A DNA stretch of 44,725 bases from NCBI GenBank assembly GCA_902773325.1, contig CACYDW010000068.1, positions 1 through 44,725 of the forward strand, given 5' to 3'. The stretch is from an uncultured Ruminococcus sp. GTDB taxonomy: Bacteria > Bacillota > Clostridia > Oscillospirales > Acutalibacteraceae. This document shows, one piece after another, positions 1 to 44,725 of the stretch (position 1 is its first letter; each line of letters starts with the position of its first letter). A program made the translations under genes and the position numbers. A model generated the notes under the pieces. It did no database searches. It was not told the DNA's origin and saw only the letters and a program-made list of their open reading frames with translations.

Positions 1-82
1 CAGGTAACAGGACTTGAACCTGCATGAAATTGCTTTCACATGGACCTGAACCATGCGCGTCTGCCAATTCCGCCATACCTGC
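1..82 (-). tRNA. tRNA-Leu (anticodon CAG), 3' end cut by window edge
   Basis: Read on the minus strand, the sequence folds as a class II tRNA with a long variable arm. The acceptor strand GCAGGTA begins at 82 and pairs with TACCTG at the left edge, so only the last acceptor base and the discriminator are missing. The anticodon loop TTCAGGT carries CAG, which reads leucine CUG codons. The T arm has the usual GGTTCAAGTCC. A promoter lies about 40 bases upstream (128-156, minus strand). Confidence 0.93.
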
Positions 83-127
83 ATATCAATATCGCATATC
101 GGAACGAGCATTTCCGACTGCTTGATT

Positions 128-156
128 ATTGTATCAGACAAACGGGAATTTGTCAA
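128..156 (-). promoter_or_regulatory. sigma-A promoter of tRNA-Leu
   Basis: On the minus strand a perfect -35 TTGACA (156-151) is followed by a 17-base spacer and a -10 TACAAT (133-128). Transcription would start near 121, about 40 bases before the tRNA 5' end. Its -35 overlaps a possible plus-strand -35 at 150-155. Confidence 0.7.
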
Positions 157-179
157 GTGTTTTTTTGTTTTATTATAAG
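150..179 (+). promoter_or_regulatory. possible sigma-A promoter of a structured RNA
   Basis: TTGTCA (150-155), an 18-base spacer and TATAAG (174-179) would start a transcript near 186, just before a run of stable hairpins. The -35 shares bases with the divergent tRNA-Leu -35, so the two could compete. Both boxes are imperfect. Confidence 0.35.
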
Positions 180-185
180 TATTTT

Positions 186-445
186 TTTGCCGGATCATTA
201 CTCCGGGAAAATATGCCGGTTCATCAGGCAGAATACAAAGGTATCCTCTGTGCTGCCAACGCTCGATATCAACAGACCACTGTTGTTTCCGGCGCGGCAT
301 AGCAGTGATCTCCCATACTCAGAGCGATAGCTCGGTTGTATAGAAGCATAGGTCAGATCCTGCTGTCCGACCTGCATAGAAGAGGGGAGTTCTCTATGGT
401 GCTGAGCGAAAACGCGAACAAGGGTGCAGCGCCGTTGCGCTGCCT
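186..445 (+). ncRNA. candidate structured non-coding RNA (unidentified)
   Basis: There is no convincing gene here, but the stretch is dense in hairpins. TATGCCG at 212-218 pairs with CGGCATA at 295-301 and encloses GGCAG/CTGCC (227-231/253-257) and CAACAG/CTGTTG (270-275/280-285). Further along are GAGC-GATA-GCTC near 322-333, AGGTC/GACCT (350-354/369-373) and GCAGCGC-CGTT-GCGCTGC (426-443). The GATA loop is of GNRA type only when read on the plus strand, which favours that strand. I compared it by eye with RNase P, tmRNA, SRP RNA and 6S RNA and could not match any. No poly-T terminator was seen, so the 3' end is a guess. Confidence 0.35.
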
Positions 446-473
446 TGACAGAGATGGGATTATCTGATATATT
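445..473 (+). promoter_or_regulatory. sigma-A promoter of the B12 operon
   Basis: A perfect -35 TTGACA (445-450), a 17-base spacer and a -10 TATATT (468-473) place the transcription start near 480, just upstream of the cobalamin riboswitch. Confidence 0.75.
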
Positions 474-499
474 TATGTAAAAGAATATAATCGGCATAC

Positions 500-674
500 G
501 GTTCGAGGATTATATAGGATAATCGGGTAGGTAATTGGGAATTTGGTGAAAATCCAAAGCAACTGTCATTACCGTGACTGACAGCTTTGTCAGAAGTCGG
601 AATACTCCCGTGTGCTGAGGTAGTGCAAGCTTGGACAAAGAAGAAGTGCAGCCGATTTTACATACGGGTAAGGT
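500..674 (+). promoter_or_regulatory. cobalamin (vitamin B12) riboswitch
   Basis: The stretch carries the conserved core of the cobalamin riboswitch. At 537-555 is GGGAATTTGGTGAAAATCC, matching the GGGAA...GGTGAAAAUCC consensus around P3/P4, followed by CAACTGTCATTACC and, at 595-606, the 3' core AGTCGGAATACT. It lies between a sigma-A promoter and an intrinsic terminator at 675-697, 0.2 to 0.3 kb before the first gene. The downstream genes encode DUF4430 (transcobalamin-like) proteins and an ECF transporter, as expected of a B12 regulon. Boundaries are approximate. Repression by adenosyl- or methylcobalamin is the usual mode in this family and is inferred here. Confidence 0.85.
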
Positions 675-697
675 GTCGCTGTTTGAGCGACGTTTTG
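675..697 (+). terminator. riboswitch expression-platform terminator
   Basis: GTCGCT (675-680), loop GTTTG and AGCGAC (686-691) are followed by GTTTTGCT. The six-pair stem with a short T tract sits right after the aptamer, so ligand-dependent transcription termination is likely. The stem is short and the T tract is interrupted by one G. Confidence 0.6.
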
Positions 698-822
698 CTA
701 TATGTCTGTGTCGATGTGCGCTTTTTCGGTACAGATGATTTTGTTGTGTCAAATCAGTTGTGCTTTCTTTGTAATATAACAGGGAAAGCATTTTTTATTT
801 TGAAAAGAGCCGGAGAAAAGCT

Positions 823-1122
823 ATGGAACAGAACGAAAAAGCCGATTATGCCAGAAAGCTTTTGCAGCAAAAAGCTGAGGAACTGGGCAGACTTCCTAAA
901 AAGAGCGATTTTTCACCCGAAACAGTCTGTATGATCAAGCAGAAGTTGGGACCATGGCCTCGTGCATTGGAGGCGGCTGAGCTTAAAGAGCCGCCTTTGG
1001 TTTCTTCCGGAGAAAAAAGCAGGCTTAAACGTGAGCGGCGCAGAAAAATACGCAAGGCTCAGCAGCGAGCCGAAGCAAAAAATGCTTCCTCTGAACAAAA
1101 CAATGGAGGAGATCACAAATGA
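823..1122 (+). CDS. small HNH-repeat-like basic protein, first gene of B12 operon
   Basis: A 99-residue protein, starting after a CCGGAGAAA ribosome binding site. Residues about 19-56 (LGRLPKKSDF ... LGPWPRALEAAEL) resemble the homing-endonuclease-associated repeat (HNH_repeat, PF18780), a small helical motif thought to contact DNA. The tail (about 65-99) is very basic, with RLKRERRRKIRKAQQR, and could bind nucleic acid. No nuclease motif is present. Its stop overlaps the start of the next gene (ATGA), so the two are translationally coupled and share riboswitch control. The role in B12 uptake is unknown. It may be a regulator or simply a co-transcribed conserved protein. Confidence 0.7.
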   Translation: MEQNEKADYARKLLQQKAEELGRLPKKSDFSPETVCMIKQKLGPWPRALEAAELKEPPLVSSGEKSRLKRERRRKIRKAQQRAEAKNASSEQNNGGDHK

Positions 1123-3257
1123 AAAGAAAAGGAAAGCTGTTATCTTGTTGCCTTGCAAGCACTTTGCTGTTTTCGGCAATACCGATGTATGTCAGTGCTG
1201 AAAGCAATTACGGTAAAGTGAGGGTCACGGTAGAGAATCATACCCTTTCAATGGAAAATGGCGCAGCATGGGAGGGCGTATTGCTTGATGAGTGGGTCGA
1301 GCTTGGCGCAGATTCCGACGGTATATCGGTTCTGGTGGACGCATTGAATCATCACAGCATGACGCAGCAGGGCGCAGAATCTGCTTATATTACAGAAATC
1401 AACGGACTTTCGGCAGAAGACGGCGGCTCTATGGGCGGCTGGATGGTTACACTTGACAACTGGATCACAGATGAAATGATCTCTGCCTATACCGTCAGCT
1501 CCGGTAAGCTTGAAAACGGTGATGAGCTGCGTTTTATCTATTCTTGTGCGTGGGGCGCAGATATCGGTTATGACTGGTCCGGTACAGATACATCGCTGTC
1601 TGCCATCACGTTCAGTGACGGTGAACTGACACCGTCATTTACTCCCGACAACCGTTCCTATACGCTGACTCTTGAAGAAAATACGGATGCCGTCACCGTA
1701 TCACCCGCAGCGGTCAATCTGGCATACAGGGTCAAAACCTATAAGAATACCTATACTCCGGCCGAAGCAGGAACGGATTTCAAACTCAGTGAGAGCATTC
1801 CGGTGTCTGACGGTGATGTGATCATTATCGGTGTAGCCAATGAAGCGTGGATGTCCTATGTACCGGATGGTGTTAGTGAATCGGTCTATCAGATCACGAT
1901 CAATCAGCCTGCTGCCCAAGTTGATACCGATGTTCAGCAGACGGAGAGCCTGATTGCCGCTATCGGCGAGGTCAATACATCCGGCAAACCTCTCATTGAA
2001 CGTGCAAGAGCTGCTTATGATGCACTTTCCGAGGAACAGCAGTCACAGGTGTCCAATTATGATATCCTTTTGCGCGCTGAATCGGATTATGCAGCCCTGA
2101 CTGCCGGTTCGGACGACAGCGTTCCAACGGTTTCCGAGCTGCGTACAGCTTATGCTGCATCTGTGCCCGCTGTACTGGGGTTTGGCAGCGAATGGGATAT
2201 GATCACCCTTGCCCGTTTCGGACTTGTTACAGATACACTTAAAAACGGTTATGTAAAAAGCGTCAAGGAAACCCTTGATACCATCGGAAGTTCCAAACTC
2301 AGCAGTACACGTTCAACGACCAACGCAGGTGTTGTTGCCGCCTTGACGGCTCTCGGGGCAGATGCTTCTGATTTTTACGGATATGACCTGACAGAACCTT
2401 TAGGCGATATAGAATATGTGACAAAACAGGGCATCAATGGCGCTGTTTATGCGCTGATTGCTCTGGACTGCGGAAAATATCAGCTCAAAAACAGTCCCGA
2501 AATCAGACAGAAGCTGATATCCGCTATTCTTGCTGCCCAACAAACAGACAACGGCTGGACGATCGATCCCGAAAGTACCTCCGATGCAGATGTTACTGCT
2601 ATGGCAGTTACAGCACTTGCGCCGTATTACACTTCCGATCAGACCGTAAAGGATGCCGTTGACAAGGCACTCGTATTCCTCAGTGACAATCAGAATGACG
2701 ATGGACAGTTTGCTTCTTACGGTTCCTATGACAGTGAAAGCTGTGCACAGGTGCTGATCGCGCTTACATCACTCGGGATCGATCCTTATGAAGATCCACG
2801 TTTTATTAAGAACGGTCACAATGCCTATGACGGCTTAATGCGCTTTTATCACGCAGATAATAACGGCTTTGCGCACCTTACAAACGGTGATTCCAACGCT
2901 ATTTCAACTTATCAGGCATATTCAGCCGTTTGTGCGCTGTATCGCTATGAGAATCATCTGACCGCTTTCTACAATATGGACGATACCTCCCTCGAGGTTT
3001 ATTCTTCTGCCGCTCGTGAGCCGGACAACAGCAGTAAGCCCGATAGCAGCGAAACTGCGGGGCAAGCTTCTGCCCCTGTGTCCGAAAAATCCGACACAGC
3101 CGATCAAACACAGCAATCCTCTGTATCGGAAGCAGGAGCATCAGAGAATAATACAGTCAATACAGGTGAAAGCAGCTTTGCTGTAGCATTTCTGATGATG
3201 TCCGTGCTTTCTGCCTGTGCGGCAGTTCTCGCACTGCGCCGTACAAAAGAACAATAA
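1119..3257 (+). CDS. transcobalamin-like cell-surface corrinoid-binding protein (DUF4430 + alpha/alpha toroid)
   Basis: A 712-residue secreted protein. Domains in order: signal peptide (1-28, ending VSA); a DUF4430 domain, the fold of the transcobalamin C-terminal domain (about 30-150, with GGWMVTLDNW and the ending GDELRFIYSCAWGADIG); a cadherin-like beta sandwich (about 155-260, SLSAITFSDGELTPSF); a short helical linker; and a prenyltransferase/squalene-cyclase-type alpha/alpha toroid (about 340-610, with repeat cores such as DADVTAMAVTALAPYY and DSESCAQVLIALTSLG). A Ser/Gln-rich linker leads to a sortase-like tail: VNTGES, a hydrophobic segment and RRTKEQ. Toroid plus DUF4430 are the two halves of mammalian intrinsic factor and transcobalamin, here in reverse order. 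Riboswitch control and the adjacent ECF transporter argue for capture of cobalamin at the cell surface. Ligand binding is inferred. Confidence 0.82.
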   Translation: MKRKGKLLSCCLASTLLFSAIPMYVSAESNYGKVRVTVENHTLSMENGAAWEGVLLDEWVELGADSDGISVLVDALNHHSMTQQGAESAYITEINGLSAEDGGSMGGWMVTLDNWITDEMISAYTVSSGKLENGDELRFIYSCAWGADIGYDWSGTDTSLSAITFSDGELTPSFTPDNRSYTLTLEENTDAVTVSPAAVNLAYRVKTYKNTYTPAEAGTDFKLSESIPVSDGDVIIIGVANEAWMSYVPDGVSESVYQITINQPAAQVDTDVQQTESLIAAIGEVNTSGKPLIERARAAYDALSEEQQSQVSNYDILLRAESDYAALTAGSDDSVPTVSELRTAYAASVPAVLGFGSEWDMITLARFGLVTDTLKNGYVKSVKETLDTIGSSKLSSTRSTTNAGVVAALTALGADASDFYGYDLTEPLGDIEYVTKQGINGAVYALIALDCGKYQLKNSPEIRQKLISAILAAQQTDNGWTIDPESTSDADVTAMAVTALAPYYTSDQTVKDAVDKALVFLSDNQNDDGQFASYGSYDSESCAQVLIALTSLGIDPYEDPRFIKNGHNAYDGLMRFYHADNNGFAHLTNGDSNAISTYQAYSAVCALYRYENHLTAFYNMDDTSLEVYSSAAREPDNSSKPDSSETAGQASAPVSEKSDTADQTQQSSVSEAGASENNTVNTGESSFAVAFLMMSVLSACAAVLALRRTKEQ

Positions 3258-3344
3258 TAAACTCCTTTTTGAAAAAGAAAAGCAGAAACATCGATCATTA
3301 AAATGATCAAATGAGGTATGATCTGTACGGAGGAGGGATGAGAA

Positions 3345-4277
3345 GTGCAGTTTTTGAAGAAGTACCCAAGGCATATAGCTGCGGCAGCGGTAATAGTTGT
3401 CGTGCTGGTGCTGGCATTTGTGCTGGCGGATGACCCTGCTGTGATGCCTGTGACGCAGAAATCAGATGAAGCAGTATGGCAGTCTGCACCCGCAGTCAGC
3501 AGCCATACTGCCGAAGAAAGCACTGCTGCGGAGAGTACCGTGCATTGTGCATCTGATGAGAGCAGCAAGGATGTTTCTTATGAGCAATCTGCAAATGCCG
3601 CCGCAGATGTATCACAGGACAGTTCACAGAGCAAAAGTGCAGTCACACAACAGGATATGCCGGAATCCGTTTCATCTGCCGAACCGCATCAAAGCGGCGG
3701 TACTGTGTCAGAAGCTGCGTCCTCCGTCAGTATGGAGTATGAATCATCGGCTGGATCGCCTGTATCACAGCCCTCAGCCCCGGAGCAGCCGGATACTCAG
3801 CCGCAGGAAATTCCCGAATCACAGTCTGACACCACACCTCCATCTGCATCGGAAAGCGACAGTACGGATACTGAAAGCCTGCATTGTGCAGTTACGATTT
3901 CATGCGCGGTGCTTGTCGGTCAGACCGACAGACTCAGCAAAAACAAGCAGTCGCTTGTTCCGGCAGACGGTATCATTTTGTCCGAACCGTATACAGAATA
4001 CAGCGAAGGAGAAACGGTTTTCGATGTTACCAAACGGCTGTGTATCAGTGCGGGAATACCGTTTGAATTCACACTCACCCCTGTTTACAACACGGTTTAT
4101 ATCGAGGGAATATATAATCTTTATGAGTTTGACTGCGGCAGCGGTTCGGGCTGGGTTTACAGTGTCAACGGTGTGTTTCCGTCCTGCGGCTGTTCCGATT
4201 ATAAGCTGTCCGATGGTGATGAGATCATCTGGCACTATACCTGTAATATGGGCAGAGATGTAGGGAATACCAATTGA
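3345..4277 (+). CDS. membrane-tethered DUF4430 (transcobalamin C-terminal-like) protein
   Basis: A 310-residue protein starting at GTG, with GGAGGAGGG about ten bases upstream. The N terminus is basic (QFLKKYPRH) and then forms one hydrophobic segment (about 10-28), an uncleaved anchor or signal. Residues 35-175 are a low-complexity Ser/Glu/Pro linker. Residues about 185-310 form a DUF4430 domain with GETVFDVTKRL, SGSGWVYSVNG and GDEIIWHYTCNMGRDVG. The linker could hold the binding domain within the wall, close to the ECF transporter encoded just downstream, and pass cobalamin on from the larger surface protein. That hand-over is inference. It lies in the same operon, 87 bases after the toroid gene. 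Confidence 0.78.
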   Translation: MQFLKKYPRHIAAAAVIVVVLVLAFVLADDPAVMPVTQKSDEAVWQSAPAVSSHTAEESTAAESTVHCASDESSKDVSYEQSANAAADVSQDSSQSKSAVTQQDMPESVSSAEPHQSGGTVSEAASSVSMEYESSAGSPVSQPSAPEQPDTQPQEIPESQSDTTPPSASESDSTDTESLHCAVTISCAVLVGQTDRLSKNKQSLVPADGIILSEPYTEYSEGETVFDVTKRLCISAGIPFEFTLTPVYNTVYIEGIYNLYEFDCGSGSGWVYSVNGVFPSCGCSDYKLSDGDEIIWHYTCNMGRDVGNTN

Positions 4278-4308
4278 GGTGCGGGATTTTGTGGAGGCAG
4301 GTGAGAGG

Positions 4309-5199
4309 ATGAACGGCTCTTTTGCGAGGTATCACCCGGTCGTACAGTTTTTGTTTTTCTTTTCGGTAATGCTGTTTGCCATGACAATTTCGGAGCCGGT
4401 CTGTCTGATCATTTCTTTTCTTCCCGCTCTGACTTATATGATATTCCTCGGCGGCAGAAGAGCTTTGACCACAGTGTTCAAATACATTCTGCCGATGTTC
4501 CTGTTTATCGGTGTGATGAATCCGCTTTTCAATCACGGCGGCATGACGATCATAGGGTATCTGCCGAGCGGCAATCCCTTTACGCTCGAATCGCTGCTCT
4601 ATGGTATTGCCGCAGGACTGATGTTTTCAACGATCCTTTTGTGGTGTGCGTGTTTGCGGCGAATCATGACCTCCGATCGGGTCATCTATCTCTTCGGAAA
4701 AGCGGCACCAAGACTCAGTCTGCTGATTTCTATGATACTGCGCTTTATTCCGAGGATTGCGGATTATACCCGTCAGCTTCGTGCAGCGCAAAAATGTATC
4801 GGGCGGGATATGACGGACGGAAACCTGATCACGCGTTTCCGTAATACCGTGAGGATTATTTCCTGCCTGATTCAATGGGTACTCGAAAACTCTATAGATA
4901 CCGCCGATGAATTGAAAAGCAAGGGCTATGGACTACCTCACAGAACCTCCTTTTCGCTGTTTGACTTTACGCTGCGTGACGGTGTGCTATGCGGATTTAT
5001 ATTGCTTTGTGATGCTGTGGTCGGCTGGGGAATGATGAGCGGGGCAGCGGAGTTTTATTATTTTCCTGTTGTGTCGGAAATAACGGGTGGAACGGTACAG
5101 ATCGTTCTGTATGCATTTTATTTACTGCTGTGTATCATGCCGATCATGCTTGAAGCGGAGGAGGGAATCAGATGGCACTATATACGCTCAGGAATGTAA
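4309..5199 (+). CDS. ecfT: ECF transporter transmembrane (T) component
   Basis: A 296-residue integral membrane protein of the CbiQ/EcfT family, with hydrophobic segments between about 10-125 and again at 215-285. The cytoplasmic coupling region has RAAQKCIGRD and ADELKSKGYG, counterparts of the two Ala-Arg-Gly-like helices that dock into the ATPases. I chose ATG 4309 because GGAGGCAGGTGAGAGG lies directly before it. A GTG at 4279 would add ten residues but lacks a good site. The end overlaps the next gene by 28 bases, so translation is coupled. It links ATP hydrolysis to movement of the S component, here predicted to carry cobalamin. Confidence 0.88.
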   Translation: MNGSFARYHPVVQFLFFFSVMLFAMTISEPVCLIISFLPALTYMIFLGGRRALTTVFKYILPMFLFIGVMNPLFNHGGMTIIGYLPSGNPFTLESLLYGIAAGLMFSTILLWCACLRRIMTSDRVIYLFGKAAPRLSLLISMILRFIPRIADYTRQLRAAQKCIGRDMTDGNLITRFRNTVRIISCLIQWVLENSIDTADELKSKGYGLPHRTSFSLFDFTLRDGVLCGFILLCDAVVGWGMMSGAAEFYYFPVVSEITGGTVQIVLYAFYLLLCIMPIMLEAEEGIRWHYIRSGM

Positions 5200-7892
5200 G
5201 CTTTCAATACCCGGATGCAGACAGAAACGCCCTTGATGATATCTCTCTTACGGTGGAAAGCGGTGAATTTATTACTGTATGCGGACTATCAGGCTGCGGC
5301 AAAACAACGCTTTTGCGTTTGCTGAAGCCCTGCATCAGTCCTCACGGAAAAACAAACGGAACGATCATGTATAATGATCAGCCGCTTGCTTCCGTGCCGC
5401 TTGTCGTGCAGGTGTCTGATATTGGTTATGTGACGCAATCGCCCGATAACCGTTCCATTACCGATAAGGTGTGGCACGAGCTTGCCTTCGGGTTGGAAAG
5501 CTTAGGACTTTCCAACGCTGTTATCCGCCGGAGAACAGCGGAAACAGCAGCATTTTTTGGTATCGAGGATCTGTTCGATCAGGATGTGGCTGCCCTCTCA
5601 GGTGGACAGAAGCAGCTTGTAAGCCTTGCTTCGGTGGTAGTGATGCAGCCGTCTGTGATACTTCTGGACGAACCCTGTGCCCAGCTTGACCCGGTTGCGT
5701 CAGAGGAGCTGCTGAATATGCTCAGAAAAATCAATACGGAGCTGGGGATTACGGTTATTATGAGTGAACACCAGTTGGATGAGGTGTTTTCCATCAGCGA
5801 CCGTGTGCTTGTTATGGAGAACGGCAGTGTCATTGCAGATACAAGACCGTCAGAGGCTGCCAATATGCTCTATAGCACAAAAAGTCCTGTTTTTGAATCG
5901 TTGCCTCTGCCCTCAAGGGTATTTGCGTATGCAGGCGGTCAGGGAGCTTCTCCTGTTTCCGTAGCACAGGGCAGAGAATGGCTCAGGGAATATATCTCCG
6001 GCAGGCTCCTACGACCGCTTTCAACGCGGCAGCAACTCCATTGTGCCGGTAAGCCCTGCATGGAACTGAAAAACATCTGGTTCCGATACGACAAAAAGCT
6101 GCCGGATGTGTTGTGCGGCGTTGACCTGCCGGTTTACAGCGGACAGATACTCGCTGTACTCGGGGGCAATGGTGCCGGAAAGTCCACTCTTTTATCTGTG
6201 ATGTCAGGCGGTGTAAAGCCGTACAGGGGCAGTATCAGACTGAATGGAAAAACAGCGGCAGTCAACAGACCCTATGAGCAGGGCATTGCGATGCTGCCGC
6301 AGAATCCGCAGGCTTTGTTCGTAAAATCAACGGTAGAGTCCGACCTCTATGAGATTTTTTTGGGAATGAAGCTTGATGCCGCCGAACAGAAAGAAAGAGT
6401 AGAGGAGGTTGTTGACCTGTGCGGGCTGAAAGATTTGTGCTTCCGTCACCCGTTTGATCTTTCCGGCGGTGAACAGCAGAGAGCGGCACTTGCAAAGGTT
6501 CTTCTGACAAAGCCGAAATTCCTGCTGCTTGATGAGCCGACAAAAGGGCTTGATGCCGCATTCAGGAAAAGACTTGCAGCGATTTTAGCCCGATTGAAAT
6601 CAGAAGGACTCACGATCATTCTGGTAAGCCATGATCTCACGTTTTGTGCCGAAAATGCCGACCGATGTGTAATGCTGTTTCGTGGGGCAGTGATCTCAGA
6701 CAGTGAGCCGCACAGCTTCTTTACGCAGAATAGTATTTATACTACCGCTGTGAACCGCATGACACGGGGCATTATAAACGGTACGGCAACAGAAGCAGAG
6801 CTTTTGCAGACACTTGATATCCGTCCGCAAATTATTTTGCCTGACCATGCGGAAAAGTCCGGACAAAAAAAGGAAACCCCGCATGACGATGATACAGCCT
6901 TTCCGCCTGACGGTGACAGTCAGCAGTCTGTATCACCGAATAACAATATCTTTTCGGCGAAAACACCAAACGGACATCCGAAAAAAATCATCAGGGCAGC
7001 CGCACTTCTTCTGCTTTCGGCGGTTTTTTTATTGTCCGTGATGATCACAACAAGAACGCTTACAGCCGATTGGCTGCCCGAAAGCCCCATGACAGCCTAC
7101 CTGACGATGTTTTTATCATCCATATCGATCATTCTGCTATGGGGAGGAAAACAGCAGGAAATCCCGATCGTACGCTCTCAGAAAAGCAGGATACGCAGTG
7201 CTGTATCAGTCGTGCTGATATTGATCATTGTTCCGATAACCATATTTGCCGGTGTTGTTTTGTTTGATGATACCAAATATCTGTTTATTTCGCTGCTTAT
7301 CATGCTTGAAAGTGTCATACCGTTTTTCATGATGTTCGAGAGACGCGGTATACAAGCCCGCGAGCTGGTTCTGATTGCTGCGCTGTGTGCCATGTGTACA
7401 GCGGGCAGGGCGGTACTCTATATGCTGCCGGAGCTGAAACCCGTAACGGCACTTGTAACCGTATCTGCCGTTGCACTGGGCAGTGAAACAGGCTTTCTGA
7501 TCGGTTCGGTTTCAATGCTTGCTTCCAACATTTTTTTCGGTCAGGGAGTCTGGACACCGTGGCAGATGTTTGCAATGGGTCTTGTCGGATTTTTGGGAGG
7601 AACACTGTTTCACATCGGCATGATTCCTCGTACAAAAGCGACAATTTCTGCTTTTGGTTTTTGTGCAGCACTTTTTTACGGAGGAATCATGAATCCCGCA
7701 TCGCTGATTCTATCCCGTTCACCGATTACCGCAGAAGGTCTTTTGTCCTGTTATGCACTCGGTCTTCCGCTGGATATGGTTCATGCTGTATCGACTGCCG
7801 TATTCTTATATATTGGTGCAGAGCCGATCCTCTCGAAGCTGGAGCGCATCAAAAGAAAGTACGGTATCGGTGTTGCAGACCCGTGTGATTGA
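5172..7892 (+). CDS. ECF transporter A1-A2-S fusion, predicted cobalamin-specific
   Basis: A 906-residue fusion of three subunits that are usually separate. ATPase 1: Walker A GLSGCGKTT (38-46), signature LSGGQ (142-146), Walker B VILLDEP (162-168). ATPase 2: Walker A GNGAGKST (332-339), signature LSGGE (430-434), Walker B LLLDEP (451-456). After a charged linker (about 545-610) comes a membrane part (about 615-890) ending in an S component with RAVLYMLPELKPVTALV and FFGQGVWTPWQMFAMG, which resembles the CbrT-type cobalamin S family. Both ATPases keep all their motifs and should be active. The riboswitch and DUF4430 partners support cobalamin as substrate. ATG follows GGAGGAGGGAATCAG. Confidence 0.85.
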   Translation: MALYTLRNVSFQYPDADRNALDDISLTVESGEFITVCGLSGCGKTTLLRLLKPCISPHGKTNGTIMYNDQPLASVPLVVQVSDIGYVTQSPDNRSITDKVWHELAFGLESLGLSNAVIRRRTAETAAFFGIEDLFDQDVAALSGGQKQLVSLASVVVMQPSVILLDEPCAQLDPVASEELLNMLRKINTELGITVIMSEHQLDEVFSISDRVLVMENGSVIADTRPSEAANMLYSTKSPVFESLPLPSRVFAYAGGQGASPVSVAQGREWLREYISGRLLRPLSTRQQLHCAGKPCMELKNIWFRYDKKLPDVLCGVDLPVYSGQILAVLGGNGAGKSTLLSVMSGGVKPYRGSIRLNGKTAAVNRPYEQGIAMLPQNPQALFVKSTVESDLYEIFLGMKLDAAEQKERVEEVVDLCGLKDLCFRHPFDLSGGEQQRAALAKVLLTKPKFLLLDEPTKGLDAAFRKRLAAILARLKSEGLTIILVSHDLTFCAENADRCVMLFRGAVISDSEPHSFFTQNSIYTTAVNRMTRGIINGTATEAELLQTLDIRPQIILPDHAEKSGQKKETPHDDDTAFPPDGDSQQSVSPNNNIFSAKTPNGHPKKIIRAAALLLLSAVFLLSVMITTRTLTADWLPESPMTAYLTMFLSSISIILLWGGKQQEIPIVRSQKSRIRSAVSVVLILIIVPITIFAGVVLFDDTKYLFISLLIMLESVIPFFMMFERRGIQARELVLIAALCAMCTAGRAVLYMLPELKPVTALVTVSAVALGSETGFLIGSVSMLASNIFFGQGVWTPWQMFAMGLVGFLGGTLFHIGMIPRTKATISAFGFCAALFYGGIMNPASLILSRSPITAEGLLSCYALGLPLDMVHAVSTAVFLYIGAEPILSKLERIKRKYGIGVADPCD

Positions 7893-7919
7893 AAAAACTA
7901 AAAAATTTTAAAAAAACTA

Positions 7920-7948
7920 TTGACAAATTTTATTTGATGGTGTATTAT
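7920..7948 (+). promoter_or_regulatory. sigma-A promoter of tRNA-Val
   Basis: TTGACA (7920-7925), exactly 17 bases, then TATTAT (7943-7948). The tRNA begins about 33 bases after the expected start site. Confidence 0.8.
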
Positions 7949-7988
7949 GAATAAGTCGCTGAGAGATACAAAATCTCAGTGCGAGAGT

Positions 7989-8061
7989 GGGAGCATAGCT
8001 CAGCTGGGAGAGCATCTGCCTTACAAGCAGAGGGTCACAGGTTCGAGCCCTGTTGTTCCCA
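7989..8061 (+). tRNA. tRNA-Val (anticodon TAC)
   Basis: A complete 73-base cloverleaf. Acceptor GGGAGCA pairs with TGTTCCC, with discriminator A at 8061. The D arm has AGCTCAGCTGGGAGAGC, the anticodon loop CTTACAA gives TAC, and the T arm has GGTTCGAGCCC. CCA is not encoded. It has its own promoter and a strong terminator. Confidence 0.96.
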
Positions 8062-8067
8062 TACCGA

Positions 8068-8097
8068 TCGCATCCGGTTTCCGGGTGCGATTTTTTT
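8068..8097 (+). terminator. intrinsic terminator of tRNA-Val
   Basis: TCGCATCCGG, loop TTT and CCGGGTGCGA form a ten-pair stem with one G-U pair, followed by seven T. Confidence 0.9.
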
Positions 8098-8119
8098 ATA
8101 ATATTATGTGACTAAACTA

Positions 8120-8149
8120 TTGCAAACCACCGCTTCTTTCTGGTATAAT
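8120..8149 (+). promoter_or_regulatory. sigma-A promoter of recombinase-like gene
   Basis: TTGCAA (8120-8125), 18 bases, TATAAT (8144-8149). An in-frame ATG at 8148 overlaps the -10, so it cannot be the real start; the gene begins at GTG 8187. Confidence 0.7.
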
Positions 8150-8186
8150 GGCATCAGTACTATTCGGTTCGGAAGGAGATGAAACA

Positions 8187-9608
8187 GTGAAAAAACTGAA
8201 CGCGGTAATTTACCTATCCCCTGGAGCTGATCAGGTGTTGCTGACACCCTCTCAGCTTCAGGAGCTAAGAGAGTTTGCTGATGCAAACGGATATTGTGTC
8301 ATTGCGGAGTATAACGCTGACACAGATTTTGCATCACTCCTCACACAGCACAGTGAAACTTCGGATACGTTAGTTCATGATCAGTATGATGCCGTGATCG
8401 TGTGGAATGACAGTTCGCTGGGAAGCAGCAGGCAAGCAGCAGATTATCATAAATATCTGATTTACCGCAGCGGCAGAAGGCTTCTTCGGCTTGATCAGAG
8501 TGACAGCCCCCTGAGTATGGAGAACATGCTGGCAGAGCTGATGAACATCGTCGGTAATGCTTACTGTCAGGAAATGAAAAAAAACATCGGAAGCTGGCAG
8601 TACCAACGGGCGCTGCGGGCAAGACATATAGGTGGCAAGCTTCCTTATGGGTATCGTCTGGGGAGGTCTAATGAATACGTTATCAATATCAATGAGGCTT
8701 ATATTGTCAATTTGATTTTTTCACAATTTGCACAGTACGGCAACCCCGGATTTGTTCTGGAGCAGATCAAAGCTTATATGATGAGCGAGCATTATGAAAA
8801 GACCTTTACCATGGACGAACTGATAAACATTCTGACGGAAGAAAAATACATAGGTACTTATTCCTACAAAAATCTTTTCCGCAAGACAGAGAGTACTCCG
8901 GCGCTTGTCAGCAGACCCATGTATTTCCGTGCCCTCAGACAATACTATACGTTTAAGAAAGAAATTCTGGAGCAATGGAGCTATTCCGATACACTGCTCG
9001 ACGGCAAGCTGTATTGCGGCAAATGCGGTGCACCAATGGCAGCATCGACCTATACGCCTGAAAACCTCGAAGAAGAAGAAAACGGCTACTGCTGCACTTC
9101 GGGTGCTGCTGCAGGATGTTATAACATAACCTCCCGGACAAAATGGCTCGAAGCTTATGTGCTCAATGAGGTTCTCAAACTGTTTGATGACGAAGATGTC
9201 ATTGAATCCGTTGCAGAAAGACTATGGAATCAGTATATAAAGACGTTGAATGCAGAATCACAGTTGAAAGCCCTTGCATCAGAGCGGCAGAATATCAGGA
9301 ATATGAACGAATCATTCTTATATATGACCGGAAGATACAATAAGGATTCCGAACCGATCATGACACGTGAAAGCTTCAGCCTGCTTTTCAATCAGGTCAA
9401 AAGACTGCCGGCAGAGCAGCGCTCTGTGCAGCATCAGTTGATTGACTTGTTTGTAAACTCGGTTTTCATAGAGGACGATTATATCTATATCCGCTTTAAT
9501 TTCAGCGGGGAGAACAGCGAGCATTTTCGCAGCGGAATAACCCCTTACCGCATTATGGAGTATGTTGACGTTTTTGACAGCCACATGGCGAATCTTTTCT
9601 ATGAATAA
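8187..9608 (+). CDS. large serine recombinase-family protein, catalytic residues apparently lost
   Basis: A 473-residue protein starting at GTG 8187, six bases after GGAAGGAGAT. It keeps the architecture of large serine recombinases: resolvase-like domain (1-130), linking helix, recombinase domain (about 140-255, with GGKLPYGYRLG and EEKYIGTYSY), a zinc ribbon (LYCGKCGAPM, then CC and C around 280-320) and a C-terminal helical region. The catalytic motif Tyr-x-Arg-x-Ser is absent: after Tyr9 the expected Arg is Ser11 and the expected nucleophile Ser is Gly13. The usual Asp-Arg-Leu-Ser-Arg is replaced by NDSSLGSSR, and the Asn-Arg-Pro motif is missing. The frame is intact and it has its own promoter, so it may be a domesticated DNA-binding protein rather than debris. 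It sits next to tRNA-Val, but no element boundaries were seen. Confidence 0.8.
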   Translation: MKKLNAVIYLSPGADQVLLTPSQLQELREFADANGYCVIAEYNADTDFASLLTQHSETSDTLVHDQYDAVIVWNDSSLGSSRQAADYHKYLIYRSGRRLLRLDQSDSPLSMENMLAELMNIVGNAYCQEMKKNIGSWQYQRALRARHIGGKLPYGYRLGRSNEYVININEAYIVNLIFSQFAQYGNPGFVLEQIKAYMMSEHYEKTFTMDELINILTEEKYIGTYSYKNLFRKTESTPALVSRPMYFRALRQYYTFKKEILEQWSYSDTLLDGKLYCGKCGAPMAASTYTPENLEEEENGYCCTSGAAAGCYNITSRTKWLEAYVLNEVLKLFDDEDVIESVAERLWNQYIKTLNAESQLKALASERQNIRNMNESFLYMTGRYNKDSEPIMTRESFSLLFNQVKRLPAEQRSVQHQLIDLFVNSVFIEDDYIYIRFNFSGENSEHFRSGITPYRIMEYVDVFDSHMANLFYE

Positions 9609-9687
9609 GAGGTGCAGGGCACGGTTGATTGAGTGATTCTTCTATTATTCTATTGCTTTGATAAAGGATTTTTGTCAATTTGCGGGC

Positions 9688-9716
9688 TTGCCTGATCGTA
9701 AGAAATGCTATATACT
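9688..9716 (+). promoter_or_regulatory. sigma-A promoter of degV-family gene
   Basis: TTGCCT (9688-9693), 17 bases, TATACT (9711-9716). The start codon is 33 bases downstream. Confidence 0.55.
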
Positions 9717-9749
9717 AATAGTGAGAATCAGAATAAAGGAGGAGTAACT

Positions 9750-10622
9750 ATGCCCACTACGGCTATAGCAACAGACAGCAACAGCGGTCTTACAAGGGCA
9801 CAGGCGAAAAAATACGGTATTTATCTTCTGCCTATGTCTTTCAGGGTGAATGATAAGGTCTGCTATGAAGAGGTAGACCTTACCCAGCAGGAGTTCTATA
9901 AACTGATAGCCGACCCGAAAACCACTGTTTCGACCAGCCAGCCATCTCCGAGCGAATACATAGACTTCTGGAAAGGAATCCTTGCTGATTATGATGAGCT
10001 GGTATATATTCCGATGTCATCAGGATTGAGCGGCTCTTACAATACTGCCTCTATTATTGCACAGGATTTTGGCGGCAGAGTACACGTTGTCAATAACCAA
10101 AGAATATCCGTTACACAGTATCAGTCTGTTTTAGATGCCGTTGGCATGGCGCAGATCGGTATAGGCGGGGAGCACATTAAGGCAAGACTGGAAGAAGAAA
10201 AATTCGAGTCGAGTATATATATCATGGTCAATGATCTGAAATACCTCAAACGTGGCGGAAGGGTCACAGCGGCAGGGGCGCTGATAGCGAGTGTCATGAA
10301 CCTGAAGCCGGTATTACAGATTCAAGGGGAAAAGCTGGATGCTTATGCGAAGTGCAGGGGAATCGCTTCTGCCAAAAATACAATGCTTGACGCGATGCAC
10401 AAGGATTTTGACGGTCGTTTCAAGGATTATGTAGAGGCAAAGGAAATGCAGCTGCTCTATTCATATTCCAATATGCCCGATGGCGAGATCGACCAGTGGA
10501 AGAAAGAAATCAAAAGATCCTTTCCGGGCATGAAGCTGAAGGGTGCGCCGCTTTCACTGAGTATCGGTTGCCATATCGGCCCCGGTTCGCTTGCAATTGC
10601 GTGTTCAAAGATTACCAAGTAA
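9750..10622 (+). CDS. DegV family fatty-acid-binding protein
   Basis: A 290-residue cytoplasmic protein beginning at ATG 9750 after AAAGGAGGAG. It has the DegV landmarks: TDSNSGL near the N terminus, PMSSGLSGSYNTA, the basic loop YLKRGGRV and the C-terminal SIGCHIGPGSLAIA. DegV/FakB proteins bind a single fatty acid and, with FakA, deliver it for phosphorylation. No fakA is visible here, so the partner would be elsewhere. It is monocistronic by its promoter and the inverted repeat after its stop. Length is normal for the family. Confidence 0.9.
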   Translation: MPTTAIATDSNSGLTRAQAKKYGIYLLPMSFRVNDKVCYEEVDLTQQEFYKLIADPKTTVSTSQPSPSEYIDFWKGILADYDELVYIPMSSGLSGSYNTASIIAQDFGGRVHVVNNQRISVTQYQSVLDAVGMAQIGIGGEHIKARLEEEKFESSIYIMVNDLKYLKRGGRVTAAGALIASVMNLKPVLQIQGEKLDAYAKCRGIASAKNTMLDAMHKDFDGRFKDYVEAKEMQLLYSYSNMPDGEIDQWKKEIKRSFPGMKLKGAPLSLSIGCHIGPGSLAIACSKITK

Positions 10623-10643
10623 TACAACAGAGCCTGAAAGCAC

Positions 10644-10692
10644 ATTATCAAAGGCATTTTTTTCAATCATGTAAAAACTGCCTTTGGATAAT
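10644..10692 (+). repeat. inverted repeat after degV gene, possible terminator
   Basis: ATTATC-AAAGGCA (10644-10656) pairs with TGCCTTT-GGATAAT (10679-10692), 13 pairs with one bulged base around a 22-base loop containing seven T. It may act as a terminator or be a remnant of a small inverted-repeat element. Confidence 0.45.
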
Positions 10693-10695
10693 GAA

Positions 10696-10760
10696 TTGGG
10701 GGGCAGGGGTTCTCTGATGCCCCGGGAGAGCAAGCCGCAAGGCGCGGTTTGATTGGTTGT
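10696..10760 (+). repeat. GC-rich intergenic element (copy 1)
   Basis: TTGGGGGGCAGGGGT opens a hairpin GGGGCA...TGCCCC (10700-10723), followed by a second small stem around CCGCAAGGCGCGG. Its first 15 bases match the element at 20187 with a single difference. It looks like a dispersed intergenic repeat. Confidence 0.4.
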
Positions 10761-10788
10761 CGGGCTGAAAACAGGAGCGTAGGAGCAA

Positions 10789-11328
10789 ATGAATTATTTC
10801 GGGCATCTTCACACTATCAATCGCCACAAACGCATGGTCATGTCGCTGTGCTTTAAGGTGGGACTCTATCGTCAGGGACTGCTGCATGATCTTTCCAAGT
10901 ATTCACCTGTCGAGTTTCTGGTGGGAGTAAAGTATTATCAGGGAACACGCAGCCCCAACAATGCCGAACGAGAGGCGAAAGGGTATAGCGCGGCATGGCT
11001 TCATCATAAAGGAAGAAATAAGCATCATCTGGAATACTGGATCGATTACAGTCCGGAGGGAGATCATACTATGACAGGTATGAAAATGCCCTTGAAATAT
11101 GTCGTAGAGATGTTTTGCGACAGAGTGGCGGCATCGAAGAATTATCGCGGAAAGCTTTATCGTGATTCTGACCCCTATGAGTATTATATGAATTCCAGAC
11201 ATCATTATATCATTCACGAGGATACAGCCGCCCTGCTTGAAAGCTTGCTGTTGATGCTCAAGGACGATGGCGAGGCTGAAACGCTAAGATATATAAGAAA
11301 TCAGGTCTTAAAATCAAGAAATTACTGA
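10789..11328 (+). CDS. DUF5662 family protein
   Basis: A 179-residue protein after AGGAG. It resembles the DUF5662 family: YFGHLHTINRHKRMV at the N terminus, then GLLHDLSKYSPVEF, HHKGRNKHHLEYWIDY and CDRVAASKNY. The His-Asp pair in LLHDLSK and the His-rich HHKG...HH block recall HD-domain metal phosphohydrolases, but no substrate is known to me. No membrane segment or signal peptide. It stands alone between an intergenic repeat and the promoter of the SipW locus. Confidence 0.8.
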   Translation: MNYFGHLHTINRHKRMVMSLCFKVGLYRQGLLHDLSKYSPVEFLVGVKYYQGTRSPNNAEREAKGYSAAWLHHKGRNKHHLEYWIDYSPEGDHTMTGMKMPLKYVVEMFCDRVAASKNYRGKLYRDSDPYEYYMNSRHHYIIHEDTAALLESLLLMLKDDGEAETLRYIRNQVLKSRNY

Positions 11329-11407
11329 CCCTTTTGTGAATATTGCAGTATTATTGAATAAATACTGCACTGATTTTGTTACAAATAGAGGAATTATAAA
11401 GAATAAC

Positions 11408-11436
11408 TTTACATTTCCCAGAAAAAGAGTTATAAT
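11408..11436 (+). promoter_or_regulatory. sigma-A promoter of first SipW locus
   Basis: TTTACA (11408-11413), 17 bases, TATAAT (11431-11436). Confidence 0.7.
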
Positions 11437-11442
11437 ATATAC

Positions 11443-11731
11443 AAGATTATGGATGTGAGGCAAAAGGAAGCTGGATGCGTTCGCGGGTTTGTTCTTGCAT
11501 TTTTATGAATGTGATGACACGGCGGGGCGTGAGGTGTTTAGTTTTGCTTTTACAAATCTGTAAGATTGCATTTTGGTTCCAGTCGATCGTAGCTTTGTTT
11601 ACGGGTTTTTGATTCCGGACAGAGCTGCAAAGAAAGAAAAGCTGTCTTGAGTGTTTTGAAACAAATGAGCCGCATGATCCGGGCTCTTTGCTTGTCAGAT
11701 GCTTTGCGCTGATAGCTTTGGGTGAAGGGGT
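11443..11731 (+). promoter_or_regulatory. long 5' leader of sipW (about 290 bases)
   Basis: This stretch has no gene. It holds one modest stem, GAGCC...GGGCTC near 11670-11690 followed by TTTGCTTG, which might attenuate transcription. A 16-base direct repeat (ATAGCTTTGGRTGAAG) at 11712-11727 and 11741-11756 spans the translation start. I did not recognise a known riboswitch. Confidence 0.4.
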
Positions 11732-12502
11732 GTGATATTTATAGCTTTGGATGAAGATGCAAAGGATACGGCAGAGGAAAATGCAGAAGGCAGCGAAGCA
11801 GCCCTTTCTGAGGAGGACTCATCTGATATACTGACCGAAGAAAAAAGAGCTGAATCGACCGGTGCAAAGGTCATGAGTATCTTGTTTACTGTGTTTATTT
11901 ATCTTTTGTCTGCCGGCATCATAATTGCTGCTTTACTCTTTGCCTTTAATGTCTCACCGGACAAGTCGATTTTCGGATACAGATATTACACTGTACTGAC
12001 CGGATCAATGGCTCCGTCATATAATACCGGAGATATGATCTTTGTGCAGATCGTGGATCCTGAAACGATAGAAGTCAATGATGTAATTACCTTTAACCCA
12101 TCCAAGGACAGCGATGCTTACCTTACGCATAGAGTTTCCGAGAAAATCGAAAATTATATGGGTTCGGGTATTACCTGTTTCCGGACAAAGGGTGACTCCA
12201 ATAACACAGAGGACGGATTCCTCATTGAGGGCAGCCGTATTATTGGCGTGGTAAGGTTTAAGCTTCCCGGATTCGGTTATGTTGTCAGGTTCTGCCAGCT
12301 AGGGTGGTACTATATTGTACCGGTGTTGGTTATGATCGCTGTATTCCTCCATTTGCTGAAAAAATATTTCTTGATGGAGAATGATGACGGTGAGGACGAT
12401 GACGATGACGACAACGGTGATGACAAAGAGCAGGATGATCGTTCAGATGATACCGAAGAAGTAAAAATCGATGGTGTTTCCGTAAAAACAGAAGCCCAGT
12501 GA
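11732..12502 (+). CDS. sipW: SipW-type (ER-type) signal peptidase I
   Basis: A 256-residue membrane protease. An acidic N-terminal tail (1-45) precedes the first membrane helix (47-72). The catalytic Ser92 lies in LTGSMAPSYNTGD, and His133 in YLTHRV replaces the Lys of ordinary bacterial signal peptidases; this Ser/His pair defines the SipW/ER type. A second helix (about 195-220) is followed by a very acidic Asp-rich tail. The start is GTG 11732, six bases after GGTGA; a nearby duplication blurs this choice. SipW enzymes process TasA/BsaA-like proteins, and the next gene encodes one. Confidence 0.9.
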   Translation: MIFIALDEDAKDTAEENAEGSEAALSEEDSSDILTEEKRAESTGAKVMSILFTVFIYLLSAGIIIAALLFAFNVSPDKSIFGYRYYTVLTGSMAPSYNTGDMIFVQIVDPETIEVNDVITFNPSKDSDAYLTHRVSEKIENYMGSGITCFRTKGDSNNTEDGFLIEGSRIIGVVRFKLPGFGYVVRFCQLGWYYIVPVLVMIAVFLHLLKKYFLMENDDGEDDDDDDNGDDKEQDDRSDDTEEVKIDGVSVKTEAQ

Positions 12503-12549
12503 TATAAGCTCAGTTTCTGTGAACCGACAGACAGCGTTAACGGATTGAT

Positions 12550-12599
12550 GTTTGTCGGGCAAACCGTAGCGATACGGCGATGTTGGCCCATTATATGGG
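12550..12599 (+). promoter_or_regulatory. three-hairpin leader upstream of bsaA-like gene
   Basis: Three short stems lie in a row in the gap between sipW and its cargo gene: GTTTG/CAAAC (12550-12564), CCGT/ACGG (12564-12577) and CCCAT/ATGGG (12587-12599). There is no T tract and no clear promoter, so RNA processing or stabilisation of the cargo message is more likely than termination. Confidence 0.35.
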
Positions 12600-12641
12600 A
12601 ATATTTCCTTGAACCAAATATATATAAAGGAGAAATGAATT

Positions 12642-13709
12642 ATGGCAAGCAAATCAAAGCAGAGAAGACGCGTGCTCGGTGCGTCATGTATTCTTGCTGC
12701 ACTGATCGTTGCTGGTTCATCGTTTGCATGGTTTACATCAGCAGATGAAGTAGTTAATAAGCTCAGTGCTGAGAATACCTACAATGTAGTAATCACCGAG
12801 GACTTTACACCCCCTCCGCCCGATGATCCTTGGACACCCGGCGAGAAGATCACTAAGGAAGCAGGCGTTGTTAACACCGGTAACGTTAATTCTATCGTAA
12901 GCGTTGCTCTTTCCAGCAAGATTTCTGTTGTAAAGAAGGAACTTGTCGCATCAACTGCGGTTCCCGGTTCCGCATCAGCTTCAACCAAAACGTATAAAGA
13001 GTTGACTGCTGCAGAAGTAACTGCTCTTCAGTCTGGCGGACGTCTCGTTCATACGAGCGCAACAACAGCCAACGGCGCTGGTGTCTATGTATATCATAGA
13101 GCAGAAACCGGTGATCCAGAAAAGGATTATGTTGCTTATTACAAAGCAGATGACGGTAAGTTCTATGGTGTAGATGAGGTTACAGTTACAAGAGACAGTA
13201 CAACCGGCGATGTAACCGGAGTAGCATACAAGTTTGTTGTTTTTGGTGATGCTGTTACATACAATGACAGTGATTTCACTTATGCTATTGTTAGCAATAA
13301 TATTGAAGCTTCTGTTGATACAGATGGCGATGATACTACAACAGACGATGTTATCAAGATTATCATTGAACGCGCAAATATCGGCGCAACTGGTGACACA
13401 TGGACGCAGCTCAGCGCAACAGAGTATGGCTACAATCAGATTCTTGCAGCTGGCAGAAATTCTTCCGATTTTATTCTTTCCGCAACACTGTCGGCAGATA
13501 CAAAGAAAGAGGCTTTTGTAAGCTTCGATTATGATCTCACAATCAAGTCTAAGTCTGCTCAGGAAGTTGAAGGTAATGATCCTGCTGCTGCTTACAAGGC
13601 AGAATGTATCGATGCCTCAGATAATTATAGAGTTGCAGCTACCGCATCAACCCAGAATGCATCCGGTGATGTAGTACCCGGTACAGTCACATGGACTCTT
13701 CGTTCATAA
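12642..13709 (+). CDS. BsaA/TasA-like SipW-dependent matrix protein
   Basis: A 355-residue secreted protein after AAAGGAG. The N terminus is basic (SKSKQRRR), then hydrophobic to about residue 30, followed by the SipW-cargo pattern FAWFTSADEVVNKLSAE. The body begins with a beta-strand motif (ITEDF, a proline run, WTPGEKITKEAGVVNTGNVNSIV) typical of TasA/BsaA pilin-like proteins. A roughly 150-residue Thr/Asp-rich insertion follows, and it ends with a beta-rich segment. There is no sorting signal. Such proteins form amyloid-like or pilus-like fibres in biofilm. Its codons look highly biased, in line with strong expression. Confidence 0.85.
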   Translation: MASKSKQRRRVLGASCILAALIVAGSSFAWFTSADEVVNKLSAENTYNVVITEDFTPPPPDDPWTPGEKITKEAGVVNTGNVNSIVSVALSSKISVVKKELVASTAVPGSASASTKTYKELTAAEVTALQSGGRLVHTSATTANGAGVYVYHRAETGDPEKDYVAYYKADDGKFYGVDEVTVTRDSTTGDVTGVAYKFVVFGDAVTYNDSDFTYAIVSNNIEASVDTDGDDTTTDDVIKIIIERANIGATGDTWTQLSATEYGYNQILAAGRNSSDFILSATLSADTKKEAFVSFDYDLTIKSKSAQEVEGNDPAAAYKAECIDASDNYRVAATASTQNASGDVVPGTVTWTLRS

Positions 13710-13746
13710 TTTTAGTTTCCTTTGAATAGTGTCTGTTTACAAATGT

Positions 13747-13774
13747 TATGCCGCCGCAGCAATGCGGCGGCATA
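13747..13774 (+). terminator. strong hairpin after bsaA-like gene, no T tract
   Basis: TATGCCGCCGC, loop AGCAAT, GCGGCGGCATA: eleven perfect pairs. Without a T run it probably does not end transcription fully. It may protect the 3' end of the cargo message or reduce expression of the anchor gene. Confidence 0.55.
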
Positions 13775-13805
13775 CATTAAAATTTCAAAGAAGGAGAGCT
13801 GCCGT

Positions 13806-14564
13806 GTGAAAAAGCGATTCAATAAAATCATGTCCTTCATTTTTGCGGCAGTTTTGCTTTTGTGCCTGTCAGTTCCTGCTGATGCGGTAGTGGAATTGCC
13901 CGATGGCTCTGTTGCCGGACTTCCCGAAAAGTTGGTTGTTCTTGATGATGAGGGACAATCCGTCAACGAACTGGGAGAATATTTCTTTCAGGTCGAGGGC
14001 ATGCGTGAAGGCGTGACCTACACAAAAAAAGTGCAGATCATGAATATGCGTCAGGATAAGTCTTATGAAATCAGCTTTCGAACTGAGCCTTTGACCAACA
14101 TTGGTTCGATTGACCTTGAGAAAGAATGTACTTGTCATATCACACTTGACGGAAAGACCATTTATGACGGAAAAGTGACGGGTGAAGGCACTCCCAATAT
14201 CACTTTGGAAGCGGCAAGTCTTGGAAAATATGCACCGGGTCAGAGCAGAGTGCTGGTTTGCAGCATTACCTGGGACGGCTCGACTGCCGGAGGTCACATT
14301 GATAACGGCAGAAAGGTCGTTACCGCAGAAGGTACGGTCGTTGAGCGTGAAAAAACCGGCAGTGAGTATATAAGCGGTCAGACTACTTTCAAGTGGATCT
14401 TCTTTGCACAGGTTGCAGAGGAGGATACTCCTGTTCCGCATACAGGGGGACTGATTACTTACGGCATCATTATTCTGGTGTTGGCTGCGGCAGTGGCTGT
14501 CATGCTCTTTCTGGTTCATAAAAAGAAAAAAGCCGAAGCAAGGGCACAGGCAATTGCTTCATAA
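13806..14564 (+). CDS. sortase-anchored partner of the SipW matrix protein
   Basis: A 252-residue protein starting at GTG 13806, nine bases after AAGGAG. It has a signal peptide (1-26, ending PADA), a beta-rich ectodomain, and a C-terminal wall-sorting tail: VPHTG, a hydrophobic helix and KKKKAEAR. VPHTG is a plausible sortase motif (LPXTG-like). As the third gene of a SipW locus it is a candidate wall anchor or assembly factor for the fibre protein upstream, a role like that of TapA in Bacillus, although I see no sequence similarity to TapA. No sortase gene lies in the window. Confidence 0.75.
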   Translation: MKKRFNKIMSFIFAAVLLLCLSVPADAVVELPDGSVAGLPEKLVVLDDEGQSVNELGEYFFQVEGMREGVTYTKKVQIMNMRQDKSYEISFRTEPLTNIGSIDLEKECTCHITLDGKTIYDGKVTGEGTPNITLEAASLGKYAPGQSRVLVCSITWDGSTAGGHIDNGRKVVTAEGTVVEREKTGSEYISGQTTFKWIFFAQVAEEDTPVPHTGGLITYGIIILVLAAAVAVMLFLVHKKKKAEARAQAIAS

Positions 14565-14566
14565 TT

Positions 14567-14600
14567 AAAAAACACAGATCCGTTTGGGTCTGTGTTTTTT
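14567..14600 (+). terminator. intrinsic terminator of first SipW locus
   Basis: AAAAAACACAGATCC, loop GTTT and GGGTCTGTGTTTTTT form a stem with poly-A on one side and poly-T on the other; it could work in both directions. Confidence 0.9.
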
Positions 14601-14657
14601 GTGTCATAGAAAAAGATATTTTTTTTGCTCATAATACTTTTAATCGACACCTCAATA

Positions 14658-14666
14658 TGTTATAAT
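14658..14666 (+). promoter_or_regulatory. extended -10 promoter of rlmB operon
   Basis: TGTTATAAT is an extended -10. The -35 region is poor. The leader to rlmB is about 100 bases with nothing else recognised. Confidence 0.5.
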
Positions 14667-14771
14667 ACAAGAGGTTAAATGCTTAACCGACTAAAGTACT
14701 AAATCAAGAGGACTGAACATCATTCAGACTATTTGCTGTTAGTATAACATGAATTGATTAAGGTGAAGAAC

Positions 14772-15545
14772 TTGAACGAAAATAATGAGAAGAATAATGA
14801 TGTAATAGCAGGTAGAAACCCGGTTTCCGAAGCTTTACGGTCAGGACGTGCCATAGACAGCCTGTTGATTGCCAAAGGAGAGCTGAACGGCTCTGTCAAG
14901 GTCATCGTTGCAAAAGCAAAGGCTATGAAAATACCGATCAAAGAGGTAGACAGAAAAAAACTGGATTATTTGTGCGGTGGGGCAGTGCATCAGGGGATCG
15001 CCGCGCTTGCAGCCGTAAAGGAATATGCGACTGTCGATGATATTTTTTCACTTGCAGCAGAAAAGAAAGAGCCGCCGTTCATCGTCGTACTTGATGAGAT
15101 TGAGGACTCCCACAATCTCGGCGCGATTATCAGAACTGCCGAATGTGCAGGTGCTCATGGTATTATTATTCCTAAACGCCGCAGTGCAGGGCTGAGCTAT
15201 GCAGTCGGAAAAGCATCTGCCGGTGCATACGAATATATGCCTGTTGCGCGCGTGACCAATATAGCCGTACTGCTTGATGAACTGAAGGAACGCGGTTGTT
15301 GGATCTACGGCGCGGATATGAACGGCTCGACGTATGCCGAAAACAAGCTGACAGGTGCATGTGCACTTGTGATCGGCTCTGAGGGGAATGGCATCAGCAG
15401 ACTTGTGAGAGAGAAGTGCGATGTTATACTTTCATTGCCGATGTGCGGGAAGATCAACTCTCTGAATGCGTCCGTAGCGGCAGGCATTCTCATGTATGAA
15501 TTTACCCGCCAGAGATTACATATCAATGCAGTGAACGGAGGATAA
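14772..15545 (+). CDS. rlmB: 23S rRNA 2'-O-methyltransferase, RlmB/TrmH family
   Basis: A 257-residue SpoU-family methyltransferase. It has the N-terminal substrate-binding domain (AGRNPVSEAL, then GAVHQGIAA) and the three knot motifs: EDSHNLGAIIRTAECAGAHG, ALVIGSEGNGIS and INSLNASVAAGILMYE. The family methylates ribose on 23S rRNA (G2251 in E. coli), using S-adenosylmethionine. The start is TTG 14772, seven bases after AAGGTG; a further TTG at 14754 would add six residues but lacks a site. It leads an operon with the two following genes. Confidence 0.9.
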   Translation: MNENNEKNNDVIAGRNPVSEALRSGRAIDSLLIAKGELNGSVKVIVAKAKAMKIPIKEVDRKKLDYLCGGAVHQGIAALAAVKEYATVDDIFSLAAEKKEPPFIVVLDEIEDSHNLGAIIRTAECAGAHGIIIPKRRSAGLSYAVGKASAGAYEYMPVARVTNIAVLLDELKERGCWIYGADMNGSTYAENKLTGACALVIGSEGNGISRLVREKCDVILSLPMCGKINSLNASVAAGILMYEFTRQRLHINAVNGG

Positions 15546-15547
15546 TC

Positions 15548-18500
15548 ATGTCGGAATCCAAAGAAAAACCATATTCTGATACCCCCTCCCGCGATCAGAC
15601 TGAAAAGACGGCTGAAAACACCGAACGATCTACAGAAGATATGGATGACAGCTTTTTTGCCGATCAGGAACAGGATGTTCCGGAAATATCCGAAACGACT
15701 GCGTATGACAGCTCCGAAAAATCCGCGGATTCCGCACAGCCTTCCAAAGGATTTCTGAATCGGTTCAAGTCGGGATTTCAGTCTGTCGTTTCCGCTTTGA
15801 AGCAGCCGGATGATGTAGAGCCTGATGACGAATATGACACCGATGAAACCGATGAAACCGAAGATGTATTGTCGTTGACCTCTGTTTTTGCCCGCAGCAA
15901 GCATACAGCTTTTGGCGATGAAGCAATGCAGGATCAGACGATCTATTCTGCCGATAGTCCGGCAAAGCCGCAGCCGACCACAGAAACACCCGTATCTCAG
16001 TTTGCATCGTCTGACGGCAGAATCGTATCAGAGCAGAGCAAAAACCGCTATAAAAGCGCACCGGGACCGAAATCAATGCCCCCAAAAACACCCTTTCCGG
16101 TAATAAGCCAACAGTCTGATGAACAGAAGAATCATAAGACCGTTTTGTCGGGTGTAACACATACGGCTTCCTCCGATGTGCAGCCGTCAGAGAAGCAAAA
16201 CTCCTTCCGGGAAAACGTGTATGAACCCGAAATCACTGTACAAGTACCAACGCATGACACCGAAACTGTGGAACAAGTGGCAGCGCATGAATCCGTACTC
16301 AATGTACAAGCAGTATCCACAGCTTCAAAGCCCGCTGTACAGGAGCAAAGTCCTGCACCGGAAGCTGTTTCTACAGAGGTTCAGCCTGTGACGGAGGAGC
16401 GGATAGCCAATTCCGGTGTGATCTATCAGTCGGAAAAGCCGCCGCAGGAGGAAAAGTCCGAAGAACCTCCCATCAACAGCACGAAAAGTATCAGTGCATC
16501 GGACATTCTTAGTGCCATACACAACGCTTCTCCGGATTCCTCTAATGAACGTATAAAACAGACTGTTCCGGGAAAGAACGCGGTATCCGGTTCAGAAGCT
16601 TCTGATGCCGGGAGTGTTCCTGTAACAAAAACCGTACCCTTTATCATGCCTTTTGAAGCGCAGAGTAACGGTGTATCGGATAAGCCGACACAACAGCCTG
16701 TACGAAAGGTTCATGAACTGCCTGCATTTGATATTTTTTCTGATAAGTCCTTTATAAGCAAAAAAAGCACCGCGGATAAGAAAAATCCGGCTTCAGCGAA
16801 AGATCGGGGTGGAGGTTCTGTTGCTCCGGAGCGTGCAGAATCCGAACCGACAGCGAAAGCAGCACCTGCCGCACCTGAACCGACAGTGAAAGCAGTGCCT
16901 GCCGCACCTGAACCGACAGCGAAAGCAGCACCTGCCGCACCTGAACCGACAGTGAAAGCAGCACCTGCCGTACCCGGATCGACAGCAAAATCAGCACCTG
17001 CCGTACCCGAACCGACACCGAAAGCAGCACATGAACCGGTCGATTCGGAGGGGAAAAACTTTACGGAAGGGCGCTATCCCGGACTCACTTATCATGCAAG
17101 CGACCTGACGCCGTTTGTTGTGATGGCAGGCAAGTTTACCGAGAGTGTTCGCGGAGAATATAATGCCATCAGACTTTATAAAAAATCCCTCCAAAAGCCG
17201 ATAGAGCAGTCTCATGCCGGGGAAAGCAAGCCATCAGGGGCAAAAGCAGTAACTCAGAAAGCTGCATCTTCCGATAAGCCCGCAGCATCCGAAAAGAATT
17301 CTCATGCTGCTCCCGGAGCATTGCCGAAACAAACGGATATATCCAAAAAAAGTGAGCTTTCTGCACCCGCACCCCGACCGGTGATCCGCTTCCCGGGTAC
17401 ACAGCATTCCGTTACTATTAACCCGCCTGTAAAAGACGTTTCGGCGCAGTCTGATACTGCTCCTGTTTCTGATAACACCAAACCTAAAAAAGCGGCAGAA
17501 GCGTCAAAGGCTGAACCTCCCCAAAAAAAGACGGATTCAAAAAAGAAGCCTGTGGCAAAAAAAGCTGTTTCAAAAAAATCCGGCAAAACACCGAATGTCA
17601 AAAAGAACAAAAAGCCGCTCAAAGCGCGTATTGCCTTTTTCTTCGGCACGGACGAGGAATTTGATCCCGACGATAATGTAGCAGAAGAAATCAGTGACCT
17701 GCTCCAGATCGATGATTATAGTGACGAAGAGGACGCAGCAACGATCAGGAGTGAGCTTACCGCGAGCCTCAGTTCCATCTCCTTCCGTACGATTCTCCTG
17801 TTGATTTCAGCAGCTTTTTCAGTAATACTTGCTATCGTATCACAGGCAACACCTCTGTTCCGGGAAACCATTCATAACGGCTGGCTTGTGTATGCCCTGA
17901 TTTGTTTTGCGCTCTTTACGGCATCTGTCGTTATTTCCAGAAGGACGATCGTCAACGGACTGATGCCGCTGATCCGCTTCAAGGGTAATTCGGATACAGC
18001 ATTTGCCGTGGCATCACTTGCCTGCGGGGTTCAGTCGATCACATCGGTGTTCACCCCCGATAGGTTTATTGACGGCACGATGTATATTTACGTACCGCTC
18101 GTCACTTTTGCACTGTTCCTCAACAGCCTTGGCAAGGTGCTTATTATGCTGCGCACCAACAGTAATTTCCGATATCTGACTAAGACCGGTCAGAAGCACG
18201 TGGGAAAGATCTATACGGATATTCAGAATGCTGAAAAAATGGTAGCCGACCTTCCCTCCAAAAAAAACATTATCGGATATACGAAGCGTACAGGCTTTGT
18301 TACCAATTTTCTGCATCTGTCCTATACGCCCGACCCGAGTGAGGAGTTAGCTGTCAGGATTTCCCCATACATAGCTGTGTTTTCGCTGCTTTGCGGAATT
18401 GTATACGGTGTGATCACGAAGGATATTCCCGGTGCTGCATCAGCATGGGCACTCACAGCCTGTGTGGGTGCACCGGTGGTGTGTCTGCTTGCCGTGAATC

Positions 18501-19432
18501 TGCCGATGTTCCGGCTCTGCGAGCAGGTGATACGCAGGGGCGCAATGATTACCTGCTACGAAACCGTCAGACAGTTCTGTGATACCAATGCTGTTATGAT
18601 CGATTCCTCCCAGCTTTATCCAAAGGGTTCGGTGACCTTTAATGGCATGAAAACCTTCAAGCAGACCAAGCTTGATGATGCGCTGTCCGCTTGTGCTGCA
18701 ATTATGTATGCGGTAAACGGAACGCTGACAGATGTATTTGAGGATATGATACACTTCAACAGGGACAAGCTTCCCAAGGTCGAAAGCGTAATTTATGAGG
18801 ACGGCAGAGGACTTGTAGGCTGGGTAAAGGGCAGCAGAGTGCTGATCGGCAACAGAGAATTGCTTGCAGCACATAATATCACTCCGCCCGAACCCGCACT
18901 GGAGGAACGCCACCGTAAAAACGGTTTTGATATCGCATATATTTCCGTCAGCGGTGAACTGATCGCTATGCTGATCCTGAAATATACACCGCGGGCCGAT
19001 ATTGTTCACGAGCTGCGCACACTGGAGGATAACGGTGTCAGCTTTATCATCAGGACTGTTGACCCTAATATCACAAAGGAAGCCGTTGCCGAGAAGTTTT
19101 ACCTTTATCATCGCTGTGTTACCGTCCTTCCCACAGGACTTGGCAATATCTGCCACGAGGTCATGTCCTCAGCCGATGAAAGTACCCGAGCCTACCTTGT
19201 GACCGGCGGCAAGCTGTCGGCATTTGCAAGGGCTGTGTCGGGCTGTATCAGAATGCGGACAAATGTCAGCTTTACGAAGATCATTCAGTCCATCGCCGTT
19301 TTTCTGGGACTGGGGATATTCACGGTGATTTGTTTTGTATCCGGCTTTGAAAAGCTGGGCTGTGTTGAAATACTGATTTATCTTGCATTCTGGGCATCAG
19401 CAGCACTGGGTGTGTCATTGATAATAAAATAA
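15548..19432 (+). CDS. pseudo P-type ATPase with long disordered N-terminal region
   Basis: A 1294-residue membrane protein starting three bases after rlmB. Residues 1 to about 690 are low-complexity Ser/Pro/Ala/Lys-rich sequence with a block of 11-residue repeats (EPTAKAAPAAP type, about 433-495) and a Lys-rich end. From about 740 come pairs of membrane helices, a cytoplasmic loop, more helices, then a part that follows heavy-metal P-type ATPases: ILIGNRELLAAHNI-like N domain (Gly1101-Asn1102), GELIAMLIL and a final helix pair. The motifs needed for catalysis are altered. The phosphorylation motif DKTGT reads DSSQL (Asp1019), TGD reads TVD (Asp1172), and no GDGxND was found. Pumping activity is therefore unlikely, and a sensor, scaffold or regulator role is possible. 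The family assignment rests on my reading of these motifs. Confidence 0.65.
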   Translation: MSESKEKPYSDTPSRDQTEKTAENTERSTEDMDDSFFADQEQDVPEISETTAYDSSEKSADSAQPSKGFLNRFKSGFQSVVSALKQPDDVEPDDEYDTDETDETEDVLSLTSVFARSKHTAFGDEAMQDQTIYSADSPAKPQPTTETPVSQFASSDGRIVSEQSKNRYKSAPGPKSMPPKTPFPVISQQSDEQKNHKTVLSGVTHTASSDVQPSEKQNSFRENVYEPEITVQVPTHDTETVEQVAAHESVLNVQAVSTASKPAVQEQSPAPEAVSTEVQPVTEERIANSGVIYQSEKPPQEEKSEEPPINSTKSISASDILSAIHNASPDSSNERIKQTVPGKNAVSGSEASDAGSVPVTKTVPFIMPFEAQSNGVSDKPTQQPVRKVHELPAFDIFSDKSFISKKSTADKKNPASAKDRGGGSVAPERAESEPTAKAAPAAPEPTVKAVPAAPEPTAKAAPAAPEPTVKAAPAVPGSTAKSAPAVPEPTPKAAHEPVDSEGKNFTEGRYPGLTYHASDLTPFVVMAGKFTESVRGEYNAIRLYKKSLQKPIEQSHAGESKPSGAKAVTQKAASSDKPAASEKNSHAAPGALPKQTDISKKSELSAPAPRPVIRFPGTQHSVTINPPVKDVSAQSDTAPVSDNTKPKKAAEASKAEPPQKKTDSKKKPVAKKAVSKKSGKTPNVKKNKKPLKARIAFFFGTDEEFDPDDNVAEEISDLLQIDDYSDEEDAATIRSELTASLSSISFRTILLLISAAFSVILAIVSQATPLFRETIHNGWLVYALICFALFTASVVISRRTIVNGLMPLIRFKGNSDTAFAVASLACGVQSITSVFTPDRFIDGTMYIYVPLVTFALFLNSLGKVLIMLRTNSNFRYLTKTGQKHVGKIYTDIQNAEKMVADLPSKKNIIGYTKRTGFVTNFLHLSYTPDPSEELAVRISPYIAVFSLLCGIVYGVITKDIPGAASAWALTACVGAPVVCLLAVNLPMFRLCEQVIRRGAMITCYETVRQFCDTNAVMIDSSQLYPKGSVTFNGMKTFKQTKLDDALSACAAIMYAVNGTLTDVFEDMIHFNRDKLPKVESVIYEDGRGLVGWVKGSRVLIGNRELLAAHNITPPEPALEERHRKNGFDIAYISVSGELIAMLILKYTPRADIVHELRTLEDNGVSFIIRTVDPNITKEAVAEKFYLYHRCVTVLPTGLGNICHEVMSSADESTRAYLVTGGKLSAFARAVSGCIRMRTNVSFTKIIQSIAVFLGLGIFTVICFVSGFEKLGCVEILIYLAFWASAALGVSLIIK
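16844..17036 (+). repeat. 33-base tandem repeats inside the pseudo-ATPase gene
   Basis: About five to six copies of a 33-base unit encode EPTAKAAPAAP-like elevens, with small changes between copies. This is a Pro/Ala-rich spacer and a likely site of length variation between strains. Confidence 0.85.
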
Positions 19433-19446
19433 AAAGGAATGATTCC

Positions 19447-20103
19447 ATGAAAGTCGCGCCATCACTTCTCTCCTGTAATTTTGCAAGAATGGGGGATGAG
19501 ATCATCAGAATTGACAAAGCAGGAGCAGATCTCATACATCTTGATGTTATGGATGGTCACTTTGTTCCCAATCTGACAATCGGGCCTGCAATTGTTGCCG
19601 CAGTAAGACCCTTTACCGCACTTCCGTTTGACGTTCATCTTATGATCGACTATCCGCTGGATTATATAGATGCCTTTGCCGATGCCGGCGCGGATATCAT
19701 TACGTTTCACATTGAAGCCATGTCAGATCCGCTTGCTACGATTGACAAGATTCGCTCAAGAGGTGTTAAGCCGGGTATCGTGATCAAGCCCGCCACACCG
19801 GCTTCCGATATCTTCCCGTATCTTGACAAGGTGTATATGGTTCTGGTAATGACAGTTGAGCCGGGATTCGGCGGACAGTCCTTTATGGCGGATATGATGC
19901 CGAAGGTCACTGCGATCAAGGCGGAATGTGCCCGAAGAGGACTGGACGTACTGGTGGAGGTTGACGGCGGCATATCGGAGAAAACGGTTGGTGCTGCGGC
20001 TGCGGCAGGTGTGGATATCTGCGTATCAGGGACAGGCGTATTCAAGGCGGAGGATGCTGCAAAGGCAATCGCTGCATTGCAGGCATCCGACCGGAAGGTC
20101 TGA
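19447..20103 (+). CDS. rpe: ribulose-phosphate 3-epimerase
   Basis: A 218-residue TIM-barrel enzyme of the pentose phosphate pathway that interconverts ribulose 5-phosphate and xylulose 5-phosphate. Family landmarks are all present: APSLLSCNFARM, HLDVMDGHFVPNLTIGP, DVHLMIDYP, the MTVEPGFGGQSF loop, VEVDGGI and VSGTGVFKAED. Metal-binding His and Asp residues are kept. It follows the pseudo-ATPase by 14 bases, so it is probably co-transcribed. In many Firmicutes rpe lies next to rsgA and kinase genes, so the present neighbour is unusual. Confidence 0.97.
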   Translation: MKVAPSLLSCNFARMGDEIIRIDKAGADLIHLDVMDGHFVPNLTIGPAIVAAVRPFTALPFDVHLMIDYPLDYIDAFADAGADIITFHIEAMSDPLATIDKIRSRGVKPGIVIKPATPASDIFPYLDKVYMVLVMTVEPGFGGQSFMADMMPKVTAIKAECARRGLDVLVEVDGGISEKTVGAAAAAGVDICVSGTGVFKAEDAAKAIAALQASDRKV

Positions 20104-20186
20104 ACCCGCGAATCCCGCTGACCTGTTTCCTTGCTGTATATCATACTTCTATGGTAAACGACATTACAAATTCCTTTTATAATATT

Positions 20187-20279
20187 TGGGGTGCAGGGGT
20201 GCCGTGCACCTTTGCCGAGGTCAATGGCGAATAGCCCTTGCGGGGGTTGGGGCAGAGCACCAATATTCGCCGTTGACTA
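20187..20279 (+). repeat. GC-rich intergenic element (copy 2) with 14-pair hairpin
   Basis: The rpe-adhE gap (20104-20440) contains no gene. TTGGGGTGCAGGGGT begins a hairpin GGTGCA...TGCACC (20190-20210). Then GTCAATGGCGAATA (20220-20233) pairs with TATTCGCCGTTGAC (20264-20277), 14 pairs with one G-U around 30 bases. Without a T run this is more like a repeat-family element than a terminator. The adhE promoter and a Rex-like site follow at 20353. Confidence 0.5.
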
Positions 20280-20352
20280 TAACGTGTATCATGTCTTGTG
20301 TAATTGCGTAAAAAAATAGCGTAAAACAAACGTATAATAGTCAATTATGATA

Positions 20353-20381
20353 TTGACATATTTTTAACAATCTATTATAAT
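20353..20381 (+). promoter_or_regulatory. sigma-A promoter of adhE with overlapping Rex-like operator
   Basis: TTGACA (20353-20358), 17 bases, TATAAT (20376-20381) is a near-consensus promoter. The 18 bases 20353-20370 fit the clostridial Rex site TTGTTAA-N4-TTAACAA: the right half is perfect and the left half matches at four of seven positions. It covers the -35 and part of the spacer. Rex represses adhE when NADH/NAD is low in several Clostridia, and that control is inferred here. Confidence 0.75.
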
Positions 20382-20440
20382 AGGATTGTACTAAAAAGTA
20401 TAACTGCAATTTGAGAAATTTGAAAACGGAGGACAGAACT

Positions 20441-23050
20441 ATGGCTAACAAAGCAAATGAAGTCGAAGTTCAGGCAAATGCAGAGTTTCTTGTACAGGAT
20501 CTCGATAGCTTCGGTAAGAAGCTTGCTCAGGTTAAAGAAGCCCAGAAGGTTTTCGCTACCTATACACAGGAGCAGGTGGATCAGATTTTCAAGGCTGCTG
20601 CGATCGCTGCCAATCAGGCAAGAATTCCGCTTGCAAAAATGGCTTATGAAGAAACCGGCATGGGTGTTGTAGAGGACAAGGTCATCAAGAACCATTTTGC
20701 CGCTGAGTATATCTACAATAAGTTCAAGGATACCAAAACCTGTGGTGTGATCGACTATGATCCTGCTTTCGGACTGAAAAAGATTGCTGAACCTCTCGGC
20801 GTGATCGGTGCGGTCATTCCTACCACCAACCCCACTTCTACTGCCATCTTCAAGTGCCTGAGCTGCCTGAAAACCAGAAACGGAATTATCATCAGCCCTC
20901 ATCCCCGTGCCAAGAAGTCCACAATTGCTGCTGCTAAGATCGTATTGGAGGCTGCCGTTGCCGCAGGCGCACCCGAAAATATTATTGCATGGATCGATAT
21001 TCCTTCACTGGAACTGACAAATGAGCTTATGAGATCGGTAGACACGATTCTCGCAACAGGCGGTCCCGGTATGGTAAAGGCTGCTTATTCATCAGGCAAG
21101 CCCGCACTCGGTGTCGGCGCAGGCAATACCCCCGTTATTATTGACAGTACTGCGGATATCAAGGTTGCCGTCAACTCCATTATTCACTCAAAGACCTTCG
21201 ATAACGGTATGATCTGTGCATCTGAGCAGAGTGTAACCGTTTTAGCAGATATCTATGATGAGGTCAAGAAGGAATTTGCTGCAAGAGGCTGCTATTTCCT
21301 TCAGGGCGAAGAACTGGATAAGGTCAGAAAAACGATCATTATCAATGGCGCACTCAACGCTAAGATCGTTGGTCAGAAGGCACATACGATTGCTGCACTG
21401 GCAGGTGTAGAAGTACCTGAAAGCACAAAGATCCTGATCGGTGAGGTAGAATCCGTAGATATCAGCGAAGAATTTGCTCACGAGAAGCTTTCTCCCGTAC
21501 TGGCTATGTATAAGGCAGAAACCTTCGATGAGGCTCTTGCAAAGGCTGCTCAGCTTGTTGCGGACGGCGGCTATGGTCATACCTCCTCACTCTATATTCA
21601 TCCTGCACAGAAGGAAAAGATCGAAAAGCACTATAACGCTATGAAGACAGGCAGAATTCTGATCAATACACCTTCTTCACAGGGCGGTATCGGTGACCTC
21701 TATAACTTCAAGCTCAATCCGTCACTCACCCTCGGCTGTGGCTCATGGGGCGGCAACTCTATTTCGGAAAACGTTACCGTGCTCAATCTGATCAATATCA
21801 AAAATGTTGCCGAGAGGAGAGAGAATATGCTTTGGTTCAGAGCACCCGAAAAGATATATTTCAAGAAAGGCTGTATGCCCGTTGCTCTTGATGAGCTTGG
21901 CACAGTTATGCACAAGAAGAAGGCATTTATCGTAACAGACTCCTTCCTCTATAAGAACGGCTATGTAAAGCCGATCGAGGATAAGCTGGATGAGATGAAC
22001 ATTCAGCACACCTGCTTCTATGATGTACAGCCCGATCCTACGCTGGCATCTGCCAAAGAGGGTGCACAGGCAATGAAGCTTTTCGAGCCTGATGTTATTA
22101 TTGCACTCGGCGGCGGTTCCGCCATGGATGCCGGCAAGATCATGTGGGTTCTTTATGAGCACCCGGAGGCAGACTTCATGGATATCCGCAAGAGAATTTA
22201 TACCTTCCCCACAATGGGCGAGAAGGCATATTTCGTAGCGATCCCGACCTCATCAGGTACCGGTTCTGAGGTTACGCCTTTCGCGGTTATTACGGACGAA
22301 ACTACCAATGTGAAGTATCCCCTTGCAGACTATGAGCTTCTGCCGGATATGGCGATCATTGATGCAGACAACATGATGAACCAGCCCAAGGGTCTTACCA
22401 GTGCTTCCGGTATTGATGCACTTACCCATGCACTGGAAGCATACGCTTCAATCATGGCTACCGAGTATACAGACGGTCTTGCACTGCAGGCAATGAAAAA
22501 TATCTTTGATTACCTGCCCTCCGCTTATGAGAACGGCGCAAACGATCCTATCGCAAGAGAGAAAATGGCTACCGCTTCTACCATGGCAGGTATGGCATTT
22601 GCCAATGCCTTCCTCGGTGTCTGCCACTCTATGGCACATAAGTTAGGTGCATTCCACCATATTCCTCACGGTGTTGCCAATGCGCTGCTCATTACCTATG
22701 TGATGAGATTCAATGCTGATCCTGTACCGCCCAAGATGGGTACCTTCTCACAGTATCCCTATCCGCATACGCTTGAGAGATATTGCGAGTGTGCACGTTT
22801 CCTCGGCTTTGTCGGCAAGGACAATCAGGAAACCTTTGAGGTCTTCATTAAAAAGATCGAAGAGCTTAAAGCAAGGGTCGGTATCAAAAAGACTATTGCC
22901 GATTACGGTGTAGATGAGAAGTACTTCCTCGAAACCCTTGATGACATGGTCGAAAAGGCATTTGATGACCAGTGCACCGGTGCGAACCCGAGATATCCGC
23001 TGCTCAGTGAGATCAAGGAAATGTTCCTTGCTGCTTATTACGGCAAATAA
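20441..23050 (+). CDS. adhE: bifunctional acetaldehyde-CoA/alcohol dehydrogenase
   Basis: An 869-residue fusion, starting at ATG 20441 after GGAGGACAG. The N-terminal aldehyde dehydrogenase half (1 to about 440) has the catalytic Cys259 in NGMICASEQS and VIPTTNPTSTA. The C-terminal iron alcohol dehydrogenase half (about 455-869) has GGGSAMDAGK for NAD binding, PTSSGTGSEVTPF, and the metal-binding His residues in HSMAHKLGAFHHIPHG. It reduces acetyl-CoA to ethanol using two NADH, the main fermentative redox outlet, and usually forms spirosome filaments. The codons are strongly biased as for a very abundant protein. Monocistronic, with its own promoter and terminator. Confidence 0.98.
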   Translation: MANKANEVEVQANAEFLVQDLDSFGKKLAQVKEAQKVFATYTQEQVDQIFKAAAIAANQARIPLAKMAYEETGMGVVEDKVIKNHFAAEYIYNKFKDTKTCGVIDYDPAFGLKKIAEPLGVIGAVIPTTNPTSTAIFKCLSCLKTRNGIIISPHPRAKKSTIAAAKIVLEAAVAAGAPENIIAWIDIPSLELTNELMRSVDTILATGGPGMVKAAYSSGKPALGVGAGNTPVIIDSTADIKVAVNSIIHSKTFDNGMICASEQSVTVLADIYDEVKKEFAARGCYFLQGEELDKVRKTIIINGALNAKIVGQKAHTIAALAGVEVPESTKILIGEVESVDISEEFAHEKLSPVLAMYKAETFDEALAKAAQLVADGGYGHTSSLYIHPAQKEKIEKHYNAMKTGRILINTPSSQGGIGDLYNFKLNPSLTLGCGSWGGNSISENVTVLNLINIKNVAERRENMLWFRAPEKIYFKKGCMPVALDELGTVMHKKKAFIVTDSFLYKNGYVKPIEDKLDEMNIQHTCFYDVQPDPTLASAKEGAQAMKLFEPDVIIALGGGSAMDAGKIMWVLYEHPEADFMDIRKRIYTFPTMGEKAYFVAIPTSSGTGSEVTPFAVITDETTNVKYPLADYELLPDMAIIDADNMMNQPKGLTSASGIDALTHALEAYASIMATEYTDGLALQAMKNIFDYLPSAYENGANDPIAREKMATASTMAGMAFANAFLGVCHSMAHKLGAFHHIPHGVANALLITYVMRFNADPVPPKMGTFSQYPYPHTLERYCECARFLGFVGKDNQETFEVFIKKIEELKARVGIKKTIADYGVDEKYFLETLDDMVEKAFDDQCTGANPRYPLLSEIKEMFLAAYYGK

Positions 23051-23088
23051 TTTCCGCTTTCTCAAAATTGCATTTATAGATTTTTCAC

Positions 23089-23122
23089 AAAAGGAACGCT
23101 GTGATTCACGGCGTTCCTTTTG
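23089..23122 (+). terminator. intrinsic terminator of adhE
   Basis: AAAAGGAACGC pairs with GCGTTCCTTTT around an inner GTGA-T-TCAC stem, ending in a T tract just before the next gene's ribosome binding site. Confidence 0.8.
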
Positions 23123-23137
23123 TATAGGAGTATTTAT

Positions 23138-24025
23138 ATGAGCGAGTATATCTGTTCTTTATGTCCCCGCAATTGCTGTGCGCCAAGAGAAGCACTCAGC
23201 GGCAGGGGATTTTGCGGGGCGGGAATATTGCCTAAAATCGCAAGAGTTGCCCCGCATTATTGGGAGGAGCCGTGCATCAGCGGCACAAAAGGTTCGGGAA
23301 CGATTTTCTTTTCGCATTGTGTGTTGTCCTGTGTATTTTGCCAGAACAGCAAGATCAGTACCGGCGGCTGCGGAAAATCCGTCAGCGTCAGACAGCTTGC
23401 CGATTATTTCAGGCTGCTTGAGAATGAAGGTGTACATAACATCAATCTTGTCAGCCCGACTCCTTATGTGGAGAGTATCATAGAAGCTCTGAATATTTAT
23501 AAGCCCTCTGTTCCTGTGGTTTATAATACCGGAGGGTACGAAAAAGCCGAAACGATACGGCGTTTAGAGGGAATCATCGATATCTACCTGCCGGATATCA
23601 AATATGTATCCCCGGAGCTTTCTGCAAAGTATTCTCATGCAGCGGATTACTACGAAAATACGATTGCAGCAGTCAGGGAAATGGTAAGACAGACCGGAGT
23701 ACCTGTCTATGATGAAAACGGCATCATGCAGCGCGGAACGCTGATCCGGCATCTGATTCTTCCGCAGCATACCAGAAATTCTATAGAGGTTCTTACAAAA
23801 ATTGCAGAAGAATTCGGCGGGAGCATTCCCGTGAGCCTGATGGGGCAGTATGTTCCGCTGGGCAAGGCAGCGGATTATCCGGACATTAACCGGAAAATTA
23901 CTGCCCGCGAATACAACAAGGTGCTGGATTATCTGTATGAAGCCGGACTGGACGGCTTTGTTCAGGAGCTTTCCTCAGCCAAGAAGGATTATGTTCCGGA
24001 CTTTGACCCCGATAAGCTGCCATAG
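23138..24025 (+). CDS. radical SAM protein, PflX-like (COG1313)
   Basis: A 295-residue protein starting at ATG 23138 after AGGAG. The N terminus is Cys-rich (YICSLCPRNC, GRGFCGAG), then the radical SAM cluster motif CVLSCVFC (CX3CX2C, as in pyruvate formate-lyase activases), NTGGYEK and LPDIKYVS. The C-terminal part has HLILPQHTRNS and SLMGQYVPLGKA. The COG1313 family is annotated PflX-like but has no proven substrate that I know of. It lies right after adhE, yet the terminator separates them. It converges with yqfD, with only eight bases between the two stop codons and no clear terminator. Confidence 0.85.
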   Translation: MSEYICSLCPRNCCAPREALSGRGFCGAGILPKIARVAPHYWEEPCISGTKGSGTIFFSHCVLSCVFCQNSKISTGGCGKSVSVRQLADYFRLLENEGVHNINLVSPTPYVESIIEALNIYKPSVPVVYNTGGYEKAETIRRLEGIIDIYLPDIKYVSPELSAKYSHAADYYENTIAAVREMVRQTGVPVYDENGIMQRGTLIRHLILPQHTRNSIEVLTKIAEEFGGSIPVSLMGQYVPLGKAADYPDINRKITAREYNKVLDYLYEAGLDGFVQELSSAKKDYVPDFDPDKLP

Positions 24026-24033
24026 TATCGGTT

Positions 24034-25254
24034 CTATGGAGTATTTTCAGTCGGTTCGGTCGGCATTTCCGCCTTTACTTCAACATAGGACTTTTGGGCA
24101 ACGTCCTCCTCGATTTCATAGAGTGCCGTCAGAGCCAATCCGTCACCCGTTTCGCTGAACTGATACTCCTTACGCAGGATCCTTCCTCTTTCGGCACTGT
24201 AAAGAAGAAACAGTTCATTGAACTGTGCAACATTTTTGAGAATCTTCTGTGCGCGCTGCGGATTCAGGGATTCGGTTTTATTGTAATAATGTTGCCATTG
24301 CTCGGCAGTGTAGAAAATTGGTATGGCGACTCCGAACACCTGCATTTGTTCGGATTTTTCTGTAATACAGCAGTTTTCTGTCTGGGGAGAAGCAAATGAA
24401 AGTGGCAGTCTGACACCAAAAACAGACAGTGACCGTTTTTCCTCCGAAGTATCGCTTTGGAGGACTGCGTGTAGCGATGACGGCAGAAAAATTGTGACGC
24501 TTCTTGCGGTTCGGGCATAGATATGTGCATTGCTGTCGACTAATTTGGTTGTACCGTTGGTGTATTCCATTGTACCGCTTACCAGAAGCTGACCCTTTGT
24601 AATGCCCTCACCAATGCTTACAGCCGCAGTACCATTTGCCACCTCCATTTTAGTGATCGTGCCGTCAGCAGATGACTTTATATTGCTGACGGCATTTTCG
24701 CGTAATTCTGTATCGTTACGAAATCTTTCGCTGACGTTGATGTCTGCTCTGCATCCGGTGAGATTGATAAAGATTTGTCCGACTCTGTTATCGTTTACGA
24801 AAATCTGATCACGTATGGATTTCAGATCCAGAGAACTGATAGCAGCACCCTCATAGAGTCCTGATTCACGCAGCTCTGCGCGCATTTCATATTCATTGAT
24901 GCTTGCCGGAAGCCGGAAAGACATACTCCAGACATAGCCGGAAAGAGTTTTACACAGGACAATTGTCAGTAGCAAACCGACGAGCAGTCCTGCGCGGTTT
25001 TTATTGTTGATCAGGAAACAGCGCAGACCGTGTCCGCTTTCAATATGTAGAGCTGTCTGCGAATGTTCCGCTGCCATTTTAATTTCGTTAAGGTTATTCA
25101 GTTTGGCAGTTGCGGATATTTTATGATCTTGTCCTTTCATATTCCATATGGAGATTCCTCTGCGGGCGGCAATATTGATAAAGCGTTCGGGAAATTTCCC
25201 TTCTGCCGTGAAATTGAAATAGCCAATGATCCATCTGAATAATGCATTAAACAT
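24034..25254 (-). CDS. yqfD: sporulation protein YqfD
   Basis: A 406-residue protein with one membrane helix (about 105-125, GLLVGLLLTIVLCKTLSGYVW) between a small cytoplasmic N-terminal domain and a large outer domain. This is the YqfD layout, including EYEMRAELRESGLYEG, the DLKSIRDQIFVND stretch and a segment with GEGITKGQLLVSG. I chose ATG 25254 because TGAGGT lies five bases before it; a GTG at 25266 overlaps the yqfC stop. YqfD acts in the mother cell during engulfment and forespore development. Coupled to yqfC. Confidence 0.9.
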   Translation of the reverse strand: MFNALFRWIIGYFNFTAEGKFPERFINIAARRGISIWNMKGQDHKISATAKLNNLNEIKMAAEHSQTALHIESGHGLRCFLINNKNRAGLLVGLLLTIVLCKTLSGYVWSMSFRLPASINEYEMRAELRESGLYEGAAISSLDLKSIRDQIFVNDNRVGQIFINLTGCRADINVSERFRNDTELRENAVSNIKSSADGTITKMEVANGTAAVSIGEGITKGQLLVSGTMEYTNGTTKLVDSNAHIYARTARSVTIFLPSSLHAVLQSDTSEEKRSLSVFGVRLPLSFASPQTENCCITEKSEQMQVFGVAIPIFYTAEQWQHYYNKTESLNPQRAQKILKNVAQFNELFLLYSAERGRILRKEYQFSETGDGLALTALYEIEEDVAQKSYVEVKAEMPTEPTENTP

Positions 25255-25262
25255 GACATACC

Positions 25263-25529
25263 TCACATAATGAATTCTATCGAAGTAATAAATCCCTGAA
25301 TAACGATGCTGCTGTCGGTCATGCTTTTTATAGTCAGTCCTCTGCCGCCGAAGCCGACGATCATTTTGCCCGTATTGACCTTCACGGAATCATCATTATA
25401 TTCCACAATACCTCTACCGCCCTCTAAAATAACCTCTCTGTTGCCGCTGATCTCCAGATGCAGTGCACCGAAGGCAGCTAAATAAGGGGGGATAAAATCC
25501 TCTTTCCGGTGCTGCTTCTTTTTTGTCAT
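25263..25529 (-). CDS. yqfC: sporulation protein YqfC (YabP/YqfC family)
   Basis: An 88-residue protein after TTGAGGTGATG. It has the YabP/YqfC pattern: AAFGALHLEISGNREVILEG, GIVEYNDDSVKVNTG and the ending GFITSIEFIM. Its stop overlaps the region before yqfD, as in the usual yqfC-yqfD pair. This pair is part of the conserved spore-former gene set and is under sigma-E in Bacillus. It supports a spore-forming host. Confidence 0.92.
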   Translation of the reverse strand: MTKKKQHRKEDFIPPYLAAFGALHLEISGNREVILEGGRGIVEYNDDSVKVNTGKMIVGFGGRGLTIKSMTDSSIVIQGFITSIEFIM

Positions 25530-25574
25530 CTCACATCACCTCAACAATCACTCTTGTCTATGTTATGCACACGT

Positions 25575-25603
25575 AAATATAAAAATCACCCGCTGCATAT
25601 AAT
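25575..25603 (+). promoter_or_regulatory. possible sigma-E-type promoter of ylbJ
   Basis: AAATATA (25575-25581), 14 bases, CATATAAT (25596-25603) resembles the sigma-E pattern (KMATATT, then CATACAMT). ylbJ belongs to the sigma-E regulon in Bacillus. The -10 is enclosed by an 8-base inverted repeat, ATCACCCG/CGGGTGAT (25585-25592 and 25608-25615), whose right arm holds the ylbJ ribosome binding site. Confidence 0.4.
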
Positions 25604-25618
25604 TTGTCGGGTGATGTT

Positions 25619-26782
25619 ATGAGCTGTGTAATAAAAATGCGGATCAAACAAATAATACCGCTGTTGTTTTCGGCAGCGGGGCTTGCCATATTGCTATCAG
25701 TTCCAAAGGCGGCTTCGGACGCTGTTATGAGGGGTCTGCAATACACAGCGTCACTTCTGATACCTTCGCTGTTTCCGTTTATGGTACTGTCATCCTTTAT
25801 GATACGAAGCGGCGCATCGGAGCTTCTGGGCAGATTATTCGCCCCGATAACTGTCCATTTGTTCCGACTTCCGGAGCAGTCTGCCGCAGCCATTCTGCTG
25901 AGTGTGACAGGAGGGTATCCGGTCGGAGCAAAGTGTGTAAAGCTGCTGTATTCAGCGGGACAGATCACGCAGCATCAGGCAGAACGCATGATGCTCTTTT
26001 GCGTTTGTTCGGGACCTGCCTATATGATCACCGCTCTGGGTGCTATGTCGCTCGGCAATATAACCAGCGGTGTGATACTGTATACATCACAGCTATTTTC
26101 ATCATTGCTCATAGGTATCATCACCGCACGGCTTTGTCATCATGCGGAGGCATCCTCTCAAAGACCGAAGGATGGGCAGCGCAATAGTCAGCATAATAGC
26201 CTGTTGGACGCGTTTATTCTTTCCTGTTCGGATTCTGCCGTTTCCGTTTTGCAGCTTACGGCATTGGTAGCAGTTTTTTCCTTGTTTCTTGAAGCCTTGG
26301 AGCAGACGAGAATCAATCGGCTCATCACTTCTGCTGCCGGATTTGCTGGAATAGATGCTGTATTTTCGGGTGCTCTGGTATATAGTCTGATGGAGGTTAC
26401 AACAGCGTGTCAGAAAATCTGCAGCGGCGGCGCACTGTGGATGCTTTCGTTTGCTGCGGGCTTTGGCGGTTTATGTGTGCATACCCAGATATTCTCTGTT
26501 TTAGGTGAACTGAAAATCAATAAAGCAAAGTTTCTGCTATTCCGGCTGCTCAATGCCGTTATATCGTCAGGCTTCACTTATGCTGTATGTATGGTATATC
26601 GTCCGATAGCGGGAGTATTTGTGATGTCAGACGGCAGAAATGCCGAGCTGACATCTACGACGGCAGCGGGAGGAATAGCGCTGGTCGTGATGTCGGCGTT
26701 GTTCGTACTGTCCATGCACAGCAGAAGCGAAAATGAGCGGGGCATCTTACGAAACAGAAAAAAGCGTGAATTATTTCGTTGA
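25619..26782 (+). CDS. ylbJ: sporulation integral membrane protein YlbJ
   Basis: A 387-residue polytopic membrane protein with eight or more hydrophobic segments and the YlbJ/nucleoside-recognition (Gate) features: LIPSLFPFMVLSSFM, SVTGGYPVGAKC, CVCSGPAYMITALG and a late FGGLCVHTQIFSVL. YlbJ is needed for spore cortex or envelope formation in Bacillus. ATG 25619 follows GGTGATGTT; the preceding in-frame TTG has no site. Divergent from yqfC-yqfD, so the three spore genes form one cluster. Confidence 0.9.
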   Translation: MSCVIKMRIKQIIPLLFSAAGLAILLSVPKAASDAVMRGLQYTASLLIPSLFPFMVLSSFMIRSGASELLGRLFAPITVHLFRLPEQSAAAILLSVTGGYPVGAKCVKLLYSAGQITQHQAERMMLFCVCSGPAYMITALGAMSLGNITSGVILYTSQLFSSLLIGIITARLCHHAEASSQRPKDGQRNSQHNSLLDAFILSCSDSAVSVLQLTALVAVFSLFLEALEQTRINRLITSAAGFAGIDAVFSGALVYSLMEVTTACQKICSGGALWMLSFAAGFGGLCVHTQIFSVLGELKINKAKFLLFRLLNAVISSGFTYAVCMVYRPIAGVFVMSDGRNAELTSTTAAGGIALVVMSALFVLSMHSRSENERGILRNRKKRELFR

Positions 26783-26873
26783 AGATTCTGTAAAGGTATC
26801 ACTTCAAGAATTCTGAAATATACTGTAGTATACAAAATACTATAAGATAATATTGCATAATGAGGTGGTTGTT

Positions 26874-28715
26874 ATCTGCGGAATAGCAGGATGGTATGAC
26901 AGGAGCAGAAAATTCGAGGAAGAGAATACTGCTATCGATCAGATGTCGGCAGCATTGACGCGCCGCGGCCCTGATGACAGCGGAATATATATTCAAAAGC
27001 CTGTTTGTCTGATACACCGCCGTTTAGCGGTCATAGACCCGCAAAACGGCAGTCAGCCGATGAAAAAGACACACCGTAACCGTTCCTGCGTCATTGCATA
27101 TAACGGTGAACTGTATAACACATCGGAATTGCGGCAGGAGCTTGTACAGAACGGTATTGCGTTCCATACCAAAACGGATACGGAGGTTGTACTTGCGGCA
27201 TATATGCACTGGGGAACAGAATGTGTTGAGCATCTGAACGGTATATTTGCCTTTGCAGTGTATGACGAGGACTATCAGCGTCTGTTCATGGCGCGTGACA
27301 GAATCGGTGTCAAGCCGCTTTTTTACTATCGTTATGATAACGGACTGCTTTTTGCATCAGAAGTACAATGTCTGCTGCAAAATCCGCTTGTCAGGGCACA
27401 GGTTGATGAAGAGGGCTTGTGTGAGCTGCTGCTGCTCGGACCGGGCAGAACACCGGGACAAGGTATTTATAAAAATATCGGAGAGCTATTGCCGGGGGAA
27501 TGTGCTGTTTTTGACGGCATGAAAATGTATAAACGGCGGTATTTTACGCTCAGGGCGCGTGAACATGATGCGGATGCCGCAAAAAGCATAGAACAAGTGC
27601 GTGAACTGTTGACGGATTCCGTTGAGCGGCAGCTTGTATCGGATGTTCCGCTCTGCTGCTGCCTTTCGGGTGGATTGGATTCGAGTATCATATCCTATGT
27701 TGCTTCGGAATACAACAAGCGTCAAAGCCTGCCGCCGATCAATACCTATTCCATTGACTATCAGGATAATGACAAATATTTTCAGAAAAGCTTGTTTCAG
27801 CCAACTCCCGACAGTGAGTTTATCGGCATTATGACGGATGCGATCGGTTCTGTACACCATAGTGTAACGCTGGATAATTATCGATTGTTCACAGCACTGA
27901 CAGATGCAGTAGATGCACGCAGCTTTCCGGGAATGGTGGATGTAGATTCCTCGCTTCTGCTGTTCTGTCAGAAGATGAAGGAGGATTTTACCGTAGCACT
28001 TTCGGGTGAATGTGCCGATGAACTGTTCGGCGGTTATCCTTGGTATCATAACGAAGCCATACTATTTGACGATAATTTTCCGTGGTCGCGTTCACTGGAT
28101 ATACGGCGGTCGGTTTTCCGCAGCGGATTCCTGCCCCGCGGTGAAGAATACGTCCATGAGCGTTATCTTGAAACCTGCCGTCAGACAGAGAAGCTTCCGG
28201 GGGATTCCCGTCTTGATGCCCGTATGAGAGAGATGTTCTCGCTGAATTTCTATTGGTTTATGCAGACATTGCTTGACCGTAAAGACCGTATGTCCATGTA
28301 TAACGGTCTGGAGGTCAGAGTACCATTCTGCGACTACCGGGTAGTGGAGTATGCATACAATCTTCCCTGGAAGCTCAAGGCACTCAATGGCAGGGAAAAG
28401 GGTATTGTCCGTGCAGCTTTTCGCGGATTGCTGCCGGATTCCATTATAGACCGTAAAAAAAGTCCGTATCCCAAAACCCATAATCCGCTGTATTTCGGAT
28501 TGTGTGCTTCAAAGGTCACACAAATCATTTCAGACCGTTCTTCGCCGCTTTATGGAATTCTGAGTGTGGAGGGAATCAACGAAATTATTGCACATCCTGA
28601 AAAAATAGCTTCTCCTTGGTATGGGCAGTTGATGAAAGCCCCCCAGATTCTCGCTTATATCATTCAGCTTGACTACTGGTTCAGAAAAAACCATGTAGAA
28701 ATAACTGGACTATAA
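26874..28715 (+). CDS. asnB: asparagine synthetase (glutamine-hydrolysing), apparent ATC start
   Basis: A 613-residue enzyme that makes asparagine from aspartate, ATP and glutamine. The N-terminal glutaminase domain (1 to about 190) needs Cys2 at the mature N terminus; here CGIAGWYDRS follows an ATC codon at 26874. TGAGGTGG lies five bases before that ATC, the ideal distance. The in-frame TTG 26853 and GTG 26865 would bury the Cys behind 7 or 3 residues after Met and have no ribosome binding site. The synthetase domain has the PP-loop SGGLDSSI, LSGECADELFGGYPW and RVPFCDYRVVEYA. There is a residue-rich insertion near 300 (KYFQKSLFQPTPDSEFI) common to this subgroup. The start could also reflect a base error for ATG. 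Confidence 0.93.
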   Translation: MCGIAGWYDRSRKFEEENTAIDQMSAALTRRGPDDSGIYIQKPVCLIHRRLAVIDPQNGSQPMKKTHRNRSCVIAYNGELYNTSELRQELVQNGIAFHTKTDTEVVLAAYMHWGTECVEHLNGIFAFAVYDEDYQRLFMARDRIGVKPLFYYRYDNGLLFASEVQCLLQNPLVRAQVDEEGLCELLLLGPGRTPGQGIYKNIGELLPGECAVFDGMKMYKRRYFTLRAREHDADAAKSIEQVRELLTDSVERQLVSDVPLCCCLSGGLDSSIISYVASEYNKRQSLPPINTYSIDYQDNDKYFQKSLFQPTPDSEFIGIMTDAIGSVHHSVTLDNYRLFTALTDAVDARSFPGMVDVDSSLLLFCQKMKEDFTVALSGECADELFGGYPWYHNEAILFDDNFPWSRSLDIRRSVFRSGFLPRGEEYVHERYLETCRQTEKLPGDSRLDARMREMFSLNFYWFMQTLLDRKDRMSMYNGLEVRVPFCDYRVVEYAYNLPWKLKALNGREKGIVRAAFRGLLPDSIIDRKKSPYPKTHNPLYFGLCASKVTQIISDRSSPLYGILSVEGINEIIAHPEKIASPWYGQLMKAPQILAYIIQLDYWFRKNHVEITGL

Positions 28716-28731
28716 AGTAAAATTACTTTAT
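28712..28731. repeat. perfect palindrome at the asnB stop
   Basis: ATAAAGTAA-AA-TTACTTTAT is a nine-base perfect inverted repeat overlapping the asnB stop codon. The half sequence AAATTACTTTA recurs near 28843-28853. It might be an operator or an RNA stem. Confidence 0.5.
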
Positions 28732-28765
28732 GCACAGAAATCCGCATAAGCAGCAATAATACAGT

Positions 28766-28800
28766 GCCGCACCACTGATGTTCAGCAGTGCGGCTTTATA
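28766..28800 (+). terminator. intrinsic terminator of asnB
   Basis: GCCGCAC pairs with GTGCGGC around a CA/CA internal loop and an inner CTGA-TGT-TCAG stem, followed by TTTATA. Confidence 0.8.
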
Positions 28801-28933
28801 CTACTTTATAAAGAGTAGTACAGATTTTAATAAAAAGCTAAATTACTTTACAGCTAAGCCGGGCTCAGATAAAAGGAGTGACAGTCATTGTGTATGCATG
28901 TAAAGCGGCAAACTGTAAAGAGAGGTTTGGTGC
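28801..28933 (+). other. gene-free stretch before yfhO promoter
   Basis: AT-rich, with several TAAATTACTTTA/TTTACA-like words and no supported gene. A 23-codon frame from GTG 28891 ends inside the yfhO -10 box and is probably chance. Confidence 0.5.
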
Positions 28934-28962
28934 TTTACAACTACGTAAAAATGTTGTATAAT
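28934..28962 (+). promoter_or_regulatory. sigma-A promoter of yfhO-like gene
   Basis: TTTACA (28934-28939), 17 bases, TATAAT (28957-28962). The leader is about 120 bases. Confidence 0.75.
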
Positions 28963-29090
28963 GAAAAAGCGATTTTTTGAAGGTGGATTATCCGTCATAA
29001 GACGTGATCTGATCAAAGCTTTCTTCATAAATAATGATGTGATCAATAAGGAAAGAATCGAAGTCGATCAGAATAACAGGAGGAACTACA

Positions 29091-31784
29091 ATGGAACAGG
29101 GCAAAAGCTTGATCGGTATCAAGCAGAATTATTACCTCAGGGCATTTTTGTGGGGCGTTGCTCTTGCAGCGCTGCTGTTTGTGCCTTGGATGGTTTACAG
29201 CGGAGGTTACTTTTTCTTTTACGGCGATTTTAACGTTCAGCAGATTCCGTTTTATCAGATGATACATGATTCTATCCGGGACGGAAATCTCGGCTGGAGC
29301 TACACCACCGACCTTGGTGCCAATATCATTGGTTCCTATAGCTTTTATATGTTAGGCAGCCCGTTTTTCTGGCTGACACTGCCGTTTCCGAGCGAGGCTG
29401 TGCCGTATTTGATGGCACCCCTGCTCATGCTCAAATTCGGTTTTGCATCACTGGGTGCATATACGTTTCTCAGACGTTATGTCAGAAATCAGAGCTATGC
29501 CGTGATCGGCGGATTGCTCTATGCATTTTCGGGCTTTGGCATATATAATGTGTTCTTCAATCATTTTCACGAAGCAATGATCACCTTTCCGTTCATGCTT
29601 GCGGCGGTAGATTCGTTTATTTATGAAAAACGCAAGGGTCTGCTTGGGTTGTCCGTGTTTGCCGCAGCGTTTGTAAATTACTATTTTTTTGCGGGTCAGG
29701 CGGTTTTCATCTTTATCTACTGGATGGTCAGAACCATTACCGGCAGCTACCGTATGCATATCAAAGAGTTTTTGCGATTTGCTTTTGAGGTTCTTATGGG
29801 ATTTTTGTGTGCGTCGGTCATTCTGGTACCGTCCATACTGGCAGTGCTTCAGAATTCACGTGTCAATAGCTTTCCGAATGGCTGGAGTGCCCTTGCCTAC
29901 GGTAATGAACAGCGGTATATCCATATTATTATTTCTCTGTTTTTCCCGCCGGATATGCCTGCCTATGCCAATTTCACACCCGATTCCAATGCAAAATGGG
30001 CTTCGGTTGCAAGCTGGCTGCCGCTGATGAGCATGGTAGGTGTGTTCTCCTTCTTCAAGCTCAGAACACATAAATGGCTGAGGATTTTTCTGCCGCTGCT
30101 GTTTGTGATGGCAATGGTGCCGGTATTCAACAGCCTGTTTCAGCTTCTGAATTCGTCCTATTATGCCCGCTGGTTCTATATGCTGACCCTGATGCTTTCC
30201 CTTGCAACCGTTATTGCACTCGATCATGAGGAAACAGACTTCAAGCCTGCTTTGAAGCTGACCTTTGCCATTACCACTGTCATCACACTGCTGATCGGTA
30301 TGATGCCGTCTACCACCAAGGATTCAAGCGGAGTAGAGAAAACCGTGATCGGCATTGAAAAATATCATGACCGTTTCTGGGCATGGGTAGGACTTGCATT
30401 TGTAGGACTGATCCTGCTGACGCTGCTGCTTGTGTTCAGAAAAAAACGGATAACATTCATGCGTCTGATTTCCTTCTTCCTTTCAGCAATGATCGTACTC
30501 TACGGAAATGTGCTGATCGGCACGGGAGTTGTCAATTCAAATTACAAGGCGGACTATATCACCTCTAACGCGCTCGGCAATAAGGATGCGTTTGATGAAC
30601 TGGAGGATCTGCATGCGGTTCGTTCCGATTTCTATAACGAAATGGATAATATGGGAATGTTCTGGCAAATTCCTACTATACAGGCATTTCAGAGTATTGT
30701 TCCCGGTTCCATCATGGAGTTCTACAATTCCGTGGGTGTAGAGAGAAGCGTAGGTTCTCGTCCCGATACCGATCATTACGGTGTAAGGGGAGTGCTTTCG
30801 TGCAAGTATCTTTTTGATAATAACACCCATAGTGACTGCTTTGCCAATTCGGACGGTACGAATAAGATGCCGGGGTGGACGCTGATTGCCGATACCAACG
30901 GATATTATGTATATCAGAATGACTATTATATTCCTTTTGGCTTCACCTATGATACCTACATTACCGAGGAAGAATTCAACAACTGCTTTGAGGACGACAG
31001 AAGCCTGCTGATGCTCAAATCGATGGTTCTCACTCCCGAGCAGGCTGCAAAATACTCTGATATTCTTGCTCACGATGACCATGTGATTGAATACCGCTAT
31101 ACACAGAATGAGTATTATGAGGATTGCAGGGCAAGACAGCGGCTCACCTGCTCATCGGTAGTATTTGGCAAAAACACCATAACCGCCGAGATCACTACGG
31201 GTGACAGCAGCGAACTGGTATTTTTTAGTATTCCCTATGAAAAGGGTTGGACAGCCACCGTTAACGGAGCACCTGCCGAGATCGAGAAAGTCAATGTAGG
31301 CTTTATGGCGGTGCGGGTATCCGGCAACAGTAATTCGACCATACAGTTCACCTACCATACACCGGGGCTGCTTCCCGGCATAGCGGTAACGGTGGTCAGT
31401 GCAGCAATATTCATTGCTTACCTCGCGCTGTGGAAAGCTCCCGGCAAACGCAGAAAGACCATGCATTATGCTTATGACGATTATGGAGCAGAGCCGTATC
31501 CCACCAATAAAGATATTTTTGAACAGGAACAGAAGCCTGAGGAGAATCCTTATACCTATGCGGAAGATCAGGGCATTGCTTATGACCCGTCTGCCTCTGT
31601 GAACAGGCAGAATATCATTTATGAAGTTCCACCCGAACCGGAACAGGAATTACAATCCGATTCCGGTATGATCGGTTCAGAGATAACGACCGCATCAAGC
31701 TCAGGTGCAGCAGACGGGAAAAAAGATATTTCCGAAGCCGAGCTTACGGAAGCACACGGTGAATACCCGCCGGACAGTGATTGA
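29091..31784 (+). CDS. YfhO family membrane glycosyltransferase
   Basis: An 897-residue protein after AGGAGG. It has about a dozen membrane helices in residues 20-470, beginning with the YfhO signature YGDFNVQQIPFYQMIHDSI and LGANIIGSYSFYMLGSPFFW, in which the acidic residues in the first outer loop are thought to be catalytic. A large extracellular domain (about 480-740) is followed by a last helix (about 755-775) and a long acidic, disordered cytoplasmic tail (780-897), which is longer than usual. YfhO proteins transfer sugars from a polyprenyl carrier to wall polymers such as lipoteichoic acid. A CsbB-like partner gene lies at 32241. Confidence 0.9.
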   Translation: MEQGKSLIGIKQNYYLRAFLWGVALAALLFVPWMVYSGGYFFFYGDFNVQQIPFYQMIHDSIRDGNLGWSYTTDLGANIIGSYSFYMLGSPFFWLTLPFPSEAVPYLMAPLLMLKFGFASLGAYTFLRRYVRNQSYAVIGGLLYAFSGFGIYNVFFNHFHEAMITFPFMLAAVDSFIYEKRKGLLGLSVFAAAFVNYYFFAGQAVFIFIYWMVRTITGSYRMHIKEFLRFAFEVLMGFLCASVILVPSILAVLQNSRVNSFPNGWSALAYGNEQRYIHIIISLFFPPDMPAYANFTPDSNAKWASVASWLPLMSMVGVFSFFKLRTHKWLRIFLPLLFVMAMVPVFNSLFQLLNSSYYARWFYMLTLMLSLATVIALDHEETDFKPALKLTFAITTVITLLIGMMPSTTKDSSGVEKTVIGIEKYHDRFWAWVGLAFVGLILLTLLLVFRKKRITFMRLISFFLSAMIVLYGNVLIGTGVVNSNYKADYITSNALGNKDAFDELEDLHAVRSDFYNEMDNMGMFWQIPTIQAFQSIVPGSIMEFYNSVGVERSVGSRPDTDHYGVRGVLSCKYLFDNNTHSDCFANSDGTNKMPGWTLIADTNGYYVYQNDYYIPFGFTYDTYITEEEFNNCFEDDRSLLMLKSMVLTPEQAAKYSDILAHDDHVIEYRYTQNEYYEDCRARQRLTCSSVVFGKNTITAEITTGDSSELVFFSIPYEKGWTATVNGAPAEIEKVNVGFMAVRVSGNSNSTIQFTYHTPGLLPGIAVTVVSAAIFIAYLALWKAPGKRRKTMHYAYDDYGAEPYPTNKDIFEQEQKPEENPYTYAEDQGIAYDPSASVNRQNIIYEVPPEPEQELQSDSGMIGSEITTASSSGAADGKKDISEAELTEAHGEYPPDSD

Positions 31785-31850
31785 TCCTCTGAAACTGCAA
31801 GACCCGTGAGAACGTTATCTAAAAAAACGGAACCCGGATGATTCCGATAA

Positions 31851-31893
31851 GCTGCCGCCGTATGATATCCAATCATGCGGCGGCAGTTTACTT
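31851..31893 (+). terminator. intrinsic terminator of yfhO-like gene
   Basis: CTGCCGCCGTATGAT (31852-31866), loop ATCCA, ATCATGCGGCGGCAG (31872-31886) and TTTACTT: 15 pairs with one G-U. Confidence 0.8.
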
Positions 31894-32011
31894 ATGTAAT
31901 CAGGCTTATACACCACGGAAATCAATTTGCAAATATTTGTAGTATATTTCTCTGTGTTATTCTATTTGCTGAATCCAATATGGACAAAAAGTCCGTTTTT
32001 TTAGGAAGGGG

Positions 32012-32056
32012 TCCGGGGGATAACCCTTTGTTTTCAAACAAAGGGTTTCCCCCGGA
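32012..32056. repeat. REP-like palindromic intergenic element
   Basis: TCCGGGGGA ... TCCCCCGGA encloses CCCTTTGTTT-TC-AAACAAAGGG. A 45-base, nearly perfect hairpin of 19 pairs with a small internal loop (TAA/TT). It lies in the yfhO-GT2 gap (31785-32240), which has no gene. No T tract and no promoter role visible; it has the look of a dispersed palindromic repeat. Confidence 0.65.
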
Positions 32057-32101
32057 GAAACTGCCCGGCAAAATTGATTTCCCTTTAGCTTATTAAATGG
32101 C

Positions 32102-32130
32102 TTGAATTGTTGATGAAAGAATGATACAAT
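32102..32130 (+). promoter_or_regulatory. sigma-A promoter of GT2/pepV operon
   Basis: TTGAAT (32102-32107), 17 bases, TACAAT (32125-32130). Confidence 0.65.
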
Positions 32131-32240
32131 GAAAATGAAAGTACAGAATCAGATGTACAAAATAACGGAAGTCAGAATAAAAGCAGCGGCAAAGGAAAGA
32201 GATAGCCTGCCGTACTGTGAATCGTAAGGAGTGTGGCGGT

Positions 32241-33188
32241 ATGCCTGTTATCGTGTATTTTGTAGTACCATGCTATAATGAGGAGGAGGTTCTCCCGGAA
32301 ACCATAAAAAGGCTGGATCAGAAGCTGCAAAGCCTGATAGATGAGGGCAAAGCAGATGAGGACAGCCGCATGATCTTTGTAGATGACGGCAGCAAGGATA
32401 ACACATGGGGGCTTATTTCGGAATACAGCCGCAGCAACCGATACGTCGGCGGTGTCAAGCTTTCGCGTAACCGCGGACATCAGAATGCACTGCTCAGCGG
32501 ATTGATGACAGCAAAGGAGCACTGCGACTGTGTGATATCGTTAGATGCCGACTTGCAGGATGACATTGATGTTATAGATCAGTTTATCGACAAATATCTT
32601 GACGGCTGTGAGATCGTATACGGTGTCCGGAATAACCGTGACAGCGATACTGCATTCAAGCGTACCACGGCGCAGGGATACTACAAATTTATGAAAATGC
32701 TTGGGGTAGATATTGTCTATAACCATGCAGATTACCGGCTGATGGGCAGCCGCGCGCTGGAGGCACTCTCACAATACAGCGAGGTGAATCTGTTTCTGAG
32801 GGGAATTGTGCCGCTGATCGGCTATCGCACGGACTATGTCTATTATGAACGGGCGGAGCGATTTGCAGGTGAGTCGAAATACCCGCTGAAAAAGATGATC
32901 AAATTTGCAGTGGACGGTATCACCTCGTTCAGTGTAAAGCCTTTGAAGATCATTTCCAACTTAGGACTGATCATCTGTTTTCTGAGTATCATCGGGTTTA
33001 TCTATGCACTGGTGTCGTTTTTATTAGGCAGTGCGGTTGCGGGTTGGGCATCTACAATATGTTCGATATGGTTTCTGGGAGGACTACAGATGTTCTGCAT
33101 CGGAATTGTTGGTACTTATGTCGGAAAAATCTACGGCGAAGTCAAAAGACGGCCGCGCTATATTATTGAGGAAGAAATCATTAATTAG
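32241..33188 (+). CDS. polyprenyl-phosphate glycosyltransferase, GT2, CsbB/GtrB-like
   Basis: A 315-residue membrane protein. The GT-A domain has VVPCYNEEEVLP, MIFVDDGSKDNTW, LSRNRGHQNALLSG and the metal-binding DADLQDD, then DYRLMGSRALEAL and the GESKYPLKKM helix. Two C-terminal membrane helices follow (about 225-250 and 260-290). This GtrB/CsbB layout loads a sugar on undecaprenyl phosphate at the inner face. A flippase and a YfhO-type enzyme then use it outside; YfhO lies just upstream. ATG 32241 is chosen for GGAG eight bases before it; an in-frame GTG at 32217 lacks a site. Confidence 0.9.
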   Translation: MPVIVYFVVPCYNEEEVLPETIKRLDQKLQSLIDEGKADEDSRMIFVDDGSKDNTWGLISEYSRSNRYVGGVKLSRNRGHQNALLSGLMTAKEHCDCVISLDADLQDDIDVIDQFIDKYLDGCEIVYGVRNNRDSDTAFKRTTAQGYYKFMKMLGVDIVYNHADYRLMGSRALEALSQYSEVNLFLRGIVPLIGYRTDYVYYERAERFAGESKYPLKKMIKFAVDGITSFSVKPLKIISNLGLIICFLSIIGFIYALVSFLLGSAVAGWASTICSIWFLGGLQMFCIGIVGTYVGKIYGEVKRRPRYIIEEEIIN

Positions 33189-33200
33189 GAGTTGCTGAAC

Positions 33201-34562
33201 ATGAGCTTTGGAGAAAAGATATTGTCATATCAGAACGAATTTATGCGCGATATTGATAATCTGATACGCATACAGTCCGTTTCGTCAACAGACCCGTCTG
33301 AGGCTGAACATGCGCTTGACTATATTCTTGCGTTGGGCAGTGCTATGGGATTTTCCGTCAAAAAGACGGGCAGCGTTGCCGGACATATCGAGTACGGTGA
33401 GGGAGAGGGGCTTGCGGCGGTTCTTGCCCATGTAGACGTAGTTCCCGCAGGAGAAGGCTGGAGTGTGCCGCCATATCAGCTCACGGAGAAGGACGGCAGG
33501 CTGTATGGCAGAGGGGTGGTTGATGATAAAGGTCCTGCGGTGATTGCGCTGTATTGCCTGAAAGCACTCAGGGATAACGGTATCGTACCGGATCAGCGGC
33601 TTCGGTTGATTCTCGGCTGCGGCGAGGAGATCGGTATGGACGATATGGAGGTTTATTTTTCAACGGAGGAAATGCCGCAGATGGCTTTTACCCCCGATTC
33701 TGAATACGGAATTTGCAGCCATGAAAAAGGAATCCTCCACATAGAGCTGTATGCCGACAGCAATGATTCGGCTTTTATTCAGGAGCTTCACGCGGGCACG
33801 GCTGTCAATGCCGTACCTGCGCGGGCATGGGTGCGTATGTATCAGCCACTCACAAATACAGACCCCTTTGCCGAAAAGGATGGCTTGTATTATCAGATAC
33901 AGCCCGCGGAAATCACAGCTTTTGGCAAGGCCGCACATGCCTCCACTCCCGAACTGGGTGTGAACAGTGCTTCCTATCTGATCGGTGCGCTTGTATCTGC
34001 CGTCGGTGACGAATGCGGCAGTCTGTGCCGTTTCCTGCATGATTATCAGATCGGACTGGACTTGTATGGAGATGCCCTCGGCGTGTCCTGCGCTGATGAG
34101 CCTTCCGGCAAGCTGACCGTAAGTCTTGGCTGTGTGGACATTACCCCCGACACTGCATCAGCTAAGATCGATGTGCGTTATCCCGTTACCGCAGACGGAA
34201 AAAAGATAGCGGAAGCGATCGTGCAAAAAGCAAAGCTCTGTGGACTGAAATCGAAGCTCCTTTCTGATGAACGTCCGCTCAGTGCCGATGAAGATAGTCC
34301 GCTGGTCCGGCTTCTTTCCGATTCCTATGAAACGGTGATGGGTGTAAAGCCGCGCATTTATTCAACCGGCGGCGGTACGTATGCCAGAACCCTCAAAAAC
34401 TGCGGTGTTGCATTCGGCCCTGTTTTTGAGGACGATTACAGTAATATACATAATGCTGATGAGAGCATTGATAAAGAAAAGCTTTTGCTGCATGCTCAGA
34501 TTTGTCTGGAAGCAATCTATAACATGACCCGTACATCATGGTATACAGGTGTAATTGCATAG
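33201..34562 (+). CDS. pepV: M20 family dipeptidase, PepV-like
   Basis: A 453-residue metallopeptidase starting at ATG 33201 after TAGGAG. The zinc ligands are in LAHVDVVPAGEGW, YGRGVVDDKGP, GCGEEIGM (general base Glu) and TPDSEYG, and the late STGGGTYAR and His of NIHNADESI complete the site. PepV enzymes cleave dipeptides with broad specificity in the cytoplasm. The gene follows the glycosyltransferase by 12 bases and is probably co-transcribed, though no shared function is evident. Confidence 0.92.
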   Translation: MSFGEKILSYQNEFMRDIDNLIRIQSVSSTDPSEAEHALDYILALGSAMGFSVKKTGSVAGHIEYGEGEGLAAVLAHVDVVPAGEGWSVPPYQLTEKDGRLYGRGVVDDKGPAVIALYCLKALRDNGIVPDQRLRLILGCGEEIGMDDMEVYFSTEEMPQMAFTPDSEYGICSHEKGILHIELYADSNDSAFIQELHAGTAVNAVPARAWVRMYQPLTNTDPFAEKDGLYYQIQPAEITAFGKAAHASTPELGVNSASYLIGALVSAVGDECGSLCRFLHDYQIGLDLYGDALGVSCADEPSGKLTVSLGCVDITPDTASAKIDVRYPVTADGKKIAEAIVQKAKLCGLKSKLLSDERPLSADEDSPLVRLLSDSYETVMGVKPRIYSTGGGTYARTLKNCGVAFGPVFEDDYSNIHNADESIDKEKLLLHAQICLEAIYNMTRTSWYTGVIA

Positions 34563-34673
34563 TTTCTGCTTTTTTTGCCGCTTTGGTCTGTAAAATGAAA
34601 ACCATTGTTTTTCTTTAGTATGTTTGCACAAAACACAAACGGTGTACGGCGGTTTTATTTTGGCTATTTCCAC

Positions 34674-34702
34674 TTGAAAAAAGATAGAAAATAGCATAAA
34701 AT
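34674..34702 (+). promoter_or_regulatory. possible promoter of second SipW locus
   Basis: TTGAAA (34674-34679), 17 bases, TAAAAT (34697-34702). The following 117 bases to the first gene hold nothing else that I recognise. Confidence 0.5.
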
Positions 34703-34819
34703 AATATAGATAGTATAAGTGGGATTGTATTTTCTGTGTCCTGTTGTCATTGTGTAAATTTTTGAACATGATTATGTTGATGGCATTTATTAAGCGACTT
34801 GTCGGGAAAGGGAGATTTT

Positions 34820-35506
34820 ATGAACACCTCAAAAAAACGTATCATATATGCGCTTTTGGTAGCTGTGCTGGTGGCAGCCTCTGCAACGGTCGGAACCAGT
34901 ATTGCGTATCTCTCCAAAAATACCGAACAGCGTGCCAATACTTTTTTACTCAAGGGTGTTGCCATTGATCTGATAGAAGATAAGTGGGATGCCCTGACGG
35001 ATACGGATAAGCTGCTTTATCCTGCTAAATCCGTAGATAAAGACCCTTGCGTTAAAAATAACGGCACCGCGGATATCTATGTCTTTATTGAAGTTGTTAT
35101 CCCGAGAAGGGCAATCAAAACCGTTACTGCCGCAGAAACCATAGAGGATCATGCCCAGCCGATAGATCTGTTTACCTATCAGATCAACTCCGATTGGGTT
35201 CAGATCGGTTCGGATCAGCTTTCGGCAGATCGGTCAACCGTTACGAGGGTGTATGGCTACAAGAAGATCCTATCTCCCGGTCAGACGACCCAGACGCTGT
35301 TTGATAAGATCAAGTTTGTCAATATGCTTGAGGGAACCATACCGATGAATACCCAACTGACCATACCTGTTAATGCTTATGCGATACAGACCGAGGCTCT
35401 CAGCAGCGCAGGTACTGCATACCCGTATGATGAAAACGCAGGAATAGCCACGCGGCTGTCGCAGGCATATAACATCTATAAGGCGCAGTACGAGCTGGAG
35501 CATTAA
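34820..35506 (+). CDS. SipW-dependent TasA/BsaA-like protein (locus 2, first)
   Basis: A 228-residue protein; ATG 34820 follows AAAGGGAG. N-terminal NTSKKR, a hydrophobic core and the cargo pattern GTSIAYLSKNTEQRANTFLLKG, cleaved by SipW-type peptidases in related systems. It continues with DLIEDKWD and PAKSVDKDPCVKNNGTADIYVFIEVVIP, the beta-sandwich motif seen in TasA-like proteins, where a conserved Asn-x-Gly turn leads into a strand. No sorting signal. First of four cargo-like genes around a SipW peptidase. Confidence 0.8.
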   Translation: MNTSKKRIIYALLVAVLVAASATVGTSIAYLSKNTEQRANTFLLKGVAIDLIEDKWDALTDTDKLLYPAKSVDKDPCVKNNGTADIYVFIEVVIPRRAIKTVTAAETIEDHAQPIDLFTYQINSDWVQIGSDQLSADRSTVTRVYGYKKILSPGQTTQTLFDKIKFVNMLEGTIPMNTQLTIPVNAYAIQTEALSSAGTAYPYDENAGIATRLSQAYNIYKAQYELEH

Positions 35507-35518
35507 GGGGGTGTCGAG

Positions 35519-36034
35519 GTGAAAAAACGTATAAGGTTTATTATAGTTGCAGCGGTATGTCTTGCTGCTGCGTTTGCGAGCTTCGGCGTTACCTATTCCT
35601 TCCTGATCGATGAAGATACAACTACCAATGTGCTTACAGTCGGTGAAACGATTACGGATGTTGAAGAGAGTTTCACACCGCCTGCTGTTCTTGAGCCGGG
35701 TATCGAATTTTCAAAAGCACCACACGTCAACAACGTAGGAAATCTGAGCTGCTATATCCGCATGAGAGTGGACTATTCTACCAGTGCCGCTGCCGAATTC
35801 AGCGAACTGCGTAATATGGATACGACCAATTGGGTCTATAACAGTGCAGATGGCTATTACTACTATAAGAAAGCTGTTCCGCCGGGCGGAAAAACTACCG
35901 ATCTCTTCAAAAAGGTGAAAATTCTCTCGAGTGCTACCATGTCGGATATGGAAAACTTCGATATACTGATCTACAGTGAAGCAGTTCAAGTGGGCGAATA
36001 TACAACCTATCAGCAAGCATGGGGGCTTACATAA
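35519..36034 (+). CDS. SipW-dependent TasA/BsaA-like protein (locus 2, second, short)
   Basis: A 171-residue protein starting at GTG 35519 after AAGGGGG. Signal segment then FGVTYSFLIDEDTTTNVLTVGE, the cargo pattern with Asn before the first strand. The fold core is EPGIEFSKAPHVNNVGNLSCYIRMRVDY. It is the shortest of the four, close to a minimal TasA-like domain, and may be a minor fibre subunit. Lies 12 bases after the first cargo gene. Confidence 0.8.
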   Translation: MKKRIRFIIVAAVCLAAAFASFGVTYSFLIDEDTTTNVLTVGETITDVEESFTPPAVLEPGIEFSKAPHVNNVGNLSCYIRMRVDYSTSAAAEFSELRNMDTTNWVYNSADGYYYYKKAVPPGGKTTDLFKKVKILSSATMSDMENFDILIYSEAVQVGEYTTYQQAWGLT

Positions 36035-36113
36035 ATTACGGATTTTCTATCGCCTGAAGGCGGTTGTGTACCTTCCAAAGAGTGTGATTGCGGCTTTACA
36101 GGGGTGATAGATT

Positions 36114-36677
36114 CTGAATAAACTCAAGAATATTTTAGCTGATATCGTGATTGTTACTCTTTCTGTGATTCTGATAACGCTTCTGTTTTTGCGGATCGTG
36201 CTTCATGCAGATATGAAGGCGGTCATAACAGCTTCCATGGAACCGGATATTCCCGTTGGCAGTATGATTGTGATTATTCCGGCAGCCTATGAGGATATCC
36301 ATGTGGGTGATGATATTACCTTTGTGCGTGATGAAAAGCTGACGCTTGTCACACACAGAGTTGTAGAAAAGGATGATGAGCAGCGCAGGGTGATTACACA
36401 GGGATTGAGCAATAATGTTTCAGATGCACCTGTCTGCTATGAAAATATCATCGGAAAGGTTTCCTTTACAGTGCCGCTACTTGGTTATCCGATTATGTAT
36501 CTTGAAACCCAGACCGGTAAAACAGCGGCAGTAATTCTGGTTTTTTTGGTTATAGTGGTAATGCTTGCATCGGAAGTATTGGAAAAGTTCAAGAAAAAGA
36601 AGGGCATGACTTCTGATGATTCTCCGTCAAAGACTGATACGGCTTTATCAGACATAAATCCGGAAAATAAAGAATAA
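36114..36677 (+). CDS. sipW: SipW-type signal peptidase I, second copy, apparent CTG start
   Basis: A 187-residue protease if begun at CTG 36114, which is preceded by GGGGTGAT at a good distance and gives the N terminus NKLKNILADIV before the first helix. The first standard codon, GTG 36147, would start inside the helix and has no ribosome binding site; an ATT at 36111 is another option. Catalytic Ser41 lies in ITASMEPDIPVGS (the usual Gly before Ser is Ala) and His81 in LVTHRVVE, so it is of SipW type. A second helix (about 136-155) is followed by a short charged tail. It lies between two pairs of cargo-like genes. Confidence 0.87.
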   Translation: MNKLKNILADIVIVTLSVILITLLFLRIVLHADMKAVITASMEPDIPVGSMIVIIPAAYEDIHVGDDITFVRDEKLTLVTHRVVEKDDEQRRVITQGLSNNVSDAPVCYENIIGKVSFTVPLLGYPIMYLETQTGKTAAVILVFLVIVVMLASEVLEKFKKKKGMTSDDSPSKTDTALSDINPENKE

Positions 36678-36693
36678 AAGGAGGGCGAAATGT

Positions 36694-37611
36694 ATGGCGC
36701 TGTCAAAAAAGAAAAAGATCACCATGGCTTTGTGCATTGCGCTTGCTGCCGTGCTTGGGGCAGGCGGAACGTATTCTTATCTGACAACACAAACCGATAC
36801 ACTCAGAAATAATATATCCTTCTCCTATTCAAACATTTCAGCTATGCTGACCGAAAATCGCTGGGACGGTGTTGTCAGCTACGAATATGACGATGACAAC
36901 AATATTTATCCGATTTATGGCTACGATGATAGCGGCAAACCCATTTATGGCTATACCGACGGTGACCGTACCCGTCCCGTGAAGGACAGGGCAAGCTTTG
37001 ATCCGGCTACTTCGCTTCGTCCTGCCACAGACGAACATAACAACCCCATAGCTTACGGCATAGATGCATCTAAAGTGATGGTTCCCGGTCAGACTGCTGC
37101 CAAGAATCCGCAGATCACCAATACAACAGAGAATACTGATGAGTGGGCAGCCATTAAGATGACGTTTGTATATTCGTCAGGTGCCAATAAGGGCAAACCG
37201 ATTTCTGCTATCGATATGGCTGCCATTAACGACATTATTGAAATAGACTATGACGTCAATAGCGACGGTGCATGGTATCGCGTAGGCAATGGTGCATCGG
37301 CAGAGGATGTTTCACAGGTATTTTATTATAAGAATAAGATTGCATCGCAGGGTGTAACCTCTCCGCTGTTTACTTCTGTCAGAATAAAAGAGTGGGCGAG
37401 TCAGGATCAGGTTGCTGCGGTCAAGAATCTCAGCTTTACGATTTATCTTGAAGGATTGGTATACGAATACGCTGTTGCAGACACATTTGATGATTTTCTG
37501 CAGTGGGGCAGCGTAGACGGCAACGTTCAGTTTGCTCATACTCCGACTTCGGACAGGGCTGTTGATATAGATACCTATAACGGTATTATTGCAGCAGATC
37601 CCGTTGTGTAA
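36694..37611 (+). CDS. SipW-dependent TasA/BsaA-like protein (locus 2, third)
   Basis: A 305-residue protein after AAAAGGAGGGCG. N-terminal ALSKKKK, hydrophobic core, then GGTYSYLTTQTDTLRNNIS. It has a Tyr-rich insertion with two similar segments (NIYPIYGYDDSGKPIYGYTDG), followed by the strand motif VPGQTAAKNPQITNTTENTDEWAAIKM, in which the mature domain resumes. No wall-sorting signal. The ATG at 36694 gives the lysine-rich signal start; an overlapping ATG at 36690 is out of frame. Confidence 0.8.
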   Translation: MALSKKKKITMALCIALAAVLGAGGTYSYLTTQTDTLRNNISFSYSNISAMLTENRWDGVVSYEYDDDNNIYPIYGYDDSGKPIYGYTDGDRTRPVKDRASFDPATSLRPATDEHNNPIAYGIDASKVMVPGQTAAKNPQITNTTENTDEWAAIKMTFVYSSGANKGKPISAIDMAAINDIIEIDYDVNSDGAWYRVGNGASAEDVSQVFYYKNKIASQGVTSPLFTSVRIKEWASQDQVAAVKNLSFTIYLEGLVYEYAVADTFDDFLQWGSVDGNVQFAHTPTSDRAVDIDTYNGIIAADPVV

Positions 37612-37633
37612 CCTAAAGAGAGGAGTTCAGACA

Positions 37634-38383
37634 ATGAGTAAGAAAAGAGTTACCATAGCGGTTCTGAGCATCAGCATTATATATATGCTGATAATCGGCG
37701 GAACCCTCGCTTATTTCACAGAACGTGATGCAGTAGTAAATACCTTTGCAGCGCAGAGTATTGATATCATTATTGCCGAACCGAACTGGGATCCTGACAA
37801 CGGCGTAGATATGCGTCCGGGTTATACGATTATGAAAGACCCGACTGTTACCTGTACGCTCAATAAAAGCTTTATGCGCGCGGTGGTAGAGATCATTGAT
37901 ATGGAAGAAACCATTCCGAATCCTGCCTATACTGCCGGCGGCACAGAACCGAAAACGATTGCAAATCCCGATTTCAGAAAGCGGATCACTGACCCGGACA
38001 GACTTGCCCTGATACTAAGCACCATGCGTTATGATCCCGATTATAATGCCGAAGGCAGTCCTATCACTCCGAATATTGATATTACTAAGGGCTATACCAT
38101 GGAGCAGGCTTCTCAGTTCAACACATATAATATTGACAGCTTCATCAAGGATAATCTGAAATCCGGAGCGGGCATTTATTACTATACTTATCTGACTATT
38201 TTCAACGAAGGAGATTCAGCTGTTCTGTTTTCCAATATTATCATTCCTTCTGACTGGGATTCACAGAAAATCGCTAAAGCAGGCAAGTTCCGCATAGACG
38301 TATATGCACAAGCAATTCAAGTGGACGGCTTTGCATCACCCGCTGAGGCTTTTGCAGTGTATGACGACTTGGATAGTACCTGA
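37634..38383 (+). CDS. SipW-dependent TasA/BsaA-like protein (locus 2, fourth)
   Basis: A 249-residue protein starting at ATG 37634 after GAGAGGAG. SKKRVT and a hydrophobic core, then GGTLAYFTERDAVVNTFAAQS, the clearest cargo motif of the set. The mature part includes AEPNWDPDNGVDMRPGYTIMKDPTVT, SFMRAVVEIID, and a late YTYLTIFNEGDSAVLFSNIIIP. The other cargo proteins share this end strand followed by a helix (AVYDDL; compare ATRLSQAYNIYKAQY in the first). Last gene of the locus. Confidence 0.82.
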   Translation: MSKKRVTIAVLSISIIYMLIIGGTLAYFTERDAVVNTFAAQSIDIIIAEPNWDPDNGVDMRPGYTIMKDPTVTCTLNKSFMRAVVEIIDMEETIPNPAYTAGGTEPKTIANPDFRKRITDPDRLALILSTMRYDPDYNAEGSPITPNIDITKGYTMEQASQFNTYNIDSFIKDNLKSGAGIYYYTYLTIFNEGDSAVLFSNIIIPSDWDSQKIAKAGKFRIDVYAQAIQVDGFASPAEAFAVYDDLDST

Positions 38384-38388
38384 TAATC

Positions 38389-38424
38389 AAAAACCGTATC
38401 GGCCTTTGCTGATACGGTTTTTTA
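38389..38424 (+). terminator. intrinsic terminator of second SipW locus
   Basis: AAAACCGTATC, loop GGCCTTTGCT, GATACGGTTTTTT, with poly-A and poly-T flanks. It lies between convergent genes and could serve both. Confidence 0.9.
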
Positions 38425-38452
38425 ATGCTTACAGAAAATCGAAAAAAGAAAC

Positions 38453-39652
38453 TTACGAGGTAGACACTGCACGGGTATTGATTTTATACAGCCGACAGTT
38501 TTTGTTGAAGCTGTTGCTTTTCAAAGAATAGATCATATCACCGCGGTGAACCCTCAGACTCTGATTGGTTATAATGGAAACCTGCTCTCCTGTATCCGAT
38601 GCGGTACAAATGTATGTAAACTCAAATCTGTATCGTCTGCCAAAATTGTAACAGCGTGTTATTTTTTCCTGCAGGCTGAGCTTTGCACATACAGCATTAC
38701 TGCTTTTGGTGTCCACGATGGCAGCACAGCCGTAGGCAATATTGATGCCGGCGATAAGACCGATGATAATGATCGGCAAGACAATTCCCTGATCCATATA
38801 GATGAATAGGCGCTGCATTGAATTGACCGGAAGATTGATCAGGCTGTTTCTGTCAACAAAATTGCCGGAAATGAAATTGGTGATCAGAAGCGCGGCTATA
38901 ACAGCGAGTACCGTGCAGGCTTTGATGACCCTGCGCCGTTCTTTCCCTTGAATATAGCTTTGTTCCTCCGGCATAATGCGGTGATAGATGGATGCATCTG
39001 TTGTACTATATGCTGTAACTGCACGATTCTTGCTGACGGAATCACTGTATTCTGAACAAGTGCTGCCTTGTACCTTTGGTTTTTCTTGGAGAAGCTTTTC
39101 GATCAAAGAACGGTTGCTTTTTTCAAAGATCGGTTCTTTTCCTGCCTTGACGGCAATATAGTCCATTTCCTTGGGGGAGAGAACGATGCAGGTGTCGGCA
39201 TGGGCGGCTTTCTGACCGGACAGGTCTGCTAAATATACCTCCGACCCTGTTATACAATTATAGTATACATCCTGTGAACAGCATACCTTCATGAATCTTC
39301 CGTTATCCGACAGGGTGATTATATGGTACTCCCTGATGTTTGTGGCTCTATGTACCTTCGCAACGATATTTGCATGGCGGTATTCGCCGTTTCTGCTGTC
39401 AACTGATTCCAATCTTTTTTTCCAGGCTATCCGCAGGAGGATTCCTGTCATCAGGATCACAGCTCCCGCCGTACAGACCGGCAGTAAAAAGTTCAGCTTC
39501 GGGGCACCTTGCAAAACCATATTCAGGTAAATTAAACCTGTCAGACTAAACCAGATAATTCCAACGATGATCAGAACCGTAGTCCTGTAAGGAGGATCGA
39601 TCCGCTCCCTGATCTGCTCATATTGCTTTTCGCTGAGTCTGCTCCATTTCAT
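38453..39652 (-). CDS. unknown membrane protein with two similar halves
   Basis: A 399-residue protein I do not recognise. ATG 39652 follows GAGGTGATAGCT; the longer frame from 39670 lacks a site. Two membrane helices (about 25-47 and 54-76) are followed by a beta-rich soluble part (about 88-160, with HANIVAKVHRATNIREYHIITLSDNGRFMKV), then a charged linker. A second helix pair (about 243-262 and 288-312) is followed by another beta-rich part (about 325-399, with RYRFEFTYICTASDTGEQVSI). The halves share a helix-helix-beta layout, so an old internal duplication is possible. Convergent with the SipW locus. Function unknown. Confidence 0.75.
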   Translation of the reverse strand: MKWSRLSEKQYEQIRERIDPPYRTTVLIIVGIIWFSLTGLIYLNMVLQGAPKLNFLLPVCTAGAVILMTGILLRIAWKKRLESVDSRNGEYRHANIVAKVHRATNIREYHIITLSDNGRFMKVCCSQDVYYNCITGSEVYLADLSGQKAAHADTCIVLSPKEMDYIAVKAGKEPIFEKSNRSLIEKLLQEKPKVQGSTCSEYSDSVSKNRAVTAYSTTDASIYHRIMPEEQSYIQGKERRRVIKACTVLAVIAALLITNFISGNFVDRNSLINLPVNSMQRLFIYMDQGIVLPIIIIGLIAGINIAYGCAAIVDTKSSNAVCAKLSLQEKITRCYNFGRRYRFEFTYICTASDTGEQVSIITNQSLRVHRGDMIYSLKSNSFNKNCRLYKINTRAVSTS

Positions 39653-39721
39653 AGCTATCACCTCATGCATATTCTACCACAGTGGCAGACACTATACAAT
39701 CGAGAAATAACGACTTTAAAT

Positions 39722-39765
39722 GACAAAAATCCTGTTCATTTTTCTGGGTGAACAGGATTTTTGTC
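39722..39765. terminator. bidirectional intrinsic terminator after S1-domain gene
   Basis: GACAAAAATCCTGTTCA (39722-39738), ten-base loop, TGAACAGGATTTTTGTC (39749-39765): 17 perfect pairs, with T-rich arms on both strands. It ends the minus-strand S1 gene. Confidence 0.85.
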
Positions 39766-39842
39766 GGGACTTTGCAATAAGCTTTCATAAGAAAAAATAT
39801 CACAAGCCCGAAAGGGTTATATTATAAGCTTGCAGTCTTTAT

Positions 39843-40802
39843 TCATAGACACTTTCGGAGCAGAATATGATCCTCAGTGTTTTCAAAATGAGTCTCGATC
39901 ACTTTATCGGACGAAGCAGGGGAATAGCAGAAGCTGTCTATATGATCTCCTTTAAAGAAATACTGAGGCATACCCGGCCGATAGTCATAATCAAAGGTGT
40001 CGATAATAATCAGTTTGATTTTCATACGGCTCGGAATGATATTTTTGATATAGACGCTTGCCTGTTGTCCCGGAACGATGTTGTCCTTCATTTCGGCAAG
40101 TCCGGCAAGGTTGGGGGCAAGCTCCACAAATGCGCCGTATTCCTCAACCGAGCGAATAATGCCGGCAACGGTTTCACCCACTTCAAAATGGCGGGCATTT
40201 TCCTCCCAGGTGCCGAGAAGCTCTTTATGGCTCAGGCTGATTCTGCCGTTGTCCAGGCTTTTGATCACGGCGCGGATCTCCATGCCGACACAAAAACGCT
40301 CCTTGGGGTGATCGATTCTCGAAACGGAGATAGAATCGATTGGCAGCAGTGACACAATGCCGCAGCCGATATCCGCAAATGCGCCGAATGAATCAAGATG
40401 AGTGATTCTTGCGTCAATGACATCACCCGGAATCAGCTCTGAAATATATTCACGCATACATCTTTCCTGTGCGAGCCGTCTTGACAGAACTGCGATGGTT
40501 CTGCCCGCTTCATTTTTTTTGAAATCGGTAATAACAAAGCACACCGGTCTGTTTACACGCGAGATCACAGCAATATCTCTGACCGTACCCTCACGAATAC
40601 CGATCGCACCTTCTTCGCGCGGAATAATACCCTTCATGATTCCCAGATCAACCACAAGGTTATGAGCCGAATCACAGATCATGGCTCTGGCTTCCAATAT
40701 CCTGCCCTCGTGATAAGCCTCCATAAGCTGTGACATAGACTGCATTGCAGAAATATTTTCGGTGGTGTTGATGAGTCTGCCCTCAGGATAATATCCTGTC
40801 AT
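39843..40802 (-). CDS. S1 RNA-binding domain protein (RpsA-like)
   Basis: A 319-residue cytoplasmic protein with three S1-like OB folds: about 33-105 (GRILEARAMICDSAHNLVVDLG), 123-192 (IPGDVIDARITHLDSFGAFADIG ... GRISLSHKELLG) and 203-270 (FEVGETVAGIIRSVEEYGAFVEL). The last two have the classical S1 motif; the first is divergent. This is the short clostridial RpsA-like form and may bind mRNA on the ribosome, but it is not fused to IspH as in some relatives. A GAGGC-AAC-GCCTC stem (40826-40838) lies just upstream of its AAGGA site. Confidence 0.87.
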   Translation of the reverse strand: MTGYYPEGRLINTTENISAMQSMSQLMEAYHEGRILEARAMICDSAHNLVVDLGIMKGIIPREEGAIGIREGTVRDIAVISRVNRPVCFVITDFKKNEAGRTIAVLSRRLAQERCMREYISELIPGDVIDARITHLDSFGAFADIGCGIVSLLPIDSISVSRIDHPKERFCVGMEIRAVIKSLDNGRISLSHKELLGTWEENARHFEVGETVAGIIRSVEEYGAFVELAPNLAGLAEMKDNIVPGQQASVYIKNIIPSRMKIKLIIIDTFDYDYRPGMPQYFFKGDHIDSFCYSPASSDKVIETHFENTEDHILLRKCL

Positions 40803-40916
40803 TTTGCTTTCATTCCTTTCTTGATGAGGCGTTGCCTCGGTTCTTTTCTCAACATTTATATGAAAACATCGCGTTCTATATGACTGAAATGTCGTACTCT
40901 ATCAAATCATTGGTGG

Positions 40917-40946
40917 TTGAGCTTGCAATCCTGCCCCAATTATAAT
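40917..40946 (+). promoter_or_regulatory. possible promoter of small membrane protein
   Basis: TTGAGC (40917-40922), 18 bases, TATAAT (40941-40946). Confidence 0.55.
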
Positions 40947-40979
40947 AAAATAGATACACACCTTCAGAGGGGAGTGAAT

Positions 40980-41360
40980 ATGCGCATGGAGAGCAATAAC
41001 GGCAATATCAGGTTTCTTTCGGCAGTTTCATATATTGGTGTACTTTTTGTCATCGGTCACTTTGCTGTTGAGAAAGACAATCCCGACCTGAGATTTCATA
41101 AATATCAGGGGGGTGTCCTGTTCTGTTCTTTTTTCTTGTTATATATGGCAGATTTAGCAGTTTCAATCGCTCTGTCTTTTTTGCCTGTTCTGCAAATCAT
41201 TGTGGCGCTGCTGATAACTATTGCACTGGTTGCAGTCAATGTGATGCTGACGGTGCAGGGAGTTCTTGCGGCGCTGCAGTTCAGACAGAGAATGCTGCCG
41301 TTCATCGGCATTGCTTCTGTCCGGCTGAGAGCAGCCGTAGACAGAAGCAGACAGGAGTGA
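40980..41360 (+). CDS. small membrane protein, DUF4870-like
   Basis: A 126-residue protein starting at ATG 40980 after GAGGGGAG. Three hydrophobic segments: FLSAVSYIGVLFVIGHF (about 12-28), FFLLYMADLAVSIALSF (about 50-66) and a long one at about 70-95. FAVEKDNPDLRFHKYQGGVLF between the first two resembles the DUF4870 pattern, in which a polar loop with Arg-Phe-His follows the first helix. Function unknown. Promoter before and a strong terminator after indicate a single-gene unit. Confidence 0.75.
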   Translation: MRMESNNGNIRFLSAVSYIGVLFVIGHFAVEKDNPDLRFHKYQGGVLFCSFFLLYMADLAVSIALSFLPVLQIIVALLITIALVAVNVMLTVQGVLAALQFRQRMLPFIGIASVRLRAAVDRSRQE

Positions 41361-41440
41361 TCAGCTTTTCTGTACCTATACTATATCATTTTTGCCGTAT
41401 CGAAAAATGACACATTCGGTATGGCAAAAAAACTTTCTAT

Positions 41441-41482
41441 AAACACGGAAACCCGCTCAGCAATGAGCGGGTTTCCGTGTTT
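41441..41482. terminator. bidirectional intrinsic terminator, 19-pair perfect stem
   Basis: AAACACGGAAACCCGCTCA, GCAA tetraloop, TGAGCGGGTTTCCGTGTTT, between the small membrane protein gene and the convergent aldo/keto reductase gene. Confidence 0.92.
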
Positions 41483-41530
41483 ACTATTAGCGTTGTGATT
41501 GTTGAATATATCTGAGCTTGATGGAGCAGC

Positions 41531-42511
41531 TTATTCCCATGATGCTTTCAGCTCGATACCGCATTTTTCTGCCGTATCATCAATATGTTCCAATTCTTCT
41601 GCAGTAAGGGTGATTTTCAGGGCATCTGCAAGCTCCTGTACCTGATGCATTTTGCGGCAGCCGATGATCGGTAAAAGACCCTTGGAAGCGGCATGAGCAA
41701 TCGCGATCTGTCCGCATTGAACATCGTGGTTTTTGCCGGTTTCCTTGAGAGCGGAAAGCAACGGCGCCGCCTGTTCCTCCATGGAGGTATTATAGACAGA
41801 TGCTCTTCTCGAACCCTTTTTAAATCCCGTTTTTCCGGCTAAAAATCCCTGCTCCAGAACCATATAAGCAAAGAAATGAATGTTGTTCTTTTTGCAGTAC
41901 TCAATGATTCCGCTCGTTTCGGAATAACGGTACATCAGACTGTAGTGATTCTGAACACCAAAAAGGTCGTAACCATTTTGATTAAGTATTTTTCTTGCAA
42001 AGGCTATATCCCGGAGCGTGCAGTTGGAAAGACCGACATTTCTGATCTTGCCGCAGTCAAGCAGATTGATGGCAGCATTCAGGTTTTTTTCAAGACGTAC
42101 TGTGTTGTGCAGCCAATAGATTTCAACAGATGTTCTGTGCAGACGCTTCATACTGGACGACAGCGTTTTTTCCATAGCAGACGGCAACGTCAGCAGACCG
42201 GGTGTGAACTTGGTAGAGATGATGATTTCGTCATTGTTTTCGATGAACGAACCGAGGATTTCCTCAGATTTTCCCATACCATAGACTGCCGCCGTATCAA
42301 AGAGTGTCAGTCCGTTTGCGATGGCACAATCATATACTTCTCTGAGTGCGTCCGTTGTGGGGGTATCACCGAAAACGAAGCCGCTGCCGTTGATTCCCTT
42401 GCCCCAGCCCCAGGTGCCGATGGCTGCGGCGGGAAGTATTAGGGTTGCTGCCTGTGTCGAATTGTCTGTGATTTTGCGATCCTGTGAAGTTGCATTGTCT
42501 TTTTTCATTTC
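41531..42511 (-). CDS. aldo/keto reductase
   Basis: A 326-residue NADPH-dependent oxidoreductase of the AKR family. The catalytic tetrad is visible: Asp and Tyr in FDTAAVYGMGKSEE, Lys in ISTKF and His in WLHNT. The cofactor segment GLSNC and late IPIIGCRK-like stretch (LLPIIGCRKMHQV) fit as well. A 25-residue polar N-terminal extension precedes the barrel. ATG 42511 is chosen since GGAGCG precedes it; the upstream ATG 42529 lacks a site. The substrate cannot be told from sequence. Confidence 0.92.
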   Translation of the reverse strand, partial: EMKKDNATSQDRKITDNSTQAATLILPAAAIGTWGWGKGINGSGFVFGDTPTTDALREVYDCAIANGLTLFDTAAVYGMGKSEEILGSFIENNDEIIISTKFTPGLLTLPSAMEKTLSSSMKRLHRTSVEIYWLHNTVRLEKNLNAAINLLDCGKIRNVGLSNCTLRDIAFARKILNQNGYDLFGVQNHYSLMYRYSETSGIIEYCKKNNIHFFAYMVLEQGFLAGKTGFKKGSRRASVYNTSMEEQAAPLLSALKETGKNHDVQCGQIAIAHAASKGLLPIIGCRKMHQVQELADALKITLTAEELEHIDDTAEKCGIELKASWE

Positions 42512-42540
42512 TGTCACGCTCCGTTTCATTTGATGATATG

Positions 42541-42549
42541 ATTATACCA
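42541..42549 (-). promoter_or_regulatory. extended -10 promoter of aldo/keto reductase gene
   Basis: On the minus strand TGGTATAAT (42549-42541) is an extended -10; the -35 is weak. Confidence 0.5.
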
Positions 42550-42578
42550 TACGTCCGCAAAAGACGCATTGACATATG

Positions 42579-43838
42579 TTAATCCTGTGAAATCATTTTT
42601 TTGCTCAGCTTCCATGCGAGGATCCTCTGCACAGCGTCATCTATCTGTTCGATGTCGATAATGCCGTTTTCAACAGCCTGTGAGATGCTTTGAATGGCTT
42701 CTTCTGCCTGATAGCAGCCGATAATCATCATGTCATTTCCGGCTCGTACAGCCGCGACAAACGGTGTGTAATCGCCCGTATAATCTGTGATTGCGTCCAT
42801 TTCAAGGTCATCGGTAATGATAATGCCGGAAAATCCAAGCTCAGATCTGATAATCGCGTGCACGTTTTCCGAGAGAGAGGCCGGACAGGTGCTGTCCATG
42901 CAGGTGACGATATTATGGCTTACCATTACCAGCTCCGCACCGGCATCAATGCCTGATTGAAACGGGATAAAATCGCTGTTTTCAAAGCTGCTGTATAACC
43001 TTTCGTCAAAAGCGATTCCGGTATGGGTATCTTCATTGTTTCCATATCCCGGAAAATGCTTGAGTGTTGCCGAAACATTGTTTTTCTGATAAATTTGTGT
43101 GACTCTTGCGACATATACTGCTGTGTCGACGGGTGAAAGACCGATCGAGCGGTCATACATAAAATCATCGGGATCGACAGAAATATCGCACACAGGCGCA
43201 AAGTTGACGTCTATGTGGAGAGAGGACAGAAGCTGCGCTTTTTTCTCCTCATGCTCATAGACCAGTTCAAGACCGCCCTCCTCATAATACTCTCTCGGCG
43301 ACTTGAACTCATAATCGGAGAGCAGCTCTTTGCTGCTGACTCTTACCACCGTGCCGCCTTCCTCATCTACAGCGATAGCGAGGGGGATATCGTCAGCACC
43401 GGCACAGTCGTCAATAAAGCTGATAACATCATCGGGAGTTTTTCTTTCAAAATCACTTCCGAATAGTACATAGCCGCCGAGATGGTACTGCTTTGCAAAT
43501 CCGGCAGGATCCTCCGAAGGCATACTGGAGAACAGCATTTGTCCGATTTTTTCCTCGAGCGACATTTTTTCCAGAATATAATATGCCTGTGCATAGTAAT
43601 CGCTGAATATCGGCTCCTTTTCCTCCGGCAGGTTTTCGTCTGTGCTGCTTCCGGCACTGACAGAGGAATCTGTATTGCTGTCATGATTTTCGGAGGATAC
43701 AGATGAAGAATCGGTTGTTCCGGCAGAGGAACCGGCATTACTGCTTTGTCTGCCGGAATCCGGGCTGCAAGCGCAGCATGAAAGCAAAACAGCGGTAAGC
43801 AGCAGTACAGAGGTAATTCTTTTTTTGTATGTTTTCAT
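42579..43838 (-). CDS. GH3 lipoprotein, NagZ-like beta-N-acetylglucosaminidase
   Basis: A 419-residue protein after GGAGTAACC. Signal peptide with lipobox (LLSCCAC, lipidated Cys near 22-24), a Ser-rich linker to about 75, then a glycoside hydrolase 3 N-terminal barrel. It has MSLEEKIGQMLF, AVDEEGGTVVRV, the NagZ motif KHFPGYGNNEDTHTG carrying the Asp/His acid-base pair, and the nucleophile Asp in ITDDLEMDAI. There is no C-terminal GH3 domain. Enzymes of this type remove N-acetylglucosamine from muropeptides outside the cell in Gram-positives, serving wall recycling. It follows the PHP phosphatase gene by six bases, so the two are co-transcribed. Confidence 0.93.
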   Translation of the reverse strand: MKTYKKRITSVLLLTAVLLSCCACSPDSGRQSSNAGSSAGTTDSSSVSSENHDSNTDSSVSAGSSTDENLPEEKEPIFSDYYAQAYYILEKMSLEEKIGQMLFSSMPSEDPAGFAKQYHLGGYVLFGSDFERKTPDDVISFIDDCAGADDIPLAIAVDEEGGTVVRVSSKELLSDYEFKSPREYYEEGGLELVYEHEEKKAQLLSSLHIDVNFAPVCDISVDPDDFMYDRSIGLSPVDTAVYVARVTQIYQKNNVSATLKHFPGYGNNEDTHTGIAFDERLYSSFENSDFIPFQSGIDAGAELVMVSHNIVTCMDSTCPASLSENVHAIIRSELGFSGIIITDDLEMDAITDYTGDYTPFVAAVRAGNDMMIIGCYQAEEAIQSISQAVENGIIDIEQIDDAVQRILAWKLSKKMISQD

Positions 43839-43844
43839 GATAGG

Positions 43845-44636
43845 TTACTCCTTTTTGTATAAATCTAATGTGTCGATTACATTCAGACCGAGGGCAGAGG
43901 CGCGCTCCATAGCATCGTAAACATACCGGTCGTGAAGCTGTTCGGGGACATGGGCATCAGAGCCGATGATGACACGGATATTTCTTTTTGCAGCCATTTT
44001 CCAGAACTGTTCATGAGGATAGGGATAGCGCAGTCCGTCCGGAAAGGGCATTTTCTGTCGGCGGAAGCCGTTGACATTGTATTCCAGCGGAATATCGGCA
44101 TCAGAAGCACATGAAATAATCATTTCGCTTGCCTGATAACAGTTGTCGTCCCATGCGTAATCGTTGATGAACATGATATCCGGGTGTGCAACGGCAGAAA
44201 AGTAACCGGTCTGCACAGCTTCACAGATCGCCGCCGCATAAGAAAGATAATCGGCGGTAGATTTAGCAAAAAAGATGTTTTCGGTTTTGCCGTCAGGCGA
44301 TAGATAGAGATGTTCTCCGAGCAGCAGATAGTCAAGACCGTGTTTTTTGAAAAGCAAAGGGTAGTAGTCGGATTCATAGGGCAGATACTCAATTTCAAGT
44401 CCCTTATAGAGTTGAATGGTATCTCCGAATTTTTTCCGGAGCTTCTCTATTTCACCGATATAATCATCAAGCTCACTGTAGGACATTCTCAGTCCGAAAT
44501 CCCTGTCCGGAAATGGTGCATGGTCGGAGAAACCGAGAATGGACAGCCCTTTTTTGATAGCTTCCAGTGTGTAGTCTTTTTCCGTACCGGCAGCATGAAG
44601 GCAGCGGTAGGTATGGGTATGATAGTTTGTCAGCAT
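43845..44636 (-). CDS. histidinol-phosphatase-type PHP domain phosphoesterase
   Basis: A 263-residue metal-dependent phosphoesterase. NYHTHTYRC provides the first metal-binding His pair, then GFSDHAPFP, GLEIEY, LGEHLY, VAHPDI and late GSDAHVP, all PHP motifs in order. Proteins of this form hydrolyse histidinol phosphate in many Firmicutes, although no his genes lie nearby, so the substrate is uncertain. The start ATG 44636 gives the usual LTNYHTHT beginning but has a weak site. ATG 44666 is an alternative, with GAGGTG very close. A GTCGAG/CTCGAC stem lies between the two. Confidence 0.87.
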   Translation of the reverse strand: MLTNYHTHTYRCLHAAGTEKDYTLEAIKKGLSILGFSDHAPFPDRDFGLRMSYSELDDYIGEIEKLRKKFGDTIQLYKGLEIEYLPYESDYYPLLFKKHGLDYLLLGEHLYLSPDGKTENIFFAKSTADYLSYAAAICEAVQTGYFSAVAHPDIMFINDYAWDDNCYQASEMIISCASDADIPLEYNVNGFRRQKMPFPDGLRYPYPHEQFWKMAAKRNIRVIIGSDAHVPEQLHDRYVYDAMERASALGLNVIDTLDLYKKE

Positions 44637-44725
44637 AGTTAATCGTCGAGTAGACTTTCTCGACATACACCTCACTTTAACCCAATATTTCGTTTGAGTG
44701 AGAGGTTTAGTCTTACAGCCCCTCA

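Follow-up and report, generated by a model that had tools for sequence, protein, structure and literature searches.

Cobamide acquisition in Firmicutes is described as little known (PMC8941943), and the locus at positions 445-7892 of the window (the whole stretch of DNA analysed, 44,725 nt) raises the question of whether a Gram-positive bacterium uses it to capture cobamides at its surface and import them. A promoter, a short cobalamin aptamer and an antiterminator/terminator pair precede five packed genes, which overlap by 4 and 28 bases at two junctions and are separated by 87 and 1 at the other two. By Pfam, the five proteins carry, in order, HNH_repeat; DUF4430, a Cadherin-like domain and a Prenyltrans toroid; DUF4430; CbiQ; and two ABC_tran stretches with an S component. 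The promoter, the terminator, the five tightly packed genes and the ECF A1-A2-S fusion proposed in an earlier, sequence-only reading of this DNA are all present. Four relative loci (L001, L004, L008 and L009) have these five genes in identical order, so the arrangement is not a chance one. The features, all on the forward strand, are as follows.

445-473 (+): sigma-A type promoter, TTGACA-17-TATATT with TG before the second hexamer (11 of 12 matches)
482-626 (+): short cobalamin riboswitch aptamer (RF00174, 24.1 bits, E 5e-4)
633-659 (+): 5' arm of the antiterminator (arm A), pairing with 751-772
751-772 (+): 3' arm of the antiterminator, pairing with 633-659 and overlapping the 5' side of the terminator
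760-797 (+): intrinsic terminator, 13-pair stem (hairpin 760-791) and T run
823-1122 (+): first gene, 99-aa HNH-repeat (homing-endonuclease-associated repeat) protein (PF18780, E 2.5e-10)
1119-3257 (+): 712-aa surface protein with signal peptide (by eye), DUF4430, Cadherin-like domain, toroid and VxTG-type sorting signal (by eye)
1332-1541 (+): DUF4430 domain of the 712-aa protein (PF14478, 32.7 bits, cut-off 23.8)
2151-2993 (+): alpha/alpha toroid of the 712-aa protein, approximate limits (PF00432, 28.1 bits, cut-off 26.5; helices in the model)
3150-3254 (+): NTVNTG motif, hydrophobic stretch and basic tail, a sortase-type signal by eye
3345-4277 (+): 310-aa protein with N-terminal membrane helix, stalk and DUF4430 (PF14478, 68.7 bits, cut-off 23.8; model)
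3876-4250 (+): DUF4430 (transcobalamin beta-like) domain of the 310-aa protein (best PDB fold 5no0, human transcobalamin beta domain)
4279-5199 (+): EcfT (CbiQ family) transmembrane subunit (PF02361, 31.1 bits, cut-off 25)
5172-7892 (+): EcfA1-EcfA2-S fusion, 906 aa, two ABC_tran stretches and S component
7347-7865 (+): CbrT-like S domain (6fnp_A, E 1.4e-12)

Taken together, the leader, the S domain, the DUF4430 fold, the genome content and a survey of relatives make a cobamide capture-import system the most likely function of this operon.

The leader was compared across nine loci. The TTGACA hexamer is retained by eye in eight of the nine, the exception being L006. The cobalamin aptamer of the sequence-only reading gains support from the orthologous leaders, three of eight of which reach the RF00174 cut-off (42.8, 38.1 and 31.9 bits; the other five score 31.1, 30.7, 26.3, 26.0 and 24.2 bits), whereas the window's copy alone stays below the gathering score of 31.5 and has 18 bases in place of 71 model positions. 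Both the terminator hairpin and the antiterminator are found in all nine leaders, with some two-sided changes in the antiterminator pairing. Across these leaders 94.7% of the antiterminator cells were paired, compared to 44-56% when the arms were slid, and seven cells showed changes on both sides, with none of 500 shuffles as high. The orthologous scores and the conserved antiterminator support the cobalamin control of the operon claimed earlier. A mid-leader anti-antiterminator was also considered and is not claimed, since shuffled leaders reached the same pairing (2, 4, 29, 43, 52, 110, 112, 220 and 226 of 500 shuffles for the nine leaders).

DUF4430 was present in 133 of 291 genomes scanned. 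Among the matches listed, we hand-picked 40 genomes of the same class (Clostridia) with DUF4430 in a frame shorter than ∼470 aa, taking one stretch per genome; the choice preceded the riboswitch and ECF searches of those genomes, with the proximity of DUF4430 rows already visible, and some qualifying genomes, such as G449 and G388, were passed over. Since the resulting 41 genomes are spread over just 34 genera (four in g157 and four in g195), they are not independent. The profiles derive from the window family, with two lactobacilli added for S and T, so the survey may overlook T, S or toroid genes that are more distant. DUF4430, T, A and S occurred together in 32 of the 40 fetched loci; the full set was absent from eight, some of them on short contigs. 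In 29 of the 41 genomes, compared to 0.31 expected, at least one listed DUF4430 gene had a same-strand RF00174 match no more than 8 kb upstream; in 28 of the 40 genomes other than the window's, matches over the cut-off provide this link. Behind this count stand 65 DUF4430 rows from the listing and 119 RF00174 rows out of 125; of the rows below the cut-off, six were omitted, one of which would link G289, and that of the window was retained. A linked riboswitch was missing from 12 genomes, two of which had no riboswitch at all. Within the fetched loci, a riboswitch lay upstream of the small DUF4430 gene in 23 of 40, including 19 of the 32 full sets. In G305, G250, G215, G351 and G279 a different DUF4430 gene follows the riboswitch and the ECF set lies elsewhere, in L080 the ECF genes are upstream of the riboswitch, and the plasmid loci L072-L075 have no riboswitch at the RF00174 cut-off.

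Two proteins are candidates for capture, and both DUF4430 matches of the host genome fall within them: as the sequence-only reading held, a transcobalamin-like DUF4430 domain sits on a wall-type and on a membrane-tethered protein. In the predicted structure of the 310-aa protein, a low-confidence (disordered) stalk of ∼147 residues leads to a beta-grasp fold in which helix 225-236 is followed by a hairpin of strands 240-245 and 250-256. The fold search with this domain returned 19 PDB chains at E≤0.001, 17 of them animal B12 carriers and two a Ruminococcus gnavus protein (3u7z), with a TM-score to the transcobalamin beta domain of 0.78-0.79 by target length. A search of PDB sequences with the 310-aa/DUF4430 profile found no B12 carriers and gave three weak matches, in the stalk.

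The 712-aa protein, in which the sequence-only reading would place a putative cobalamin pocket between toroid and DUF4430, was predicted with a pTM of 0.48. T682 and G683 of its NTVNTG region are invariant among 10 aligned proteins, and the host genome has four sortase-domain matches. The sequences nearest to its toroid in a profile search are squalene-hopene and related cyclases, not transcobalamin, and the fold search with the 712-aa protein puts complement C3, A2ML1 and terpene cyclases ahead of transcobalamin, which first appears at rank 15 (E 1.9e-4), with low TM-scores throughout; a closer kinship of the toroid to animal B12 carriers than to other toroids is thus not seen by sequence, and the fold search is mixed. 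The cyclase matches, and S-layer (SLH) domains on 4 of 10 toroid proteins scanned, would suit a toroid protein that, in the same operon under the same regulation, is a terpene-cyclase-like enzyme or a cell-surface-binding adhesin, with only the DUF4430 proteins handling cobamide. We consider this unlikely. The DxDDT motif of class II terpene cyclases occurs in none of 55 toroid sequences examined, which disfavours such an enzyme even though the nearest sequences are of that kind. The 712-aa protein carries a signal peptide (by eye), and in 31 of the 40 loci a small DUF4430 gene has a toroid-bearing ORF no more than 1.5 kb away on its own strand, against a mean of 6.5 by random placement confined to the same stretches. 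The same domain pair is, moreover, used by animal carriers (PMC5599065). In 25 of the 40 loci the toroid and DUF4430 are on separate adjoining proteins, the DUF4430 protein being membrane-tethered (lipobox and membrane helices were counted by simple rules).

The S domain, called CbrT-like in the sequence-only reading, matched a single PDB sequence at E≤1, that of CbrT (6fnp_A). One S-domain profile (A5) includes two CbrT-like lactobacillus rows; a separate one (A9), made without them from nine S proteins of other families, also placed CbrT first (E 1.5e-15), and the next S component of known structure came at E 0.0019 in the profile searches. The EcfT and the two ATPases of a CbrT-type importer are also present (CbiQ and two ABC_tran stretches). 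Judged by sequence, the importer is related to the CbrT-type ECF cobalamin importer and is predicted to transport cobalamin. CbiM is the S component of cobalt-type importers. The EcfT does belong to the CbiQ cobalt family, but none of the five operon proteins gave a Pfam match to a CbiM-type S component and, because the S domain matches CbrT, we reject a cobalt importer. A B12 precursor or another corrinoid is also an improbable cargo in place of complete cobamides: CbrT carries cobinamide too (PMC5997447), but CobS was not found in the host assembly (93.9% complete), and cobinamide could therefore hardly be completed.

Neither CobS nor CbiC, two markers of B12 synthesis, was found in that assembly, nor were PduO-type and BtuR-type adenosyltransferases or FecCD (BtuC-type) permeases; the assembly does encode a MetH-like protein, which has both B12-binding domains. 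The host is a probable B12 auxotroph. Given that the search for adenosyltransferases came up empty and that the B12 enzyme recovered, in a search limited to PF02310-domain proteins, resembles MetH, methyl- or hydroxocobalamin may perhaps take the place of adenosylcobalamin as cargo and riboswitch ligand. Surface competition as the first purpose, by sequestering B12 or stealing it from host carriers with import as a side issue, is very improbable: BtuG of Bacteroides does strip B12 from intrinsic factor (PMC6143338), but here the importer genes share the operon, and the assembly yielded a MetH-like enzyme and no BtuC-type permease.

We therefore regard it as very probable that this is a cobalamin-repressed operon by which a probable B12 auxotroph captures cobamides at its surface and imports them, with binding and hand-over as predicted steps. 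In the leader, the antiterminator (633-659 with 751-772) and the terminator (760-791) are alternative pairings backed by conservation. Intracellular cobalamin in the aptamer would favour the terminator and switch the operon off. Under cobalamin shortage, the wall-type 712-aa protein, with its toroid and DUF4430, and the 310-aa tethered DUF4430 protein would bind cobamide outside the membrane and hand it to the CbrT-like S domain, with uptake presumably powered by the EcfT and two fused ATPases encoded in the operon.

Parts of this proposal have precedents. Burroughs et al. (2007) predicted, with no experiment described, B12 scavenging for operons of a transcobalamin-like SLBB clade and proposed that animal B12 carriers derive from a bacterial capture device (PMC1796856). 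Like ours, those operons encode SLBB proteins of the cell surface, with toroids fused before or after the SLBB domain, along with a further SLBB protein, CbiO and CbiQ, so neither the reversed domain order nor the scavenging idea is new. Absent from their description, as far as the available text goes (PMC1796856), are the cobalamin riboswitch, the CbrT-type S component and the toroid and SLBB on separate adjoining proteins; the riboswitch link, the CbrT link and the frequent separation are new here. ECF-CbrT of Lactobacillus delbrueckii, for which cobalamin and cobinamide uptake was demonstrated (PMC5997447; PDB 6fnp), has a related S component but uses the common ECF module, in contrast to the T subunit and A1-A2-S fusion found here beside surface DUF4430/toroid proteins. 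The CbrV-CbrU-CbrT cluster on L. plantarum pMF1298-5 (L074; PMC6722938) likewise groups T, fused ATPases, a CbrT-like S, DUF4430 and a toroid-like protein, the last matched by our own profile only and without a Pfam match at E 0.01; it differs in gene order, in an unfused S and in having no riboswitch at the cut-off. BtuH of Eubacterium siraeum, a predicted B12-binding surface protein of a Firmicute, is by its description from a different family, and the likeness is that of a surface binder beside an ECF-like cobamide transporter (PMC8941943).

Animal B12 carriers, too, pair a toroid (alpha) with a beta-grasp (beta) domain, and the halves of human transcobalamin and intrinsic factor, made separately, assemble only with cobalamin (PMC5599065; PDB 5no0, 5np4). 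The proteins here differ from the animal carriers in their wall- and membrane-type anchors, in the reversed order within the 712-aa protein and in having an additional beta-like domain on a separate protein. BtuG is a beta-propeller and is not known to be related to these proteins. The BtuG-BtuB system of Bacteroides, in which B12 is captured at the surface for a transporter, is alike in logic only and works at a Gram-negative outer membrane, whereas this locus is Gram-positive (PMC6143338).

A more speculative reading, which we hold to be possible but doubtful, is that of a split transcobalamin in many bacteria of the class and some lactobacilli: a wall or S-layer toroid (alpha) and a membrane DUF4430 (beta) would close only around a cobamide, the cargo would bridge wall and membrane and go to the CbrT-like S component, and the transcobalamin of animals would descend from this device in fused, secreted form. 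The 712-aa protein with its own DUF4430 would then be a fused form, accompanied by a second beta half. The locus and its relatives comprise a limited number of testable components (a riboswitch, two candidate surface binders and a CbrT-like importer) with which to ask whether animal B12 carriers originated in a bacterial capture device, and whether that device was two-piece. Our literature search found, among the matches listed, no experiments on DUF4430/toroid/ECF operons. RtpR is a B12-dependent ribonucleotide reductase. In L. rhamnosus a DUF4430 gene adjoins rtpR (PMC9963975).

The first gene of the operon, for which the sequence-only reading has to be corrected to an HNH-repeat protein on the basis of Pfam, has a tblastn match in 8 of 10 relative loci.

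The five genes lie where the sequence-only reading had placed them (823-7892), and Pfam recognised the proteins it had proposed, namely a surface protein with DUF4430 and a toroid, a second DUF4430 protein and, at the operon end, an ECF A1-A2-S fusion. We consider this very probably an operon for cobamide capture and import.

Features of the operon, as assigned by Pfam
823-1122, plus strand, gene 1, HNH-repeat protein
1119-3257, plus strand, gene 2, DUF4430, Cadherin-like and Prenyltrans toroid
3345-4277, plus strand, gene 3, DUF4430
4279-5199, plus strand, gene 4, CbiQ
5172-7892, plus strand, gene 5, two ABC ATPases and an ECF S component

The genes overlap by 4 and 28 bases or are separated by 87 and 1, and both DUF4430 matches of this genome fall within the operon. 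Gene 1 encodes a 99-residue protein, possibly a small DNA-binding regulator, that is present at eight of ten relative loci (56-67% identity); at two loci of other families (L081 and L110), HNH-repeat genes also stand upstream of DUF4430 genes.

The model of the 310-residue product of gene 3 shows an N-terminal helix (8-27), a low-confidence stretch (∼28-174) and a well-predicted domain (∼178-302). A Foldseek search of 350,542 PDB chains ranked the beta domain of human transcobalamin first, and of the 19 chains at E≤0.001, 17 belong to transcobalamin, intrinsic factor or haptocorrin and the remaining two to a protein from Ruminococcus gnavus. A sequence profile of the same protein retrieved no transcobalamin, intrinsic factor or haptocorrin chain from the PDB.

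By eye, the 712-residue product of gene 2 begins with a signal peptide and ends in a VxTG motif, a hydrophobic stretch and a basic tail; DUF4430, a cadherin-like domain and the toroid lie in between. Thr682 and Gly683 are invariant among ten aligned proteins, and the genome holds four sortase-domain matches. The fold search with its model (pLDDT 79.6, pTM 0.48) returned a mixture of complement C3, macroglobulins, prenyltransferases, terpene cyclases and transcobalamin, the latter at ranks 15 and 45 among the best 50 matches, so the toroid on its own lacks specificity. In sequence, the toroid family is closest to squalene-hopene and related cyclases; the DxDDT motif is absent from all 55 toroid sequences examined.

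When the S domain (255 residues) was searched against the PDB, the sole match at E≤1 was 6fnp_A (E 1.4e-12), labelled in the output only 'Membrane protein', which we take to be the CbrT structure of the transport study cited below. With a profile built from eight S domains, including two lactobacillus sequences, 6fnp came up at 2.7e-21 and 4hzu next at 0.0019. A different profile, made from nine S proteins that belong to other families of the class, again placed 6fnp first (1.5e-15), with a riboflavin S component at 0.0019. Judged by these sequence matches, the importer is CbrT-like; uptake of cobalamin and cobinamide by CbrT was demonstrated in PMC5997447. A single further CbiQ match, much stronger, lies outside the operon in this genome, so the T-A-A-S set may be a dedicated one.

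The promoter and terminator of the sequence-only reading were borne out by a strong promoter-like site (445-473) and a site resembling a terminator (760-791). The weakest element is the aptamer, which scores 24.1 bits against RF00174, under the cut-off of 31.5. Eight orthologous leaders score 42.8, 38.1, 31.9, 31.1, 30.7, 26.3, 26.0 and 24.2 bits, three of them reaching the cut-off, and in each the aptamer sits a short distance 5' of the HNH-repeat gene. The match (482-626) lacks most of model positions 84-154.

Pairing between a conserved stretch 3' of the aptamer (633-659) and 751-772 is possible in the window and all eight relatives. The 751-772 arm includes the terminator's 5' side, and the two folds are mutually exclusive. 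When the second arm was shuffled 500 times, no more than 6 shuffles paired as well in any of the nine leaders. Across the aligned arms 94.7% of cells are paired, against 44-56% when slid, and seven cells carry two-sided changes; none of 500 shuffles matched the two-sided cell count, the paired percentage or the covariation score. Pairs with a two-sided change (3) and further pair types (12), taken alone, are not unusual (99/500 and 88/500 shuffles). Shuffling gave no convincing support for a third pairing that would oppose these. As far as sequence can tell, the layout is that of a transcription-attenuating OFF switch. In the mechanism that we infer from the parts, the pairings and their conservation, scarcity of the presumed ligand, cobalamin, would let the antiterminator form and the surface proteins be made; a cobamide would then be bound outside the membrane and handed over to the S domain.

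The host seems to be a B12 auxotroph. Searches of its 2.10-Mb assembly (93.9% complete) found no CbiC, CobS, PduO-type or BtuR-type adenosyltransferase, or FecCD-type permease. One MetH-like protein combines homocysteine methyltransferase and pterin-binding domains with the two B12-binding domains; a second B12-binding match lies under the cut-off. The search covered B12 enzymes that carry this domain, which class II ribonucleotide reductase, for instance, lacks. Class IIa aptamers are described as preferring methyl- or hydroxocobalamin (review, PMC11477304), and the shortened aptamer, together with the adenosyltransferase result, suggests that this one may do so too.

Conservation of the gene order, a check raised by the sequence-only reading, was found at four of the ten relative loci (L001, L004, L008 and L009), which carry all five genes in the same order; the other six hold parts of the operon. 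Their records are labelled as uncultured Clostridia, Clostridiales, Ruminococcus or 'bacterium'. The 712-residue protein is matched at E≤1e-20 in 49 of 200 genomes of the family, mostly over the toroid region only; near-full-length matches come from its own genome, a congeneric one (G121) and G091, where the match is in two pieces.

Across the class, 133 of the 291 genomes searched encode DUF4430. Among 41 genomes (40 hand-picked from these plus the window's own), 39 have an RF00174 match, and in 29 a match is located on the same strand as a listed DUF4430 gene and no more than 8 kb upstream of it (0.31 expected), the window's genome counting through its sub-cut-off match. One stretch was fetched from each of the 40. 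Of these stretches, 32 contain DUF4430 together with T, A and S, 18 contain an A-A-S fusion and 2 an HNH-repeat gene. Toroids occur in 33, on a protein that lacks DUF4430 in 25 and fused to it in 11. T lies within 1.5 kb of the small DUF4430 gene in 30 stretches and the toroid in 31, against means of 4.9 and 6.5 (maxima 11 and 13) in 200 rounds of random placement confined to the same stretches. The riboswitch precedes the small DUF4430 gene itself within 8 kb in 23 of 40 stretches; in several genomes it precedes a different DUF4430 gene, and at L080 it lies between the ECF genes and DUF4430. Our confidence is slightly lowered because riboswitch and full set share a locus less often (19/32) than the genome-level count suggests.

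Simple rules assign the small DUF4430 protein a lipobox in 10 of 40 cases and an N-terminal membrane helix in 29. Ten scanned toroid-only proteins had no DUF4430 at E 0.1, and four carried SLH domains; a few other toroid proteins show LPxTG-like C-terminal signals by eye. By analogy with human TC-alpha and TC-beta, which when produced separately are reported to assemble only with cobalamin (PMC5599065), the split arrangement suggests that toroid and DUF4430 may be closed onto one another by the cargo. In Vescimonas fastidiosa (L075, 7746-12468), a DUF4430 and Cadherin-like protein adjoins a separate toroid protein, resembling the 712-residue protein in two pieces. The actinobacterium Collinsella aerofaciens (L073, 3384-8234) has two adjacent DUF4430 genes; the 16-kb stretch examined carries no gene annotated as ECF.

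Plasmid sets of lactobacilli are arranged as LPxTG protein-DUF4430-T-AA-S in Latilactobacillus curvatus and T-AA-S-toroid-like-DUF4430 on L. plantarum pMF1298-5, whose transporter was earlier named CbrV-CbrU-CbrT (PMC6722938). Their toroids score 105 and 52 bits by our toroid profile and have no Pfam match at E 0.01; neither set has a riboswitch at the cut-off.

In the passages cited here, Burroughs et al. 2007 (PMC1796856) connected the beta domain of transcobalamin with surface proteins of Gram-positive bacteria, described toroid fusions in both orders and operons that also contain a second SLBB protein, CbiO and CbiQ, and put forward both a role in scavenging B12 and a transfer to animals. 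Among the papers listed by our searches of the open-access literature, which excluded most subscription papers and all preprints, we saw no experimental test of such operons, so this kind of system is known as a prediction. As far as we could see, what is new comprises the links to a riboswitch and to CbrT, the match of the tethered protein by its predicted fold, and the observation that toroid and DUF4430 are often divided between two proteins, of which the DUF4430 one is membrane-tethered.

Further along the contig, Pfam gave nothing at E≤1e-5 for a 1,294-residue open reading frame (15548-19432). The operon is preceded by a minus-strand tRNA match (1-82), truncated by the window start, and followed by a tRNA gene (7989-8061), so that it is flanked by two tRNA genes. 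The latter is followed by a serine recombinase with Recombinase and zinc-ribbon domains (8148-9608), and together (7989-9608) they resemble the edge of an integrative element.
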